Of a stretch of DNA of 64,000 nt, positions 1 through 64,000 are shown piece after piece. The stretch spans positions 1 through 64,000 of the IMG/VR virus record IMGVR_UViG_3300017917_003446; one strand, written 5' to 3'. Numbering within the stretch: position 1 is the stretch's first letter; each line of letters begins with the position of its first letter. The notes beneath the pieces were generated by a model. The model was not told where the DNA came from, did not search any database, and saw only the letters and a list, made by a program, of their open reading frames with translations. Both the position numbers and the translations under genes were made by a program. The DNA comes from a virus.

Positions 1-66
1 AGTATATTGCACTTCACTGATAAGGAAGACTGGTCGGCTGTATTCAACTGGCTAGTGCAGTATACT
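1..66 (+). repeat. Inverted repeat (13-bp arms) just upstream of tmRNA
   Basis: Bases 1-13 and 54-66 are reverse complements except for one G-U pair, with a 40-nt loop. The right arm contains TATACT (61-66), which fits a sigma70 -10 box seven bases before the predicted tmRNA 5' end at 73. No good -35 box lies 16-18 bases further upstream. The arms could be a stem in the upstream mRNA, a processing signal or an operator. The left arm touches the window edge, so the stem may be longer than seen. Confidence 0.5.
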
Positions 67-132
67 TCTGATGGGCCAGACATGGTTTCGACGGGGCAAA
101 TAGTAAGTAAGTGGACAACTCGGCAATGCTAA
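1..132 (+). CDS. Partial ORF, C-terminal end of an upstream gene (uncertain)
   Basis: Frame 1 is open from the window edge to TAA at 130-132 and encodes about 43 residues. The first 28 look protein-like (several Trp, Asp and Phe). The last part is the translation of sequence that also forms the 5' half of the tmRNA. If real, the gene ends inside the tmRNA gene, so either the tmRNA was inserted at the gene's 3' end or the tail is non-functional read-through. No family could be assigned; the fragment is too short. The start lies outside the window. Confidence 0.35.
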   Translation, partial: SILHFTDKEDWSAVFNWLVQYTSDGPDMVSTGQIVSKWTTRQC

Positions 133-270
133 AGCCGTAGGGTTAGGACTACCTGGCCGAAGAAGCAACGCAAATAGACGCAAACGACGACTATTTTTAT
201 CAGGACCTTAAGCTAGCCGCTTAAACCTGACGGGGTTTTGGCAGTTCACCTTGTTACCAAACGAACTGCC
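73..270 (+). ncRNA. ssrA: tmRNA (SsrA) coding domain, phage-encoded
   Basis: tmRNA rescues stalled ribosomes and tags the nascent peptide for proteolysis. The 5' end has the tmRNA layout: a 7-nt acceptor strand GGGCCAG (73-79) followed by GGTTTCGACGGGG. The resume region AATAGACGCAAACGACGA is nearly identical to the E. coli sequence. The tag frame runs from GCA at 180 to TAA at 222-224 and encodes ANDDYFYQDLKLAA, ending in the typical LAA. TCAGG (200-204) and CCTGA (226-230) plus TTAAGC (208-213) and GCTTAA (219-224) form a helix around the stop codon. A pseudoknot follows: TTTGG 237-241 with CCAAA 257-261, and CAGTTC 242-247 with GAACTG 263-268. No T-arm or 3' acceptor strand with CCA was found before the next gene, so this resembles the coding piece of a permuted two-piece tmRNA. 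Identity as tmRNA is firm; completeness is not. Confidence 0.88.
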
Positions 271-290
271 TCACACACAAAGGAGATTTA

Positions 291-839
291 ATGAAAAAGA
301 CAATTTTAGCTCTCGCTTTAGCAACTGCTGCATCAGTATCACAAGCAGCCAATTATGTAAGTTTTGATGTAGATCAAGTTACTGATACTCGCCAAAAAGG
401 TCGCCCTGAAAGTACAGCACAGTATTTCCGTGCAGGAAAAGATATGGTAGGTCTAAACTGGGATATGCAAGTACGTACAGCAGTTTTTGATAAAGGCGGA
501 ATGCTTAATAGTGTCGAAGTTACTGCAGGTAAAAATATCGCCGGTGTAAATGCTTTTGGTGGAGTAGGTTACGACAATGGATTCAATGGTAAAGTCAACG
601 GTGATTTTACTTACGGTTTAGTTGGTCTTAAGGCGGGCGCACCTATTGGTCCACTATATGCTTTTACTGGTGTAAAGACTCGTGTTAATTGGGATAATGA
701 TAATCCTAAACAAACAGTAACATGGCTTGGAGCAAGTATGCCCCTTACGAAAACAGTAAGCGTAAGTGGTAGTGTAAGCCGTTCACTACAGACAATTGAA
801 GAAAAAGCAGTTGGCGTAGGTTTAAGAATCGCATATTAA
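291..839 (+). CDS. Exported outer-membrane beta-barrel-like protein
   Basis: The 182-residue product starts with a clear Sec signal peptide (MKK, hydrophobic core, likely cleavage after SQA at residue 19). The mature part has no further hydrophobic helix. It is built of short alternating polar/non-polar strands rich in Gly, Val, Asn and aromatics, and it ends in a terminal Tyr after VGVGLRIA, the kind of C-terminal strand read by the BAM complex. I infer a small outer-membrane barrel placed in the host envelope, possibly for superinfection exclusion or permeability. It has a strong AAGGAG ribosome site at 280-285 and lies directly after the tmRNA. The family is not recognised; a periplasmic beta protein is the alternative. 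Confidence 0.75.
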   Translation: MKKTILALALATAASVSQAANYVSFDVDQVTDTRQKGRPESTAQYFRAGKDMVGLNWDMQVRTAVFDKGGMLNSVEVTAGKNIAGVNAFGGVGYDNGFNGKVNGDFTYGLVGLKAGAPIGPLYAFTGVKTRVNWDNDNPKQTVTWLGASMPLTKTVSVSGSVSRSLQTIEEKAVGVGLRIAY

Positions 840-843
840 AACT

Positions 844-871
844 AAGGTTCGGTGGAACCTTATAATCCACC
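844..871 (+). promoter_or_regulatory. H-type RNA pseudoknot in leader of the 903 gene
   Basis: AAGGTT (844-849) pairs with AACCTT (856-861), and the loop GGTGG (851-855) is complementary to CCACC (867-871), giving a compact H-type pseudoknot between the 291 gene and the AAGGAG ribosome site of the next gene. Without the second stem it is an 8-bp hairpin (843-850/855-862) with loop GGTG. There is no U-run directly after the stem, so it is not a standard terminator. A translational operator or mRNA-stabilising element is possible. Confidence 0.55.
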
Positions 872-902
872 ATTTTTACACACAAACACAAGGAGAATTA
901 AA

Positions 903-1172
903 ATGTCAAATATGACACCTTTTGAAATTAGACTTGAGCTACTAAAAATGGCTCAGACAATGCTTGAACAAGATTATTATGGTAAACGTGAATCTATTAG
1001 CAATGATTGGCAAGTCAAAGTAGATAATGCCAGACATGCTGGTCAACTTCCTCCAGATCATCCTGGATTCCCACCTTACCCTACAGAAGCAGATATTATT
1101 TCCAAAGCAAATACGCTTAATGGTTTTGTATCTCAACTTCCACAGGCCTTAGAAAAAACTTCTAAGAAATAA
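903..1172 (+). CDS. Conserved hypothetical protein of T4-like marine phages
   Basis: The 89-residue protein begins MSNMTPFEIRLELLKMAQ and has no signal peptide, membrane segment or Cys motif. The N-terminal half is predicted helical; the middle is Pro-rich (PPDHPGFPPYP). I have seen this TPFEIRLxLLxMA pattern in T4-like cyanophage genomes near replication and late-transcription genes, but no function is known to me. The start at 903 is favoured over the in-frame ATG at 852 because AAGGAG lies at 890-895 and the upstream start would include the pseudoknot. Confidence 0.8.
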   Translation: MSNMTPFEIRLELLKMAQTMLEQDYYGKRESISNDWQVKVDNARHAGQLPPDHPGFPPYPTEADIISKANTLNGFVSQLPQALEKTSKK

Positions 1173-1177
1173 TTTAC

Positions 1178-1192
1178 GGGGGCTCTGCCCCC
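1178..1192 (+). repeat. GC-rich hairpin between genes
   Basis: GGGGGC (1178-1183), loop TCT, GCCCCC (1187-1192), followed by only two T residues. It is too U-poor to be a convincing terminator. It sits directly upstream of the TAGGA ribosome site of the SleB gene and could tune its translation or block exonucleases. Confidence 0.5.
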
Positions 1193-1204
1193 TTAGGAAT
1201 ATAA

Positions 1205-1738
1205 ATGGACAAGTTACTAAAGATTTTCTTAGTATGCTTTGCTGCAGTTATATTAGGTAATTTTTTCAATAAGTTTGTTGAATATAAACTTGAATCATTA
1301 AAGAATAATGCTAAAGTTCAAACCAAATATACTACAATGGCAGAACGTGAAAAACAACTTGAATGCTTGGCTTATAACATTTACTATGAAGCAGCTAAAG
1401 AATCGTTTGAAGGTAAAGTAGCAGTAGCGCAAGTCACTTTAAATAGAGCAGCATCTGGATTATTTCCAAGTGACGTTTGTAAGGTAGTTTATCAAAAGAA
1501 TGTTTTTATGGAGAAAGTGGTATGCCAATTTAGTTGGTATTGTGAAGCGGTAACTAGAAAAAAACCTTTACATCAAGAAGCATTTGATGAATGCTACGGT
1601 GTAGCTAAAAAGGTTCTTCTTGAGGGTTTTAGATTAGAATCACTTGAAGAGGCAATGTATTATCATGCAAACTATGTTAATCCGAAATGGAATAAACAAA
1701 AGATCGCAACTATCGGCAACCACATCTTCTACAAGTAA
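1205..1738 (+). CDS. SleB/CwlJ-type cell wall hydrolase with N-terminal membrane anchor
   Basis: The 177-residue protein has a hydrophobic segment (about residues 6-22) that can act as a signal anchor, then a Hydrolase_2 (SleB) domain. Visible family signatures are CLAYNIYYEA with the presumed catalytic Glu at 62, VAVAQVTLNR (72-81), YHANYVNPKW (153-162) and GNHIF near the C-terminus. SleB-type enzymes cleave peptidoglycan glycan strands. In a phage with a Gram-negative host this is the best endolysin candidate, exported by its anchor rather than through a holin pore alone. It sits one base upstream of a small 3-TM protein, which supports a lysis cassette. Confidence 0.85.
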   Translation: MDKLLKIFLVCFAAVILGNFFNKFVEYKLESLKNNAKVQTKYTTMAEREKQLECLAYNIYYEAAKESFEGKVAVAQVTLNRAASGLFPSDVCKVVYQKNVFMEKVVCQFSWYCEAVTRKKPLHQEAFDECYGVAKKVLLEGFRLESLEEAMYYHANYVNPKWNKQKIATIGNHIFYK

Positions 1739-1739
1739 A

Positions 1740-2087
1740 ATGAAAAACTTAATAGGCAAACTAAAAGAATCAAGTTCTAATATCACTTTATTCGACTTAC
1801 AAAAGGTGATACAATTTTTTAGAACTCACGTAACAGCTGCAACTGCAGAAACAATTACTTGGGTAGCAATAATTTTAATTCATGCATCTATTGTTCCTAC
1901 AATGATTGCATTGATGGCGGGATTGTCTGATAAGACGCCCCCTATTGATTTGGTGTTGTTTATTTGGGGAGGATTATCTTTATTGTTTATTCGTGCGGCA
2001 ATTTTAAAGGATATGCTTAACGTGATTACTATTGGATGTGGATTTTTAGCACATGCTATTATGCTAGCTTTGGTATTATTTAAATGA
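1740..2087 (+). CDS. Small 3-TM membrane protein, holin candidate
   Basis: The 115-residue product has three predicted membrane helices (about 38-61, 68-88, 92-114) after a polar N-terminus with FDLQKVIQFFRTH. The ATG at 1740 follows the hydrolase stop by one base; an upstream in-frame start at 1644 would overlap the hydrolase by almost 100 bases and is less likely. Size, topology and position next to the wall hydrolase suggest a holin or lysis regulator, but no family motif is visible. A second holin-like protein is encoded at 6289-6861, so the assignment is open. Confidence 0.6.
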   Translation: MKNLIGKLKESSSNITLFDLQKVIQFFRTHVTAATAETITWVAIILIHASIVPTMIALMAGLSDKTPPIDLVLFIWGGLSLLFIRAAILKDMLNVITIGCGFLAHAIMLALVLFK

Positions 2088-2347
2088 TAGAAGAATTTAA
2101 TAAATTAACTGATGGCATCATAATAACTAAGAGATTTAGATCAGCGAATGAGTTTTCTTTACACATAGAAGAAAAGGTAGCTAAAGAGAGAATCGGTTAT
2201 ATGGATGCTATTATAGATTATTGTAATACTATTGACATTGATGTTTCTTCAGTTGCTTCTTTAGTAAATCAGTCTCTAAAAGACAAAATTCAAATAGAAG
2301 CGGAAGAAGCTAATTTATTAAAACGAAGGGGTAAATTACCTATATGA
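2084..2347 (+). CDS. 33: Late promoter transcription accessory protein gp33
   Basis: The 87-residue protein matches the gp33 coactivator of T4-like phages: SLHIEEKVAKERIGYMDAIIDYC, then SLKDKIQIEAEEANLLKRRGKLPI. In T4, gp33 binds the beta flap of host RNA polymerase and links it to the sliding clamp so that TATAAATA late promoters fire. Late promoters of this type are present elsewhere in the window, which fits. It overlaps the upstream membrane gene by four bases and gp59 by four bases (ATGA), so it is translationally coupled. Confidence 0.85.
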   Translation: MIEEFNKLTDGIIITKRFRSANEFSLHIEEKVAKERIGYMDAIIDYCNTIDIDVSSVASLVNQSLKDKIQIEAEEANLLKRRGKLPI

Positions 2348-2970
2348 TTGTAATGGACGCATTTGAAGTTTATAAGTATTACTTGGCATTGAAGTTACAT
2401 TTTACAACAGACAAATATGATGTTATTGAACAGAAAGGAAAAGTTAGAGCAACAAGACAGGCATTTTCAAAAAGAAAAGATTTATATGCTATAAACAAAG
2501 TTGCCAAAACTTATACAGATGAAGAAGTCGCTAATTTTCTTATTGCTAATTTCGTTTCTGGAGATCGTTGGGGCGGTGTATTCGACACTGAAGCGAGAGA
2601 GACCTATATTCTATGGAAGAAAAGAGTAGAAGGATTGACTTATAACTTCACTCAAGATTTGGAAAAGCTTTTGGAAGAATTAGATGAAAGCAAAAAGCAG
2701 TTTGGAGATCTATTCAATTGTTCAAAAGGCGAACATCCATATATAATTAAGGCATATTTAAGAAAAAGCATAACAATAGAAACATTAGTAATTTTGGAGA
2801 AAATTTATGGATTGGTTAACAAATTTGACAGAGAAATTACTGACACTATTGTTTGGCCTGATATATCAAGACTTATTAAAAAGTATAGACCGTTCCTTGT
2901 AATAGATAAGGATAAATTTAATGAAATTATTAGACGACGAGTTGGATATGACGAGTCAAAGACTGACTAA
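2344..2970 (+). CDS. 59: Replicative helicase loader gp59
   Basis: The 208-residue protein has typical gp59 features near the N-terminus (FEVYKYYLALKLHFTTDKYD) and the motif NFVSGDRWGGVFDTEA (about 69-84). In T4, gp59 binds forked DNA coated by gp32 and loads the gp41 helicase. The protein is almost wholly helical and basic, as expected. ATG at 2344 overlaps the gp33 stop; the in-frame ATG at 2353 (MDAFEVYK) is an alternative start. Neighbouring gp32 at 3388 is its known partner. Confidence 0.88.
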   Translation: MIVMDAFEVYKYYLALKLHFTTDKYDVIEQKGKVRATRQAFSKRKDLYAINKVAKTYTDEEVANFLIANFVSGDRWGGVFDTEARETYILWKKRVEGLTYNFTQDLEKLLEELDESKKQFGDLFNCSKGEHPYIIKAYLRKSITIETLVILEKIYGLVNKFDREITDTIVWPDISRLIKKYRPFLVIDKDKFNEIIRRRVGYDESKTD

Positions 2971-3160
2971 CATAGAAACAGAGCTGATTCATATAAATGA
3001 ACAAATCAATGCTATGGTGGAAAGCCTAAATACGCAAATGGAATCAATAAAAGAAACACAAAGGTATTTGATAAAGCTTGCTAGAAATCAACAGGAACTA
3101 ACCAAAAGAATTTCAGCATGGCCATATATTGTGGTTAATAACAGAGACGAGGAAGTTTAA
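2921..3160 (+). CDS. Small coiled-coil protein between gp59 and gp32
   Basis: This 79-residue protein overlaps the end of gp59 by 50 bases in another frame. It is a continuous heptad-like helix (LTNIETELIHINEQINAMVESL) ending in LARNQQELTKRISAWPYIVV. The LAKNQQELTKRVxxWPY pattern recurs at this place in T4-like cyanophages; function unknown. AAGGA at 2908-2912 supports the 2921 start; ATG 2948 is the alternative with less overlap. Confidence 0.7.
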   Translation: MKLLDDELDMTSQRLTNIETELIHINEQINAMVESLNTQMESIKETQRYLIKLARNQQELTKRISAWPYIVVNNRDEEV

Positions 3161-3167
3161 AATTCAT

Positions 3168-3353
3168 ATGGGTGACACAAGACGTTTTGATGATTATGAT
3201 CGTGAAAAAAGATTACAAAAGATCAAATCTTCCAAAAATAAGCTAGACAAGCATCGAAAATTAATATATAATGTAGTATCATCGAGAAAAGATGATGCGG
3301 AATTTGATGATCTTCTTGAGTATGATACTTACACAAAAATCAAACGACGCTAA
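3168..3353 (+). CDS. Small basic hypothetical protein upstream of gp32
   Basis: The 61-residue, strongly charged, predicted helical protein begins MGDTRRFDDYDREKRLQK and contains SKNKLDKHRKLIYNVV. Similar short proteins occur between gp59 and gp32 in related phages. I chose ATG 3168 over the in-frame ATG at 3129 because the latter lies inside the previous gene. The function is unknown. Confidence 0.65.
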   Translation: MGDTRRFDDYDREKRLQKIKSSKNKLDKHRKLIYNVVSSRKDDAEFDDLLEYDTYTKIKRR

Positions 3354-3387
3354 TATTTTTATACAACGCTAATACGGAGTAACACAA

Positions 3388-4308
3388 ATGGCATTTACAT
3401 CTCTATCTGATCTTCGCAAATCTCGTGGTGGTTTTGATACACTTATGAAAGAGGTTGAGAAGATTTCCAATCCCCAATCTGAAGCAAAAGGCGATGATCG
3501 CTTTTGGGTTCCTGCGGTAGATAAGGCAGGCAACGGTTATGCGGTTATTCGTTTTCTTGCACCTCCTAAAGGTGAAGAACTTCCTTGGGTTCGTATTTGG
3601 TCTCATGGTTTTCAAGGTCCATCTGGTAAATGGTACATTGAAAATTCTTTGACGACCATTGGTCAACCTGACCCTGTTTCCGAGCTTAATACTAAACTAT
3701 GGAATAGTGGTAGTGAGGCAGACAAAGAAACAGCTCGTAAGCAAAAGCGCAAACTTAATTATATTACTAATATTCTAGTAATTAAGGATGCTGCAAATCC
3801 TGAGAATGAAGGTAAAGTTTTCTTATTTAGATTTGGTAAGAAAATTTTCGACAAGATTAAAGATGTTTCTCAACCACAATTCGAAGATGAGAAACCTATT
3901 AACCCATTTGACTTCTGGGAAGGAGCAAACTTCAAACTTAAGATTCGTAATGTTGAGGGTTATCGTAATTATGATAAATCTGAGTTTGATTCTCCTAGCC
4001 CAGTAGCAGATAACGATGATCGTATCGAGGCAATCTGGAATAAGCAATTCTCGCTTACAGAATTTCTTGATACTAAACACTTTAAGACATATGACTTCCT
4101 TAAGCAAAAATTGGAAGCAGTATTATCTGGTACTACAGCTGCAGCTGCACGTAGAGCTGAGGAAGTAGACTTAGAAGATAATGTGGTACATACACCTAAA
4201 GCGCAAGTTGTATCTAAACCTGTAGCTAAGGCACCACCTAAAGAAGTAGATTTTGATGACGATGAAGAATCGTTATCATACTTTGCCAAATTGGCAAATG
4301 AAGACTGA
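3388..4308 (+). CDS. 32: Single-stranded DNA-binding protein gp32
   Basis: The 306-residue protein has the gp32 layout: an N-terminal basic protein-interaction segment (FTSLSDLRKSRGGFDTLMKEVEK), an OB-fold core (DDRFWVPAVDKAGNGYAVIRFLAPP, WVRIWSHGFQGPSGKWYIENSLTT, NPFDFWEGANFKLKI) and an acidic C-terminal tail (DFDDDEES) that in T4 recruits gp59 and the polymerase. It coats ssDNA cooperatively. The zinc-ligand Cys residues of T4 gp32 are absent; the protein shows no Cys at all in this region, so it probably folds without zinc. The CGGAG at 3375-3379 is a good ribosome site. Confidence 0.93.
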   Translation: MAFTSLSDLRKSRGGFDTLMKEVEKISNPQSEAKGDDRFWVPAVDKAGNGYAVIRFLAPPKGEELPWVRIWSHGFQGPSGKWYIENSLTTIGQPDPVSELNTKLWNSGSEADKETARKQKRKLNYITNILVIKDAANPENEGKVFLFRFGKKIFDKIKDVSQPQFEDEKPINPFDFWEGANFKLKIRNVEGYRNYDKSEFDSPSPVADNDDRIEAIWNKQFSLTEFLDTKHFKTYDFLKQKLEAVLSGTTAAAARRAEEVDLEDNVVHTPKAQVVSKPVAKAPPKEVDFDDDEESLSYFAKLANED

Positions 4309-4319
4309 TAGCTAGTCCA

Positions 4320-4377
4320 AGCTGTATGCGAGTATCCGTCTGACTAATTCAGATCATGAATCGCTAAGGATGACGAC
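4320..4377 (+). ncRNA. Possible structured RNA between gp32 and the 4409 gene
   Basis: The 100-base gap after gp32 has no ORF. It contains a perfect hairpin, TCTGA (4339-4343), loop CTAAT, TCAGA (4349-4353), nested in GCGA (4328-4331)/TCGC (4361-4364). ATCC (4334-4337) can also pair with GGAT (4368-4371) to make a pseudoknot. No known riboswitch signature was recognised. It may be a leader element for the secreted peptide gene or the 3' end of gp32 mRNA. Pairing is by eye only. Confidence 0.35.
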
Positions 4378-4408
4378 CTATTTTTTAAAACTTTAAAAGG
4401 AAACTTTT

Positions 4409-4636
4409 ATGAAAACTTTAATTGCACTTTTCGCAGCACTTGGTCTTGTTACTGGAGTTTATGCAGCTGACGCTAAGAAAGAGGAGCCAAAGAAGGATGC
4501 TCCAAAGGCAGAAGCAAAGAAAGAAGAACCCGTTAAGCCAAAGGTTAAGCCTGTTGGTAAAGACGGTAAGCCAGTAGAAGAAAAGAAAGAGGAGCCAAAG
4601 AAGGATGCTCCTAAACCTGATCCTGCTAAGAAGTAA
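4409..4636 (+). CDS. Secreted Lys/Glu/Pro-rich low-complexity protein
   Basis: The 75-residue product has a signal peptide (MKTLIALFAALGLVTGVYA, cleavage after residue 19). Its mature part is almost only K, E, P, A and D, with a repeated KKEEPKKDAPK-type block near both ends and a central VKPKVKPVGKDGKPV. It should be disordered in the periplasm. There is a strong AAGGAAA ribosome site. Function unknown; such proteins may bind the envelope or protect the wall. It ends at the bidirectional terminator. Confidence 0.75.
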   Translation: MKTLIALFAALGLVTGVYAADAKKEEPKKDAPKAEAKKEEPVKPKVKPVGKDGKPVEEKKEEPKKDAPKPDPAKK

Positions 4637-4654
4637 TTAGCAATCAACAAAAAA

Positions 4655-4676
4655 GGGAGCTAGGCTCCCTTTTTTT
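4655..4676. terminator. Bidirectional rho-independent terminator
   Basis: GGGAGC (4655-4660), loop TAG, GCTCCC (4664-4669) followed by seven T on the plus strand and preceded by a run of A, so it works in both directions. It lies between the convergent 4409 gene (plus) and the tape-measure candidate (minus), whose stop codon overlaps the T run. Confidence 0.92.
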
Positions 4677-6285
4677 ATGCAAACGCAGAAACTCGATCTA
4701 CGTATCGTTCTAAAGCTGAGCTCATAGCACTTCTTGGCTGTGCTTTAATGGGTGAAAGTGTTTGAGTATTATTTGTTTGAACTGTATTGGAAACTATAGG
4801 TGGTGCTACTACAGGTGCAGATGATTGTCTTTTAAGTTCTTCATTGTCCCTGCTTAATTCGGATACAGGTGTTACTATATCTTTTTTATCTGCAGGTGAA
4901 ACTTTATTAGAAGCTTCCTGCTTTTGTTTACTATACTGTGCTTCCACTGCTGGCGGGTATTGTTTATTGCCCATAGATTTAGCCATGTCAATGGCAGACA
5001 TCTGTTTTTCAGATAATGGTTGCCCTTCTAAAAATGGTTCGTCCGCTATTCTTATTCCTTTAACTTCCTTTTTACCCGGTGTTATAGCTTCTGATGCTGG
5101 GATCTCATCTTTTTTTCCAAATCCGAAAAATGAACCTATAGCACTACCGGCCTTTTGAATCCCTTGCGCTGCTGTTTTTTCACTTAATAATCCGAAAGTA
5201 GCCCCTGAAGCTATACCACCTAAAGTGGAAGAGATTTTTTGCCCTACTGTAGCTTTCTCTCCTTCTTTTATATCAAAATTTGTTTCAGTATTTTGAAATC
5301 CTTCGAAACCACTGTAAGCTGCTCCTGCTAAAGCAGCAGCAGGGCCTAAAACTCTAGCAGCCTTTCCCGCCATACCTAAAAATTTACTTACTTTTCCTCC
5401 AGGTTTATCTGAAGTTTTACCTGCAGATCCTGCTAGATCTCCTGCAATATCTAAACCTGTTTTAGCTAAATCAGCTATACCCGGTCCACCTGCAGCTGTA
5501 GCTTCACTTGTAGATTTTATTTCTTCTGGATTGATAACTTTAACTAATACTCCATCACTAAGAACAGCTTTTCTTATACTAGCAATATCATCTACAAGCT
5601 TTGACGGAATCATACCAGACTGAAGAGCAGATTCGACTTTCTTAGGACCTTCAAGTAAAAGAGGTGCAGATGATCTATTTTTAGTTTTATTCTCTAATAA
5701 AGGTGTTTTAGATTGTACCGGGGTTACGTCTATTACGTCATCATATTGCTTTTTCTTAGGCCCCTCTAGCATAAGCGGTGCTATAGGTTTTGGCGCTTCT
5801 AATAAAGGTATCTCGGGATATACCTGACGCATTTCACCTTTGCCTTCAAATTTAGGCGTAGGTACTTTTTCTTCTAATGATAATAATTTTGGTTGTTCTA
5901 AAACTTCAGGTTTTAAGGTTTTATCTTTTATTTCAACTAAGGGCTTTCCTTCAATTTTTGGCATAGCTTTTTTGCCAAAGAAAAATTCTTTATATTCTTC
6001 TAATCTTTTTCCGAACCCTATGGCAAATTCTTTAAAAAAATTTGGTTTCAATCCCGTATCGTCTTCATCCTCTTTATCTTTTTTAGGTTTTTTTAATTTT
6101 CCTAAACCTTTTGAAATAGAGGTAAGTTCAATCTTGTCAATTAAATCTCTAAGTAAAGCATTATTGTCTTTTAATACGTCGAGTATTTTTTCGTCAGTTT
6201 TGACAATGTCATCAGTTTCTTTTTTAAATACTCGACGTAGTTCTAGGAACTCAACATTCTGTAGTGTTTGTTGAGAGATTGCCAT
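4675..6285 (-). CDS. Probable tail tape-measure / large tail protein
   Basis: The 536-residue product has an N-terminal helical, coiled-coil-prone part (FLELRRVFKKETDDIVKTDEKILDVLKDNNALLRDLI) and a long charged Pro-rich linker with repeated PLLLEGPKK-type blocks. A Gly/Ala-rich hydrophobic segment follows (GPAAALAGAAYSGFEGF, roughly residues 320-345), then a disordered Gln/Ser-rich end. T4 gp29, the tape measure, is of similar length. The gene follows the gp26 frameshift cassette, which in other tailed phages precedes the tape-measure gene, so tape measure is inferred. No direct sequence match to gp29 was recognised. It is the last gene of the minus-strand operon. Confidence 0.55.
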   Translation of the reverse strand: MAISQQTLQNVEFLELRRVFKKETDDIVKTDEKILDVLKDNNALLRDLIDKIELTSISKGLGKLKKPKKDKEDEDDTGLKPNFFKEFAIGFGKRLEEYKEFFFGKKAMPKIEGKPLVEIKDKTLKPEVLEQPKLLSLEEKVPTPKFEGKGEMRQVYPEIPLLEAPKPIAPLMLEGPKKKQYDDVIDVTPVQSKTPLLENKTKNRSSAPLLLEGPKKVESALQSGMIPSKLVDDIASIRKAVLSDGVLVKVINPEEIKSTSEATAAGGPGIADLAKTGLDIAGDLAGSAGKTSDKPGGKVSKFLGMAGKAARVLGPAAALAGAAYSGFEGFQNTETNFDIKEGEKATVGQKISSTLGGIASGATFGLLSEKTAAQGIQKAGSAIGSFFGFGKKDEIPASEAITPGKKEVKGIRIADEPFLEGQPLSEKQMSAIDMAKSMGNKQYPPAVEAQYSKQKQEASNKVSPADKKDIVTPVSELSRDNEELKRQSSAPVVAPPIVSNTVQTNNTQTLSPIKAQPRSAMSSALERYVDRVSAFA

Positions 6286-6288
6286 TTA

Positions 6289-6861
6289 TTATACTGGTCT
6301 TCTTACTATTGGTCTAATGGATGTTCCGTCACTTGGAGGTGCATCCATTATTGGTTGGGACAAAGGTACACTTGGATTAGGATCAGCATATGCCATTGGT
6401 TGTGATACTGGCATAGGTGCTGCTGTTATTGCTTGTGGTCTTGGCGCACTAAGTGTTGTACCTGGTGCTGGGGGCGGAGGAGCAGAACTTAGTGTGGGAG
6501 TTGGAACATTACCTGCTGCACCTGCTATCTTTTCCTGTGTGCGACCAAATGCACTGACACCAAGAACAGCTCCCATAGCTACGTGAAACAATCCACCGCC
6601 TTGAAGCGTAATAGGTACCCACTGTCTAAACGCATCATTGACTGCTTGCTCTTCCCAGAACTGAACAATAGTAAACATAATAGGAAAAATAGCAAAGTCT
6701 GCTAAACAGCAAACCATATACATCATTGCCATCATTGGACGCCATTTTTTGGTCATCCAATCTTCCTTGTTTTCATTACCGGGCACTAAAGCCGAATCTT
6801 CTTCTTTTTTCTCTTCCACTTTAGGTTCCTCTTTTTTCTTTGTACCAAATTGAAATCCCAT
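6289..6861 (-). CDS. Holin-like (3TM gene-transfer-release type) membrane protein
   Basis: The 190-residue protein has a charged N-terminus, hydrophobic segments at about 42-68 and 88-105, and the block QWVPITLQGGGLFHVAMGAVLGVSAFGRTQEK. WRPMM and the TLQGGGLxHxAMGAxLG block resemble the holin family first described in gene-transfer agents. The C-terminal 75 residues are Pro/Ala-rich and disordered. It lies between gp26 and the tape-measure candidate, so a structural role in the tail (for example DNA-ejection pore) is also possible. Ribosome site AAAGGA precedes the start. Confidence 0.6.
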   Translation of the reverse strand: MGFQFGTKKKEEPKVEEKKEEDSALVPGNENKEDWMTKKWRPMMAMMYMVCCLADFAIFPIMFTIVQFWEEQAVNDAFRQWVPITLQGGGLFHVAMGAVLGVSAFGRTQEKIAGAAGNVPTPTLSSAPPPPAPGTTLSAPRPQAITAAPMPVSQPMAYADPNPSVPLSQPIMDAPPSDGTSIRPIVRRPV

Positions 6862-6871
6862 TTCAGTTCCT

Positions 6872-7030
6872 TTACATGAATTCTCTATTTTTATTTTGCA
6901 TTCTTATTTTTTCGTTTTCCTCATGTATATACTGTATTAGTAGTGCTATGTAAGTATCTCTTTCCCAGGGTAGCATATCCTCTAATTCTGATAATGAATA
7001 TTTGTGATGATGCATTAAGGCAAAATTCAT
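6872..7030 (-). CDS. gp26 frameshift extension / tail assembly chaperone domain
   Basis: This 52-residue ORF is MNFALMHHHKYSLSELEDML then PWERDTYIALLIQYIHEENE and a charged end. The same frame stays open upstream of the ATG (RLSLSQDDLLNYYK) back to the slippery site inside gp26, so the natural product is probably a gp26 fusion made by -1 frameshifting rather than a separate protein. The sequence has the look of the T domain of tail-assembly chaperones (gpG-GT type): short, helical, with a YSLSELExMxPWERxxY core. It ends 10 bases before the holin-like gene. Confidence 0.8.
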   Translation of the reverse strand: MNFALMHHHKYSLSELEDMLPWERDTYIALLIQYIHEENEKIRMQNKNREFM

Positions 7031-7065
7031 TTTGTAATAATTTAGTAAATCATCCTGAGAAAGAC

Positions 7066-7761
7066 TTAAACGAAAAAACTTTGAAGGCCCTCCAGTTTTA
7101 CTACATTATGTTTTCCACACTTATCGCAATCTGCTTCAATAGTTTGTTCTAATCTTGGCATAGTAAGAAAAAATTCTTCTACTTTTTCAAATTGTTTTCT
7201 GGTGAAATCATTGACAAACTGCAGAATTTCTTCTTGCGTTTGCTCTGACGAATCCCAATAATTTTTATTATCATAAACACCTTTTATACAATTTATAACC
7301 AATTTTACAATATCATCCTGATCATCATTTTCATATGCTTTCATTACTTCTTCATAGGTAGGGTATCTCATTTCAACGCCTATAGAATCAGTCAATTGTA
7401 TTTTACTATTATGATTTTCTCGTTTTACTACTTTAGCATCTAATAAATTAGCAGTGTGTTCTATTTTATTCCCGCACTCACAGTTAATAATTAAATCTAA
7501 AGTTTCACCTATTGATTTTGCTCTTAACTGTATGAAAATATATTCAATATCAAAATTGGATAAATCTTCAACCTTTAGTTTTTCAAATGTACAAATATTT
7601 ACTAAATCTTTTATTACTCGAAATACCTCTATTTCATTGGCTTCTTTTAAAGTTAAAAGAATTTTATGTTCTTTTACTAGAAAAGGTCTGTATTTAACAG
7701 TTTTCCCAGTAGAAGGAAGTTTTAATTCATAGGTTGGTGTATTTAATTTTGGTAAAGCCAT
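7066..7761 (-). CDS. 26: Baseplate hub subunit / tail assembly chaperone gp26
   Basis: The 231-residue protein matches T4-like gp26: YELKLPSTGKTVKYRPFLVKEHKILL at the N-terminus and, later, RYPTYEEVMKAYE. Two Cys pairs (CECG and CDKCG) could bind zinc. In T4, gp26 is needed for hub assembly. The -1 slippery site near its 3' end would convert a minority of product into a about 296-residue fusion, as in the G/GT tail chaperones of lambdoid phages. It starts 12 bases after the gp54 stop. Confidence 0.82.
   Translation of the reverse strand: MALPKLNTPTYELKLPSTGKTVKYRPFLVKEHKILLTLKEANEIEVFRVIKDLVNICTFEKLKVEDLSNFDIEYIFIQLRAKSIGETLDLIINCECGNKIEHTANLLDAKVVKRENHNSKIQLTDSIGVEMRYPTYEEVMKAYENDDQDDIVKLVINCIKGVYDNKNYWDSSEQTQEEILQFVNDFTRKQFEKVEEFFLTMPRLEQTIEADCDKCGKHNVVKLEGLQSFFV
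7072..7093 (-). promoter_or_regulatory. Programmed -1 frameshift signal
   Basis: Reading the minus strand, an internal Shine-Dalgarno GGAGGG (7093-7088) is followed after nine bases by the slippery heptamer T TTT TTC (7078-7072) in the gp26 frame, two codons before the gp26 stop. This copies the E. coli dnaX arrangement, where an SD about 10 bases upstream stimulates -1 slippage. Slipping gives the in-frame 66-residue extension. No strong downstream stem was seen. Confidence 0.72.
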
Positions 7762-7773
7762 CGTATATCCTCA

Positions 7774-8490
7774 TCAAGCTGATATAGGTAAATCACTACC
7801 GGGAGTATCTTCTAAATTACCAGTAGTGGGATTGAATTGTCGTCTAGCTGTTTTTTCTGGTAAATTCTCTTCCGGTCTTCTTGCAAAGGACCTAGAATTT
7901 TCTGGAGGTATAAAGGGCACAGTGTTTCTTATAGAATTAACAGTTTCATTATCCATTACTGCTGTCCAGTATCTATAAGCAAACATTACAGTTAAACGAT
8001 GAGTTTGATTTTGTGTTGAATTATTCAACGCCATAATATTAATTGATCTAGGAAAGGCATCTTTCAATACGCATCTGTAAGTTACATTATCTGATTCGTC
8101 TAACTGATAGATAGTAATATCTTGTACATAATCACTTTGATAACCAACTAAAAAAGTATCAGGTTCAATGACAGAATAACACCACTCCTCAAAAAATCTT
8201 TTTACGATCATTTCTCTATCAACATGAAATGTCATAGAAATACCTTCTCCACCAAATTCTGCGGAAACTGGTCTCTGAAAGGATGGGCCAAAAATTTTAT
8301 AACCTTTTGTGCTAACTATTAGTGGGGGAAAATTAGTTTCCTCACAAAATAAACTAATTAATCTGCCAAACTGCTTATAAAAATTATTTAAACCGGAAGG
8401 GACAGGTATCTCAACCTCAAATCTATTGGGCCTTGCTAATCCTACTCCGAGAACTTCGTTTCTAAATTCGTTTATATTAAATATTGCCAT
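7774..8490 (-). CDS. 54: Baseplate tail-tube initiator gp54
   Basis: The 238-residue protein starts MAIFNINEFRNEVLGVGLARPNRFEVEIP, typical of tube-like proteins of this family (compare gp19: NVNQFKAAL...ARPNQFAVQL). T4 gp54 sits on the hub and primes polymerisation of gp19. The C-terminal 50 residues are Pro/Arg-rich. I chose ATG at 8490 (TAATG overlap with the upstream stop) rather than the longer in-frame ATG at 8517, which would run into the neighbour. Confidence 0.8.
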   Translation of the reverse strand: MAIFNINEFRNEVLGVGLARPNRFEVEIPVPSGLNNFYKQFGRLISLFCEETNFPPLIVSTKGYKIFGPSFQRPVSAEFGGEGISMTFHVDREMIVKRFFEEWCYSVIEPDTFLVGYQSDYVQDITIYQLDESDNVTYRCVLKDAFPRSINIMALNNSTQNQTHRLTVMFAYRYWTAVMDNETVNSIRNTVPFIPPENSRSFARRPEENLPEKTARRQFNPTTGNLEDTPGSDLPISA

Positions 8491-9053
8491 TAGTATTTTG
8501 CCTTTGAATCTTCCCAAACTTTAGTCTTGTTGGCTCCCACAAACTTATCAACAGGCAATAGTGCAGCAGTTACCCAATTAGTAACAGGCACTTCAAAAAA
8601 TCTAGATTCAACATGATCTGATAGATAATGTTTAACGCATGCTTTAACTGGAGCTAATCTTGATGATCTAGTAAGTATTCTCCAAGAAATTTGTAATTTT
8701 GTAGTATCATCCATCTTTTCATTATTAAGATATTCTGAAAGATAGCCTAATAATTTAAATCTTGCTAGGTAGGGCAAATAATGAAGGTTTAATCCGAAAA
8801 ACCCATCTGGTACTTTTCTAAAAGGTAATACTAGAGGAAATCTATCGTAGTAGGGTAACGTATTTTTATGTTTAGGATCGTAAAAAAACAAATACATCTT
8901 ACCAGGTAAAACTCTGTTTACTAAAAATTCTCTTTCTCTCATAATGTTTGTTCCGCTCAAAGTCCCAAGTTTTCTTACTTGTGCTTGATACCATTGAACA
9001 GATTTATCGACGTTTTTTGGGTCGACTTCTATATTTGTGAAAGACGTAGCCAT
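8490..9053 (-). CDS. Conserved T4-like virion-cluster protein, unknown function
   Basis: The 187-residue protein has a distinctive aromatic-rich core: MYLFFYDPKHKNTLPYYDRFPLVLPF and GFFGLNLHYLPYLARFKLL, with no transmembrane helix or catalytic motif I recognise. The same core is seen in T4-like marine phages beside baseplate genes, so it is likely a structural or assembly protein. It is coupled to gp54 by TAATG and follows gp4 by four bases. Confidence 0.75.
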   Translation of the reverse strand: MATSFTNIEVDPKNVDKSVQWYQAQVRKLGTLSGTNIMREREFLVNRVLPGKMYLFFYDPKHKNTLPYYDRFPLVLPFRKVPDGFFGLNLHYLPYLARFKLLGYLSEYLNNEKMDDTTKLQISWRILTRSSRLAPVKACVKHYLSDHVESRFFEVPVTNWVTAALLPVDKFVGANKTKVWEDSKAKY

Positions 9054-9057
9054 TGTA

Positions 9058-9516
9058 TTATTTATTGTAGGTTTGGATACCTAAATCTTTTTCCGTCAGT
9101 ATCATAAACTTCATTTTACGATCTTCGCAATATTCAAACGCTGCTTTCCATTTGGCTTCGTTCACTCCATATTGAAAAACTTCATCTATAAACTGTTTGG
9201 TTTTTCTTTTAGGAATAGATGGAGGTTTGGTAAATTTTTCAGGTTTAATTTCTATAAGATATTTTTGTATTTTACCTTCTTTATCTGTTACCTTTATAAA
9301 AAAATCTACAAAGTAGCGATGAACTTTTTTATCTAAAGGTGACACATATGGAATAATAACGGTTTCCGACCCCCATTCTAGTATTGATAAATTGCCATCA
9401 CACCATTTCATAAATTTAAGTTCCCAGAGAGATCTATAGATCACATTATTGATCTCTCCCCTATATTTACTGGGATTTAATACTCTATATCGCCCCTTGT
9501 ACGTATTTTTATACAT
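9058..9516 (-). CDS. 4: Head completion nuclease gp4
   Basis: The 152-residue protein matches T4 gp4: NPSKYRGEINNVIYRSLWELKFMKWCD, then VHRYFVDFFIKV and YLIEIKPEKF. The spaced E, D and ExK residues form a TnsA/PD-(D/E)XK-like nuclease centre. gp4 acts at head completion, before the tail joins. It is the first gene of the minus-strand late operon and is preceded by a minus-strand TATAAATA box. Confidence 0.88.
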   Translation of the reverse strand: MYKNTYKGRYRVLNPSKYRGEINNVIYRSLWELKFMKWCDGNLSILEWGSETVIIPYVSPLDKKVHRYFVDFFIKVTDKEGKIQKYLIEIKPEKFTKPPSIPKRKTKQFIDEVFQYGVNEAKWKAAFEYCEDRKMKFMILTEKDLGIQTYNK

Positions 9517-9524
9517 GATTTTGG

Positions 9525-9532
9525 AATAAATA
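9525..9532 (+). promoter_or_regulatory. Late promoter candidate for gp48 (one mismatch)
   Basis: AATAAATA on the plus strand, one base off the T4 late consensus TATAAATA, lies 27 bases before gp48 (start 9559). Initiation would fall near 9538-9540, inside the divergent promoter region. Confidence 0.5.
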
Positions 9533-9542
9533 ATTTATTAAC

Positions 9543-9550
9543 TATTTATA
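9543..9550 (-). promoter_or_regulatory. T4-type late promoter for gp4 operon
   Basis: Perfect TATAAATA on the minus strand (TATTTATA on plus), 27 bases upstream of gp4. It would drive gp4, the 9053 gene, gp54, gp26 and the tape-measure group. Confidence 0.75.
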
Positions 9551-9558
9551 GGCAAAAA

Positions 9559-10770
9559 ATGTCAGATTTAGCCACACAAAGATTAGAAGATAGTCCAGTA
9601 TGGAATGTAGATGTATCTGGAGTAAGTAACGAGCAACAATTTTTATCTGATATTGCCAGTACAGTAACTACTTCTTCTAGATCTAAATTTGATATTAATG
9701 TGATAAGATTCCCTGAAACACTTGGTACTGATCCCAGTCTACAACATTACGTTTCTTTTTCAATAAATGTTAGAGGTAAATCTAGTTATTCCTTAGATTC
9801 GGATAGATTATTCTCTATTACTAAAAATAATGCTGCACAACTAACTGCTGATGAATTAGCTAATGCAACAGAGGGATTAGCAAAAGTTGGAGGTGCTGTG
9901 TTAGGTGCCAGTATAGGAAGTATGGCAGCTAAAAAATTGGCAGATGCTGTACCTAGAAGCGGTAGCACAAACACAGCAGGTAAAAAAGCAGGGAGTACTA
10001 CAGTAGATAAAGCAATACAAATAGGTGGAGCAGCAGCAGGAGGTATAGCTGGTGCTAAATTGGGTGAAGCTGCAGCAGAGATAATTAATTCTACAGCGTT
10101 ACTTAAGCCTGACGTATCTTATAGAATATCTGACGTAATAGCGTTACATCTAGAAGAAAAACCTTCAGTAAAATATTCTGCCAATTATTCAAATAAAGAT
10201 TTAGGAACTTTAGCAGGTGTACTTGGACAAACAGGTGGGGGAGATTTAACTAATACTTTGACAAGTGCAGCAAACATGGGTGGCGAATTAGCATCAGCTG
10301 CTATACTTGGATTGGCAAAGTTACCCTCTATGTTCGGCGGAACTGACGTTAAATCTATTATAGGCGCAGGCGCTAAAGTTGCTCTTAATCCTTTCAGAGA
10401 AGTTTTATTTGAAGCAATAGATTTTAGAACATTTAGTTTTAAGTATAGATTGATGCCTAAAAGCGAAAAAGAATCTAAAGATATTTACAATATTATAAGA
10501 TTATTTAAATTTCATATGCATCCTGAATTATCTAAAAATCGTTTATTTTTTATTTACCCTGCAGAATTTCAAATAACTTATTTTTTTAAAAATCAGCAAA
10601 ATGAATACTTTCATCATTTTGCCCCTTGCGTTTTAACTGATCTTCAGGTTGATTATGGTGGGGAACAATTTTCCTCATTTAGAGACGGTGCGCCAACAGA
10701 AGTTAATCTTTCTCTCACTTTTAGAGAAACAGAAATTCTTACCAAAGAAAAAATACTGGATGGATTTTAA
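9559..10770 (+). CDS. 48: Baseplate tail-tube cap gp48
   Basis: The 403-residue protein has the gp48 C-terminal half (FREVLFEAIDFRTFSFKYRL, LFKFHMHPELS, RLFFIYPAEFQITYFF). T4 gp48 caps the hub together with gp54 to start tail tube growth. A Gly/Ala-rich stretch of about 75 residues (VGGAVLGASIGSMAAKKLAD...) in the N-terminal part looks like a hydrophobic insertion. It is the first gene of the plus-strand late operon and overlaps gp53 by one base. Confidence 0.85.
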   Translation: MSDLATQRLEDSPVWNVDVSGVSNEQQFLSDIASTVTTSSRSKFDINVIRFPETLGTDPSLQHYVSFSINVRGKSSYSLDSDRLFSITKNNAAQLTADELANATEGLAKVGGAVLGASIGSMAAKKLADAVPRSGSTNTAGKKAGSTTVDKAIQIGGAAAGGIAGAKLGEAAAEIINSTALLKPDVSYRISDVIALHLEEKPSVKYSANYSNKDLGTLAGVLGQTGGGDLTNTLTSAANMGGELASAAILGLAKLPSMFGGTDVKSIIGAGAKVALNPFREVLFEAIDFRTFSFKYRLMPKSEKESKDIYNIIRLFKFHMHPELSKNRLFFIYPAEFQITYFFKNQQNEYFHHFAPCVLTDLQVDYGGEQFSSFRDGAPTEVNLSLTFRETEILTKEKILDGF

Positions 10771-11264
10771 TGTATTTCGAAAAATTTCCTTACGATGCAT
10801 ATTCATTAGATGATTTATCATCAGTACAACTTATTAAAGATATTTTTAGGCGTGTTACTATTACTGAGGAAGTAAAAAGTAATACGAGTATCTTTGATCA
10901 ATATGATGTTAAAGAAGGTGAAACCCCTGAAAGATTAGCAGATAAGTTTTATGGTGATTCCAACTATCATTGGGTAATTCTGCATGTAAATGAAATAATT
11001 GATCCTAGATTTGATTGGCCTTTGACAACATATCAGTTGGAACAATACGTAGGATCTAAATATGGTGTAGCCAATGTGCAAGCAACTCACCATTGGGAAG
11101 ATGGTAGTGGCAACTGGGTCAATAATACTTATTCATCTGCTACTGCTATATCTAATTATGTCTACGAAGAAGAATTAAATGAGGATAAAAGAAGAATTAA
11201 AATTTTAAAACCTAGATACCTTGCAGCAGTAGAAACAGAATTTGATAATAAGATTAAACAATGA
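10770..11264 (+). CDS. 53: Baseplate wedge subunit gp53
   Basis: The 164-residue protein shows the gp53 core: YDVKEGETPERLADKFYGDSNYHWVILHVNEIIDPRFDWPLT, a LysM-like region followed by a baseplate-binding part. In T4, gp53 binds the wedge inner disk. Adjacent genes gp48 and the hub protein support the call; it overlaps both by one and four bases. Confidence 0.9.
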   Translation: MYFEKFPYDAYSLDDLSSVQLIKDIFRRVTITEEVKSNTSIFDQYDVKEGETPERLADKFYGDSNYHWVILHVNEIIDPRFDWPLTTYQLEQYVGSKYGVANVQATHHWEDGSGNWVNNTYSSATAISNYVYEEELNEDKRRIKILKPRYLAAVETEFDNKIKQ

Positions 11265-12613
11265 GTTCACAAGATAGTCTGCAAAAAGCAGGCGAAGTAG
11301 TTATAGAATCTTTAAAATTATTAAGTGTTAATAATACTTTAACTGATCTTGATGAATTTTTAATTGAATTGAATTTGTATGAAGATATGTTCACTAATTT
11401 TATGCGAGGTGAGATTGCATTATCTGATAGTAGAAATTTAATTCAATCATTACCTATTATAGGTGAGGAATATTTATTACTAAGATTCAGAACACCCACT
11501 TTTCCTGCAGCTATAGAAAAAACATTTAGAGTAGTTCAGATAACAGATAGAAAAGTTGTACGAGACAACAATACTCAAACGTTTATACTTCACTTCGTGT
11601 CTCAAGAATTGATAGCAGATGTTTTACTTCCAATATATAAAAGTTTTGAAGGTAGTATAGACGATGTAGCTATAGATATCTTCACAAATTTCTTAATGAT
11701 GAACAGAGAGTATGAAACTAATAGCGATGAATCAATATTAAAAGAAATCGAAATCGTTACTCCATTAAAAGTAATCACTGAAACAGAAAATAAAGTTAAA
11801 TTTGTAAGTCCAGGTTGGTCACCATTTAAATGTATTAATTGGTTAGCATCCAAGGCAATTCCGAAAGAAGGCAAAGCATGTAATTTTTTATTCTTTGAAA
11901 GTAATAAATCATTCTATTTTGGAAGTATAGAATCTATTTTTGATTTTACTAATAAAAATAAAAGTTTTATTGGAACGTACACTATTTCAGCATCTAACAT
12001 TAAAGAAATAGGAAACAACACTTTAAATAGAGAATTTTTTCTGACAGAAAGTGTTGATATGGTATCTACTACAGACCATATAAAAAATTATACTAATGGA
12101 TATCTTGCAAGTAGATTAATAACCTTAGATGTCTTTAATAAGGTATACGAATTAGTGGATTATGATCATACTACAGAGTATTCAAATTATATACACTCAT
12201 CTGGTGAAAATGCTATACCAATTTTTGCCAAAGATAGTTTAAGGAATCCTGCAGCAAGTGTACATTTCTACCCAGTTAATCCTAAATTGTTTAATAATTT
12301 TTCTGGTAATATAAGTGAAAAAATTACACAAATTTACGGTAATAGAAAATCGTCATTGTTGGAATTAACCAACCTCAAATTAAATATAAATGTGCCAGGT
12401 AGAACAGATGTAGAAGTAGGTTCAATGCTCAGATTTAGTTACCCTGAACTGGGTCCACAGGATAATCCGAATACTAAAAATGAGGATTTACAGTATTCAG
12501 GATATTACATTATTACTGCAATTAGACATAAGATCACTAAAACAGATACAATAGAACATAGAATGATTATGGAAATTACTAAAGATTCTTTAGTTGTAGG
12601 TGGGGATACATGA
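11261..12613 (+). CDS. Baseplate hub protein, gp27-like
   Basis: The 450-residue protein sits in the place of gp27, just before gp5. N-terminal features include DEFLIELNLYEDMF and LRFRTPTFP, then a segment SPGWSPFKCINWLASKAI and a C-terminal PGRTDVEVGSMLRFSYPEL typical of gp27/VgrG-type hub domains. T4 gp27 forms the trimeric hub that holds gp5. Direct similarity to T4 gp27 (391 residues) is weak by eye, so the symbol is left blank. ATGA overlap with gp5. Confidence 0.72.
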   Translation: MSSQDSLQKAGEVVIESLKLLSVNNTLTDLDEFLIELNLYEDMFTNFMRGEIALSDSRNLIQSLPIIGEEYLLLRFRTPTFPAAIEKTFRVVQITDRKVVRDNNTQTFILHFVSQELIADVLLPIYKSFEGSIDDVAIDIFTNFLMMNREYETNSDESILKEIEIVTPLKVITETENKVKFVSPGWSPFKCINWLASKAIPKEGKACNFLFFESNKSFYFGSIESIFDFTNKNKSFIGTYTISASNIKEIGNNTLNREFFLTESVDMVSTTDHIKNYTNGYLASRLITLDVFNKVYELVDYDHTTEYSNYIHSSGENAIPIFAKDSLRNPAASVHFYPVNPKLFNNFSGNISEKITQIYGNRKSSLLELTNLKLNINVPGRTDVEVGSMLRFSYPELGPQDNPNTKNEDLQYSGYYIITAIRHKITKTDTIEHRMIMEITKDSLVVGGDT

Positions 12614-13689
12614 ATATTTTTAATAAAGATGGATTTATATGGTGGATAGGTGTTGTTGAGGATCGTATGGATCCTGAAAAATCTGGGAGAGTTCGTGTTA
12701 GAATATATGGATATCATACTGACGATAAAACGTATTTACCTACGAACGATTTACCTTGGGCAGTACCTATTACACCTATAACTTCTGCATCTATATCAGG
12801 TGTTGGTACTACTCCATTAGGTCCGGTTGAAGGTACATGGGTTATAGGATTTTTCTTAGATGGTGCTGATATGCAGCAGCCTGCGATTTTTGGGACTATT
12901 GCCACAAAAGCTGCTCCTAAAGTATTTGCTGCACTAGAAACTAAACCTGCTACAGCAAACACAAACGACGGCATTTTGAGAACGGAAGATGGTAAAGCTG
13001 TAGTTGATAGTCAAGGACAACCTATAAGATCAGGTGTGCCAGCAGTAGAAGGGTGGGAATTAGGACAAACGTCAGAAAAATACGAAACGGGCGGAAAAGG
13101 ACCTGGAACTATAAACAATTATGCTAATAGTGGAGATTTCGGTGGCGCTTCATACGGATCATATCAATTTGCATCATATTTGCCATCCGTTATGCCTGAT
13201 GGAAAATCCAGACCTAATGCGACAAAATCACCATTAAAAGATTACTTAGCTGCGTCTAAATTTAGTAGTAAATTTAGTGGATTAGAACCTGCAACCGCAG
13301 CATTTGATAATATGTGGAAATCATTAGCATCATCAAATCCAAAAGAGTTTAAGCAAGATCAACATGACTTTGTACAAGCAAAATACTATGATGTTATGAT
13401 TGCTAGTTTGAAACGCAAAGGTTTAGATTTAAGTGGATTTGGCCCAGGTGTAAATGATCTAGTTTGGTCTACTGCAGTGCAACTAGGACCAAATAGAACA
13501 AGCGTTTTTACTGATCCATTACAAGGTAAAGCAGAACTTACAGATAGAGATATAGTTGAATTGGTATCTAACTATAAAATAAAAAATGTAAATACATACT
13601 TTAAATCTAGCTCTTCAAATATACAAGCAAGCGTAAAAACGAGATGGGAAAATGAAAAAACAGATTTACTTAAACTTATAACAGCATGA
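12610..13689 (+). CDS. 5: gp5-like hub spike: OB domain plus lysozyme-like domain
   Basis: The 359-residue protein begins with a gp5 OB-fold (WWIGVVEDRMDPEKSGRVRVRIYGYHTDD, LPWAVPITP, GTWVIGFFLDGADMQQPAIFGTI). After a linker (about 120-150) comes a muramidase-like domain: YETGGKGPGTI (presumed catalytic Glu), DFGGASYGSYQF, then a helical C-terminus. T4 gp5 is OB-lysozyme-beta-helix in one chain; here the beta-helix is in the next gene, so the T4 spike is divided. The lysozyme domain would open the peptidoglycan during injection. Confidence 0.78.
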   Translation: MNIFNKDGFIWWIGVVEDRMDPEKSGRVRVRIYGYHTDDKTYLPTNDLPWAVPITPITSASISGVGTTPLGPVEGTWVIGFFLDGADMQQPAIFGTIATKAAPKVFAALETKPATANTNDGILRTEDGKAVVDSQGQPIRSGVPAVEGWELGQTSEKYETGGKGPGTINNYANSGDFGGASYGSYQFASYLPSVMPDGKSRPNATKSPLKDYLAASKFSSKFSGLEPATAAFDNMWKSLASSNPKEFKQDQHDFVQAKYYDVMIASLKRKGLDLSGFGPGVNDLVWSTAVQLGPNRTSVFTDPLQGKAELTDRDIVELVSNYKIKNVNTYFKSSSSNIQASVKTRWENEKTDLLKLITA

Positions 13690-16031
13690 GTGATTCTATT
13701 ACAAGAACAATTACTGCTAGATTAACTAGCTCTTTAGATAGTGCTTTTCTAAGTCAGAATAATCTTCCTATATCTAAATCCTTGTTAACAACAGTAATAC
13801 CTAGTATATCTAGTAGCGTAGCTAAAGATACTACTAAAATAGTTAATAAAGAAGCAAATTTTCAATTAAACGAGATACCGAAAAATGCTATTGGACAACA
13901 TAATCCAGTAAACATTGTTTCCAGTAATTTAACTACTAATTCCTTAAATGATACTTTAAGAAATAATTTAGGTAGTCAAGTTAATTCTGAAGTTACTAAT
14001 AGTGTTGTACAAAAGGTTGATGATATACTTAGATTAAATTTGCCTGGAGGATCTAATAATCCTACCCTAATAAATCTAAAAACTAGTATTCTAAATGCTG
14101 TTCAAAACGATGTAAATAAAATAATAAACTTGGCATTATCAAGTTTTACATCTGGGGTTTTTAATACTGGGAAAACTATACCTCCAATAGTTCCACAAAT
14201 AGATTCTTTGTTCACGTCGTCTGACCCTGAGATTGGGCTTCAGAAGTATAATGATCAATATAACTCCTCATTGGTTGCGAAATCTTTTGCTGAAGCTAGA
14301 CAATTCAATGTTTTAAACGAAGAAAATTTAAATAAATTACAAGTAACAAAAACTGGATTCGTAGATCCCACAGCATCTTTTCCCACTGAGGAATATAAAA
14401 ATAGGCCTGATACTAATAAATTAGCTACAGGTGATTTAAATGGTACAATAGTACAAAAGAAAAATGAAGAAAGAATGGTTGGGGCAAAATTACCCGGTGA
14501 TTCTTCCTGGTCTCAACCCGAATCACCGTACAAAGGTGAATATCCATATAACAAAGTGACCCAAACAGAACAAGGTCATATAATTGAAATTGATGATACA
14601 CCGGGCGCGGAAAGATTACACATATATCATAAATCGGGGACCTTTGTAGAAATAGATTCTAATGGGTCATTAGTAAAAAGAACTAAAGGTTCAGATTATG
14701 AAATAATAGATAGAAATGGATATGTTTCTATAGCAGGTAAGGCAGATATTTCTATTAATGGTGCATGTAACATTTTTGTAGGAAATGATGCAAATATAGA
14801 AGTGGAAGGGGACACTAATTTAACTTGTCATAATGACATCACAGCTCAAGCAGGCGGTGCTTTTAGATTATCTGCAGTTGAATCTTTTAGTATCAGAAGT
14901 GCAAATGTTTATATAGAAGCCGATGATGAATTAAATCTTTTATCAAGTAATATTACAAAAATTTCTTCATCTGTTATTCATAGTAACGCAACAACTAATA
15001 TGTTTGTTACCTCTAAAGATTATTATGGAAAAGCAGAAAATGACTACTTTTTAGAAGTGACACGAGATTCACACCACAAGGTAGCTGGTGATTATTACGT
15101 TACTTCTGATAATTTTTATGGTAAACAATCTACCTCACTTTATATGGAATCTGGTGATGACCAACACTATAAAGTAACAGGTAATTTTAATGTGGATGTT
15201 GATGGCATAGTAGATTTAGTAAATGGAACAGCTGCTTCTTCAGACACTGCATCAGGCTCAGCTAAGGCTACCAAAGCGTTAAATTCATTTGCTGGATTGT
15301 TAACTGGAAGAAAAGATATAAATTATATAGATTTATCCGATCCCTTATTTTTAACTGTTGCTGATAGATATGTTTTATCCGCGGAGGAGCAAGGAGCTTC
15401 AGAATCAGAAATAAATGCTACTAAAAATAAGGCAATTAAGGACGGTATAGTACCTAAAGAAAATTTTCTTTCCGTTCCTGTTTCTTTAGAATCAGACAAT
15501 CCAACTACAAATAACACCCAGTATGTGGATCCGGGGAACGAACTTAAAAGCATCACTGAAGCTCCAGATAATTTTAAATTATCCCCTAATTTTACTTTAG
15601 GAATGCTTTCAAGTAAAGCAGCAGTTACTAAAAATAAATTAGTGGCCCAAGCAGGAAAATCATATGGTGATTTGCTATTTAATCTAAGCGCAGTTGCCTT
15701 AAATATATGTGAACCGGTACTTAGACTTTATCCTAATATGTATGTAACTTCTGCCTTTAGATTATCCGCAGGATCATCTTCTACATCCCAACATCCTTTA
15801 GGGCAAGCTGTTGATATACAATTTAAAGGCGTAAGTAAAAAAGAATATTTTGAAATAGCTAAGGTGCTAGCTACCAAATTAAATTATGATCAATTACTTT
15901 TAGAATATGCATCTACAACCAATAATCCATGGATTCATATTTCTATTGATCCAGCTAAAAGAAATAGAACACAAGTTTCAACATTTAATGATCATAGTAA
16001 ATTTTCTGATGGTCTGAGCCGATTGGCTTAA
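13686..16031 (+). CDS. Spike protein: beta-helix with C-terminal M15-type peptidase
   Basis: The 781-residue protein has a helical N-terminal part (1-250), then a spike-type sequence from about residue 300 (GHIIEIDDTPGAERLHIYHKSGTFVEI, then short repeats such as GKADISINGACNIFVGNDANIEVEGD) as in the gp5/VgrG beta-helix. The C-terminus has a Peptidase_M15-like domain: SAFRL (about 688), SQHPLGQAVDIQ (about 700-712, HxxGxAxD zinc motif) and PWIHIS (about 748). M15 enzymes cut peptidoglycan peptides. It is coupled to the lysozyme gene by ATGA and followed by the PAAR tip. Confidence 0.8.
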   Translation: MSDSITRTITARLTSSLDSAFLSQNNLPISKSLLTTVIPSISSSVAKDTTKIVNKEANFQLNEIPKNAIGQHNPVNIVSSNLTTNSLNDTLRNNLGSQVNSEVTNSVVQKVDDILRLNLPGGSNNPTLINLKTSILNAVQNDVNKIINLALSSFTSGVFNTGKTIPPIVPQIDSLFTSSDPEIGLQKYNDQYNSSLVAKSFAEARQFNVLNEENLNKLQVTKTGFVDPTASFPTEEYKNRPDTNKLATGDLNGTIVQKKNEERMVGAKLPGDSSWSQPESPYKGEYPYNKVTQTEQGHIIEIDDTPGAERLHIYHKSGTFVEIDSNGSLVKRTKGSDYEIIDRNGYVSIAGKADISINGACNIFVGNDANIEVEGDTNLTCHNDITAQAGGAFRLSAVESFSIRSANVYIEADDELNLLSSNITKISSSVIHSNATTNMFVTSKDYYGKAENDYFLEVTRDSHHKVAGDYYVTSDNFYGKQSTSLYMESGDDQHYKVTGNFNVDVDGIVDLVNGTAASSDTASGSAKATKALNSFAGLLTGRKDINYIDLSDPLFLTVADRYVLSAEEQGASESEINATKNKAIKDGIVPKENFLSVPVSLESDNPTTNNTQYVDPGNELKSITEAPDNFKLSPNFTLGMLSSKAAVTKNKLVAQAGKSYGDLLFNLSAVALNICEPVLRLYPNMYVTSAFRLSAGSSSTSQHPLGQAVDIQFKGVSKKEYFEIAKVLATKLNYDQLLLEYASTTNNPWIHISIDPAKRNRTQVSTFNDHSKFSDGLSRLA

Positions 16032-16046
16032 CCGATAAATATTAAA

Positions 16047-16310
16047 ATGCCTGGAATTACTAGAGTAGGAATAGATACCGCCGGAGGGTTAATATTAGGC
16101 GGAGGACAAACTAAATTGAAATTGCAAGGATACTTAGTAGCAGTGATAGGAGATGCTGTTCAAAGTCATGGTAGTGGTTCACATGGTGCTGCTATAATGT
16201 TAACAGGATCAAGTAAAGTTTTTGCTAATGGTATAGGAATTTGTAGGGCAGGTGATACTGCTACCTGTGGTCATGCAGCTACGGGATCAACTAAAGCTTT
16301 TGCTGGATAA
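16047..16310 (+). CDS. 5.4: PAAR-repeat spike tip protein (gp5.4-like)
   Basis: The 87-residue protein has PAAR features: GDAVQSHGSGSH, GSSKVFANGIGICRAGDTATCGHAATGSTKAFAG. The His and Cys residues fit the single metal site at the cone tip. In T4, gp5.4 sharpens the membrane-piercing needle. It lies directly after the spike gene and one base before gp25, so the piercing complex genes are contiguous. Confidence 0.85.
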   Translation: MPGITRVGIDTAGGLILGGGQTKLKLQGYLVAVIGDAVQSHGSGSHGAAIMLTGSSKVFANGIGICRAGDTATCGHAATGSTKAFAG

Positions 16311-16311
16311 A

Positions 16312-16713
16312 ATGGCAACAATACAACGTAACGTTAGAAGTTTTACAGATTTTAGTTTGATTTTTAATGCTCATCCGTCAACTTCAGATGTTGTGAAGAA
16401 ATCTGATGAAGATGCCGTCAAGCAATCATTAAAAAATTTAATACTAACTAAACATTATGAAAGACCCTTTCATCCTGAGTTAGGTTGCCAAATTCATAGT
16501 TTATTATTTGAGAATTGGGATCCTATTATAGAAAGAACAATGCAACAAACTATAGCAGACCTTGTAAATAAATTTGAACCCAGAGTAAGATTAATACAAG
16601 TTAAAATTGATCCTAAACCTGATGAAAACGGTATCAATATCACTATAGAATACCAATTAGTAAATACAGATAGACCAGCAAGATTTACAACCGCTTTAAC
16701 TAGAGCACGATAA
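16312..16713 (+). CDS. 25: Baseplate wedge subunit gp25
   Basis: The 133-residue protein is a GPW/gp25-family wedge protein: MATIQRNVRSFTDFSLIFNAHPSTSDV, LILTKHYERPFHPELGCQI, LFENWDP, and an end with IEYQLVNTDRPARFTT. gp25 links sheath and wedge and starts sheath assembly. I start at ATG 16312, next to the PAAR stop; an upstream in-frame ATG at 16252 lies inside the PAAR gene. It overlaps gp6 by one base. Confidence 0.9.
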   Translation: MATIQRNVRSFTDFSLIFNAHPSTSDVVKKSDEDAVKQSLKNLILTKHYERPFHPELGCQIHSLLFENWDPIIERTMQQTIADLVNKFEPRVRLIQVKIDPKPDENGINITIEYQLVNTDRPARFTTALTRAR

Positions 16714-18563
16714 TGGCAAATCTTAGAATAGCAGAACTTGATTTTGATACTATCAAGACTAATCTTAAAACATTTATGAAAGCTCAAACTGAGTTTTCAG
16801 ATTACGATTTTGAGGGGTCGGGATTATCGACATTAATAGATCTGCTTGCTTACAACACTCACTATAATGCGTATCTAGCTAATATGCTAGTTAATGAGAT
16901 GTTTATGGATAGTGCGGTTAAAAGAACATCTGCAGTTTCAATTGCTAAACATTTGGGATACACACCAAGATCAGTAAGAGGAGCAGTTGCTTCAATAAAT
17001 GTGTCTGTAAATAGTCCCACTGGATCTCCTTCAACATTAACAATGGCGAGATATACACCATTTTCTACAACTATTAATGGCACAGCTTTAACTTTTGTTA
17101 ATTTAAATCCTATAACTATTTCGCCCAGCGGTGGAGCATATACTTTTAGTGAGCTAGAACTTAAAGAAGGTCAAAATTTTGAATATAAGTATACCGTTGC
17201 AAATCCTGGACCATCTGAAAAATTTGAAATACCTGCTGAAAATATAGATACCACTACATTAAGAGTAATAGTACAAAATTCGTCTTCTGATTCTACGCAA
17301 ACTGTTTATTCATTATATAGCGATCTCTCGATAATAGAATCAGATTCTTTAGTGTATTATCTTGAAGAAAATAACAACGGTAGATATCAAGTATTTTTTG
17401 GTGATAATGTTCTAGGTAAAAAATTAACAGCAGGTAATATAGTTATACTACAATATTTAGTATCCTCCGGTACAGACAGCAATGTTTCTAATTTAATAGA
17501 TCAATCATTTACTTTGACAGGTACTATTGAGGGTAATAATAATGTTACTATAACTGTTAATGATAATTCTACAGGTGGTGCAGAAAAAGAAACTCTTACA
17601 GAAATAAAGTTTAATTCTGTAAGACAATTCACTACTCAAAATAGAGCAGTAACTGCTGAAGATTATAAATCAATTATTTTAACAAATTATCCTTTAGCTG
17701 AATCAATAGCAGTATGGGGCGGGGAGGATAATAATCCTCCTATATACGGAAAATTATTAATTTCCATGAAACCATATGAAGGATATGTAATTAGTAACAC
17801 CACTAAAGAAAGTATTAAAAATGATGTACTGGCATCTAAAAAGGCTATGGGTATTCAAATAGAATTTGTAGATCCAGAATATTTCTATGTAAATTTAGTT
17901 GCCACTGTAAAATATAATAGTAGAAATACTACATTATCCAAAGCACAAATTGAAGGTTTAGCTACTACAGCAATACAAAATTATTTCAATAATAATTTGG
18001 AAAAATTTGATGCAGATTTTTATTATTCCAAGTTGACTTCTGCTATGGATGTTGCTAGTTCCGCTATTGTAGGCTCTTTATTGTCGGTTTCCCTTCAGAA
18101 AAGAATAGAACCAACTTTGAATGTAAGTAATTCATTTACTGGTACATCTGGTATTAGATTTAATAATTTTTTACACCCATATGGTTTAAGTTCTACTCGT
18201 TTTAACATTGTCTCAGCTGGCGTAACCACACCTGTAATTATTAAAGACTCTCCCAACGATTCTCCCATAAATTATAATGGTACAGGTACTCTGCGACTTA
18301 TAAATCCAATAACTAATCAAGTAGTTTCTACTAATATAGGTTCAGTAAATTATGCTACGGGTTTGGTAACTATTGATTCTCTTGTTCCTGTAGGCTATCC
18401 CTCAGGACAAACTGATCTTAGAATTACCGCGGAATTGCAGGAAGCATCATATGACATATCAGTATCCAGAGAACAGATAATTGTTTTAGATGATAGTACT
18501 TTGGATGCATTAGCTAATAGATTAGCAGGATTAACTGTAAATGCTGTAGATGTAGCACTATAA
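16713..18563 (+). CDS. 6: Baseplate wedge subunit gp6
   Basis: The 616-residue protein matches gp6: DFDTIKTNLKTFMKAQTEFSDYDFEGSGLSTLIDLLAYNTHYNAYLANM, HLGYTPRSVRGAVASINV, and RQFTTQNRAVTAEDYKSIIL (a baseplate J-like domain). gp6 dimers form the inner ring that holds the wedges together. Close in length to T4 gp6. Overlaps gp25 and gp7 by one base each. Confidence 0.92.
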   Translation: MANLRIAELDFDTIKTNLKTFMKAQTEFSDYDFEGSGLSTLIDLLAYNTHYNAYLANMLVNEMFMDSAVKRTSAVSIAKHLGYTPRSVRGAVASINVSVNSPTGSPSTLTMARYTPFSTTINGTALTFVNLNPITISPSGGAYTFSELELKEGQNFEYKYTVANPGPSEKFEIPAENIDTTTLRVIVQNSSSDSTQTVYSLYSDLSIIESDSLVYYLEENNNGRYQVFFGDNVLGKKLTAGNIVILQYLVSSGTDSNVSNLIDQSFTLTGTIEGNNNVTITVNDNSTGGAEKETLTEIKFNSVRQFTTQNRAVTAEDYKSIILTNYPLAESIAVWGGEDNNPPIYGKLLISMKPYEGYVISNTTKESIKNDVLASKKAMGIQIEFVDPEYFYVNLVATVKYNSRNTTLSKAQIEGLATTAIQNYFNNNLEKFDADFYYSKLTSAMDVASSAIVGSLLSVSLQKRIEPTLNVSNSFTGTSGIRFNNFLHPYGLSSTRFNIVSAGVTTPVIIKDSPNDSPINYNGTGTLRLINPITNQVVSTNIGSVNYATGLVTIDSLVPVGYPSGQTDLRITAELQEASYDISVSREQIIVLDDSTLDALANRLAGLTVNAVDVAL

Positions 18564-21355
18564 TGCCTACCACAAGATTAAAAGAAAAACTTTCTACCTT
18601 AGTTTCCACACAACTACCTGAACATATCGTCAGTGAATACCCTACCTTCGTAAAGTTTTTAGAATATTATTATCAGTTTATTGAACAAGATCAAAGTGCA
18701 CAAGAATTACTTCAGAATGCTAGATCATATGCTGATGTGGATAAAACTATTGATTCATTTTTAGATTATTTTATAAATCAATATGCTCTGGGTATACCTA
18801 AAACTATACTTGCTGATAAGGCATTGTTTATTAAATATGCTAAAGATTTGCATAAACATAAAGGTACAGAAGAAGCATTTAGAATACTGTTTAGAATACT
18901 TTTCAACGAAGAAATAGATTTTTTCTATCCGAATCAAGTAATTTTAAAACCTTCAGATGGTGTTTGGACAAGAAATTACCTTCTAAGGGCTAGCGCCATT
19001 TCAGGAAGTCCGTTTGATTTAGCAGGCAATAAAATTACTGGAAATACATCTGGAGCTACAGCAACAGTTGAATCTGTACTTAGTTTTTTGTCGGGCACAA
19101 CAACAGTTTACGAAATTTATTTAAATTCTGATACTATATCTGGTACCTTCCAAGCAGGTGAGAATATACGAGGATTTAAATTAAATAACACAATAACTGG
19201 TGCTAACAGTATTATAACTGCTAATTTATATCCTATAGTAACTAAAATAGATGTAGTTGACGGTGGTCTAGGATATATTTTAGATCAATCTATTACTATA
19301 TCTGGCCCTAATGGCTCAGGTGCATCCGGAATTGTTTCTAGTATCAGTGATGCTGGCGCTATTAGAGAAATTACTTTATCTAATTTCGGTTTTGGGTATG
19401 ATATAAAACCAAATGTAAGTATTGGTTCGCCTATTGCCAATATTACAGGCACATATAGAATAACTTCAAATATTGGCACATTCAGATTATCAAATAACCA
19501 TAGTTTAGTAGTGGGAGATAATGTAAGTATTTCTTTTTCAGGCAATACTTCTAGCGATTTAAATGGGTCTTCTAATACCTTCACTGTCACATCTATACCA
19601 AATCTTAAAACCTTTGAAGTAGCAAATGTATCAAGGTATAGAACAGGTTTAATAACTACATCAAACGCTAATACTGGCGGTAATGTATCTGTACAATATA
19701 CTATTAACAAGTTTATTAATGGTCGATATACGTTATCAAGTAATACTGTAACTGTTACAACACCGATTGAACATGGTTTGGCTCCGGGTGATTCTATAAA
19801 TGTAATTTTTAATAAAACCGACGTTGATTCTTTTACGGGTTCATTTGTATTAAAAAATTATAGCAATGTCACTGTTGGATTTACTGAACCACATGGATTT
19901 AGTGTTAATAGTAAAATCAATGCTACGTTTGATAGTAATTATACCAATTCAACGGTAGGTACCTATACAATAAAAGCATATGGTGGAGGTACTGCTAATA
20001 TTGCAAACATTTATTTTGATAGTGCGCATTCATTTATAAATGGGCAAAATATAAATGTTAGATTCGGTGCTACTTTAAGTAATGGATTAGTGGGTACGTT
20101 CCAAACTGTTGGAAATGTAGGTATAGCGTTTTTAAATGTGGATAGCCCATATCAAATAAATGATATCATTAATGTTACGTTTACAAGTGCAGTATATGTA
20201 GAAGATACCGATAAACCGAAGCTTGCAGGTAATGCAAATATTACTTTAAATAGTAATGCTTTAATAGGAAATAATACTTATTTTCAATCTAATATTTTTG
20301 CTGGTAATGTTATAACAGTTAATTTACAAAATACATTTACTGTTGCTAATGTAGTAAGCAATACTTTAGCATATCTAACAACCAATGCTACTACATCATT
20401 ATCATATGCTAATGTATATTTGGCCACTAGTAATTTAAACGGTAATTCCACAATTACTGCCGTAAGAAGATTTTTAGATTTAAATCCTAATCCTAATAAT
20501 AGAAGAATATTTTTTGATCTAGTAGATAAACCGAAAACTAAGGGCACCATAACTATATCTAATGGGTATACTAATGCCTTAGTAAATTCTTTTGTTACTA
20601 CCACTGTGACAAATAATGGTTATCCATTATTCAATTATTTGTCCTTTGCTCTTCCTGTTAGTTTTGCAAATGCTAATGTGCGAGGCAATGTTACAGTATC
20701 TAATCAAGACAGAAGTAATATTGTAGGCAATGTTGCTAAACAAGTGACAGTTGTTGCAGTGCCAACAGTTAGATCTTTAATTTTTGTATCTAATACTTCA
20801 TCTAATGCTATTGCCAGCAACGGTAATATTACTGTAAATACTGATTTGCCTAACGATATAGAAGATTTTGCTAATACATATACTGTAGCCTCAGTGGCAC
20901 ATACTAGAGCATTTGCTTTTGCTTCTTCCAATGCAAACTCTAGAGGTAATATTACTGTTTACTATCAACAAGCAGCAAATCTTCAAGCAAATATAGGCGC
21001 ATTAGCTATAGAGCCCGGAGTTTGGGTTGATGATAGAGGTAAATTAGATGAGACTTTTAAGGTTCAGGGTAGAATAGGTACAGATGCTAGAGTTTTTTAT
21101 CAACCTTTCTCTTACGTAATAAAATCTTCACAGCCATTAAGTGCTTGGAGAGAAGCAGTTAAGAAACTTCTACATCCAGCCGGATTCGAAGTTTTCGGTG
21201 AAGTAGTAATCTCTACTAATCAAAATAATGTTCAAAATGTCACTGCAGAAGCTAAATTTTTCCCGATCAAAGTTTTAGGACCAATAACAGTAGATAGTAC
21301 AAGTATATTGGCGGATGCTACAGATATTACTGCAGATTTGGATACTGTATCCTAA
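18563..21355 (+). CDS. 7: Baseplate wedge subunit gp7
   Basis: The 930-residue protein has a conserved N-terminus (LPEHIVSEYPTFVKFLEYYYQFIEQ, KDLHKHKGTEEAFRILFRILFNEEIDFFYP) and a C-terminus typical of gp7-like wedge proteins (FQPFSYVIKSSQPLSAWREAVKKLLHPAGFEVFGE). Between about residues 150 and 790 there are many Asn/Thr-rich beta repeats (GANSIITANLYPIVTKIDV; NANSRGNITVYYQQ). T4 gp7 (1,032 residues) is the wedge backbone. Position between gp6 and gp8 supports the call. Confidence 0.85.
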   Translation: MPTTRLKEKLSTLVSTQLPEHIVSEYPTFVKFLEYYYQFIEQDQSAQELLQNARSYADVDKTIDSFLDYFINQYALGIPKTILADKALFIKYAKDLHKHKGTEEAFRILFRILFNEEIDFFYPNQVILKPSDGVWTRNYLLRASAISGSPFDLAGNKITGNTSGATATVESVLSFLSGTTTVYEIYLNSDTISGTFQAGENIRGFKLNNTITGANSIITANLYPIVTKIDVVDGGLGYILDQSITISGPNGSGASGIVSSISDAGAIREITLSNFGFGYDIKPNVSIGSPIANITGTYRITSNIGTFRLSNNHSLVVGDNVSISFSGNTSSDLNGSSNTFTVTSIPNLKTFEVANVSRYRTGLITTSNANTGGNVSVQYTINKFINGRYTLSSNTVTVTTPIEHGLAPGDSINVIFNKTDVDSFTGSFVLKNYSNVTVGFTEPHGFSVNSKINATFDSNYTNSTVGTYTIKAYGGGTANIANIYFDSAHSFINGQNINVRFGATLSNGLVGTFQTVGNVGIAFLNVDSPYQINDIINVTFTSAVYVEDTDKPKLAGNANITLNSNALIGNNTYFQSNIFAGNVITVNLQNTFTVANVVSNTLAYLTTNATTSLSYANVYLATSNLNGNSTITAVRRFLDLNPNPNNRRIFFDLVDKPKTKGTITISNGYTNALVNSFVTTTVTNNGYPLFNYLSFALPVSFANANVRGNVTVSNQDRSNIVGNVAKQVTVVAVPTVRSLIFVSNTSSNAIASNGNITVNTDLPNDIEDFANTYTVASVAHTRAFAFASSNANSRGNITVYYQQAANLQANIGALAIEPGVWVDDRGKLDETFKVQGRIGTDARVFYQPFSYVIKSSQPLSAWREAVKKLLHPAGFEVFGEVVISTNQNNVQNVTAEAKFFPIKVLGPITVDSTSILADATDITADLDTVS

Positions 21356-21363
21356 TATAAATA
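21356..21363 (+). promoter_or_regulatory. T4-type late promoter before gp8
   Basis: Perfect TATAAATA overlapping the gp7 stop codon region, 21 bases before the gp8 ATG at 21385. It gives the gp8-fibre segment its own late start. Confidence 0.75.
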
Positions 21364-21384
21364 ATAGATTAACTAAAAAGAAAC

Positions 21385-22737
21385 ATGGCAGCTATAATAA
21401 CTCAAAATTTGAGATTTCATAATTCTGAACAATTTGTCGAAGCCTTCAGTGAAGCTTCGAATACAATAATCTATGCCTTTATAGCCAAATCCACTTCTTG
21501 GCCAAATAATTTAGATACTACTGGTACAGTACAAGAACAAATTGATAACGTAGAATTATTGTATAATACGTATGATGAAATGATGGCAATGAAAAGAGTG
21601 CTGTCTACAGACGTTGAATATGTTGTGCCGAGATATAATTGGGTATCTGGAACAGTATATAATTATTACGACAACAAATCTAATAATCTTTTCAGAACCG
21701 ATTTAACAAGCAAGCCTGGCGGGGTACAAAGAGATTTGCAGCCCTTTTATGCTTTAGACACAACTACATTTAATGTATATAAGTGTTTATCTAATAGCAA
21801 AGGTGCTCCTTCTACAGTAAGACCTACAGGAGATTCAGCAAATGTTGTCGTGATGGGAGATGGTTACAATTGGAAATATATGTATACCATACCTTCAGCT
21901 AAAAGAAATAGATTTCTTAATGCTGATTTTATGTATGTTTCTGATACTAATCATTCCTCTAATTCTGATGGCGCACTTGATATAGTAGTAGTAACTAATG
22001 GTGGCTCTGGATATACTAGTGCTCCTAATGTTACTATTACAGGTGATGGAACTGGTGCTACTGCAAATTGCGTATTATCCGGTAACACTGTTTCCAATGT
22101 AACTATTATTGCCCGTGGTTCAGGATATAGATATGCAAATGTAGTATTTTCTGGAGGCGGCGGTGCAAATGCTGCGGGAAGAGTTTTAATTCCTCCAAAA
22201 GGCGGTCATGCAGCAAATGCTAGATTAGAACTTGGAGGATTTTACGTCGCACTTAGTCCTCAACTTATTAATGAGGAAAGTGGCAATTTCCCCACAGATA
22301 ATGATTTTAGAATAGCAGGATTAATAAAAGATCCAAAAGTATATGGATCAGCTACAACGGTGGCGGCGGCATCATCCTATAAGTTGTCTAAGACATTATA
22401 TCTAGCAAATATTTCAGGAACCTATTCTTTAGATGAATATATTTCGGGTGGAAATTCAAAAGCTAACGCTATAATTTTATCTATTGCATCAGATGTTACT
22501 AATGCCAAGGCAAACATAAATTATTTCCAAGCTAATGGTAAGACTGCAAATGCTAATTCTTTTTCTGTGGGTGATATAGTAACAGGTATAGGATCCGGTG
22601 CAACAGGAAATCTTTTAGCCATAACTAATCAGGGCATAGAACCAGATTCAGGTGAAATATTGTATATTGATGCATTTAGACCAATTCAACGTGCAGCAGA
22701 TCAAACAGAAACCTTACAACTTGTAATAGAATTTTAA
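21385..22737 (+). CDS. 8: Baseplate wedge subunit gp8
   Basis: The 450-residue protein matches gp8-type wedge proteins in the N-terminus (HNSEQFVEAFSEASNTIIYAFIAKS, YDEMMAMKRVLSTDVEYVVPRYNWVSGTVYNYYD, PFYALDTTTFNVYKCL, GDGYNWKYMYTIPSA). It carries two Gly/Ala-rich beta segments after residue 190 (GSGYTSAPNVTITGDGTGA) that make it longer than T4 gp8 (334 residues). gp8 is a dimer on the outside of the wedge. Confidence 0.88.
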   Translation: MAAIITQNLRFHNSEQFVEAFSEASNTIIYAFIAKSTSWPNNLDTTGTVQEQIDNVELLYNTYDEMMAMKRVLSTDVEYVVPRYNWVSGTVYNYYDNKSNNLFRTDLTSKPGGVQRDLQPFYALDTTTFNVYKCLSNSKGAPSTVRPTGDSANVVVMGDGYNWKYMYTIPSAKRNRFLNADFMYVSDTNHSSNSDGALDIVVVTNGGSGYTSAPNVTITGDGTGATANCVLSGNTVSNVTIIARGSGYRYANVVFSGGGGANAAGRVLIPPKGGHAANARLELGGFYVALSPQLINEESGNFPTDNDFRIAGLIKDPKVYGSATTVAAASSYKLSKTLYLANISGTYSLDEYISGGNSKANAIILSIASDVTNAKANINYFQANGKTANANSFSVGDIVTGIGSGATGNLLAITNQGIEPDSGEILYIDAFRPIQRAADQTETLQLVIEF

Positions 22738-22746
22738 GGGTAACTC

Positions 22747-25700
22747 ATGTATGTAAGTAGCCAAAGTCCATATTACGACGATTTTGATGAAACGAAACAG
22801 TTTTATCGTGTACTGTTCCGTCCTGGTAGAGCTGTTCAAGCAAGGGAATTAACTCAGCTTCAATCTATACTTCAAAAACAAATTGATCGTTTTGGTTCAC
22901 ATATTTTTAAAGAAGGTTCTATTGTATTACCAGGATCTTTCTTTTACGAAAAAAATTACAAATTTGTTAAACTTCAGGCTACTTATAATTCAGTAGATGC
23001 AGATGATGTATTGGACAATTTATCCAACGTGATTGTTATAGGTGCTACATCTGGTTTAAGAGCACTTGTAGTGAATACAGCAGCAGCGGTTGGGACAGAT
23101 CCTCCTACCTTATATGTAAAATATTTAAATTCTGGTACAGATGGAACTACACCCACGTTTTTAGACAATGAAATTATTTCCAATGAAGCATCAACAGTAT
23201 CAGTAAGGGCTTTATCTTCTTTTGCAACAGGGACGGGATCAGCTTTTAATATAAAAAGCGGTGTAATATTTACTAAAGGTGTATTTGCCTATTTTCCAGA
23301 TTCTACTTTAATAGTTAGTAAGTATGCTATTCAGGCAGAAGATACAAGTATTGGATTTTTGATAACTGAAGAAGTTATTGATGATCAAGATGATGCTACT
23401 CTATTAGATCCTGCTGTAGGATCATCCAATTATTTTGCTCCTGGGGCTGATAGATATAAGTTAAGTTTTACCTTGGAATCTAGAGGACTAAATTTTAATA
23501 GTTCAACAGACGATCCCAATTACATAGAATTAATGAGAATACAAGATGGTGAAATTACTTTTAAGAAACCTGATGTAGAATATAATAAATTAGCTGATAC
23601 TTTAGCAAGAAGAACTTTTGATGAATCTGGTGATTACACTGTAAGACCATACAAAATAGATATAATTAACCATTTAAGATCATCTAATGCTGTGAGAGAT
23701 GGTTATTTAACTGAAGCGCAAGGCGGAGATGATAATAAGTATGCAATAGTTGTTACCCCAGGTAAAGCATATGTAAAAGGTTATGAAATAGAAAACAATA
23801 CCAATAAGTATGTTATTGGTAATAAAGCTAGAGAATTCGCTAATGTAAATTCTGGCACAGTTTCTGTTGAAGTTGGAAATTATGTTTATTTAACTGACGT
23901 TTATAGTATACCTGATTTAGCTACACTCACAAAAGTAGAATTACATAACAAATATACAAAAGCTAAAGGTAGTAGATCAACAACAACCCCTGTGGGTAAT
24001 GCAAGAATTAGGGCATTGGAATATGAATCTGGTACAGTAGGTACAAGTACTGCTGTATACAGAGCATACCTGTTTGATGTAGTAATGGATACTGGATATA
24101 AATTTGAATCAGATGTAAAACAATTATACTATAACAATGATGGATTTGTTGATTTCACTTCTAATATTCAACCAGTTATAAAAACATTACAAGGTACTGC
24201 TAGTACAGTTAGTGGTAGTAATGCTATTGTGGGCGCAGGTACAGTATTTGATGCTGAACTTGTAGCAGGTGATTTCGTCACTGTTGGTAATCAAACTTTA
24301 GAAATAGCTTCGGTTGCTAATGCAGTTGTAGCAGTAGCTGTAGCTAATTCAAATTCAACAGTATCAGGTCAACTTATAAAATTACAAGAAGCAAAAGTAT
24401 ATGAAAATAATAAACAAGCATATATTTTTGAATTACCTTATCCTATAATAAAAACGATAGATCCTACAGATTCAGAAACTACATATCAAACTAGAAGAGT
24501 TTATGATAGAACATTATCTAGTGGAACGGTCACTATAACAGCTGGAACAAATGAAACATTTGCAGCATTTTCTTCAGATAATTATCAGGTAGTAGTAAAA
24601 GCAGATGGCACATATCAAGTTTTATCTGGATTGGTAACAAGAGGTGGTACACCTACAGGTAGAACTGTAACAATTGATTTATCTGGTAATGCATCATTAT
24701 CTGCAGCTGACGTTCGTATTATTACTACAATTAATAAAACTAATTCAGCATCACTTAGAAAGAATAAAACTTTACAATTGAACGCAACTGTTGATTATAC
24801 TGATGCAAACACTGCAGCAGCAGCTGTAGTATCTTTAGGAAAAGCGGATATTTATGATTTAAAATCTGTAAGAATGTCGACTACAGCTTTTGGAACTTCG
24901 TATTCGGCTACAGGATCCATTGACATCACTAGCAGATACAATTTAGATAATGGCCAACGTTTAACATTTTATGATATAGGTAGAATAAATCTCAAACCAA
25001 CAGCAGCTAAACCAACCGGTCCAATAAGAATAACTTTTGATTACTTTACTCATGGTGCCGGCGATTATTTTAGTGTGGATTCTTACACAGATATAGACTA
25101 CAAAGATATTCCAAGCATAAATCTAAACGGTAAAAATTATAATCTTAGAGATAGTTTAGATTTTAGACCAAGGATCAGTGATGCAGGTAATGTGTTTTCA
25201 GGCACAGGTGCGGTCACTAATGAATTCTTAGATGCAGAAACAGATTTCACTACAGATTATCAATATTATTTACCTAAAACAGATAAATTAGTTTTAGATA
25301 GAAATGGTAATTTTAAATTAATTGAAGGTGCTAGTGGTTTCGATTCAAGAGAACCAAAGACACCTGATGATTCCATGGCGATGTTTGTTCTGAAACAAAA
25401 TGCTTACGTTTTTGATGTGGATAAAGATATAAACGTAACTGAAATTGATAATAAGAGATATACTATGCGAGATATTGGTCGCATAGAAAATAGAGTAAAG
25501 AATCTCGAATATTATACTTCTTTAAATCTATTAGAAGCTGATACCGCAACTCTTCAAATTCAAGATGGTAACGGATTTGACAGATTTAAAAATGGATTTA
25601 TTGTTGATAATTTTTCAGGACATGGTATAGGTGATATAACAAATAGAGATTACTCTGTTTCTGTTGACACCAATAAACGAGAACTAAGACCTAGAATCTG

Positions 25701-27576
25701 GCAAGAATTTTTTAAGTTACATGAAACTGCCACAACTACAGCATTAAGAACTGCTAATAGTTATATCAAGGTAGGTGACTTAGCAATGCCTCTTTATTAT
25801 GATGAGGTATTTATTACCAGTAATGCTGCATCAAGAGTAGAAACACTTAATCCATTTGGTGTATTAGATTTCAAAGGTGTTATGAAATTAACCCCTGCTG
25901 TTGACACCTGGTTTGATCAGATTAGACTGCCCATATTAGCAGATAATCCAAATGGAAATTACGATACATTGACGTCTTTATCCAAAGCCAAAGCAAGTTA
26001 CGAATCCTATTATGGAAATTGGAAAGATTTTTGGTATGGCAACGAGAGAACAGACAAACAGGTTTCAACTTCTAATGCTGTAAAATCTTCAGTTACCAGA
26101 ACAGCTGATCTACAAACTTATAGCACAGGTAACAAATACGAAATTATTGAATCGTTTGATACTACTTCGGCGGGCGAAACTATTAGATCAAGAGTAGTAA
26201 TACCAAAGATGAGAAATATTAATATATCGTTCTCAGCTACAGGTATGAAACCAAACACATTATTATATGCTTTCTTCGATGATGTTGAAGTAACATCGTA
26301 TACTACACTATCTTATGAAAGAGCTAATGTGCTGACTAATTTCCAAAATACACATGCTATTGCAAATGTTATGATATTCAGTCCATTGGTAACTGATACC
26401 AAAGGCGATATAGACGGAATATTCTTTTATAAAGCAAGTGAATTAAATATGTCTGTTGGAGACAAAATATTTAGATTGACAGATTCCAAAAGTAATAATG
26501 ATGATAGATCAACTATAGCGGAGGCTCTTTTTTCTGCCTCGGGTAGTTTAAGTATAAAAGAAGAAATAGTTGGAACTAGAAAACCCGCACCTGTAAAAGT
26601 TGACGAAAAAGATACTAGAATATATACTAAACGATCTGACGTGCCTCCATACGGTACATTTATAGAAAGTTATTGTAATAATGGAAAAAGATTGAAAATA
26701 TATGCAGATGGCCAAGGCAGTACATATGTTATGGATGAGGTCGATCCAAGTTGTCCTGCAGGTAGTAAACCACCTACAGGCACGGTTATTGAAGAATTTT
26801 GTCAAGGATTCGATCTGTACAGATATGTTGCTGACGGAGCAGGAGGATATACAACAGTATTAAGAGAAGCAAAATCTTATGTGTGCAGTTATCCTACACC
26901 TACTGCTCCACTTGTGCCGACCGTAGTAAATCAATTATTCAATTCTGTAGGAATTGCTGGAGCAGGAGACGAAACTGTAAATCCTCCAGGGTCAAGGGGT
27001 GGATTCACAGTTGAAGAATTAAGAGGTGGATTTGATATATTAAATACATATATTACTGATGAAGGTGTTACCGATGCTCAAGTACCAGGATTATTAACTG
27101 ATGCAAAGTTAGATACAGTAGCAGGTGGTGCAAATGCCGCAGATTACTTTGACGCTAATGGAGGATTTAAGGGTGCAGATTTCGGTACAGATTTATTAAA
27201 TGGTACCTTTAATAATATAGATCCCAACCTTGCTTCAGTAACAAGAGGAACCATAAAAGCTGTAAACAACGAATTCAAAGAAGAAAAACAAGGTGTTATT
27301 GAAGCTATTCAAGCATGGAACGCTGCTGAGAATGCAGCAGGAGGCGGAGCCGCTGGATTGGCAGCAGGTCGAGCAGCAGCATTAACAGCAGGTTTAGTAC
27401 CAAATATAGTTGAATTAGTATATCAAGTCAAAACTAACCCAACCATTGCTACATACATATTTGCAGGCGGAGATTCGTATGAAGAAGTAACATTACGAGC
27501 GTCCATGTATCTATCAGGCCAAGCTATTTTAGGATCTATTAATAATGGTTCAAATCCACAATTCATTTGCTGTTAA
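22747..27576 (+). CDS. DUF4815 baseplate/tail protein, gp10-like (N-terminal part)
   Basis: The 1,609-residue protein begins with the DUF4815 signature YYDDFDETKQFYRVLFRPGRAVQARELTQLQSILQKQI and GSIVLPGSFFY. Families of this type fill the gp10 place in T4-like marine phages. Later parts include VTPGKAYVKGYEIE, IGRIENRVKNLEYYTSLNLLE, two Cys-containing repeats PPYGTFIESYCNNGKRLKIYADG and PPTGTVIEEFCQGFDLYRYVADG (about 1295-1385), and a Gly/Ala-rich 200-residue end of unknown kind. The block YVDPLAQTFLI that often ends this family is in the next gene, so the protein appears split. Confidence 0.8.
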   Translation: MYVSSQSPYYDDFDETKQFYRVLFRPGRAVQARELTQLQSILQKQIDRFGSHIFKEGSIVLPGSFFYEKNYKFVKLQATYNSVDADDVLDNLSNVIVIGATSGLRALVVNTAAAVGTDPPTLYVKYLNSGTDGTTPTFLDNEIISNEASTVSVRALSSFATGTGSAFNIKSGVIFTKGVFAYFPDSTLIVSKYAIQAEDTSIGFLITEEVIDDQDDATLLDPAVGSSNYFAPGADRYKLSFTLESRGLNFNSSTDDPNYIELMRIQDGEITFKKPDVEYNKLADTLARRTFDESGDYTVRPYKIDIINHLRSSNAVRDGYLTEAQGGDDNKYAIVVTPGKAYVKGYEIENNTNKYVIGNKAREFANVNSGTVSVEVGNYVYLTDVYSIPDLATLTKVELHNKYTKAKGSRSTTTPVGNARIRALEYESGTVGTSTAVYRAYLFDVVMDTGYKFESDVKQLYYNNDGFVDFTSNIQPVIKTLQGTASTVSGSNAIVGAGTVFDAELVAGDFVTVGNQTLEIASVANAVVAVAVANSNSTVSGQLIKLQEAKVYENNKQAYIFELPYPIIKTIDPTDSETTYQTRRVYDRTLSSGTVTITAGTNETFAAFSSDNYQVVVKADGTYQVLSGLVTRGGTPTGRTVTIDLSGNASLSAADVRIITTINKTNSASLRKNKTLQLNATVDYTDANTAAAAVVSLGKADIYDLKSVRMSTTAFGTSYSATGSIDITSRYNLDNGQRLTFYDIGRINLKPTAAKPTGPIRITFDYFTHGAGDYFSVDSYTDIDYKDIPSINLNGKNYNLRDSLDFRPRISDAGNVFSGTGAVTNEFLDAETDFTTDYQYYLPKTDKLVLDRNGNFKLIEGASGFDSREPKTPDDSMAMFVLKQNAYVFDVDKDINVTEIDNKRYTMRDIGRIENRVKNLEYYTSLNLLEADTATLQIQDGNGFDRFKNGFIVDNFSGHGIGDITNRDYSVSVDTNKRELRPRIWQEFFKLHETATTTALRTANSYIKVGDLAMPLYYDEVFITSNAASRVETLNPFGVLDFKGVMKLTPAVDTWFDQIRLPILADNPNGNYDTLTSLSKAKASYESYYGNWKDFWYGNERTDKQVSTSNAVKSSVTRTADLQTYSTGNKYEIIESFDTTSAGETIRSRVVIPKMRNINISFSATGMKPNTLLYAFFDDVEVTSYTTLSYERANVLTNFQNTHAIANVMIFSPLVTDTKGDIDGIFFYKASELNMSVGDKIFRLTDSKSNNDDRSTIAEALFSASGSLSIKEEIVGTRKPAPVKVDEKDTRIYTKRSDVPPYGTFIESYCNNGKRLKIYADGQGSTYVMDEVDPSCPAGSKPPTGTVIEEFCQGFDLYRYVADGAGGYTTVLREAKSYVCSYPTPTAPLVPTVVNQLFNSVGIAGAGDETVNPPGSRGGFTVEELRGGFDILNTYITDEGVTDAQVPGLLTDAKLDTVAGGANAADYFDANGGFKGADFGTDLLNGTFNNIDPNLASVTRGTIKAVNNEFKEEKQGVIEAIQAWNAAENAAGGGAAGLAAGRAAALTAGLVPNIVELVYQVKTNPTIATYIFAGGDSYEEVTLRASMYLSGQAILGSINNGSNPQFICC

Positions 27577-27581
27577 ATAAA

Positions 27582-29435
27582 ATGACAACTGTAAATAGAT
27601 TAAACAAACAAATTCATTATACTGAGGGCACTGTCCCTAAGTATGTTGATCCATTGGCTCAAACTTTTCTAATTGAAGAACCAAGTGTGGTTACTAAACT
27701 TGATTTGTATTTTAGAGCAACTGATCCTATTATCCCAACTAAAATTGAAATTAGAAAAGTAAAAGATGGATTTCCTACAAGCATAGTAGTTCCTTTTTCT
27801 GAAACAACTATACCTGCAGCTAATATAAATGGAAGTTCTGTAGGTAGTATTGCTACAACTGTTACCTTTAGTTCTCCAGTATATCTTGAACCTGAAGAAT
27901 ATGCTTTGGTTTTATATTGTGATTCAATTAATACTAAAGTGTGGATATCTCAACAAGGTGAAACCGATGTAGTGACCGGGGAAAAAATAACAAAGCAACC
28001 TTATTTGGGCGTATTATTCAAATCACAAAACGGCACGACTTGGACCCCAGATCAGTTCCAAGACTTAAAGTTTAGACTTTATAGAGCAAGATTTTTATCT
28101 ACTACAGCTACAGTGCATTTGTATCCTGGAGAATTATCTGGTAAATTAACCACTCTTCCTTATGATCCATTTGAATTTACACCTGGATCTAAAGAAATGA
28201 AAGTATACCATGAAAATCATGGATTTAAGAACGGTTCCTATACATTAACATCTCCTTTGAGAGTAACAGGATTTGGTAATACTCATATTTACGGAGTAGC
28301 ACATAATGTTATTTCTGGGCAATCTTTAGTTGTTAGTAATGTTTCTAATGATAGCTATACTGTTTATCTACCTCATGCACCAAATGTTACTGCAGTTACA
28401 AGAGTCGGTGAATCTGTAATAGGATTCAGTGATACTAAATATGATACAATTTATCCTGCTGTAACAGTTTTAAATCCTGCTGGTACATCTGTAGCTGAAA
28501 AAATTAAAACTACAAGTACCGATTATGCTATGGATTCTGATTATACTACACTAGGTGAAGGCGATTATACTTTCATTACAGAAAGAACTTTGCCTTCTGG
28601 AGTAAACAGAGCAAGAAATATGAGTAATGCTACAGGTCTACTTTATAGAGTAGAAATGAGCACTACTGAAAAGAATGTTGCGCCAATCTTAGATTTACAG
28701 AAAGCAGGTGTTGTTTTAATAAGAAATATTATAAACAATCCTACATATGATAATATGAATCTTGCCAAAGATAAAGTCACTGTAGGTTTTGGGAACACTA
28801 TTAGTTTTACTAGTGTGAGTAATAACACAGGTACAATCAATCTTACCAACTCAAATCACAGAGCAAATGCTGTAAATATGCTTAAAGGAAGTACTATAAG
28901 AATACTTGGAGCAAATGTTAATTCTGGTAATGTTAGAGTATTGGATGTACAAAATAATGGGGCAAATGTTTTAGTGAGAGGCGTAACTACTCAATCAAGT
29001 AATATTATTACTATGAATTATTTTAGTAATGCTAGTGCTAATATTGTAATAGAAAATGGTAGAAATTTTATTGCTGAAGAAGCAGCAATAGGTGGTTCAG
29101 CATTATCCAAGTATATTACAAGACAAGTAAATTTCATTAATCCTTCAACATCATTCAAATTCTTTATTGATGTGTGTCAACCATCAGGTGCTTATGTAAA
29201 ATTTTATTACAGAACCAGCTTAGTTGGAGAAACTTCACCGTTGACAGATAAAGAATATACTGAGATTACTGGAGTAACAATACCTACTTCTTTAAGCGGT
29301 GAATTTTATGAAGTAGAAAAGATATTGGAAAATCTTGAACAGTTTGATGGCATTCAATTTAAGATTGTATTTTTGGCAGATGATTCTACAGATGTTCCTA
29401 AGTGTAAAAACTTAAGATTAGTGGCATTGGCATGA
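27582..29435 (+). CDS. Tail protein with DPLAQTF block (C-terminal part of DUF4815 system)
   Basis: The 617-residue protein starts near the block PKYVDPLAQTFLIEEPSVVTKLDLYFRATDPIIPTKIEIR, then EEYALVLYCDS and KQPYLGVLFKSQNGTTWTPDQFQDLKFRLYRARF. In related phages this block follows DUF4815 in one chain. The C-terminus has SFKFFIDVCQPSGAYVKFYYRTS and QFDGIQFKIVFL, typical of baseplate pin/fibre attachment proteins. ATG 27582 is preferred to upstream in-frame starts inside the neighbour. It overlaps the next gene by ATGA. Confidence 0.78.
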   Translation: MTTVNRLNKQIHYTEGTVPKYVDPLAQTFLIEEPSVVTKLDLYFRATDPIIPTKIEIRKVKDGFPTSIVVPFSETTIPAANINGSSVGSIATTVTFSSPVYLEPEEYALVLYCDSINTKVWISQQGETDVVTGEKITKQPYLGVLFKSQNGTTWTPDQFQDLKFRLYRARFLSTTATVHLYPGELSGKLTTLPYDPFEFTPGSKEMKVYHENHGFKNGSYTLTSPLRVTGFGNTHIYGVAHNVISGQSLVVSNVSNDSYTVYLPHAPNVTAVTRVGESVIGFSDTKYDTIYPAVTVLNPAGTSVAEKIKTTSTDYAMDSDYTTLGEGDYTFITERTLPSGVNRARNMSNATGLLYRVEMSTTEKNVAPILDLQKAGVVLIRNIINNPTYDNMNLAKDKVTVGFGNTISFTSVSNNTGTINLTNSNHRANAVNMLKGSTIRILGANVNSGNVRVLDVQNNGANVLVRGVTTQSSNIITMNYFSNASANIVIENGRNFIAEEAAIGGSALSKYITRQVNFINPSTSFKFFIDVCQPSGAYVKFYYRTSLVGETSPLTDKEYTEITGVTIPTSLSGEFYEVEKILENLEQFDGIQFKIVFLADDSTDVPKCKNLRLVALA

Positions 29436-29638
29436 AGCTAAGAGTAAAAGAAAATCCTAGTCTTTACAGAGATTCATTTTCAAAAGGTATAATTTCTGAA
29501 GATCATGATGCTTATCAAAAATATCTAAAAGAAAAAAATTTAAGAGATAAAAATTCTAAATTTGAATTGGAAATAAATAATATGAAATCTGATATTAATG
29601 AAATCAAATCTCTTTTACGTGAGCTTCTCAACAAATAG
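29432..29638 (+). CDS. Small coiled-coil protein of the tail region
   Basis: The 68-residue protein begins MKLRVKENPSLYRDSFSKGIISEDHDAYQKYLKEK and ends in heptads (EINNMKSDINEIKSLLRELLNK). Small proteins of this pattern are conserved at the same place in T4-like cyanophages. Function is unknown; a fibre or baseplate connector is possible. Coupled to the upstream gene by ATGA. Confidence 0.75.
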   Translation: MKLRVKENPSLYRDSFSKGIISEDHDAYQKYLKEKNLRDKNSKFELEINNMKSDINEIKSLLRELLNK

Positions 29639-29646
29639 GCGTATAA

Positions 29647-31587
29647 ATGTCAATTTTTAATAGCAACGTTAAATCCAATGTTAATGTAGGTACCGCTGCT
29701 AACGACGGTACAGGTGATCCGCTGAGAGATGCTTTCGAAAAAGTAAATAATAATTTCTTTGATTTATATGTATTTTTAGGCAATGGCACACACCTAGGCA
29801 ACGTCACTAGAATAAATATTTTAGGTGGAAATTTAACAGGTGTAGCTAATATTTCAACAGCTAATACCATTTTTACTGGTAATTTAAGTACACCTGCAAT
29901 TTTTCATAATTCCGGTACAGTTGATATAAAAAATAATTTAAATATAACAGGTGAACTTGATATAGATGGCGGCGCAATTACATTTAGTACCACTCAAGCT
30001 AATATTGCTTCTTCGCCCACAACTGTTAGATTGGGTGCAGCAGCTACAACTTTAAACTTAGGTGCTGCAACTGGTACCACTACTGTAAGAAATGATTTAA
30101 GTATTACAGGTAGCGTGTTGGGTAATATAAATGCTGGTAATATTTCTGTTACTACTGCAGTTGCCACAAGAGGCGATATTGGAGGATTGAATTTATTGTC
30201 AGGCAATATTGCTGGTGCTACAGGTTATTTCACTGGTAATATTGTAGTTTTAGGTAATGTTATTTCTGGTAATTTGTCTGGCACGGATGCTAGATTTGTT
30301 ACTTCTACATTTACTTCAAATGTGAATACAGGTAATACTTCTGGCACTGATGCTAGATTTGTTACTGCTACATTTACATCTAATGTTTCAACTGGTAATA
30401 TAACTACGTCTGCTATAAATGCATCTAGAGGAAATATAGGCGGTCTTTCATTAGTATCAGGAAATATTTCTGGTACCACTGCTTATTTTACTGGAAATAT
30501 TGTTGCTGGAAATTTAGTTTCATCAGGTGTGTTAACCATTATAGGCACACAAGAAATAACAGGAAACATAACTGCTTATAATTTGAATTTAGAGGGTGCT
30601 CCACAGCAAGGTGGATCTGTAGTAGTTAGCCAGCAAGGTAGATTTGCTGGCAATGTAAATGTCGGTAATCTTATAGTTTCGGGTAGTATTACTACAGGTT
30701 CTGGTGCTGGATTGTCTGGAGATATATCAGCAGGTAATTTATCTCTAACAGGGTCGTTTTTAACTGGTAATATTAGTAATGCAGTTAATTTTCCCAATAC
30801 AACAGTAACTGCTGGAAGTTATGGCAATTCTTCACATCATATAGGTCTAGTTATTGATGCTAAAGGTAGAATAACTTCTGCAAATACTATTGCATTATCT
30901 GCAGGGCCAACAGGTCCTCAAGGTGCTACTGGTCCTCAGGGCGCAACAGGTACCCAAGGCGCAATCGGTGCTCAAGGAGCTACAGGACCAACAGGACCTC
31001 AAGGTGCTACTGGTCCTCAAGGCGCAACAGGTACCCAAGGCGCAACCGGTGCTCAAGGTGCAGCAGGATCATCTCCGACAGGTCCTCAAGGTGCTACTGG
31101 GCCTCAAGGTGCAACAGGTACCCAAGGAGCTCAGGGTGCAGATTCAACATCCAATTTATTACTTAATATATCATTGGGTGTTGGTACACCTGCTTCAGGC
31201 ACACAAGGCGAGATTAGAGCAACTGATAATATTACAGCATATTATTCAGATAGGCGATTAAAAGATATTAAAGGCCCTATAAAAAATGCTTTAAACAAAG
31301 TTATGTCTTTAACCGGTGTTGAATTTACACAAAATAAGTTTGCTGAAGAATTTGGATATCACGATTATCGACAACAAGTAGGTGTTATTGCTCAGGAAGT
31401 AGAACAAGTGTTACCTGAAGTTGTTAAGGTCGCACCGTTTGATATGGATTTAGCTGGGAATAGTAAATCAGGTAATAAATACTTAACAGTTCAGTATGAG
31501 AAAATTGTTCCTTTGTTAATTGAAGCCATTAAAGAACTAAATAATCTAATAAAAGATTTGGAACAAAAAATAGGAAAAGAAAAATGA
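29647..31587 (+). CDS. Tail fibre with collagen-like repeats and S74 chaperone domain
   Basis: The 646-residue protein starts with an attachment segment (GTAANDGTGDPLRDAFEKVNNNFFDLY), then repeated beta modules with LxGNIS-type turns. Collagen-like Gly-X-Y triplets (GPTGPQGATGPQGATGTQGA) fill about residues 419-498. The C-terminus is a Peptidase_S74 intramolecular chaperone: ITAYYSDRRLK (Ser-Asp scissile site near 532), VGVIAQEVEQVLPEVV, KYLTVQYEKIVPLLIEAIKEL and a coiled-coil end. S74 domains trimerise fibres and then cut themselves off. It overlaps the next gene by four bases. Confidence 0.88.
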   Translation: MSIFNSNVKSNVNVGTAANDGTGDPLRDAFEKVNNNFFDLYVFLGNGTHLGNVTRINILGGNLTGVANISTANTIFTGNLSTPAIFHNSGTVDIKNNLNITGELDIDGGAITFSTTQANIASSPTTVRLGAAATTLNLGAATGTTTVRNDLSITGSVLGNINAGNISVTTAVATRGDIGGLNLLSGNIAGATGYFTGNIVVLGNVISGNLSGTDARFVTSTFTSNVNTGNTSGTDARFVTATFTSNVSTGNITTSAINASRGNIGGLSLVSGNISGTTAYFTGNIVAGNLVSSGVLTIIGTQEITGNITAYNLNLEGAPQQGGSVVVSQQGRFAGNVNVGNLIVSGSITTGSGAGLSGDISAGNLSLTGSFLTGNISNAVNFPNTTVTAGSYGNSSHHIGLVIDAKGRITSANTIALSAGPTGPQGATGPQGATGTQGAIGAQGATGPTGPQGATGPQGATGTQGATGAQGAAGSSPTGPQGATGPQGATGTQGAQGADSTSNLLLNISLGVGTPASGTQGEIRATDNITAYYSDRRLKDIKGPIKNALNKVMSLTGVEFTQNKFAEEFGYHDYRQQVGVIAQEVEQVLPEVVKVAPFDMDLAGNSKSGNKYLTVQYEKIVPLLIEAIKELNNLIKDLEQKIGKEK

Positions 31588-32579
31588 TAGAATACAAATA
31601 TGAGATATTTTCATTGTATGCTTCTCTTTCTCAAGATGGTTTGAATAATGTTGTGAAACGTGTAACATGGAAAATAACCGCTAAAGAAGATCAATTTGCG
31701 GTAGATCGTTATTTTGATTCCTATTTAACACCGCCAGATCCCAATAATTTTTCTAATTATGATGATTTAACTATGGAACAAGTTTTAGAATGGGTTAAGG
31801 AACCTATTAATTTGGAAGAATTGTATGCAAATATGGCAAATGCTTTGGCTGATGCAAAAGATCCTACAAGAGTAATAGAAAAAGAGTTACCTTGGAGTAT
31901 TGAAAATATATATGATATCAATGATAAGTATATTTTAATACACAATAATAAATTAGAATATGGACCAATAACCTGGCATAGTAACCTTTTTAATGGCCGT
32001 TTAAATCAGTTAGGGGTATCTTTTGTTTTTGATGATGATATTACAGTAAGGCGCCAAAGACTTGTTCCTATAAATACTCCTACAATTATAGATGAAAACA
32101 CAAAAATTTATAAGGCAGAGTTACTAAACGAACAACCCGAAGAAAGTTATTATACGAAAAATGGTGATATCGTGTGGGACTTTTCATCAGGTGTAGCAGT
32201 CGGAACTTATATTGCAGTTGATCGGGAAATTTCAGAGATAAAGAATACTCTTATAAACGTTATTGAGAGATATCGCGATCAAAAAGAAATGGATGGGTTT
32301 ACGGTAACTGTACAAGGTAGTGAATATAAAATTTGGTCGGGTCCAGTCTCAAGACTTAATTTGTTGGAAAAATACAATTTAATGAATGAATCAGAAACTT
32401 GCGTGTGGAAATTTATGGGAAATAAATGGGCTACATTGAACAAGTCCGAATTGTTAACTTTGTATCATTTGATTATGGATTATATCAGAGATCTTAATAC
32501 TTGGGAACATGACAAAACATTAGAAATACGTAATGCTGAAACTGTGGATCAACTAAGAACCATTGCACTAGAGGATTAA
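31584..32579 (+). CDS. Fibre-associated protein with DUF4376-like C-terminus
   Basis: The 331-residue protein begins EYKYEIFSLYASLSQDGLNNVVKRVTWKI, seen in T4-like marine phages after fibre genes. The last about 110 residues (YRDQKEMDGFTVTVQGSEYKIWSGPVSRLNLLEKYNLM and TWEHDKTLEIRNAETVDQLRTI) resemble the DUF4376 module found in tail fibre and fibre-assembly proteins. I infer a minor fibre or fibre chaperone; no enzyme motif is present. Confidence 0.7.
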   Translation: MIEYKYEIFSLYASLSQDGLNNVVKRVTWKITAKEDQFAVDRYFDSYLTPPDPNNFSNYDDLTMEQVLEWVKEPINLEELYANMANALADAKDPTRVIEKELPWSIENIYDINDKYILIHNNKLEYGPITWHSNLFNGRLNQLGVSFVFDDDITVRRQRLVPINTPTIIDENTKIYKAELLNEQPEESYYTKNGDIVWDFSSGVAVGTYIAVDREISEIKNTLINVIERYRDQKEMDGFTVTVQGSEYKIWSGPVSRLNLLEKYNLMNESETCVWKFMGNKWATLNKSELLTLYHLIMDYIRDLNTWEHDKTLEIRNAETVDQLRTIALED

Positions 32580-32581
32580 CT

Positions 32582-33754
32582 ATGACCATTGTTGCATCTG
32601 GAGAAATTTCACTTGGAGGTAATGCTACGGTTACAAGAAGTGTAGCTTGTGAACTTGGCAGAAGTGGAACTGGTGCTATTTGTATGGATGAGTCTGCCGT
32701 TAGGACCTTGGCAGGACAAACAACTGCCGCCTCAGCTATTTGTATGAATAATTTTTATAGTAAATCAGACGCTGTTCCTACTGCTTTTGGACAATTCGTA
32801 AAGGGGGGTTATTATGCAGGTGTAGCATTTAATAACTGTTGTGCTTATTATCTTTTTATAGCTCCTAATGCTTCGGGGTGTGCTTGTTGCCAATGGAAAA
32901 CTACCGCCACACTTACCAATAATTGTTCCAATTCATCTTGTAACTATGATAATGGTTACTGGAATACCTTTACCTATTTAAATAATGCTGATCATCCTGC
33001 TGGTAATTGGACCGCAACTAGAACTATTGGTGGTTTTACCGATTGGTATTTGCCTTCTAGAAATGAATTACATACCATATATCAATGTAGCTTTGGTTTG
33101 CCAGCAGGAGAAGGATTTGCATCTACAACAAGCTACTTTACTAGTTCAGAAAGCGACAGCAATGTCAATAATGCTTTTATTAAGCAGATGAATAGCACTT
33201 TTCCCGCCTATTCTTCCAATAAGTCCGGTTCCTTGAATATCCGTGCTGTCCGGAGAACTGCATTTACTCCTGCAGCGCCCACCAGCATTGGACAACCAAT
33301 TTATGGAGGATTTTACATGGCGACCATTAGTTCCCCAGCGAACTATTATCTTATCTTAGCTCCCAATGCTTTAGGATGTACTTGTTGTACATATAAAACT
33401 TCCTCCTCCCTTGATAATTTGTGTTCCAATGCAACTTGTAACACACTTAATGGTTACTGGAATACCTATACCTATTTAAACAATACTAATTATCCTGCTG
33501 GTAACTGGGCAGCAACTAGGAATATGAATGGTTTTACCGATTGGTATTTACCTTCCAGAGCTGAATTAAGACAGATTTACGATTTTAAAGGTTCGTTACC
33601 AGTAAATGAAGGATTTCCAGTAGCCAGTTATCTTTCTAGTACGGAGGTTAGTGATTTCACCGCCTGCGCAGTGGGTATGACGAACGGCACCTGCGGAGGT
33701 GTTGGTAAAGGCACTGCCTGTAGAATTCGTGTCGTCCGGAGAGTCCCCTTTTAA
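32582..33754 (+). CDS. Receptor-binding fibre/adhesin with tandem lectin-like (DUF1566) domains
   Basis: The 390-residue protein has an N-terminal fibre module (VASGEISLGGNATVTRSVACELGR, ESAVRTLAGQTT, NNFYSKSD) and two C-type-lectin-like domains of about 155 residues (about 70-228 and 235-390). Each has YWNTxTYLNN, GFTDWYLPSRxEL and ends in RxVRR. Each also has a Cys cluster (CCAYY...CACCQW and CTCCTYK), unusual for a cytosol-made protein. The two copies share near-identical DNA at a fixed 498-base offset (32951/33449; 33032/33530), so they arose by tandem duplication. It is the likely host-recognition tip. Confidence 0.78.
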   Translation: MTIVASGEISLGGNATVTRSVACELGRSGTGAICMDESAVRTLAGQTTAASAICMNNFYSKSDAVPTAFGQFVKGGYYAGVAFNNCCAYYLFIAPNASGCACCQWKTTATLTNNCSNSSCNYDNGYWNTFTYLNNADHPAGNWTATRTIGGFTDWYLPSRNELHTIYQCSFGLPAGEGFASTTSYFTSSESDSNVNNAFIKQMNSTFPAYSSNKSGSLNIRAVRRTAFTPAAPTSIGQPIYGGFYMATISSPANYYLILAPNALGCTCCTYKTSSSLDNLCSNATCNTLNGYWNTYTYLNNTNYPAGNWAATRNMNGFTDWYLPSRAELRQIYDFKGSLPVNEGFPVASYLSSTEVSDFTACAVGMTNGTCGGVGKGTACRIRVVRRVPF

Positions 33755-33889
33755 TTATTTTTCTTATTTAATCATTTTTAATTGTGGCACAGTAAAACAT
33801 ATAATCAACAAAAACAAACACAAAAATTTTACAAAAAGTATGGTATAAAATTCTACTAAGAAATTACTAAAGTTATGAGGTGACTAATT
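33755..33889. other. Intergenic gap opening the accessory island
   Basis: No ORF is seen in these 135 AT-rich bases. A TATAAT box at 33800-33805 has no good -35 partner, so a promoter is only possible. GAGGTGA (33877-33883) is a strong ribosome site for the oxygenase gene. No terminator hairpin was seen after the lectin gene. Confidence 0.4.
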
Positions 33890-34501
33890 ATGAACATTAT
33901 TCAAGTTTTTTCCACACCTGTTTGGAATTCTGCTCTTCCAGATTTTGAAAACCATAAGCAATCTTTTATAGATTGTGTACATGAGTTTCGCAAGAAATAC
34001 GAAACTGGTATTTCAAAATCAAACATCAACGGTTATCAATCTCCTATGATACTTACAAGAGAACCAGAAATGGCTCCTCTTTTTGAATATGTTTGCCAAA
34101 TTGGAATGAAGGCAATATTTGATTTACAACTAGTGGATTGCGATGTATATCTTTCTGCAGCATGGGTAAATTTTAATGAAAACCGAAATCATTACAATAT
34201 TGAGCATGTGCATACAGACACATTTTCCGGCGTATTTTATCTACAAATACCAGAAAAATCAGGAAAATTATCCTTGACAAATCCTGGTCTCAATCCTTTA
34301 TGGCAAGGTGCTCTATTAACCGACACCAAAAATAAGTTTAATGCTGATAGATTAAGAATTGAACCGGAAGAAGGACAAATTTTCGTATGGCCATCTTATC
34401 TTTCTCATGCTGTTGAGCCAAATGATCATGATGAAACTAGAATATCTATTTCTTTTAATATAATTTGTGTTCCTAAGGGGCATGTTGACAATACTAAGTA
34501 A
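33890..34501 (+). CDS. 2-oxoglutarate/Fe(II)-dependent oxygenase
   Basis: The 203-residue protein begins IIQVFSTPVWNSALPDFE, typical of the 2OG-FeII_Oxy_5 type. The metal triad is visible: HVHTD (HxD, about 109-111) and YLSHAV (about 170), with RISISFN supplying the 2-oxoglutarate Arg. Such enzymes hydroxylate amino-acid side chains or small molecules. It heads a run of glycosyltransferases beside fibre genes. The substrate is not known. Confidence 0.85.
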   Translation: MNIIQVFSTPVWNSALPDFENHKQSFIDCVHEFRKKYETGISKSNINGYQSPMILTREPEMAPLFEYVCQIGMKAIFDLQLVDCDVYLSAAWVNFNENRNHYNIEHVHTDTFSGVFYLQIPEKSGKLSLTNPGLNPLWQGALLTDTKNKFNADRLRIEPEEGQIFVWPSYLSHAVEPNDHDETRISISFNIICVPKGHVDNTK

Positions 34502-34503
34502 TA

Positions 34504-35223
34504 ATGTTTTTACATCAAATTTTTATTAACGACAAAGGTAATTTGCCGACACAATTCCCACTTTATACAGAATTTTGCACAAATGAATTAAGAAGAATTT
34601 ATTTTGATTGGGAATATAAAATTTGGTCAAACGAAGAAATTAAAAAATTTCTTCGTAACAATTTTGAAGATATAGTTTTTAAGACATATGAAAAAATAAA
34701 ACCTTATTCTTATAAATCTGATTTAGCTAGATATTGCATACTTAAAATCTATGGTGGTCTTTATGTAGATTTAAATACTAGGTTTATTAATCGTATACAA
34801 CATGATGAAAATATTCTTTTTGCTTTTAGAGATTACAGTTTAACACAAAGACGAGGATGGTATGTTTCTACCTCTATTATATATTCTGCTGCAAACAATA
34901 ATATCTTAAATACTTGTACAGACATTTTGATAGATAACGTAAATAAAAATTATTATGGAAATTCTCCTTTAGATGTAACTGGACCAGGTGTACTAGGTAA
35001 AGCTATTATTCTAAATGACAGAAGTTTATCTGATATTAGTGGAGAATTACATTGTCTTACTCCATTGCATGAAAATAAAACATTAGCGTTTATTCAAGAT
35101 GGAGGAAATATAGTTGCATTTAGAAAACCAAATGCTCCCGGTGATCTAACTTTTTTTGGTTTCTCAGGGGTAAATAACTATAAAACTATGTGGGAAAGAG
35201 AAGACATTTATTATGATACCTAA
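34504..35223 (+). CDS. Glycosyltransferase, sugar-binding DXD (GT32-like) family
   Basis: The 239-residue protein has the GT32/OCH1-like motif set: HQIFIN start, WEYKIWSNEEI, YSYKSDLARYCILKIYGGLYVDLNTRF (about 68-93) with a DLN in place of the usual DxD acid pair. The final acidic residue is replaced, so activity may differ. It overlaps the next, related gene by 11 bases. Confidence 0.8.
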   Translation: MFLHQIFINDKGNLPTQFPLYTEFCTNELRRIYFDWEYKIWSNEEIKKFLRNNFEDIVFKTYEKIKPYSYKSDLARYCILKIYGGLYVDLNTRFINRIQHDENILFAFRDYSLTQRRGWYVSTSIIYSAANNNILNTCTDILIDNVNKNYYGNSPLDVTGPGVLGKAIILNDRSLSDISGELHCLTPLHENKTLAFIQDGGNIVAFRKPNAPGDLTFFGFSGVNNYKTMWEREDIYYDT

Positions 35224-36100
35224 AATAATTCATCATATTGCTCCAGAAAACAAAAATACTTGGCATCCTTTTTGGCATAAATGCTATGATTCTTGGAAAG
35301 AACAGTTTCCAGATTACAAATTTATATTATGGGACGATAAGAATGATATTGATGATTTAGTTAAAACACATTACAAAGTACATTGGAATTTATACAATGC
35401 TTTTCCTTTTCATATAATGCGTATTGATTTTGCGAGACTTTGTATACTGCATAAACATGGTGGAATTTATGCGGATATGGATGTATTTTGTTACAAAAAT
35501 TTTCAACATATTTTAACTAAAGAAGCATATTTTTTGGAAAATTTAACAAACGAGTATACTAGCGCTTGTGTGGAAAATAGTTTACTAGCATCAATATCTA
35601 ACAATAGATTGTTAGAGGAAATTTTGAGATATATCAAAGCATGTTATTTAAATTTTAAAAATTCTTTTCAAACCAATTCGGTAGATTGGAGATCAGCTGC
35701 TAATGCTTTTTTTGTTAACAATACTACCGGTTCAGGTATGCTTGATGTGGCATTCAATCATTATAAAAAATATTTTGATATAGATGTATTTAACTGTGAA
35801 TTATTCAATAATCGCCCTTCTTCTTACGATAAAAAATTTTACACCAAGCATGTTCATACCTCTATTTGGGGTGATGAATATAATAAAAGTAAATTACCTA
35901 ATATAATGTTGTTAGATGGTTGTATGTACAATATAGATACTATTGATGATAATAATCTTCAAATTTTAAAACAAGATTTTAAAGATGTTTTGATTTTGCC
36001 CAATGAAAGCTTTGACTTTTTTAAAGATTACACAAACGGAGTATATTTGAATGAAAACAATCTACATCAAATTAAAAAAATTGTAAGTAAAAAACATTAA
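35213..36100 (+). CDS. Glycosyltransferase, GT32-like (paralogue 2)
   Basis: The 295-residue protein starts IPKIIHHIAPENKNTWHPFWHKCYDSWKEQFPDYKFILWDD, then IMRIDFARLCILHKHGGIYADMDVFCYKN with the DxD nucleotide-sugar motif. A late HVHTSIWGDE block fits the family. It is a close relative of the next gene at DNA level, indicating tandem duplication. Together with neighbours it may build a short glycan on a virion protein. Confidence 0.85.
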   Translation: MIPKIIHHIAPENKNTWHPFWHKCYDSWKEQFPDYKFILWDDKNDIDDLVKTHYKVHWNLYNAFPFHIMRIDFARLCILHKHGGIYADMDVFCYKNFQHILTKEAYFLENLTNEYTSACVENSLLASISNNRLLEEILRYIKACYLNFKNSFQTNSVDWRSAANAFFVNNTTGSGMLDVAFNHYKKYFDIDVFNCELFNNRPSSYDKKFYTKHVHTSIWGDEYNKSKLPNIMLLDGCMYNIDTIDDNNLQILKQDFKDVLILPNESFDFFKDYTNGVYLNENNLHQIKKIVSKKH

Positions 36101-36957
36101 TGATACCTAAAATACTACATCAAACCGCTCCAACTAATAAGGATAATTGGCATCCGCTTTGGCATAAATGCCAACAATCATGGCTAACACATTTTAGAGA
36201 TTTTGAATACCGTCTGTGGAACGATGAAGAAATAGATTCGTTAGTTCAAAAAGAATATCCACAATATTGGGAAATGTATAATAACTTTACTATTCATATA
36301 TTAAAAATAGATTTTGTTCGTTTTTGCTTTATGCACAAATATGGTGGAATTTATGCAGACATGGATTACTTTTGTTATTCTAATTTTTATAATGAACTAA
36401 TCGAAAATATCTATTTGGTAGAAAATCCGCTTGGTAATGATCCAATAGAAAATTCTTTAATGTGTTCAGAGCCAAATCATCCTTTCTGGATTGAATGTAT
36501 GGATTTGGTTGTGGAAAGATACAATTATTATAATAAAAAATTTCCTCATAGACTTCAAGATTTAAAATTAATAAGTTTAGATTTAGAAAAAGGGTTACGA
36601 TTAAGACCTTGGTTAGTTTTTGGTATTACTGGAACAAATTTAATTTCAAGCCAGGCTAGGCTTACAAACCTCACCATTTATACTTTGCCATCAATTTTTT
36701 ATAATAATAATGATATGTCTTATAATGAGCAATATAGAGCTAAGCATATACACACGGGCTTATGGGGAAAAGAATCAATAGCAGTATTTTATTATGATGA
36801 AAAACATATAAAAACATTAAGAAATATCCCTTTAGATGAATTTTGTTTTTATACTGATTATAGCAACGGCAATTACCTAACATCTTGTTATAATGATTTT
36901 GATAAAAATAACTCCGATGAAAAAATTAATTTAGCTAGTGATTACGAATATAAATGA
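36100..36957 (+). CDS. Glycosyltransferase, GT32-like (paralogue 3)
   Basis: The 285-residue protein repeats the pattern of its upstream neighbour: IPKILHQTAPTNKDNWHPLWHKCQQSW, YRLWNDEEID, ILKIDFVRFCFMHKYGGIYADMDYF (DxD intact) and KHIHTGLWG. The first 75 bases are still clearly alignable with those of the 35213 gene. Acceptor unknown. Overlaps by four bases at both ends. Confidence 0.85.
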   Translation: MIPKILHQTAPTNKDNWHPLWHKCQQSWLTHFRDFEYRLWNDEEIDSLVQKEYPQYWEMYNNFTIHILKIDFVRFCFMHKYGGIYADMDYFCYSNFYNELIENIYLVENPLGNDPIENSLMCSEPNHPFWIECMDLVVERYNYYNKKFPHRLQDLKLISLDLEKGLRLRPWLVFGITGTNLISSQARLTNLTIYTLPSIFYNNNDMSYNEQYRAKHIHTGLWGKESIAVFYYDEKHIKTLRNIPLDEFCFYTDYSNGNYLTSCYNDFDKNNSDEKINLASDYEYK

Positions 36958-37832
36958 ATGATATTACTTTAGTATGTATTGATACTGTTACACACGAATT
37001 GGCAAAAAAAGCAATAGAAAAATCTTTAGAAAATATAGTTCCTAAAGAAGTAAAAATTTTTAGTGATAAAAACTTTTTTGCCGACGGACAGTGGATAAAA
37101 ATTAACCCGTTGGATCGCAATGAATATAGTGAATTTTGCTTGAAACATCTTTATAAACATATTGATACTGATTTTGTTCTAATGATACAAAATGATGGCA
37201 TGGCTACTAATAAAAACTTTTGGTCAAACGATTTTTTAAATTATGATTATATCGGCGCACCATGGCCAGAAAATATTTTTATTAGTTTTTCCGGAGTCGG
37301 AAATGGAGGATTTAGTTTAAGAAGTAAAAAATTACTATACGAATTACAAAATGAAAATGTGGTCTATCAGGCAAAACAAAATAAAAATGAAATTTGGGAC
37401 ACCACAGGCGAAGATTATGTAATTTGTGTAGAATATAAAAACTATTTACAAAAAATAGGAATTAAATTTGCTCCAATAAGCATCGCAGAAAATTTTAGTC
37501 ATGAATTTGAACCGGAAAAGAAAAATACTTTTGGTTTTCACGGTAAATTTAATGTTCCCCATTATCTATCAGAAAATGAAATAGAAAACTTTATTAAATT
37601 ACTTAAAATACGTTACGATAAAACTTATACAATAATGGTACTAGAATTAATACGTCTTGAAAAATATGAATTAGCCAAGTTAGCTATAGATTTGGGTAGA
37701 TATGAAAATGTTTGGGATATTTTCTTTTCTAAGCAAATATCTTATTATAATGTACTAAAACAATGTTGTAAAAATATAAACTTCTATGGTGAATTTACTA
37801 ATAATATTTTAGAAAAAATAAAAAATGTCTAA
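36954..37832 (+). CDS. DUF5672-family putative glycosyltransferase
   Basis: The 292-residue protein shows the DUF5672 pattern: ITLVCIDTVTHELAKKAIEKSLEN, TDFVLMIQNDGMATNKNFW, YDYIGAPWP and VGNGGFSLRSKKL, followed by EDYVICVEYKNYL. This family is GT-A-like and frequent in surface polysaccharide loci. The C-terminal 80 residues are helical and not part of the family core. Embedded in the glycosyltransferase run. Confidence 0.8.
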   Translation: MNDITLVCIDTVTHELAKKAIEKSLENIVPKEVKIFSDKNFFADGQWIKINPLDRNEYSEFCLKHLYKHIDTDFVLMIQNDGMATNKNFWSNDFLNYDYIGAPWPENIFISFSGVGNGGFSLRSKKLLYELQNENVVYQAKQNKNEIWDTTGEDYVICVEYKNYLQKIGIKFAPISIAENFSHEFEPEKKNTFGFHGKFNVPHYLSENEIENFIKLLKIRYDKTYTIMVLELIRLEKYELAKLAIDLGRYENVWDIFFSKQISYYNVLKQCCKNINFYGEFTNNILEKIKNV

Positions 37833-38814
37833 CAAAAACTTGATACTTAATAAGATGGTAAATTTGGATTATTCACCTAAATGGGAATTTAGAGATAAAA
37901 ACATTACACTTATAAAACTTCTTGACTCATTAAAAATAAAAAAATGGAATAAGGAACAAGTAAATAATCTTCTCTTTGTTGGATTGGGCGGCATAGGTGA
38001 TGAATTTATTTTTAGTCGTTATGGAAAAATACTAAAAGAATATGCTATTACATTGGATTATACAAGTACAAACGGTTTGGAGTATATTATTAATCAGATA
38101 CCTCACTTTAACGAGGTATGGAATGTGCAATATACACCACATTGTTTTGAAATAGACAACGATTATAATATCAATAAATTTAAAAAATATGATGCTTGGT
38201 ATTCACCTTTTTTTGAAATGGACAGTAATAATAATGGTGTGGTAAAATGTTTAGACAGCGAATGGACAGAACAATATCTTTTTAACCTGCCCGAGTACGA
38301 CAGAAAATGGGAGCATCTTACACGCACCGATAAACCTAAAATTGGAATTCGTTTCGCAGGAAATTTTCGTACGGACACTTATCTCGGAAGAACATTACCC
38401 ATTGAAAAAATAGTAAATTTATTTGATGAAAAATACGAATTATTTTCTTTACAGTGCATGGAAGGATTGGAAAAATCTCAAGAATTAGGTCTAATAACTT
38501 TAGAAAATGAAATAAAAAATTGGTATGATACCTTTTCTTTTTTAAAATGCCTAGATGTTGTAATCACAAGTTGTAGTAGTGTAGCTCATGCCTCTGCTAT
38601 TCTTGATGTAAAAACTTTTGTTTTAGTCCCATATAATTCATATTTTATTTGGAAAGAATGTGATAACAATAATCATTATTCCTCTTGGTATGATAAAAAT
38701 GTAATATGTCTTAGACAACATAAAAAAGGAGATTGGTCTTATCCATTGCAACAAATTAAACAATATTTAGGCCTTTCAGATAATAACAAGAAATCTGTTT
38801 TTAACTATGTATAA
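37825..38814 (+). CDS. GT9-like (heptosyltransferase-fold) glycosyltransferase
   Basis: The 329-residue protein has the ADP-heptose/GT-B style pattern: LLFVGLGGIGDEFIFSRYGKILKE, KPKIGIRFAGNFRTD, FLKCLDVVITSCSSVAHASAILDVKTFVLVPYNSYFIW (donor-site segment near 240-280). It may act on a short sugar chain. Paired with another GT9-like gene at 39635. Confidence 0.72.
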   Translation: MSNKNLILNKMVNLDYSPKWEFRDKNITLIKLLDSLKIKKWNKEQVNNLLFVGLGGIGDEFIFSRYGKILKEYAITLDYTSTNGLEYIINQIPHFNEVWNVQYTPHCFEIDNDYNINKFKKYDAWYSPFFEMDSNNNGVVKCLDSEWTEQYLFNLPEYDRKWEHLTRTDKPKIGIRFAGNFRTDTYLGRTLPIEKIVNLFDEKYELFSLQCMEGLEKSQELGLITLENEIKNWYDTFSFLKCLDVVITSCSSVAHASAILDVKTFVLVPYNSYFIWKECDNNNHYSSWYDKNVICLRQHKKGDWSYPLQQIKQYLGLSDNNKKSVFNYV

Positions 38815-38828
38815 TCGTCTCTAAAATA

Positions 38829-39638
38829 ATGAATCTAATTTGTTTTTATCATGTTTGGCCAATACGAGGTTGGGAGTTATTATATCAGCAACAAATAATG
38901 GCTTTATATACCAGTGGTTTATATAATCATCTAAAAACTATCTATGTTTGTTGTAATGGCAATATTAATCTCCCCTTTGAAAATCCAAAGATAATTCAAA
39001 GATATAACAAGAATTTTACAAATGAAAGTGATACTTTATATTCAATGTGGCAATTAAGTAACTTAGATAAAACAGCAAAAATACTTTATATACATACTAA
39101 AGGTATTAGTTATCAACTTCATCATCTTAGAAAAAATGTTGATGCTTGGAGATTGTATTTAGAATTTTACAATATACATAAGTGGAAAGACTGTGTGGAA
39201 AAATTAAATGAGTATGATATTGTGGGAACTGAATGGTCAAATTTTCCTTTAACTTATACATCTAAAGATAAACTAATTAATTTGTCTAACAACGCAGGAA
39301 TATACTTAGGTAATTTTTGGTGGGCAAATGCAAAATATATTTCAAGCTTAGATAAAGATTATTTGTTTGATTATAGTGCATCTCATAAAATTGAAGGTAT
39401 AAATATGGAAGAAAAATATAATCCGAGCGAAAACGATAAAACACGAATTCTTAGGCATAATAGTGAACTTTGGCTTGGTACAAATTCACCTAAATATTTT
39501 AGTTTTAGAAATTTAAATGAAACGCTTCTTGAAATTACACCTCATAAAAATAGTGACCCAACTTTTAAATTCCTACATAATAAATACAATGTAGGTTATG
39601 ATACTAATGCTTTAAATTGTTTGGAAACTTTTTTATGA
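38829..39638 (+). CDS. Putative glycosyltransferase (IHTKG/GNFWWAN type)
   Basis: The 269-residue protein has landmarks TAKILYIHTKGISY, VDAWRLYLEFYNIHKW, EYDIVGTEW and GIYLGNFWWANAKYI. These occur together in a family of uncharacterised glycosyltransferase-like proteins of phages and surface-glycan loci. No DxD pair is certain. Located between two GT9-like genes. Confidence 0.65.
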   Translation: MNLICFYHVWPIRGWELLYQQQIMALYTSGLYNHLKTIYVCCNGNINLPFENPKIIQRYNKNFTNESDTLYSMWQLSNLDKTAKILYIHTKGISYQLHHLRKNVDAWRLYLEFYNIHKWKDCVEKLNEYDIVGTEWSNFPLTYTSKDKLINLSNNAGIYLGNFWWANAKYISSLDKDYLFDYSASHKIEGINMEEKYNPSENDKTRILRHNSELWLGTNSPKYFSFRNLNETLLEITPHKNSDPTFKFLHNKYNVGYDTNALNCLETFL

Positions 39639-40603
39639 ATACAACATTTTTAATTGACGGTGGCGCCGGAAGAGTCATTAATTCTATACCTGCACTGGAA
39701 AAATATTATAAACTAAATCCCGAAGATGACTTTAAAGTTTTAGTATATGGGTGGGAATCTGTTTTTTGGAGCCACCCTATATTACAAAAAAGAGTATTTG
39801 GGGCTAATCAAAAAGGAAATTTTGAGCATATCATAAAAGGAACAAAAATAGTTTCACCTGAACCTTATAGAAATCATAGATTTTTTAATCAACAAATTAA
39901 TCTTGTTGAAGCATTTGATGATGAAATCAACAAAACAACCGATCACTCTGATCTAAATTATAATTGTCTTCATTTATCTGTCACTGAAATAGCAAAATCA
40001 AAAGAACACATAGAAAATGTTAAAAATCAACAAAGAAAAAATAAAATGGTGGTATTTCAGCCATTTGGGTCATCCGTTGAATTAATTAACAAGCAACCTT
40101 TTGATCGTTCTAATCGTTCTTTTGAATCATCGGATTATTTTAAAATTGTTCAATCTTTATCAAGTGACGCTATTGTTTTTTATGCTAGTTTACCTATGTT
40201 TCGTCATCCAAACGATAATATTTCAATTTCTTTTGATGAAATAGGTTCATACCATAGAACATTAATGTGTTTGATTTATCATTGTGACTATTACATAGGA
40301 TGTTGCTCAATTGGGCAACATGTAGCTAGAGCTTTTGGTAAACCAGGATTGATTGCTATGGGCGGCACTAATGAAATAAATTTTAGTTATCCGAATCATT
40401 TTACTATTTACCGTAGAAAAAATAAGGAACCTAAGTATATACCATGGAGATTATCAGATGTAGATTGTGAATTTGCGGATAGAGAAAATGAGGGATTAAT
40501 GAAATTTTCTGATGATGAACTTAAAGAAATGATTTCAATAATAAAGAAAAATATTAACTCTTCTAACACCGACAGATTTGATAGATTAGTGTCCTATGGT
40601 TAA
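39635..40603 (+). CDS. GT9-like glycosyltransferase (second copy)
   Basis: The 322-residue protein starts NTTFLIDGGAGRVINSIPALEKYYKLNPEDDFKVLVYGWE and has MVVFQPFGSSVEL and a donor-site-like part YHCDYYIGCCSIGQHVARAFGKPGLIAMGG. This is a GT-B/heptosyltransferase-like arrangement. ATG at 39635 gives an ATGA overlap with the upstream stop; an in-frame TTG at 39617 is less likely. Overlaps the next gene by eight bases. Confidence 0.7.
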   Translation: MNTTFLIDGGAGRVINSIPALEKYYKLNPEDDFKVLVYGWESVFWSHPILQKRVFGANQKGNFEHIIKGTKIVSPEPYRNHRFFNQQINLVEAFDDEINKTTDHSDLNYNCLHLSVTEIAKSKEHIENVKNQQRKNKMVVFQPFGSSVELINKQPFDRSNRSFESSDYFKIVQSLSSDAIVFYASLPMFRHPNDNISISFDEIGSYHRTLMCLIYHCDYYIGCCSIGQHVARAFGKPGLIAMGGTNEINFSYPNHFTIYRRKNKEPKYIPWRLSDVDCEFADRENEGLMKFSDDELKEMISIIKKNINSSNTDRFDRLVSYG

Positions 40604-40967
40604 TGCGCCTATATCTATTGGTGAATTGTTTGATAAAATCACTATTTTAGAGATAAAACTAAGTCAAGTGAAAAATGAAGATAAATTGAAAAATATTACT
40701 ATGGAACATAATTATTTAAAAAAAATTTCTGTTTCCATAAATACTAAGAATATAGATTATCTTATAGATAATCTAAAAGAAGTTAATATGATTCTTTGGA
40801 ATATAGAAAATAGTATTAGAGCAAAAGAAAATCTGCAAGAATTTGATTTAGAATTTATTGAAATAGCAAGAAGTGTGTACAAAAATAATGATATTCGTGC
40901 AGATATTAAGAAAAAAATAAACATGTTAGCTAATTCTTTGTTATGTGAGGAAAAAGAACATCTATGA
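40596..40967 (+). CDS. DUF6165-family small protein
   Basis: The 123-residue protein shows the pattern ISIGELFDKITILEIKLSQV and later NMILWNIENSIRAKE, as in DUF6165 proteins that accompany glycosyltransferases and sulfotransferases in polysaccharide loci. All helical; no catalytic residues evident. It may be an accessory subunit. ATGA overlap with the sulfotransferase gene. Confidence 0.75.
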   Translation: MVNAPISIGELFDKITILEIKLSQVKNEDKLKNITMEHNYLKKISVSINTKNIDYLIDNLKEVNMILWNIENSIRAKENLQEFDLEFIEIARSVYKNNDIRADIKKKINMLANSLLCEEKEHL

Positions 40968-41758
40968 AAGAATATTATTTTATATCGGGATTGCCTAGAT
41001 CAGGTTCAACCTTATTATCAGGTATTCTAAGACAAAATCCTGATTTTTATGCTGACATTGCTTCACCTTTACAAGGTTTAGTTCAAGGTATTATAAACAA
41101 TATTACAAGTTCTGAAAGTAATACAACGATACAAGAAGACCGTAGAAAGACTATTTTATATGGTCTTTTCAACGCCTTTTACGATCATGTAAATAAACCT
41201 ATAATTTTTGATTCATCTAGAGGATGGACTTCTGTTACCCCTTTACTTAAAGAACTTTTCCCTAATACAAAAATAATTTGTTGTGTTAGGGAGATATTTT
41301 GGATTTTAGATTCTTTTGAAAGAATTGCTGCTAAAAATTGTCTTTATACCAATACCCTTGTAGAAGATGTAGCCAGATCAAATATAGAATCAAGATGCCT
41401 AAGTATGATGGATGCACGAAAAGATGGTATAGTTATAATGCCATGGTATTGGTTACGAGAAGGATTATCATTAAATAGAGACATGATTCATCTGGTTGAA
41501 TATAACTCTTTGTGCAAAAATCCAGAAGAAACACTTAGAGGTATTTATAATTTCATAGGTAAAGAATATTTTGAACATGATTTTGATAATGTGGAATATG
41601 AAAATGAAACTTTTGATCGTTCTTTAAACATGAAAGATTTACATACAGTGAAACGAAAAGTAGAATGGGTTGAAAGAAAAACTATTCTGCCTGATTTTGT
41701 AATAGAACAATTTACAAAAAAAGATTTTTGGAAGAAAAAAAATATAAACTATGAATGA
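40964..41758 (+). CDS. Sulfotransferase (PAPS-dependent)
   Basis: The 264-residue protein has the PAPS-binding P-loop-like motif SGLPRSGSTLLSGILRQNP (8-26) and a 3'-phosphate-binding type segment FPNTKIICCVREIFWILDSFERI (about 104-126). LVEYNSLCKNPEETLRGIYNFIG is also typical of the family. Such enzymes move a sulfuryl group from PAPS to a hydroxyl of a sugar or Tyr. An APS kinase fusion lies two genes downstream and could supply PAPS. Confidence 0.88.
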   Translation: MKEYYFISGLPRSGSTLLSGILRQNPDFYADIASPLQGLVQGIINNITSSESNTTIQEDRRKTILYGLFNAFYDHVNKPIIFDSSRGWTSVTPLLKELFPNTKIICCVREIFWILDSFERIAAKNCLYTNTLVEDVARSNIESRCLSMMDARKDGIVIMPWYWLREGLSLNRDMIHLVEYNSLCKNPEETLRGIYNFIGKEYFEHDFDNVEYENETFDRSLNMKDLHTVKRKVEWVERKTILPDFVIEQFTKKDFWKKKNINYE

Positions 41759-42341
41759 CTATAATAAAAATGTAATAGAAATACCAAATTTTATTTCCTC
41801 AAATCATCAAAATACTTTGGAAAACTATGTTTGTAATAGCAATTTTAAATGGAGTTACTATGAGGGAACTATTTTAAAAACAGACATACAATACACTAAC
41901 AATTGCGTTATAGAAAAAGGATTTAATCCTCCACAATTTTGTCATTTTGTAAATATTAATCACAATCCCAATATTATTTTTATGCGGCCAATTTTAGATT
42001 CTTTAGCATCATTCTTTAATAAAAATTTACAAATAATAAAATGTAAATTTAATCTTCTTACTCAAAGAAAAGATAGTTTACATCATTATCCTCATTCTGA
42101 TCTAGATAAATTTGATGGTAATGTTTATACTGCTTTGTATTATATAAATGATTCTGACGGCGAAACTTATCTTTTTAACGAATTTGCTCCCAAAATAGAT
42201 GATAATATTTCAATACATAAGAAAATTATTCCCGAAAAAGGAAAAATTTTGATTTTTGATTCAAGACGTTTTCATGCGTCATCAAGCCCACAAACAAATG
42301 AAATAAGATTAGTTTTAAATATTGTATTTGGAGTAGTTTAA
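41751..42341 (+). CDS. 2-oxoglutarate/Fe(II) oxygenase-like protein
   Basis: The 196-residue protein starts VIEIPNFISSNHQNTLENYV and has the iron ligands HYPHSDLD (about 112-119) and RRFHASSSP (His about 175), with EIRLVLN for 2-oxoglutarate. It matches the prolyl-hydroxylase-like 2OG oxygenase pattern. It sits between sulfotransferase and APS kinase genes, suggesting it prepares hydroxyls for later transfer. Inference only. Confidence 0.82.
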   Translation: MNDYNKNVIEIPNFISSNHQNTLENYVCNSNFKWSYYEGTILKTDIQYTNNCVIEKGFNPPQFCHFVNINHNPNIIFMRPILDSLASFFNKNLQIIKCKFNLLTQRKDSLHHYPHSDLDKFDGNVYTALYYINDSDGETYLFNEFAPKIDDNISIHKKIIPEKGKILIFDSRRFHASSSPQTNEIRLVLNIVFGVV

Positions 42342-42342
42342 T

Positions 42343-43179
42343 ATGCAAAAGATATTAATTATGGGATTGCCGGGTTCAGGTAAAACGTATTTTGCTGAAT
42401 GCCTTAAAAAATATATGATGTCAGAACAAAAATCTTTATCCTTAATAGAAAACGATGCACCTTATCCAGATTTGTATTTTAAAGTCGATTGGTTCAATGC
42501 TGACGACGTAAGAAAAAGATTTAATGATTGGGATTTTTCTAAAGAAGGTAGAATTCGTCAATCGCTAAGAATGTTTGAATTCGCTATGAAATGTAAAGGT
42601 GATTATGTTATTTGCGATTTCGTAGCACCTTTGCCTGAAATGAGACATAATTTTAAGGCAGATTGGACCATTTGGATGGATACTATTGATTCTGGTCGAT
42701 ACGAAGATACTAATAAGATGTTCGTTCCTCCAGAAATTTACGATTTTAGAATAAACGAACAGAATGCTGAAAAATGGGTTCCCTATGTAGGCGAAATGAT
42801 TTTACAAAACAAACGTCGCCCTATATTTGATTGGAAAAAAGAAACAGTTCAAATGCTTGGACGTTGGCAACCTTGGCATGCTGGGCATAGAGCATTATTT
42901 GAAAGAGCATTTGCTAAAACAGGACAAGTTTGTATAATGATTAGAGATTGTCAAGGCTGGAATAAATCAAACCCTTATGCTATAGACCAAGTCAAATATT
43001 TTATAAAAAGAGATCTCGATCCACTTTATCAGGGGCAATACGAAATTTTGGTTGTTCCTAATATAGTAAATATTACTTATGGTCGAGACGTAGGTTATAA
43101 AATAGAACAAGAAGTTTTCGATGATGTTATACATGATATTAGCGCAACTAAGATTAGAAAAAATATGGGTTTAGAATAA
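42343..43179 (+). CDS. APS kinase / nucleotidyltransferase fusion
   Basis: The 278-residue protein has an N-terminal adenylylsulfate kinase-like domain: P-loop GLPGSGKT (8-15), WFNADDVRKRFNDWDFSKEGRIRQSLRM (about 51-78) and DYVICDFVAPLPEMR. The C-terminal domain (from about 168) is a class I nucleotidyltransferase: LGRWQPWHAGHRALFERA (HxGH-type) and ISATKIRK (ISTxxR-type). APS kinase makes PAPS; the second domain could form APS or a CDP/ADP-activated compound. Kinase call firm; the second substrate is unknown. It precedes the late promoter for the giant fibre. Confidence 0.82.
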   Translation: MQKILIMGLPGSGKTYFAECLKKYMMSEQKSLSLIENDAPYPDLYFKVDWFNADDVRKRFNDWDFSKEGRIRQSLRMFEFAMKCKGDYVICDFVAPLPEMRHNFKADWTIWMDTIDSGRYEDTNKMFVPPEIYDFRINEQNAEKWVPYVGEMILQNKRRPIFDWKKETVQMLGRWQPWHAGHRALFERAFAKTGQVCIMIRDCQGWNKSNPYAIDQVKYFIKRDLDPLYQGQYEILVVPNIVNITYGRDVGYKIEQEVFDDVIHDISATKIRKNMGLE

Positions 43180-43194
43180 CTAAAATCAAAATTT

Positions 43195-43202
43195 TATAAA
43201 TA
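43195..43202 (+). promoter_or_regulatory. T4-type late promoter for the giant fibre
   Basis: Perfect TATAAATA ends four bases before the terminator hairpin at 43206. Initiation about six bases downstream would fall inside the hairpin's first arm, so the new transcript escapes the terminator. Confidence 0.75.
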
Positions 43203-43205
43203 AAA

Positions 43206-43229
43206 GGACACTATATAGTGTCCTTTTTT
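43206..43229 (+). terminator. Rho-independent terminator overlapping late promoter
   Basis: GGACACTATATAGTGTCC (43206-43223) is a perfect palindrome followed by six T. It ends transcripts arriving from the island and insulates the fibre gene at 43242. Confidence 0.9.
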
Positions 43230-43241
43230 CTTGGATGCCAA

Positions 43242-46200
43242 ATGGCGAATACAATTCAGCACAAACGATCCTCCGTTTTAGGGAAAATTCCTACATCTGC
43301 TAATCTAGCAGTGGGTGAAATTGCTATCAATTTTGCCGATAAACTAATTTATACTAAAAATACTGACGGTAACGTCATTGTAATAGCCTACGGCACACTA
43401 GAAAGATTTACTGGTAATATTATTCCTTCGCAAAACGTAACTTATACATTAGGTAATTCGACACATAGATTTAGTAATTTATTTTTAAGTGGATCTACAA
43501 TTAATTTGGGCGGCGCCTCTATAAAATATGAGGGCGGATTTTTTAAAGTATTAGATGAAAATGGTAATCCAGCTAAAACATTAATATACACAGCTAATAT
43601 TTTTGAATCAGGAAATACTACTTCTGGTAATGTTTATTTCACTAACAATAGAGCAAGAGCTGCTTTAACCAGCGGTAATTCTATATCTTATGATTCTACT
43701 ACAGGTAATATTACACTTTCTCCTTCAGGCGTTACTGCTGCATCTTATGGAAATGCATCATTAATTCCATCACTCACGGTTGATCAATTTGGTAGAGTAA
43801 CTAGAGTATCAAACGTATCAGTAGCCGGGGTAAACAATTTTACTGCTTCCGGCAACGCATTTACTATTCAAACTTCTGCTGGTACAAGTTTTACTGCAAA
43901 TATTCAACTTAATTCTATAAGATTAGGAACAGACACAACTGGAGACTATGTATCTAATTTGACCGCTGGAACAGGAGTTGTACTAAGTAATTTAGGTGGA
44001 GAAGGTATAAATCCTACAATAGCAATAGGTCAAAATGTCGCTACAACTGCAGATGTAACTTTTTCAAATATTACTGCCACCGGTAACATTATTGCGAGTA
44101 ATATTTCAGGTAGTCAAACTAATACAACAATAATTGCAGGTTCCTATGCATTCTCGTTTGATAATGCTGGCAATTTAACTGCGCCTACTGCCATTAATAC
44201 TGGAACAATCAATGCCAGATCATGGAATAATTTATATACTAATAACGTAATTGAAGGTACAAATTTATACTTTACTAATGCAAGATCATATGCCAATACG
44301 TTGACAGCAATAAAAACCGGTAACGGTATTGTTTATAATAGTACTACAGGCAATATAACTCTTAATCCCACAGGAGTAACTGCAACTACTTATGGTGGTA
44401 GTTCAAACGTATCTGTTATTACTGTAGATCAATTTGGAAGGATTACGTCAGCTTCTAATGCAGCAGTCGCAGGAGTTTCAAGTTTTAATGCATCAGGCAA
44501 TTCCTTTACTATTGCCACTTCAGCAGGTTCTACTTTTATAGCAAATATTCAACCAAATTCTGTGAGACTCGGAACTGATACTACAGGAGATTACGTAGCT
44601 AATTTAGTTGCAGGAGCAGGTGTAATATTAACTAATCTTGGCGGCGAAGGAATATCACCTACAATATCTATTGGACAAAATGTAGATACACATGCAGATG
44701 TAACATTTGCCAATATTACTATTACTGGTAATTTATCAGTATTAGGAAATGCAGTACAATTCAATGCTAATACTTTAGTTATAGACGATCCTTTAATCCA
44801 AGTCGGAGCTAATAACAATTTATCGGATTCTGTGGATTTAGGATTTTTCGGACATTATAAAGGTGGTACACCTAGTGTAGAAAGACATGCAGGATTATTT
44901 AGAGATGCTAGTGACGGTAATTTTAAATTATTTGCTAATTTGGATCCCACACCTGACGTTGTTGTTGATACAAGTAATGTATCATTTAATTTTGCCAATC
45001 TAATTGTCAATTATTTAACAGGCAATGTATTAGGTACTGTTAACACCTTATCTAATTTTTCTACAAGTAATTTATCGGAAGGTACAAATTTATATTTTAC
45101 CAATGCAAGAGTATATTCTAATGTTGCTCCTTTATTAACTACAGCTAATGTCTCAGAAGTAACTAATCTATATTTTACCAATGCAAGAGTTTATGCGGCA
45201 GTCACAGGTAACTTAGCATCAAAAGCTAATGTCACAGATTTAACAACTAGCAATATAGCAGAAGGTACAAATTTATATTTCACTAATGCTAGAGTATATT
45301 CTAATATTGCTCCTCTTCTAACTACTGCAAATGTATTAGAATTAACCAATCTATATTTTACCAATGCAAGAGTTTATGGAACAGTCACTGGAAATTTAGC
45401 ATTAAAGGCTAATATTGTAGATTTAACAACAAGTAATATAGCTGAAGGAGCGAATTTATATTTCACTAATGATAGAGTTTATTCTAATATTGCTCCTCTT
45501 CTAACTACTGCAAATATATTGGAAGTAAACAATTTATATTTTACAAATGCCAGATCATATGCTAATACGTTGATAGCATTACGTGCAGGTAATGGTATAA
45601 ACTATAATAATGTTACCGGCAATATTACGTTAACTGCAACCGGAGTTTCTTCTGCAACTTACGGCGGATCGGCAAATATACCGGTTGTTACCATAGATGC
45701 ATTTGGCAGAATATCTTCAGCATCCAACGTTGCTGTTGCAGGTGTGTCAAGTTTTACTTCTTCAGGTAACAGTTTTACTATAAGTACAGGCGCAGGTACA
45801 AGTTTTACCGCAAATATACAACCCGATTCAATTAGATTAGGTACAGATACTACTGGTCCTTATGTTGCAAATTTGGTAGCAGGTACAGGAGTAACCTTAT
45901 CTGGATTGGGTAATGAAGGAACAACACCCACAATAAACATAGGTCAAAGTGTTGCTGCAACATCTGACGTAGTTTTTGCCAATATTACTGCTACAGGCAA
46001 TGTTACTGTTTTAGGTAATGTTAATGTAGGCAATCTAATAGGTAACTTTACAAATACTACTATAACTGCAGGTAGTTATGTATTTACTTTTGATAATGCC
46101 GGTAATGTTACCATACCTACAGCATTAAATGCCAATACAATAAATGCAACTTTTTGGAATAATTTATATACCAACAATGTAGTTGAAAGTGTAAATCTAT

Positions 46201-49200
46201 ATTTCACTAATGCTCGTTCTTATTCTAATACTTTAGTCGCACTTAGATCAGGCAATGGTATTTCATACAACAATGTGACAGGAAATATCACATTAACAGC
46301 AACAGGTGTTACTGCCAGTACTTATGGTGGGACATCCCAAATACCTGTATTTACTGTTGATTCTTTTGGTAGATTAACCAATGCAAGTAATGTTGCAGTT
46401 GCAGGAGTAAACGCATTTACCTCTTCAGGTAATTCCTTCACTATAAGCACAGCAGCAGGTACAAGTTTCACAGCAAATATTCAACCAGATTCTATAAGAC
46501 TTGGAACAGATACAACCGGACCATATATATCAAACTTAATAGCAGGTACAGGTGTTACTTTAACAGGACTAGGTAACGAAAGCACTACACCTACAATATC
46601 AATTGGTCAAGCAGTAGATGCAACTTCAGATGTAACTTTCAAAAATATAATAATAAGTGGCAATTTAACTGTATCCGGTAATACCTCCTATATTAATACT
46701 GAAACAATTGAATTAGCTGATAATAAAATTACATTAAATTCTAATCTGACTGGTGCTCCCTCGGAAGATGCGGGATTAGTAATTAACAGAGGCACTAATG
46801 CAAATGTAGAATTAAGATGGAATGAAACTAGTGATTATTGGGAGTTTACTAACAATGGTACTAATTACTTTAAGATAGCAGTATCTACAACTGATTTAGT
46901 AGAGGGCACTAATTTATATTATACAAATACTAAAGCATACGCTAACACATTGTCTGCAATAAAAACTGGTAATGGAATAGTTTACGACAATACAGCGGGA
47001 AATATAACACTATCAGCTACCGGTGTAATAGCTGCATCATATGGAAACACTACACATCATATCGGATTGGTAGTAGATGAGCATGGTAGAATAACATCTG
47101 CTAATACAATAGCACTTACAACAGGACCTACAGGACCTCAAGGAGCGGCCGGTGTACAAGGTTCCCAAGGTAATGCTGGAGTCCAAGGAGCACAAGGTAA
47201 TGCGGGTATCCAAGGAGCACAAGGTGTTGCTGGAATACAAGGGGCACAGGGCAATGCTGGAATACAAGGGGCACAGGGTGTAGCAGGCGTACAAGGTTCC
47301 CAAGGTAATGCTGGAGTCCAAGGAGCACAAGGTAATGCGGGTATCCAAGGAGCACAAGGTGACGTAGGTGTTCAAGGTGCTGCAGGTGTACAAGGTTCTC
47401 AGGGCAATGCTGGAGTCCAAGGAGCACAGGGCGCTACGGGTCCACAGGGTGTAGCAGGCGTACAAGGTTCTCAGGGCAATGCTGGGATACAAGGTGCTAC
47501 GGGTCCACAGGGTGTAGCAGGTGTACAAGGAGCTCAAGGAGTTCAAGGCGCCACTGGTCCACAAGGATTAAATTCCTCAGATGAATTTTTCTCATCTAAT
47601 ATTACCGCAAATATTTCTATTACAGCAAATGTATGGAGAAATTTATATACTTCTAATGTAATAGAAAATGGAACTACTACAACAGGTAATGTTTATTTTA
47701 CAAATTCAAGAGCCAGACTTGCACTTACAAGTGGAAATGGTATATCATATGATTCTGCTACAGGTAATATAACTTTATCTTCAACAGATGTAGTAGCTAG
47801 CACTTATGGTGGCAATAATAGAATAATTCCCAGATTCACCGTAGATAGTTTAGGTAGAATTACATCTGCATCCAATACGACATTAGATGATATTGTACTA
47901 GGTACACAAACATCAGGTAATTATGTACAAAATGTTTTACCTGGAACAGGTGTTACTATATCAGGTACTCCGGGTGAATCAAGAGATGCTACAATTTCCA
48001 TTGGTCAGGCGGTATCTACTACCTCAGATGTTACCTTTGCAAATGTTACAGTAACAGGTAATTTATTAGTACAAGGCAATGCTGTTGAATTTGCAGCAAA
48101 TACTTTAGTAATTAATGATCCATTGATTCAGGTAGGTAAAAATCCTACAGGAGATGCTGTAGATTTAGGATTCTTTGGACACTATCTTACAGGATCGGTG
48201 GAAAGACATGCTGGATTATTTAGAGATGCAACTGACGGTAAATTTAAACTATTCGCAAACCTTGATCCAGAGCCAGTAACTATAGTTGATACAGCTAATA
48301 CATCTTACTACAAAGCATATTTTGAAGTTGGCACAATCGATTCAGCGAATGGCTCATTTACAGGAAATGTAACAACTGGTAATGTAAGTGGAACTAGAGG
48401 AGACTTCGTATATTTTGATGGTATTATGGATTCAGGTACCATTAATAACGCAGTTGTTGTAGAAAAATCGCCGGTAGTAACCGTCACATTAAGCGGAAAC
48501 ATAACAGGATCAGCATCTGCAATACTATCAAATTTAGCAAGTAATACAGTAACAGTTACAACTACACTAGAAAATACTGGAGTATCGGCTACAACCTATG
48601 GTGGATCTTCTAAAGTCCCTGTACTTGTAATTGATGCTAAAGGTAGAATAACGTCAGCATCAAATGTAAATGTTGCAGGTGTTACGTCATTTAGTGCTTC
48701 GGGTAATACATTCACTATAGCTACTGCTGATGGTGGATCATTTAGTGCAAATATTCAACAAAATTCAGTAAGATTAGGAACTGATACTACAGGTGACTTT
48801 GTAGGTAACGTACTAGCAGGGACAGGTTTAGTAGCAAGTGGACAAAGTGGTGAATATGCTAATGTAACATTAACACTAGCTTCTTCTGGTGTAGTAGCAT
48901 CAACGTATGGAAATGCTACTATTCAAAGTGTTATCACAGTTGATACTTATGGTAGAATAACTTCTGCAGCAAATGTTACTGCTCAAGTATCTAATACCAA
49001 TATTTTAGGAAACATTGCATCATCCCAACTTAATCCTACAGGAGTAACTGCTGCTAACTACGGAAATAATTCACATCATATTGGATTAGTTATAGATCAA
49101 CAAGGAAGAATAACTTCTGCAAATATGATACCTTTCTCTGCAGGTCCCACAGGACCTCAGGGAGCAGCAGGAGCCCAAGGCGCAACCGGTGCTCAAGGCG

Positions 49201-49790
49201 CCAATGGATCAAATGGTTCACCTGGACCTAACGGAGCTCAAGGTCCTGCAGGTGTTCAAGGTGCAACAGGTGCTCAAGGCGCCAATGGATCAAATGGTTC
49301 ACCTGGACCTAACGGAGCTCAAGGCCCTGCAGGTGCTCAAGGCCCAACAGGACCAACGGGGCCGCAAGGTGCTACTGGTCCTCAGGGTGCTTCGTCAGGA
49401 GGCAATTTATTATTGAATATATCATTGGGTGTTGGTACTCCAGCATCAGGTACTCAAGGTGAAATACGTGCTACTAATAACATTACTGCTTATTATTCTG
49501 ATGATAGATTAAAAACTAGAATAAATAATATTCCTAATGCTTTAGATAAAATTAAATCATTGTCGGGATTTTATTTCACAGCTAACGATGTAGCAAAATC
49601 TTTAGGATATCAAGGTGAACTTCAGGTGGGTGTATCTGCTCAGGAAATTCAAAGAGTTCTACCTGAAGTAGTAGCGCCTGCCCCTATAGATGATAAATAC
49701 TTAACAGTTAGATATGAGAAAATTATTCCGCTACTTATTGAAGGTATCAAGGAACTAGAAATAAGAATAAGTGCATTAGAAAACAAATAA
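43242..49790 (+). CDS. Giant tail fibre with repeats, collagen-like segments and S74 domain
   Basis: The 2,182-residue fibre starts with an Mtd-N-like module (TIQHKRSSVLGKIPTSANLAVGEIAINFADKLIYTK). The body has long repeats: at least four close copies of SSFxASGNSFTIxTxAGTSF-type units followed by RLGTDTTGxYV (about 43830-46670, a fifth near 48680) and shorter TNLYFTNARVYSNIAPLLTTANV units (45070-45540). Collagen-like Gly-X-Y tracts occupy about residues 1295-1443 and 1966-2053. The end is an S74 chaperone (ITAYYSDDRLK, VGVSAQEIQRVLPEVV, KYLTVRYEKIIPLLIEGIKEL). The ATG at 43242 is used; an upstream GTG at 43218 lies inside the terminator. Confidence 0.9.
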   Translation: MANTIQHKRSSVLGKIPTSANLAVGEIAINFADKLIYTKNTDGNVIVIAYGTLERFTGNIIPSQNVTYTLGNSTHRFSNLFLSGSTINLGGASIKYEGGFFKVLDENGNPAKTLIYTANIFESGNTTSGNVYFTNNRARAALTSGNSISYDSTTGNITLSPSGVTAASYGNASLIPSLTVDQFGRVTRVSNVSVAGVNNFTASGNAFTIQTSAGTSFTANIQLNSIRLGTDTTGDYVSNLTAGTGVVLSNLGGEGINPTIAIGQNVATTADVTFSNITATGNIIASNISGSQTNTTIIAGSYAFSFDNAGNLTAPTAINTGTINARSWNNLYTNNVIEGTNLYFTNARSYANTLTAIKTGNGIVYNSTTGNITLNPTGVTATTYGGSSNVSVITVDQFGRITSASNAAVAGVSSFNASGNSFTIATSAGSTFIANIQPNSVRLGTDTTGDYVANLVAGAGVILTNLGGEGISPTISIGQNVDTHADVTFANITITGNLSVLGNAVQFNANTLVIDDPLIQVGANNNLSDSVDLGFFGHYKGGTPSVERHAGLFRDASDGNFKLFANLDPTPDVVVDTSNVSFNFANLIVNYLTGNVLGTVNTLSNFSTSNLSEGTNLYFTNARVYSNVAPLLTTANVSEVTNLYFTNARVYAAVTGNLASKANVTDLTTSNIAEGTNLYFTNARVYSNIAPLLTTANVLELTNLYFTNARVYGTVTGNLALKANIVDLTTSNIAEGANLYFTNDRVYSNIAPLLTTANILEVNNLYFTNARSYANTLIALRAGNGINYNNVTGNITLTATGVSSATYGGSANIPVVTIDAFGRISSASNVAVAGVSSFTSSGNSFTISTGAGTSFTANIQPDSIRLGTDTTGPYVANLVAGTGVTLSGLGNEGTTPTINIGQSVAATSDVVFANITATGNVTVLGNVNVGNLIGNFTNTTITAGSYVFTFDNAGNVTIPTALNANTINATFWNNLYTNNVVESVNLYFTNARSYSNTLVALRSGNGISYNNVTGNITLTATGVTASTYGGTSQIPVFTVDSFGRLTNASNVAVAGVNAFTSSGNSFTISTAAGTSFTANIQPDSIRLGTDTTGPYISNLIAGTGVTLTGLGNESTTPTISIGQAVDATSDVTFKNIIISGNLTVSGNTSYINTETIELADNKITLNSNLTGAPSEDAGLVINRGTNANVELRWNETSDYWEFTNNGTNYFKIAVSTTDLVEGTNLYYTNTKAYANTLSAIKTGNGIVYDNTAGNITLSATGVIAASYGNTTHHIGLVVDEHGRITSANTIALTTGPTGPQGAAGVQGSQGNAGVQGAQGNAGIQGAQGVAGIQGAQGNAGIQGAQGVAGVQGSQGNAGVQGAQGNAGIQGAQGDVGVQGAAGVQGSQGNAGVQGAQGATGPQGVAGVQGSQGNAGIQGATGPQGVAGVQGAQGVQGATGPQGLNSSDEFFSSNITANISITANVWRNLYTSNVIENGTTTTGNVYFTNSRARLALTSGNGISYDSATGNITLSSTDVVASTYGGNNRIIPRFTVDSLGRITSASNTTLDDIVLGTQTSGNYVQNVLPGTGVTISGTPGESRDATISIGQAVSTTSDVTFANVTVTGNLLVQGNAVEFAANTLVINDPLIQVGKNPTGDAVDLGFFGHYLTGSVERHAGLFRDATDGKFKLFANLDPEPVTIVDTANTSYYKAYFEVGTIDSANGSFTGNVTTGNVSGTRGDFVYFDGIMDSGTINNAVVVEKSPVVTVTLSGNITGSASAILSNLASNTVTVTTTLENTGVSATTYGGSSKVPVLVIDAKGRITSASNVNVAGVTSFSASGNTFTIATADGGSFSANIQQNSVRLGTDTTGDFVGNVLAGTGLVASGQSGEYANVTLTLASSGVVASTYGNATIQSVITVDTYGRITSAANVTAQVSNTNILGNIASSQLNPTGVTAANYGNNSHHIGLVIDQQGRITSANMIPFSAGPTGPQGAAGAQGATGAQGANGSNGSPGPNGAQGPAGVQGATGAQGANGSNGSPGPNGAQGPAGAQGPTGPTGPQGATGPQGASSGGNLLLNISLGVGTPASGTQGEIRATNNITAYYSDDRLKTRINNIPNALDKIKSLSGFYFTANDVAKSLGYQGELQVGVSAQEIQRVLPEVVAPAPIDDKYLTVRYEKIIPLLIEGIKELEIRISALENK

Positions 49791-49804
49791 ATTAAATTTA
49801 TATT

Positions 49805-51508
49805 ATGAATAAAAGTGCAAAATTAGTTTTAATTACAATGTTTAAAAACGAATCTAAATCGATTCGTAGAATGCTTAAATCCACAATCGGATATGTGGAT
49901 TATTATATTTTTCAGAATAATGGTTCTGAAGACGGTACCCAGGAAATAGCTGAATCTTTTTTAAAAGAACACAATTTTCCTGGGTTTGTCTATTTGTTAG
50001 AGGAAGGGTGGAAAGGATTCGGTTGGAATAGAGATCATCTTATTCAAGTTGCACAAAAAACTGAACATGGGTGTGATTGGATTTTTAGTATTGATTGTGA
50101 TGAAGTTTTAGTTGTAGATAGTAATTTTGATTGGAATATTCTAAACAACAAAAATATTCATAGTTTTGAAGTTACTGCTGAATTTTACGGAAGTCTTTAT
50201 CAAAGAGCCAGACTTTATAATGCCAAATTTCCCTGGAGATTTAATCATGATTTAGCGCATGAAACAATATACATGGATATTCCAGAGGTGAAAGAAAATT
50301 TTAACAGATATGATTTAGATTATGGTTTTAGACAAATAGGTTATCCCGAAGGACAAAGTTGGGAATCGCCTAACAAATTTCTTTTTGATGCTTTAAACTT
50401 TGAACAAAAACTTTTAAAAGAAAATAGTATGTTAACTGATATGTATCATTTTTGGTACATAGGAAAAAGTTATTTTGATGCTATTCCTAGCAATTATCCT
50501 TTAGGATTAGATCATAAGAAAGAATTTGCAAGACGTAGTATTTTTTATTTTCTAGAATATTTAAAAATCATACATGAATTCGATACAAATATTAAAGCTA
50601 AATTTACTGATGAAAAATCTTATTACACTTTAGTTTTGATTGCCGAAGCATATTATTTTTTAAAAGATGAAGAAAATACAATAAAACATTTATATCTCGC
50701 AGAACAATTTTGCCAAGAAAGAAATGATCATTTGATAGCTTTAGCTGATTATTATGAAAAAGATAAAAATTATGAAAAAATGTTAGAGATAACAGAAAAA
50801 CTTATTGATCCTTCTAGAACAAATCCCTTTCCTAGATTGAACTTTGTTATTAATAAAAATCATTACTATAATACTGGTACTTTAGTTCAAGAATTAAATG
50901 AAAAAGCAAAAAACTATGTTAAAGAATATGCCATGTATAATTCAGCAATTAATATAGATTCAAAGAAAAGATTTTTTGTTATTGATAATTTTTACACTGA
51001 CCCTTTTAAAATAAGAGAATATGCTTTAGGTGTTAATTTTTCTGCAGATTTGAGATTTTATAAGGGAATAAGGTCTAATGAGCAACATATTTTTCAAGGT
51101 ACTAAAGAAATATTTGAATCAATTATAGGTGAAAAAATAAATCATTTTCATGAACATGAAATGTGCGGTAGATTTCAAGTATGTACATCAGAGGATCCTA
51201 TAGTATATCATAATGATAATCAAAAATGGGCAGCAATGATTTATCTTTCCCCAGATGCCCCTTTTTCTTCAGGTACTAAATTACTTGCTCATAAAGAAAC
51301 AAAGGCAAGATCATTTGAGGATAAGGGATATGAAAGAGCATTTAGTGGAGGGTTTTATGATGCTACAAAATTTGAAACTGTAGATGAAATTGGTAACGTT
51401 TTTAATAGATTAGTTATTTTTAATTCAAAATGTATACATTCAGCATCGCAATATTTTGGTACAGATAAATATTCTGGAAGATTAACACATTTGTTCTTTT
51501 TTGATTAA
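49805..51508 (+). CDS. Glycosyltransferase fused to 2-oxoglutarate/Fe(II) oxygenase-like domain
   Basis: The 567-residue protein has an N-terminal GT2-like domain (LITMFKNESKSIRRMLKSTIGYVDYYIFQNNGSEDGTQEIAE, IFSIDCDEVLVV with the DxD) to about residue 290, a helical TPR-like link, then a DUF6445/2OG-oxygenase-like domain from about 390. Ligand candidates are YHNDNQKWAAMIYLSP (HxD, about 467-469), CIHSASQYFG (542) and GRLTHLFFFD. A GT plus hydroxylase in one chain recalls collagen lysyl hydroxylase/glucosyltransferase enzymes. Located directly after the collagen-bearing giant fibre. Confidence 0.82.
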   Translation: MNKSAKLVLITMFKNESKSIRRMLKSTIGYVDYYIFQNNGSEDGTQEIAESFLKEHNFPGFVYLLEEGWKGFGWNRDHLIQVAQKTEHGCDWIFSIDCDEVLVVDSNFDWNILNNKNIHSFEVTAEFYGSLYQRARLYNAKFPWRFNHDLAHETIYMDIPEVKENFNRYDLDYGFRQIGYPEGQSWESPNKFLFDALNFEQKLLKENSMLTDMYHFWYIGKSYFDAIPSNYPLGLDHKKEFARRSIFYFLEYLKIIHEFDTNIKAKFTDEKSYYTLVLIAEAYYFLKDEENTIKHLYLAEQFCQERNDHLIALADYYEKDKNYEKMLEITEKLIDPSRTNPFPRLNFVINKNHYYNTGTLVQELNEKAKNYVKEYAMYNSAINIDSKKRFFVIDNFYTDPFKIREYALGVNFSADLRFYKGIRSNEQHIFQGTKEIFESIIGEKINHFHEHEMCGRFQVCTSEDPIVYHNDNQKWAAMIYLSPDAPFSSGTKLLAHKETKARSFEDKGYERAFSGGFYDATKFETVDEIGNVFNRLVIFNSKCIHSASQYFGTDKYSGRLTHLFFFD

Positions 51509-51511
51509 TTT

Positions 51512-52780
51512 ATGATAAATTATAGTTTTAGTATTATAACGCCAACACATAGTCCTAAAAATATTCCATTCTTACTAGAATTATATGATAGTTTAAAAGA
51601 ACAAACTTATTCTAATTGGGAATGGGTGCTGTTACTTAATGGTGATTTTTTTAATTTTCTAGTACCACCTAAAATTTTAAATGATTCACAAGTAAAAGTT
51701 TTTAGAACAAATAGTGAAAATAACAATATTGGTTTAGTGAAAAATTTAGCTTTTGGACAAGCAATAAATGATATACTAGTTGAAGTAGATCATGATGATA
51801 TATTAACTGATAATTGTCTATTAGAATTAAATTTAGCTTTTCAGGATCAAAGTGTAGGATTCGTTTATAGTGATGATGCTATTTTACATCATCAAAATAA
51901 CTTTATCCCTTATGATCCAGCATATGGTTGGACATACAGAAATTTTCATTGGAAAAATAAAGATCTAATTTCAATGAATAGTTTTGAACCGTCAAGTCAA
52001 AGCCTTTCCTTTATTTGGTTCGCGCCTGATCACGTAAGAGCTTGGCGAAAAGAAATTTATAATAGTATAGGCGGACATAATAAATCTTTATCAATTTGTG
52101 ATGATCATGATATCATGATAAGAACATATCTACATACTAAATTTTTTAAAATTAATAAACCTCTTTACATATATAGAATAACGGGTGATAATACTTCAAT
52201 AGATCACAAAAATGCAGAAATACAAATTGAAACAAGAAAAATATTCAATGAATATGCAGTAGCTCTAGCAGAAAAAGATGCTAAAGAAAAAAATTTATTA
52301 ATGATAGACTTAGGTGGAGGAATTAATGCTAAACCAGGATATACTACTATAGATTTAGAAGATGCAGATATCATAGCAGATTTAAATAATGGGATACCTT
52401 TGCCTGACAACAGTGTTGGAATAATTAATGCTAGCCATGTCTTAGAACATCTAAGAGATCCTATTAAATCTATGAAAGAAATTCATAGAGTATTAGTTCA
52501 CGGAGGATGGGCATTTATTGAAGTACCGAGTACAGACGGTAGAGGAGCATTTCAAGATCCTACTCATGTAAGTTATTGGAATGAAAATAGTTTTTTATAT
52601 TATACTGAAAAAAATATGGCCAGATTTATAAGAAATACTGATATAAGATTTTCCAAATTTAGGTGTGAAACTTTATTCCCTAATGATTGGATGAAAAGTA
52701 TAAATGCAAGCGTTGTTGTAGCATGGCTATGTTGTATCAAAGATGATTCAAAAAGATTTCCGGGAATTTGGAATATATGA
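51512..52780 (+). CDS. GT2 glycosyltransferase fused to SAM methyltransferase
   Basis: The 422-residue protein has a GT2 domain (SFSIITPTHSPKNIPFLLELYDSLKEQTYSNWEWVLL, then VEVDHDDILTDN carrying the acidic motif, about 90-101) to about residue 250. A class I methyltransferase follows: IDLGGGINAKPGYTTIDLED (about 264-283), IADLNNGIPLPDNSVGIINASHVLEHL and REMHRVL-type segment EIHRVLVHGGWAFIEVP. Such fusions add and cap sugars. Overlaps the next oxygenase by four bases (ATGA). Confidence 0.85.
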   Translation: MINYSFSIITPTHSPKNIPFLLELYDSLKEQTYSNWEWVLLLNGDFFNFLVPPKILNDSQVKVFRTNSENNNIGLVKNLAFGQAINDILVEVDHDDILTDNCLLELNLAFQDQSVGFVYSDDAILHHQNNFIPYDPAYGWTYRNFHWKNKDLISMNSFEPSSQSLSFIWFAPDHVRAWRKEIYNSIGGHNKSLSICDDHDIMIRTYLHTKFFKINKPLYIYRITGDNTSIDHKNAEIQIETRKIFNEYAVALAEKDAKEKNLLMIDLGGGINAKPGYTTIDLEDADIIADLNNGIPLPDNSVGIINASHVLEHLRDPIKSMKEIHRVLVHGGWAFIEVPSTDGRGAFQDPTHVSYWNENSFLYYTEKNMARFIRNTDIRFSKFRCETLFPNDWMKSINASVVVAWLCCIKDDSKRFPGIWNI

Positions 52781-53379
52781 AATATAAAATACCACCTTAT
52801 GCTAATAAAAATGAAGGGTTACCTTATGTTGAATGGAAAAATGCTTTTAGTGAGGATGAAATAAAAAAAATAATAAATTTGGGAGAAAATTTACCCCTTA
52901 ATGATGCAGGAATAGTTCCAGATAAAGATAAAACTGTAGTTAATTTAGATTTTAGAAGATCTAAAACATCATGGATTGACCCTAATAATCAAAGTGAATG
53001 GCTTTTTAGAAAAATAGCATTTTTAGTAAGAGAAGTAAATTCTGATTTTTATAGATTTGATATAGATGGTCTATATGAAAGTTTGCAGTATACTATCTAC
53101 AATGCCAGTGATAAAGGACACTATGATTGGCATACAGATATAGGAGTATATGGGTCGGATTCTGTTACTAGAAAAATATCTATGAGTTTACTGCTGACTA
53201 ATCCTGACGAATTTGAAGGAGGTGATCTTGAGATTTGGGGATCTAGATATGTAGTTGCCCCTAAAGAAAAAGGAAATCCGATTTTTTTTCCATCATTTTC
53301 TTTACATAAAGTATCACCTATTACTACTGGTATTCGCAAATCTTTAGTAGTTTGGATAGGTGGTCCAGCATTTAGATAG
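52777..53379 (+). CDS. 2-oxoglutarate/Fe(II) oxygenase, prolyl-4-hydroxylase-like
   Basis: The 200-residue protein has YDWHTDIG (HxD, about 117-119), a GGDLEIWG strand, and FFPSFSLHKVSPITTGIRKSLVVWIGG supplying the distal His and Arg. This is close to the PiuC/P4H-type pattern. ATG 52777 overlaps the upstream stop; an in-frame TTG at 52768 is less likely. It closes the accessory island and is followed by a late promoter. Confidence 0.88.
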   Translation: MKYKIPPYANKNEGLPYVEWKNAFSEDEIKKIINLGENLPLNDAGIVPDKDKTVVNLDFRRSKTSWIDPNNQSEWLFRKIAFLVREVNSDFYRFDIDGLYESLQYTIYNASDKGHYDWHTDIGVYGSDSVTRKISMSLLLTNPDEFEGGDLEIWGSRYVVAPKEKGNPIFFPSFSLHKVSPITTGIRKSLVVWIGGPAFR

Positions 53380-53394
53380 CCAAATTAGTACCCT

Positions 53395-53402
53395 TATAAA
53401 TA
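53395..53402 (+). promoter_or_regulatory. T4-type late promoter before the 53421 gene
   Basis: Perfect TATAAATA, 18 bases before the ATG at 53421; initiation near 53408 leaves a short leader that still holds the ribosome site AGGGGG. Confidence 0.75.
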
Positions 53403-53420
53403 TTGCTATAGGGGGAAATT

Positions 53421-53756
53421 ATGGCTGTTACATCTAATCTAGTAATAGATCAAGGTTCCAATTTTAGTATAGTTGTTAGATATTTAGACGATGACGGAAC
53501 TGCAATTGATCTGACAGGGTACCAAGCACGATCTAAAATGCGCAGATCTTATTATTCTGCGAATGCTACCACGTTTGGTGTGGATATTTCAGACCCAACT
53601 AATGGAAATGTTACAATAACATTAGATGCAAATACTACTGCTAATCTTAAAGCAGGTAGATACGTTTATGATGTAGAAGTGGTCGCTAATGCCACTTACA
53701 CTGTTACTAGAATAGTAGAAGGCACCATAACCGTTATGCCTGAGGTTAGTAAATGA
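53421..53756 (+). CDS. Small Ig-like / baseplate-fibre connector protein
   Basis: The 111-residue all-beta protein begins LVIDQGSNFSIVVRYLDDDGTAIDLTGYQARSKMRRSY and has GRYVYDVEVV. The layout is like BppU N-terminal or Ig-like fibre-anchoring domains in phages. Likely a minor virion protein that supports the next gene. ATGA overlap at its end. Confidence 0.65.
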   Translation: MAVTSNLVIDQGSNFSIVVRYLDDDGTAIDLTGYQARSKMRRSYYSANATTFGVDISDPTNGNVTITLDANTTANLKAGRYVYDVEVVANATYTVTRIVEGTITVMPEVSK

Positions 53757-54634
53757 CAGTAATTTTAGCAACCAAACCTAAAGCCGCGCAATTAGTTATT
53801 AATAAGGGCGGTGTTGCTGGTCCTCAAGGCGCACAAGGAGCCCCAGGCGCACAAGGCGCTACTGGTAGTATAGCAGGAATAACTACTGGAGTTATCGCAA
53901 GTACTTATGGTGGCACAGGTAATACTGCAGTGTTCTCTGTTGGTGCTAATGGGCAAATTTTATTTGCCACAAATTCAGCTATTTCAACTAGTTTCACATT
54001 ACAAGGTAACACTGGTTCTGACACTTTTAATACTGGTGATACATTAAGAATAGTAGGCGGTAATGGTATAACTACTGCTGCTACCGATAACACGATATCT
54101 GTAGCATTAACTCAAAATTTAACAGTTAATGGTAGTTTAACTGTAAGTGGTAATCTTTATGTAGAAGGTAACACTACATATCTGAATACAACAACTGCAG
54201 TTATAGAAGATGCACTTATAAAACTAGCAAACAATAATATCGCTGACACTGTCGATATAGGATTTTATGGTCAATATCAAAATGGTGGAGTAAAATATGC
54301 GGGTTTGTATAGAGATGCTGCAGACAACAAGTTTAAGTTATTTACAGGTTTAGAAGTAGATCCATCTGATCCCAATTTAGTAAGTATTCCTGCTGCTGGT
54401 TATACAAGAGGTAAACTTTTAGCTGACGTTGAAGGCGGCACAGTTTCTGAACTAATAAGTCCCATCGCTGTAGAAGATGGCGGTACGGGAGCAGCAGTAT
54501 TTACTTTGAATGGTATTTTATATGGTTTAAGTACAAGTTCTTTAGGATTTGCTACAGGTAGTAATGGTCAAGTTTTACAAATAGGTGATACCGGATCGCC
54601 TGTATTTGCCGTATTAGACGGTGGAGAATATTAA
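53753..54634 (+). CDS. Short tail fibre-like protein with collagen-like stretch
   Basis: The 293-residue protein has a Gly-X-Y segment (GPQGAQGAPGAQGATG, about 22-37), then beta repeats LTVNGSLTVSGNLYVEGNTTYLNTTTAVIEDALIKLANN and DTVDIGFYGQYQNGG, the same modules as in the giant fibre (DSVDLGFFGHYKGG). It lacks an S74 domain. Located just before the neck genes, as a structural minor fibre. Overlaps gp13 by one base. Confidence 0.75.
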   Translation: MTVILATKPKAAQLVINKGGVAGPQGAQGAPGAQGATGSIAGITTGVIASTYGGTGNTAVFSVGANGQILFATNSAISTSFTLQGNTGSDTFNTGDTLRIVGGNGITTAATDNTISVALTQNLTVNGSLTVSGNLYVEGNTTYLNTTTAVIEDALIKLANNNIADTVDIGFYGQYQNGGVKYAGLYRDAADNKFKLFTGLEVDPSDPNLVSIPAAGYTRGKLLADVEGGTVSELISPIAVEDGGTGAAVFTLNGILYGLSTSSLGFATGSNGQVLQIGDTGSPVFAVLDGGEY

Positions 54635-55377
54635 TGTCTAATCCAACATCAAGACAGGGATTAATAGATTACTGTCTAAGAAAATTGGGGCATCCCGTTA
54701 TAGAAATAAACGTAGATGATGATCAACTTGAAGATCGTATAGATGAAGCTCTTGGATTTTATAGAGAGTTTCATTATGATGCTGTAGAATTAGTTTATTT
54801 AAAACATCAAATAACACAAACAGATATAGATAATCAATACTTATCTATAAGTGACGCTGTTACAGGTGTTACCAAAATATTTCCTTTTTCTAACAGGACA
54901 ACAGGTATAAACATATTTGATATTAGATATCAAATTCTTATTAATGATCTTTACAGTTTAATGTCTACTGATTTAATCTATTATTCTCAGGTAAGACAAC
55001 ATCTTGAATTAATTAATATGATGCTAATAGGGCAAAAGCCTATACGTTTTAATCGTCATATGAACAGACTATTCATTGATATGGATTGGGAAGAGGATGT
55101 TGATGTAGGAGATTACATAGTTATCGAATGCTATCGAATTCTCGATCCTGATACTTATACAGATGTTTATAATGATAGAATACTTAAAAAATATGCAGCT
55201 GCTTTAATTAAAAGACAATGGGGAGCAAATCTAAAGAAGTTTAGTGGTGTTCAATTACCCGGTGGTGTACAACTTAATGGACAAGTGATATTCGATGAAG
55301 CAATGCAAGAAATAAAAGAAATTGAAGAAGAAACAAGGAATACTTATGAGCTTCCTGTTGATATGTTTGTAGGCTAA
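54634..55377 (+). CDS. 13: Neck protein gp13
   Basis: The 247-residue protein matches gp13: RQGLIDYCLRKLGHPVIEINVDDDQLEDRIDEALGFYREFHYD, ILINDLYSLMS, ECYRILDPDTYTDVYNDRILKKYAAALIKRQWGANLKKF. In T4, gp13 and gp14 join the head to the tail. Followed by a 65-base gap before gp14. Confidence 0.93.
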   Translation: MSNPTSRQGLIDYCLRKLGHPVIEINVDDDQLEDRIDEALGFYREFHYDAVELVYLKHQITQTDIDNQYLSISDAVTGVTKIFPFSNRTTGINIFDIRYQILINDLYSLMSTDLIYYSQVRQHLELINMMLIGQKPIRFNRHMNRLFIDMDWEEDVDVGDYIVIECYRILDPDTYTDVYNDRILKKYAAALIKRQWGANLKKFSGVQLPGGVQLNGQVIFDEAMQEIKEIEEETRNTYELPVDMFVG

Positions 55378-55398
55378 TATCATCTAGGCTCATAGAAG

Positions 55399-55427
55399 AG
55401 AATAACACCTTGTCTATACTTTGTCAA
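55399..55427 (-). promoter_or_regulatory. Possible sigma70-type promoter, antisense to gp13
   Basis: On the minus strand TTGACA (55427-55422), a 17-base spacer and TATTCT (55404-55399, four of six bases of TATAAT). It would read into gp13 as antisense. It lies in the only gap of this cluster. The fit could be chance. Confidence 0.3.
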
Positions 55428-55442
55428 TAGAAAAGAACAACA

Positions 55443-56192
55443 ATGGCAACCAATCATTATTTTCAATCAGGTATACCAATGGGGATTCGGCCAGAAAGCC
55501 ATCTCCACGAAGATCTAATAATTGAGTGCCTAAAAATTTACGGTTTCGATGTTTACTATCTTAATAGAGAATCAGTAAATGAAGATTTAATTCTTAACGA
55601 AGATCCTTTGAATAAATTTACCAGCGCATATCAAATTGAAATGTATTTGGAAAATGTAGATGGATTTGGTGGCGATGGTGATTTGATGACAAAGTTTGGT
55701 TTGGAGCTTAGAGATACTGCCACATTTATAGTATCAAGAAGAAGATGGGATTTGGAAATAGGTAGAAGTGGAAATGCTATTTTATCAAATAGACCATCTG
55801 AAGGCGATCTTATATATTTTCCATTAACTAAATCCTATTTTGAAATTAGAAAAGTTGTAGCAACTAATCCGTTTTTCCAAGTGGGACAATTGTATGTCTT
55901 TAAACTAGAATGTGAATTATATCAATACAGTTCTGAAGAAATTAGTACTCAAGATTCTACTATAGATGATAACATTACAGAACATTCATTGAATATTAGT
56001 GATTATGAAATTTTGTTAGAAGATGGTTCAAATTTACTATTAGAATACGAAGTACATTCCTCACTAATAAGAGAAGAATATAATTTAAGAGTAATAGATG
56101 TAATATCTGACAATGAAAACTTTGAAACTAATATATCAGATATTTTAGACTTTACTGAACGTAATCCTTTTGGTGAGGTCCATAATGCTTGA
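55443..56192 (+). CDS. 14: Neck protein gp14
   Basis: The 249-residue protein matches gp14: HLHEDLIIECLKIYGFDVYYLNRESVNEDLILNEDPLNKF, FGLELRDTATFIVSRRRW and GDLIYFPLTKSYFEIRKV. The C-terminal 70 residues are acidic and less conserved. It overlaps gp15 by eight bases. Confidence 0.93.
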   Translation: MATNHYFQSGIPMGIRPESHLHEDLIIECLKIYGFDVYYLNRESVNEDLILNEDPLNKFTSAYQIEMYLENVDGFGGDGDLMTKFGLELRDTATFIVSRRRWDLEIGRSGNAILSNRPSEGDLIYFPLTKSYFEIRKVVATNPFFQVGQLYVFKLECELYQYSSEEISTQDSTIDDNITEHSLNISDYEILLEDGSNLLLEYEVHSSLIREEYNLRVIDVISDNENFETNISDILDFTERNPFGEVHNA

Positions 56193-56934
56193 TAAATTTT
56201 ATCATAGTACAATTCGTAAATCCATTATAGCTTTTGGTAATATGTTTAATAATATTACCATAGATAGAAAAAATTCTAGTGGTGCTGTAGTACAATCGTT
56301 AAGAATACCTTTAGCATATGCCCCAAGACAAAAATTCTTAGCAAGAATAGCACAACAACCTGTAGTAGAGGAAACTAGTCAACAAGTAATATTGCCTAGA
56401 ATGTCATTTGAAATGACTGGTATAATGTATGATCCTCAAAGACGAATTAGTTTGGTGCAGCAAAACAGATCATTAAATACTTCAACTACATCTTTGAATG
56501 CTCAGTATGCGCCTACTCCTTATAATATGAATTTGAGTTTATACATTTATTCTAAAAATCAAGATGATGCTTTACAAATTGTAGAACAAATACTGCCATA
56601 CTTTAATCCAGATTATAATTTATCCTTTAAAGCTATTCCTTCCATGGGAATAACACATGATTTACCGATACTTTTAGAAAATATAACTTATGAAGATGAT
56701 TATGAAGGAGATCTAAGTACAAGAAGATCTATTATATGGACTTTAAATTTTGTAATGAAACTAAACTTCTATGGACCAATCAATAGACAAGGTATCATTA
56801 GAAGAGTGGATGTGGACACATATTCCGACGCAGAATTATCAAAACGAATTAACCAATACGATGTAACGGCATCTCCAAGTACAGCGGTACCAGGAGATAC
56901 AATAGATTTTGTTGAAAATTTTGAGGACTTCTGA
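56185..56934 (+). CDS. 15: Tail sheath stabiliser and completion protein gp15
   Basis: The 249-residue protein starts MLDKFYHSTIRKSIIAFGNMFNNI and has RIPLAYAPRQKFLARI, ILPRMSFEMTGIMYDPQRR and PTPYNMNLSLYIYSKNQDDALQIVEQILPYFNP. This is the gp15 pattern; it locks the top of the tail and binds the neck. ATG 56185 is preferred over 56170, which lies deeper in gp14. Confidence 0.92.
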   Translation: MLDKFYHSTIRKSIIAFGNMFNNITIDRKNSSGAVVQSLRIPLAYAPRQKFLARIAQQPVVEETSQQVILPRMSFEMTGIMYDPQRRISLVQQNRSLNTSTTSLNAQYAPTPYNMNLSLYIYSKNQDDALQIVEQILPYFNPDYNLSFKAIPSMGITHDLPILLENITYEDDYEGDLSTRRSIIWTLNFVMKLNFYGPINRQGIIRRVDVDTYSDAELSKRINQYDVTASPSTAVPGDTIDFVENFEDF

Positions 56935-57347
56935 TGAAGAATATGGAAAATTTAAATGCTCTATTTAATATAGAGCCGACTCAAACCACGGCTTTAGTAT
57001 TGCCTTCTTCAAATAGAGAAGATGATAAGGATGATGACTATCAACTAGCAAGACAAACACTTCGCAAATTAATTATTAAAGGTGAAGATACTTTAGACGA
57101 GATGATTAATCTTGCTAAAAATTCAGAGCATCCAAGAACATATGAAGTTGCTGGACAACTAATTAAAACTATGTCAGATGTTGCTAAAGATTTATTATCT
57201 TTACAGAAGCAAATTAAAGATATAGACACACCTTCAAAGAATCAAGGGCAGATAGGTAATCAAACAAATAATGTTTTTGTTGGTTCTACAGACGAATTGC
57301 TTAAGTTGTTAAAGAAAGAAGACGGCAAAACAATTGAGCAACGATAA
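56934..57347 (+). CDS. 16: Terminase small subunit gp16
   Basis: The 137-residue protein is helical with a core DDYQLARQTLRKLIIKGEDTLDEMINLAKNSEHPRTYEVAGQLIKTMSDVAKDLLSLQKQI, as in gp16 of T4-like phages. gp16 forms a ring that regulates cutting and packaging by gp17. It overlaps gp17 by 14 bases. Confidence 0.9.
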   Translation: MKNMENLNALFNIEPTQTTALVLPSSNREDDKDDDYQLARQTLRKLIIKGEDTLDEMINLAKNSEHPRTYEVAGQLIKTMSDVAKDLLSLQKQIKDIDTPSKNQGQIGNQTNNVFVGSTDELLKLLKKEDGKTIEQR

Positions 57348-59040
57348 TCACTCATATAACGGCAATCCAAATTTAAAGCCTATTGATTATGCTTTAAATT
57401 ATACAATGGATCAGGTAAAGGAGATACTAAAATGCTCCGGTGATCCTATCTATTTCATAGAAAATTATTGTCATATAGTATCATTAGATCAAGGCCTTGT
57501 TCTTTTTAAACTATACGATTGCCAAAAAGAGAAAGTAGATACTATTCTCAATAATCGTAAAGTGATTCTAATGGAAGGCAGGCAACAAGGCAAGACAATA
57601 ACAGCTGCTGCTTGTATCTTATGGTATACATTGTTTCAATCAAGTAAAACTGTAGCTATCCTAGCTAATAAATCATCGTCTGCCAGGGAAGTGTTGCATC
57701 GTTATCAAATAATGTATGAACATTTACCTATATGGATGCAACAAGGCGTAAAGACTTGGAATAAGGGGGATGTTGAACTTGAAAATGGATCAAGAATAAT
57801 TACTGCAGCTACAAGTTCTTCTGGTATTCGTGGTAAATCTGTGAACTGGTTATACATAGATGAGGCTGCTATTATTCCTAATACTGTTGCTGAGGATTTC
57901 TTCACATCTGTTTATCCGACGATATCAGCAGGTGAAACTACCAAAATTCTTTTAACATCTACTCCTTTGGGTTATAATCATTTTTGGAAGTTTTGGAATG
58001 AAGCAGAACAAGGCAGAAACGGATTTACGCCTTTGTTTATTCCATACAGTAGAATACCTGGTAGAACTGAGAAATGGGCTGAAGAACAAAAAGCTATGTT
58101 AGGTGAACTTAAGTTTAATCAGGAAGTTTTATGTAGATTCTTAGGTTCATCGAATACTTTAATAGCTCCAGACATTATTGGTAGAATGTCCGCTTTACCC
58201 TATATCCATTCTAAAGATGGTCTTGATATTATAGAAGAACCAATACGAACAGTAAAAGATCGTGAGGGCAAATTGGTACATAAAGGTCATATCTATATCA
58301 TTATAGCAGACACATCTAGAGGAGTTGGTGGAGATTACTCAGCATTTACTGTTATCGACATCACAGAATATCCATATAAAATAGTAGCAAAGTATAGAGA
58401 TAATAATATAAACCCATTATTGTATCCCACGGTCATTGCTAAGGTGGGTAATGATTACAACAAAGCATATGTACTAGTAGAGATTAATGATAACGGACAA
58501 CAAATTGCTAACACTATGTATATGGATTTAGAATATGAAAATGTATTAGCTGTAGGATATGATGGTAAAAACGGACAATACTTATCAGCAGGATTTAAAT
58601 CTAATACTACACTAGGTATAAGAACAACAAAACAAGTGAAACGACTAGGTTGTGCTTTGTTCAAGGGTTTAGTTGAAAACAATAAGTTGTTAATTCATGA
58701 TGCAGATATAATTTCAGAAATTTCTACATTTATAGAGTCCAAAGGTACGTATGCTGCAGACTTGGGGTATCATGATGATCTTGTAATGACATTGGTATTG
58801 TTTGCTTGGGTCACTAACGAACTTTACTTCAAGGATATGACTAATAGTGATCTGAGATTAGAATTATATGAAAATCAAATAAGAGATATAGAAGATGAAT
58901 TGACACCCTTCGGATTTGTAGATGACGGTATAGATGATCTGGCACCTGAATTAGATAAATTCGGAGGCGATCTATGGTTTCATAAAGACTTAAATGCTGA
59001 AATGGAAAAACTAAAACATAAATGGTTAGATAAAGTCTAA
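57334..59040 (+). CDS. 17: Terminase large subunit gp17
   Basis: The 568-residue protein carries the packaging ATPase (Walker A-like EGRQQGKT about 83-90, Walker B WLYIDEAA about 173-180) and a nuclease domain (IIADTSRGVGGDYSAF with the metal Asp, DDLVMTLVLFAW near 475). A TTG start at 57334 is used; the next ATG (MDQVKEILKC) would remove only 24 residues, so both are possible. It overlaps gp16. Confidence 0.95.
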   Translation: MSNDNHSYNGNPNLKPIDYALNYTMDQVKEILKCSGDPIYFIENYCHIVSLDQGLVLFKLYDCQKEKVDTILNNRKVILMEGRQQGKTITAAACILWYTLFQSSKTVAILANKSSSAREVLHRYQIMYEHLPIWMQQGVKTWNKGDVELENGSRIITAATSSSGIRGKSVNWLYIDEAAIIPNTVAEDFFTSVYPTISAGETTKILLTSTPLGYNHFWKFWNEAEQGRNGFTPLFIPYSRIPGRTEKWAEEQKAMLGELKFNQEVLCRFLGSSNTLIAPDIIGRMSALPYIHSKDGLDIIEEPIRTVKDREGKLVHKGHIYIIIADTSRGVGGDYSAFTVIDITEYPYKIVAKYRDNNINPLLYPTVIAKVGNDYNKAYVLVEINDNGQQIANTMYMDLEYENVLAVGYDGKNGQYLSAGFKSNTTLGIRTTKQVKRLGCALFKGLVENNKLLIHDADIISEISTFIESKGTYAADLGYHDDLVMTLVLFAWVTNELYFKDMTNSDLRLELYENQIRDIEDELTPFGFVDDGIDDLAPELDKFGGDLWFHKDLNAEMEKLKHKWLDKV

Positions 59041-59044
59041 AACC

Positions 59045-59062
59045 ATTTATTTATAAATAAAT
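59045..59062. promoter_or_regulatory. Palindromic late promoter before tail sheath
   Basis: ATTTATTTATAAATAAAT is a perfect 18-base palindrome. The plus-strand TATAAATA is at 59052-59059, and an overlapping minus-strand copy is at 59055-59048. The plus copy lies 51 bases before gp18; the minus copy points into the gp17 gene. An AAGGAG ribosome site at 59099-59104 serves gp18. Confidence 0.75.
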
Positions 59063-59109
59063 AGTAATTTAGTTTGGCATGAAAAGTTAAAATATACAAG
59101 GAGAACAAG

Positions 59110-60795
59110 ATGGCATTTCAGCTTTCACCAGGCGTGCTAGTAACTGAAAAGGACCTTACATCGATCGTCCCAACAGTTTCTACTACTGCTGGCGCATTCG
59201 CTGGCGCCTTTCAATGGGGTCCTGTAGACGAGGTTACATCTATTGATTCTGAAAATAGATTGGTGGAAGTATTTGGAAAGCCAAATGATACCACATTTCA
59301 ATCATTCTTTACAGCAGCAAATTTTTTATCTTATGGTAACAACCTACAAGTTATCCGTGTTGTAAACAAGGCAACAGCTAAAAACGCTATATCAAATACA
59401 TTAGGCGCAGCGCAATTAATTACCAATGAAGATAGTTACGTCGCTACTTATGCTTCAGGTAATGTTTCTTTGGGTGTTGCTATAGCAAAATATCCCGGTA
59501 CACTTGGAAATTCTTTAAAAATATCTGTTGCAGACGGCGCAACTTATTCTGGCTGGAATTATGCTACAAATTTTGATTCTGCTCCTAGTACATCCACTTT
59601 TGTCTCGGCAGCAGGTGGTAGACATGACGAAGTACATGTTATAGTTATAGATGAAGATGGGGTTTGGACCGGCACAGCTGGAACTGTTCTCGAAAAATTC
59701 CCTAACGTATCTAAAGCATCAGATGCTAAGAAATTTGATGGATCTACTAATTATTACAAGAATGTTTTAAATAATAGTTCTAAATACGTATGGTGGGGTT
59801 CACATCCAACTGATCTTACTAGTAATAACTGGGGGTCAGCATCCACAACGACATTTGGTAATTTAAATGCAAATGTTCAAGTTTCGCTTGCTAGTGGCGT
59901 ATCCGCTGATTCCTTAACAGATGGTAATTTAATGTCTGCCTATGCGGAATTTGCTAATGACGAATTGTATGATGTAAGTTTAGTTCCATTAGGTAATGTA
60001 AGCACCACTGTAGCAACTTATGTAATTAATAATGTTTGCGAAATAAGAAAAGATTGTATAGCTTTTGTTTCTCCTGACCAGTCCCAAGTAGTAGGTATTA
60101 CAAGCAATTCTACACAAACTACAAATATCACAGGATATAGAGATTCCTTACCATCAAGCTCGTATGGAGTAATGGATTCAGGATTTAAGTATCAGTTTGA
60201 TCGTTACAACGATGTTTATCGTTGGGTCCCAGCAAACGGCGATACAGCAGGTACAGTTGTGAGAACAGATTTTACAACAGATCCTTGGTTCTCTCCTGCA
60301 GGCTTCAATAGAGGCCAAATTAAGAATGTTGTTAAATTGGCATACTCACCAAGACAAACAGATAGAGATACTCTGTATAAGAAAGGTGTAAATCCAATTG
60401 TAACATTCCCAGGACAAGGCACAGTATTATTTGGTGATAAAACACTATTATCTAAGCCTAGCGCTTTTGACAGAATCAATGTTCGTAGATTGTTTATTGT
60501 TCTAGAGAAGGCTATAGCAACTGCTGCCAAGTTCCAGTTGTTTGAGTTTAACGACGCCTTCACACGTGCGCAGTTTCGTAATTTAGTTGAACCTTTCCTT
60601 AGAGATGTTCAAGGTCGCAGAGGTATTACAGACTTTAAAGTAGTTTGCGACGAAACTAATAATACAGGTGAGGTGATTGATAGAAACGAATTTGTTGCAG
60701 ACATTTTTATTAAGCCTGCACGTTCTATTAACTTTATTCAACTTAACTTTATTGCGACACGAAGCGGTATTAGTTTTGAAGAAGTTGGCGCATAA
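59110..60795 (+). CDS. 18: Contractile tail sheath protein gp18
   Basis: The 561-residue protein matches gp18: FQLSPGVLVTEKDLTSIVPTVSTTAGAFAGAFQWGPVDEV and the conserved end LFIVLEKAIATAAKFQLFEFNDAFTRAQFRNLVEPFLRDVQGRRGITDFKVVCD. It forms the sheath around the gp19 tube. Some codons (for example CGT, GAC) differ from the AT-rich neighbours, fitting high expression. Confidence 0.95.
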   Translation: MAFQLSPGVLVTEKDLTSIVPTVSTTAGAFAGAFQWGPVDEVTSIDSENRLVEVFGKPNDTTFQSFFTAANFLSYGNNLQVIRVVNKATAKNAISNTLGAAQLITNEDSYVATYASGNVSLGVAIAKYPGTLGNSLKISVADGATYSGWNYATNFDSAPSTSTFVSAAGGRHDEVHVIVIDEDGVWTGTAGTVLEKFPNVSKASDAKKFDGSTNYYKNVLNNSSKYVWWGSHPTDLTSNNWGSASTTTFGNLNANVQVSLASGVSADSLTDGNLMSAYAEFANDELYDVSLVPLGNVSTTVATYVINNVCEIRKDCIAFVSPDQSQVVGITSNSTQTTNITGYRDSLPSSSYGVMDSGFKYQFDRYNDVYRWVPANGDTAGTVVRTDFTTDPWFSPAGFNRGQIKNVVKLAYSPRQTDRDTLYKKGVNPIVTFPGQGTVLFGDKTLLSKPSAFDRINVRRLFIVLEKAIATAAKFQLFEFNDAFTRAQFRNLVEPFLRDVQGRRGITDFKVVCDETNNTGEVIDRNEFVADIFIKPARSINFIQLNFIATRSGISFEEVGA

Positions 60796-60812
60796 TAAAG
60801 GGAGAAGAATAA

Positions 60813-61376
60813 ATGTCAACAACATTTAATGTTAATCAGTTTAAAGCAGCACTAGTTAATGGTGGTGCTCGCCCTAATCAGTTTGCTGTCCAACTTAGTT
60901 TTCCAACTTATGTTACCGGACAAGCAAATGCTGTTAGACGTGCACCATTTTTAGTTAACATTGCTGAGTTACCAGGTCAGACTGTAAATCCTGCAATTGT
61001 TCTTTACAGAGGCAGAGAGGTAAAATTTGCAGGCGATAGAGTTTTCGCACCTTGGACTATTACTGTTCTAAACGATGCAGACATGTCTATTAGAAATTCA
61101 TGTGAGCAGTGGATGAACGGTATGGATGATCTTGTATCAAAGATCGGAAGATTAAATCCTGCAGAATACCAAAGAGATTTGGATATATTCCAATTAGACA
61201 GAAATGGAAATATACTAAAAAGCTATAAATTAGTTAGTGCGTTTCCAATAGATGTTTCTCCTGTAGGATTAGATTTTGGCGCCAATGATACCATTTCATC
61301 ATTTTCAGTAACATGGCAGTACCAGCATTTTACGACTTCGCAAAATACTGGTTCTTCATTTGCTTTACCATTTTAA
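60813..61376 (+). CDS. 19: Tail tube protein gp19
   Basis: The 187-residue protein matches gp19: NVNQFKAALVNGGARPNQFAVQLSFP, AELPGQTVNPAIVLYRGREVKFAGDRVFAPWTITVLND and MSIRNSCEQWMNGM. It builds the inner tube. Preceded by the ribosome site GGGAG at 60799-60803. Confidence 0.95.
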   Translation: MSTTFNVNQFKAALVNGGARPNQFAVQLSFPTYVTGQANAVRRAPFLVNIAELPGQTVNPAIVLYRGREVKFAGDRVFAPWTITVLNDADMSIRNSCEQWMNGMDDLVSKIGRLNPAEYQRDLDIFQLDRNGNILKSYKLVSAFPIDVSPVGLDFGANDTISSFSVTWQYQHFTTSQNTGSSFALPF

Positions 61377-61392
61377 TAGTTGAATTTATAAT

Positions 61393-62913
61393 ATGGCGCT
61401 TTCGTTATTTGGCTACACAATATCTAAAGATGAACCGGCAAATCTGGAGGTAAGGAAGAATACCTTTATACCTCCAGATGACGACGAAGGCGCATCTGCG
61501 GTTGCTGGAGGTGGTTATTTTGGAACATATGTAGATTTAGATGCTACTGCAAAATCTGAATCTGAAGTAATTACTAAATACAGAGAGACGTCTATGTATT
61601 CAGACGTCTCTAATGCTATTGATGAAATAGTTACAGAAGCAATAGCAGGTACTGATACAGATAGATTAGTTGATATAAATTTAGATAATGTTTCTTTATC
61701 CGATAATATTAAATTAAGTATTAGAAATGAATTTTATTCCATACTTAGAATGTTGGAATTTAAATCTAAAGGTCAAGATATCTTTAGACGTTGGTATATA
61801 GATGGTAGAATTTACTATCAGAAAGTAATAGATAACACCAATCCAAGAAAAGGTGTTCTTGAGCTTAGATATATTGATCCAAGAAAAATTAAAAAAGTAA
61901 GAGATATTAAAAAGAAAAGATCTCCTTCTGGTATAGACATTATAGAAAAAATTGAAGAGTTTTACATTTATAATGAAAAAGGATTACGTTATACTCAGCA
62001 ATATGGCAATGTGCCAGGATTAAATCAGGGAATTAAAATATCACCTGATACTATTACATTTGTCCCATCGGGCGTAATGGATTTAGAAAAAAGTATTGTC
62101 TTAAGTTACTTGCATAAGGCGGTAAAGCCTGCCAATCAACTTAAGATGATGGAGGACTCCTTGGTAATTTATAGAATATCAAGAGCCCCTGAACGAAGAA
62201 TATTTTATATTGATGTTGGCAATTTACCCAAGATCAAAGCAGAACAATATTTGAAAGATGTAATGAATAAGTATCGTAATAAAATTGTTTACGATTCTAA
62301 TACAGGTGAGATTAAAGACGATAGAAAATTTATGTCAATGCTCGAAGATTTCTGGCTACCTCGCAGAGAAGGTGGTAGGGGCACAGAAATTACTACATTG
62401 CCAGGTGGCGAAAACTTGGGTCAGATAGATGATATAAATTACTTTAAGAATAAGTTGTATCAATCTTTAAATGTACCCATGTCTAGATTAGAAGCATCTA
62501 CAGGAATGAATTTCGGTAGGGCTGCTGAAATAACTAGAGATGAATTAAAATTTGGTAAGTTTGTAGATAAACTTCGCAAAAAATTTAATGAATTATTTAG
62601 TGATGTAATGCGAACACAACTTATTCTAAAAGGAATTATGACTGATTCTGATTGGAATGAAATTAAAGAGGATATTAATTTCATATATTCTCAGGACAGA
62701 TATTATTCAGAATTAAAGGATGCTGAAAATTTAAGAAATAGAGTAGATGTTCTTAATCAAATGGCACCGTTTATTGGGACGTACTTCAGTCAAGAATATG
62801 TTATGAAGAAAGTTTTAAGATATACCGATGATGAAATGATAGCGGTTAAAGAGCAAATCCAAAATGAGGGACCACCTCCACAACCAATAAATAATGCTGA
62901 GCCACAACAATAG
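61393..62913 (+). CDS. 20: Portal vertex protein gp20
   Basis: The 506-residue protein matches gp20: KYRETSMYSDVSNAIDEIVTEAIA, IFRRWYIDGRIYYQKVID, ELRYIDPRKIKKVRDIKKK, and FKNKLYQSLNVPMSRLEASTGMNFGRAAEITRDELKFGKF. The dodecameric portal starts capsid assembly and conducts DNA. The C-terminus is Pro/Gln-rich (PPPQPINNAEPQQ). Confidence 0.95.
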   Translation: MALSLFGYTISKDEPANLEVRKNTFIPPDDDEGASAVAGGGYFGTYVDLDATAKSESEVITKYRETSMYSDVSNAIDEIVTEAIAGTDTDRLVDINLDNVSLSDNIKLSIRNEFYSILRMLEFKSKGQDIFRRWYIDGRIYYQKVIDNTNPRKGVLELRYIDPRKIKKVRDIKKKRSPSGIDIIEKIEEFYIYNEKGLRYTQQYGNVPGLNQGIKISPDTITFVPSGVMDLEKSIVLSYLHKAVKPANQLKMMEDSLVIYRISRAPERRIFYIDVGNLPKIKAEQYLKDVMNKYRNKIVYDSNTGEIKDDRKFMSMLEDFWLPRREGGRGTEITTLPGGENLGQIDDINYFKNKLYQSLNVPMSRLEASTGMNFGRAAEITRDELKFGKFVDKLRKKFNELFSDVMRTQLILKGIMTDSDWNEIKEDINFIYSQDRYYSELKDAENLRNRVDVLNQMAPFIGTYFSQEYVMKKVLRYTDDEMIAVKEQIQNEGPPPQPINNAEPQQ

Positions 62914-62921
62914 GAGATATT

Positions 62922-63131
62922 ATGACTGATACTGTAGAAACAGAAATTGAAAATGAAGAAGAAACAACAACAAACGATGTTATTAGAAGTATGGTAGATA
63001 CTATTCTACAAGGCGATGCGGTAAATGCACAAGCAACCTTTGCTTCTTTAATGTCTGGTAAAGTTGCTGATGCCATAGACAATAGACGTTTAGATATATC
63101 ACAATCTTTATATTCGAGAGAAAAAGAATGA
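62922..63131 (+). CDS. 67: Prohead core protein, gp67-like
   Basis: The 69-residue acidic protein (EIENEEETTTND, then MVDTILQGDAVNAQATFASLMSGKVADAIDNRRLDI) has the small scaffold-core pattern that follows the portal in T4-like phages. It is a probable internal prohead core component removed by the protease. Overlaps the next gene by ATGA. Confidence 0.78.
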   Translation: MTDTVETEIENEEETTTNDVIRSMVDTILQGDAVNAQATFASLMSGKVADAIDNRRLDISQSLYSREKE

Positions 63132-63826
63132 AAGACTTTAAGTCCTTTAAAGTAGATATGTTCGAGGCAATGAATCGTAGCCCATATGCTATTGGTATGG
63201 CACAAGCTATGAAGTCAACAGGTGATAAACCGCCCTTAGAAAAATCTACAATAAAGAAAGCTCATAAAATTGCTAAGTCAATTATGAAAAATGAGTCAGT
63301 GGACGATGAAGGAAATATGGCAAGAGGTGAATTAATGCGCATGTCAAAGCAAGCAGCTGATCTTGCTATGATGATGACAGATGAAAAACAATTAGATGGG
63401 TGGGTGCAGGCAAAAATTACTAAAGCTGCAGATTATTTAGATTCTGCACACGATTATCTAATGTTTAGCAAACAAGAAGTAGATGAGAATCAACATTACT
63501 GTGCCAAGCATGTATACTCAGACATATTTGGTGAAGGTATTGTACTTGAAGCTGAACACGCTGAACCTAATGCCGATGGTGAAATTGAATGGTATACAGT
63601 AAAATTTGATCATGGTGACGAAGTGGTATTCACAGAAGACCTTACAATTCTTATGGCAGAATATCATAACAACCATAAGAAAAAGAAAGAGAAAAAAGAA
63701 AATGAGATGAATGAAAAACTTCATCCTAATCAGCAAAAGATAGATGTACATGAACCCGAAAAAGATGAAATCACTGCTGCTGATTTTGCCAAGTTACGTG
63801 CTATAAGAAAAGGTAAAGGAAAGTAA
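63128..63826 (+). CDS. Conserved prohead-region protein of T4-like phages
   Basis: The 232-residue protein has a helical domain, GNMARGELMRMSKQAADLAMMMTDEKQLDGWVQAKITKAADYLDSAHDYLMF (about 61-112), a beta segment GEIEWYTVKFDHGDEVVF, and a very Lys/Glu-rich end (HKKKKEKKENEMNEK). The first domain recurs in T4-like marine phages near the head genes. Probably part of the prohead core or a head-associated protein; not T4 gp68 by sequence alone. Confidence 0.7.
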   Translation: MKDFKSFKVDMFEAMNRSPYAIGMAQAMKSTGDKPPLEKSTIKKAHKIAKSIMKNESVDDEGNMARGELMRMSKQAADLAMMMTDEKQLDGWVQAKITKAADYLDSAHDYLMFSKQEVDENQHYCAKHVYSDIFGEGIVLEAEHAEPNADGEIEWYTVKFDHGDEVVFTEDLTILMAEYHNNHKKKKEKKENEMNEKLHPNQQKIDVHEPEKDEITAADFAKLRAIRKGKGK

Positions 63827-63829
63827 TAA

Positions 63830-64000
63830 ATGGCTGCTACAGTTACCATTCTTAAAAAGGTTAGACAACAAGCTATAGTAAAGGTAATAGGTGATGGTGT
63901 TGCTAACGTAGATATAAAAACCTTGGCATTAGCAGATGAAACTTTTGCTGATTATACAGGTAATGCCAACGTAACAATAAATTCTGTGCTTTGGTCATCA
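63830..64000 (+). CDS. Truncated virion-region protein (edge of window)
   Basis: An ATG at 63830, three bases after the upstream stop, opens a frame that runs to the window end (57 codons): MAATVTILKKVRQQAIVKVI, then GVANVDIKTLALADETFADYTGNANVTINSVLWSS. The all-beta pattern (IVKVIGDG...VLWSS) fits small structural proteins found near gp21/gp22 in marine T4-like phages. Function cannot be stated. Confidence 0.65.
   Translation, partial: MAATVTILKKVRQQAIVKVIGDGVANVDIKTLALADETFADYTGNANVTINSVLWSS

Follow-up and report, generated by a model that had tools for sequence, protein, structure and literature searches.

The stretch of DNA analysed here, called the window, is the first 64,000 bases of a 115,472-base virus contig, window base 1 being contig base 1. 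The contig is T4-like in its portal, terminase, sheath, baseplate and gp59 genes, the portal being ~54% identical to cyanophage and pelagiphage portals, which supports the preliminary description of the RNA gene at its start as phage-encoded. A circularly permuted tmRNA gene is cut by the contig start, which falls two bases into its intervening segment (IVS; Table 1), and the coding half of the tmRNA extends from position 73 to ~272 on the plus strand, the 3' end being approximate. The coding half proposed earlier for positions 73-270 is thus borne out, with GGGCCAG, the D-loop signature, the resume codon, the tag frame and the terminal hairpin in place. For the product of the gene at 291..839, Pfam and PHROG returned no match.

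Table 1. Features at the start of the window.
Feature	Position	Strand	Remarks
IVS of the permuted tmRNA gene, without its first two bases (GA)	1..72	+	three-way-junction fold
IVS fold	P1 1-10/57-68; P2 12-15/25-28; P3 29-37/48-56; tail TGAT 69-72		
5' acceptor-stem strand GGGCCAG	73..79	+	holds G3 of G3.U70; partner CTGGTCC off the contig, seen in L037 and other relatives
tmRNA D-loop signature GGTTTCGAC	84..92	+	sequence; Rfam alignment
Resume codon GCA	180-182	+	
Tag reading frame ANDDYFYQDLKLAA-stop (TAA)	180..224	+	
Terminal hairpin of coding half (GGCAGTTC/GAACTGCC)	240..270, arms 240-247/263-270	+	sequence, MFE fold, beta_tmRNA alignment
Downstream phage gene, 182 aa	291..839	+	signal-peptide-like start; directly after the tmRNA in relatives too, conserved

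In a covariance-model search, which the preliminary description had proposed, the window fragment matched tmRNA_permuted (RF04321) with 45.2 bits (E 4.5e-7) and beta_tmRNA with 15 bits, and both matches were flagged as cut at the 5' side. The first score lies below the RF04321 gathering score of 47 bits because the gene is cut; the complete gene of the relative contig L037 reaches 109.9 bits. ARAGORN and an Rfam scan at gathering thresholds called no tmRNA in the window, as expected of a truncated gene whose acceptor half lies outside the contig. The resume region and a tag frame with a hydrophobic -LAA end, as expected of RF04321 members, are present, the frame being ANDDYFYQDLKLAA at positions 180-224.

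A permuted tmRNA gene has its acceptor half upstream of the coding half. Because the gene type places it there and the contig starts at window base 1, no acceptor half is visible, and the earlier observation to this effect holds for the whole contig: a pattern scan of all 115 kb found no T-loop with a complementary acceptor strand, and in the last 20 kb Rfam detected nothing but a tRNA-Met. An acceptor half elsewhere on the contig was rejected on these two results, and circular closure of the contig was rejected as well, as its two ends share no overlap and the distal one falls within a repetitive gene. With the window as the query, a DNA search of phages gave no match; relatives were collected via the resume sequence and via the downstream protein. 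The closest colinear relative with upstream sequence is L037/L032, with 84% identity over window positions 1-2087. Upstream, L037 has a T-arm and the acceptor strand CTGGTCC, followed by ACCA; the 74-base IVS of the window type and the coding half with GGGCCAG come next, the letters before the base equivalent to window base 1 being TGCGGACGCGGGTTCGACTCCCGCCTGGTCCACCA-GA (...TGCTGCGGACGCGGGTTCGACTCCCGCCTGGTCCACCA, then GA). The strand complementary to GGGCCAG and followed by CCA, for which a search had been suggested, is present in L037; on the window's own contig the pattern scan found none next to a T-loop. On L037, ARAGORN calls a permuted tmRNA with a tag identical to that of the window. 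AhpC-like and AhpD/CMD-like genes precede the tmRNA in L037, and together with a heme oxygenase gene they lie around it at 3548-4632 and 6794-7348.

In the relatives that extend upstream, the acceptor half lies 31-279 bases ahead of the coding half and pairs with it in 7/7 positions, which supports the first of two alternatives put forward in the preliminary description, namely an acceptor piece upstream of the window in a permuted gene. More contigs end within the same gene: L006/L010 break off at the resume region, and L031/L049 and L035/L038 do so where the coding half has its 5' end. These ends fit an assembly break, which may be due to a segment nearly unchanged among co-occurring phages. 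We conclude that this T4-like phage very probably encodes a complete two-piece tmRNA in circularly permuted order, of which the window contains the IVS and the coding half; the acceptor half would lie within a few dozen bases upstream of contig base 1, where a T-arm and CTGGTCCACCA would be expected. Judging from the relatives, the acceptor half of this phage should be intact. The puzzle of a “half tmRNA” can be settled in this way with nothing exotic required, the missing half sitting, in all likelihood, just past the contig end.

The two halves were compared across 62 distinct permuted genes with both halves visible, gathered by a script that demanded at least 6/7 acceptor-stem pairs. The acceptor stem occurs in 10 sequence combinations (for example GGGCCAG/CTGGTCC, GGGGATG/CATCTCC and GGGGTGG/CCACTCC), all of them paired 7/7, a result that is partly selected because of the script's threshold; the compensatory changes at stem positions 4, 5 and 6 are not selected. 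The pair G3.U70, the alanine identity element, is kept in 62/62 genes, and the window carries the corresponding strand GGGCCAG. In genes missed by the script an acceptor-like half was still present, as seen by inspection or with ARAGORN, some with CC+G or CC+T for CCA or with an altered T-loop. In L009, L015, L027, L137 and L145 the T-loop of the acceptor half reads GGCAGTA or GGCAGTG instead of TTCGANN, and the D-loop of the coding half is altered too (AGTTTCGAC or GGATCGATTG), possibly a coordinated change of the T-loop/D-loop contact. L005/L034 carry the tag of the window, yet only ~8 bases without CCA separate the acceptor strand CATCTCC from GGGGATG, so that almost no IVS is left, and their D-loop is altered; these genes look decayed or differently matured. 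A further arrangement is seen in L073 (positions 1803-3330; a MAG contig of UBP17 bacterium UBA6191), where a one-piece tmRNA and a permuted acceptor-IVS-coding arrangement with the tag ANDDTYLLAANA share one acceptor half, followed by a stretch resembling a reverse-strand ORF and by a remnant of a tmRNA 3' part. This layout could stem from integration of a phage, from a tandem intermediate on the way to permutation or from chimeric assembly via the shared acceptor; no beta-type host tmRNA was found in L073 or its phylum.

The tag ANDDYFYQDLKLAA has 14 residues, compared to 10 in most phage relatives (for example ANDERFALAA, ANDEKFALAA and ANDEVFALAA) and in the Rfam beta consensus, and its extra length sits between AND and LAA. 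Other long tags, such as ANDSAYYQDLRLAA and ANDAYFGDVRLAA, occur among related phages. The amino acid sequence is identical in 15 of the 16 distinct coding halves of the lineage, which differ within the frame by synonymous changes at tag codons 6, 9, 10 and 13 and by the choice of stop codon; the sole coding half with amino-acid changes is that of L044, which reads ANNDYFYQDLKLVA. A degenerate scan of bacteria and archaea (84,980 species, one genome each) found no match to ANDDYFYQDLKLAA. The comparison with host tags consists of the Rfam consensus and this negative scan. Conservation under synonymous change and the lack of a match in 84,980 species genomes strengthen the earlier suggestion of a custom tag.

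Following established knowledge of permuted tmRNAs, a single precursor would be transcribed, and the IVS between the acceptor CCA and G73 would be excised by tRNA-processing enzymes, leaving two pieces held together by the acceptor stem and other helices. Charging by the host alanyl-tRNA synthetase would proceed through G3.U70. SmpB was found neither on the contig nor on 12 relative contigs, all of them possibly incomplete, and host SmpB would thus be needed. With it, the RNA would enter stalled ribosomes and A-ANDDYFYQDLKLAA would be appended to the nascent chain. The C-terminal LAA should remain readable by ClpXP-type proteases, separated from the N-terminal AND part by four more residues than in the 10-residue tags. 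The most likely function is phage-run trans-translation with a customised, longer tag and host SmpB.

Could the four extra residues be tuned to the proteolysis of the host? They might let the SspB adaptor and ClpX bind together, giving faster turnover during infection, or shift tagged proteins to another protease. The unusual length of the tag speaks for such a role, as do engineered tags with four inserted residues between the SspB and ClpX sites, which are degraded rapidly with SspB (PMC8138137); however, beyond AND the N-terminal part shows no conservation with the known SspB site, and we regard this refinement as possible but doubtful. The phage copy might also chiefly compete with host tmRNA for SmpB rather than tag proteins, in the manner of the CDS-less tmRNA-like RNA of phage DS6A that was reported to inhibit endogenous tmRNA (PMC11915505, PMC4131195). 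Conservation of the tag frame would then be needless, making competition an unlikely main role. It is very improbable that the locus is a decayed or captured host ssrA fragment without function, for example from imprecise prophage excision: prophages often integrate at ssrA and are known to carry fragments of it (PMC9004378), but the tag is conserved under synonymous change, the halves show compensatory pairing, the alanine identity pair is universal among the 62 genes, the gene set is that of a lytic T4-like phage, and the same tag occurs in many phages while it was not found in host genomes. The second alternative of the preliminary description, a phage supplying the coding half only and pairing it with a host acceptor RNA, is in keeping with a 115-kb contig devoid of an acceptor half but found no support and is scarcely credible, since each examined relative that extends upstream has an adjacent acceptor-like half, the strands co-vary within each phage, and the closest relative has its acceptor half directly upstream of the equivalent of window base 1.

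The IVS of a tmRNA is usually regarded as waste. The complete IVS of the window type is 74 bases long in the relatives and 100% identical in many of them. Across ten distinct copies, 96.9% of cells are paired in the three-way-junction structure, and in the outer stem P1 9 of 12 pairs change on both sides. There are 29 double-change cells, compared to a shuffle mean of 9.5 and at most 6 in slid structures; this covariation supports mainly P1, because P2 and P3 hardly vary and the search pattern fixed P2. Copies of the IVS core also stand apart from tmRNA genes, next to tRNA genes or tRNA-like sequence (L136, L140 and L141), and in L154/L155 the core is found just downstream of a permuted tmRNA, ahead of a tRNA-Thr. 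The outer stems of all these cores are different yet complementary. No Rfam family was found for the core at E up to 2 (L136 and L140), and it is a candidate for an undescribed phage RNA element. The IVS is uncoupled from the backbone: that of the window is 100% identical to that of L134 at 70% identity of the coding halves, and L017 combines a coding half 94% identical to that of the window with an unrelated IVS. A small protein gene in the window IVS (TTG start, HFTDKEDWSAVFNWLVQY...) was rejected. The RNA reading is preferred because neither ATG nor GTG occurs as an in-frame start in the part read of the copy beside tRNA genes, and because the outer stem covaries.

Other IVSs may carry genes. 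Among 14 distinct IVSs of at least 100 bases, 6 have an ATG ORF that starts at position 11-14 and covers at least 80% of the IVS, a span rule picked after looking at the data; dinucleotide shuffles gave a mean of 0.55 and a maximum of 4 such ORFs, and 0 of 2000 shuffles reached 6. Their peptides have no convincing family match. Small ORFs were noted in the IVSs of L011, L055, L100, L103, L105 and L123, and also of L012, L080 and L085; several, such as MTEEEINKRNFRINVIIISLVYIVGLTVNIVFL, are membrane-like, and for some a Shine-Dalgarno-like start falls within the outer stem. Another IVS domain, CCGTAGAATACCGAAAGGTCGGCT, is present in the tmRNA IVSs of L033, L036, L075, L095, L174 and L176; a single copy, at L175 3909 when read on the minus strand, sits in a different stem and belongs to no tmRNA. 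The IVS of L097 has two IVS-like hairpins in tandem with GGTGGTGCTCCACCA between them, as if one IVS had been inserted beside another. On balance, we slightly favor the view that the IVS slot of these phages is an exchangeable cargo site within a covarying outer stem, occupied by a structured RNA that is complete in itself or by a small gene that has a start and a stop of its own. If so, one precursor would yield the rescue RNA and an independent RNA or mRNA, and the IVS would be a conserved, movable RNA or coding cassette. No ORFs or RNA elements in tmRNA IVSs were found in the openly accessible literature, which is weak evidence of absence. Phages that carry permuted tmRNAs with their own tags also represent a natural library of degradation-tag variants, one of them four residues longer than usual, and this library makes the redirection of host protein turnover by phages testable.

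In 18,146 phage genomes, 53 two-piece tmRNAs have been counted, predominantly aquatic ones (PMC9004378), and a list of unique tmRNAs from bacteriophages has 79 entries (PMC11915505). Methylophage Melnitz and the pelagimyophages likewise combine a permuted ssrA with a T4-like aquatic myophage genome (PMC9004378). However, the ssrA of Melnitz clusters with Alphaproteobacteria and carries a glutamine riboswitch, whereas the window gene resembles the betaproteobacterial type and has another tag and a structured IVS. The betaproteobacterial two-piece tmRNA (RF01850) and the merged tmRNA_permuted family (RF04321, PMC11915505) share with it the acceptor-IVS-coding order predicted for it, GGTTTCGAC, the resume region and a CCTTGTTACC loop near the 3' end, and the window gene differs from their consensus in its 14-residue tag, with a 12-base insertion. 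L037 scores 63.9 bits against RF01850, below the gathering score of 84, and the subtype is therefore not pinned; other relatives reach the gathering score (L062 118.3, L047 115.2 and L036 105.1 bits). Beta-type permuted tmRNA genes are also found in isolated phages (L167-L173), among them Stenotrophomonas phages Marzo and DLP_6, Pseudomonas phage PaMx31, Xanthomonas phage Rb1 and BUCT-ZZ01. They have the gene order predicted for the window gene and match RF04321, in many cases RF01850 as well. Their tags are distinct, VAANDDSYTVRIAA (as called) and ANDDNFRPALRLAA being examples, and their IVSs differ from that of the window. Most are not annotated in GenBank; among the five named phages a tmRNA is annotated only in Marzo. 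The engineered DAS+4 ssrA tag (PMC8138137) resembles ANDDYFYQDLKLAA in that four added residues separate its N-terminal adaptor part from the C-terminal ClpX part, and the window tag differs in being natural and in keeping LAA rather than DAS. Two-piece tmRNAs of phages are already published; what is new here is the tag ANDDYFYQDLKLAA and the IVS element.
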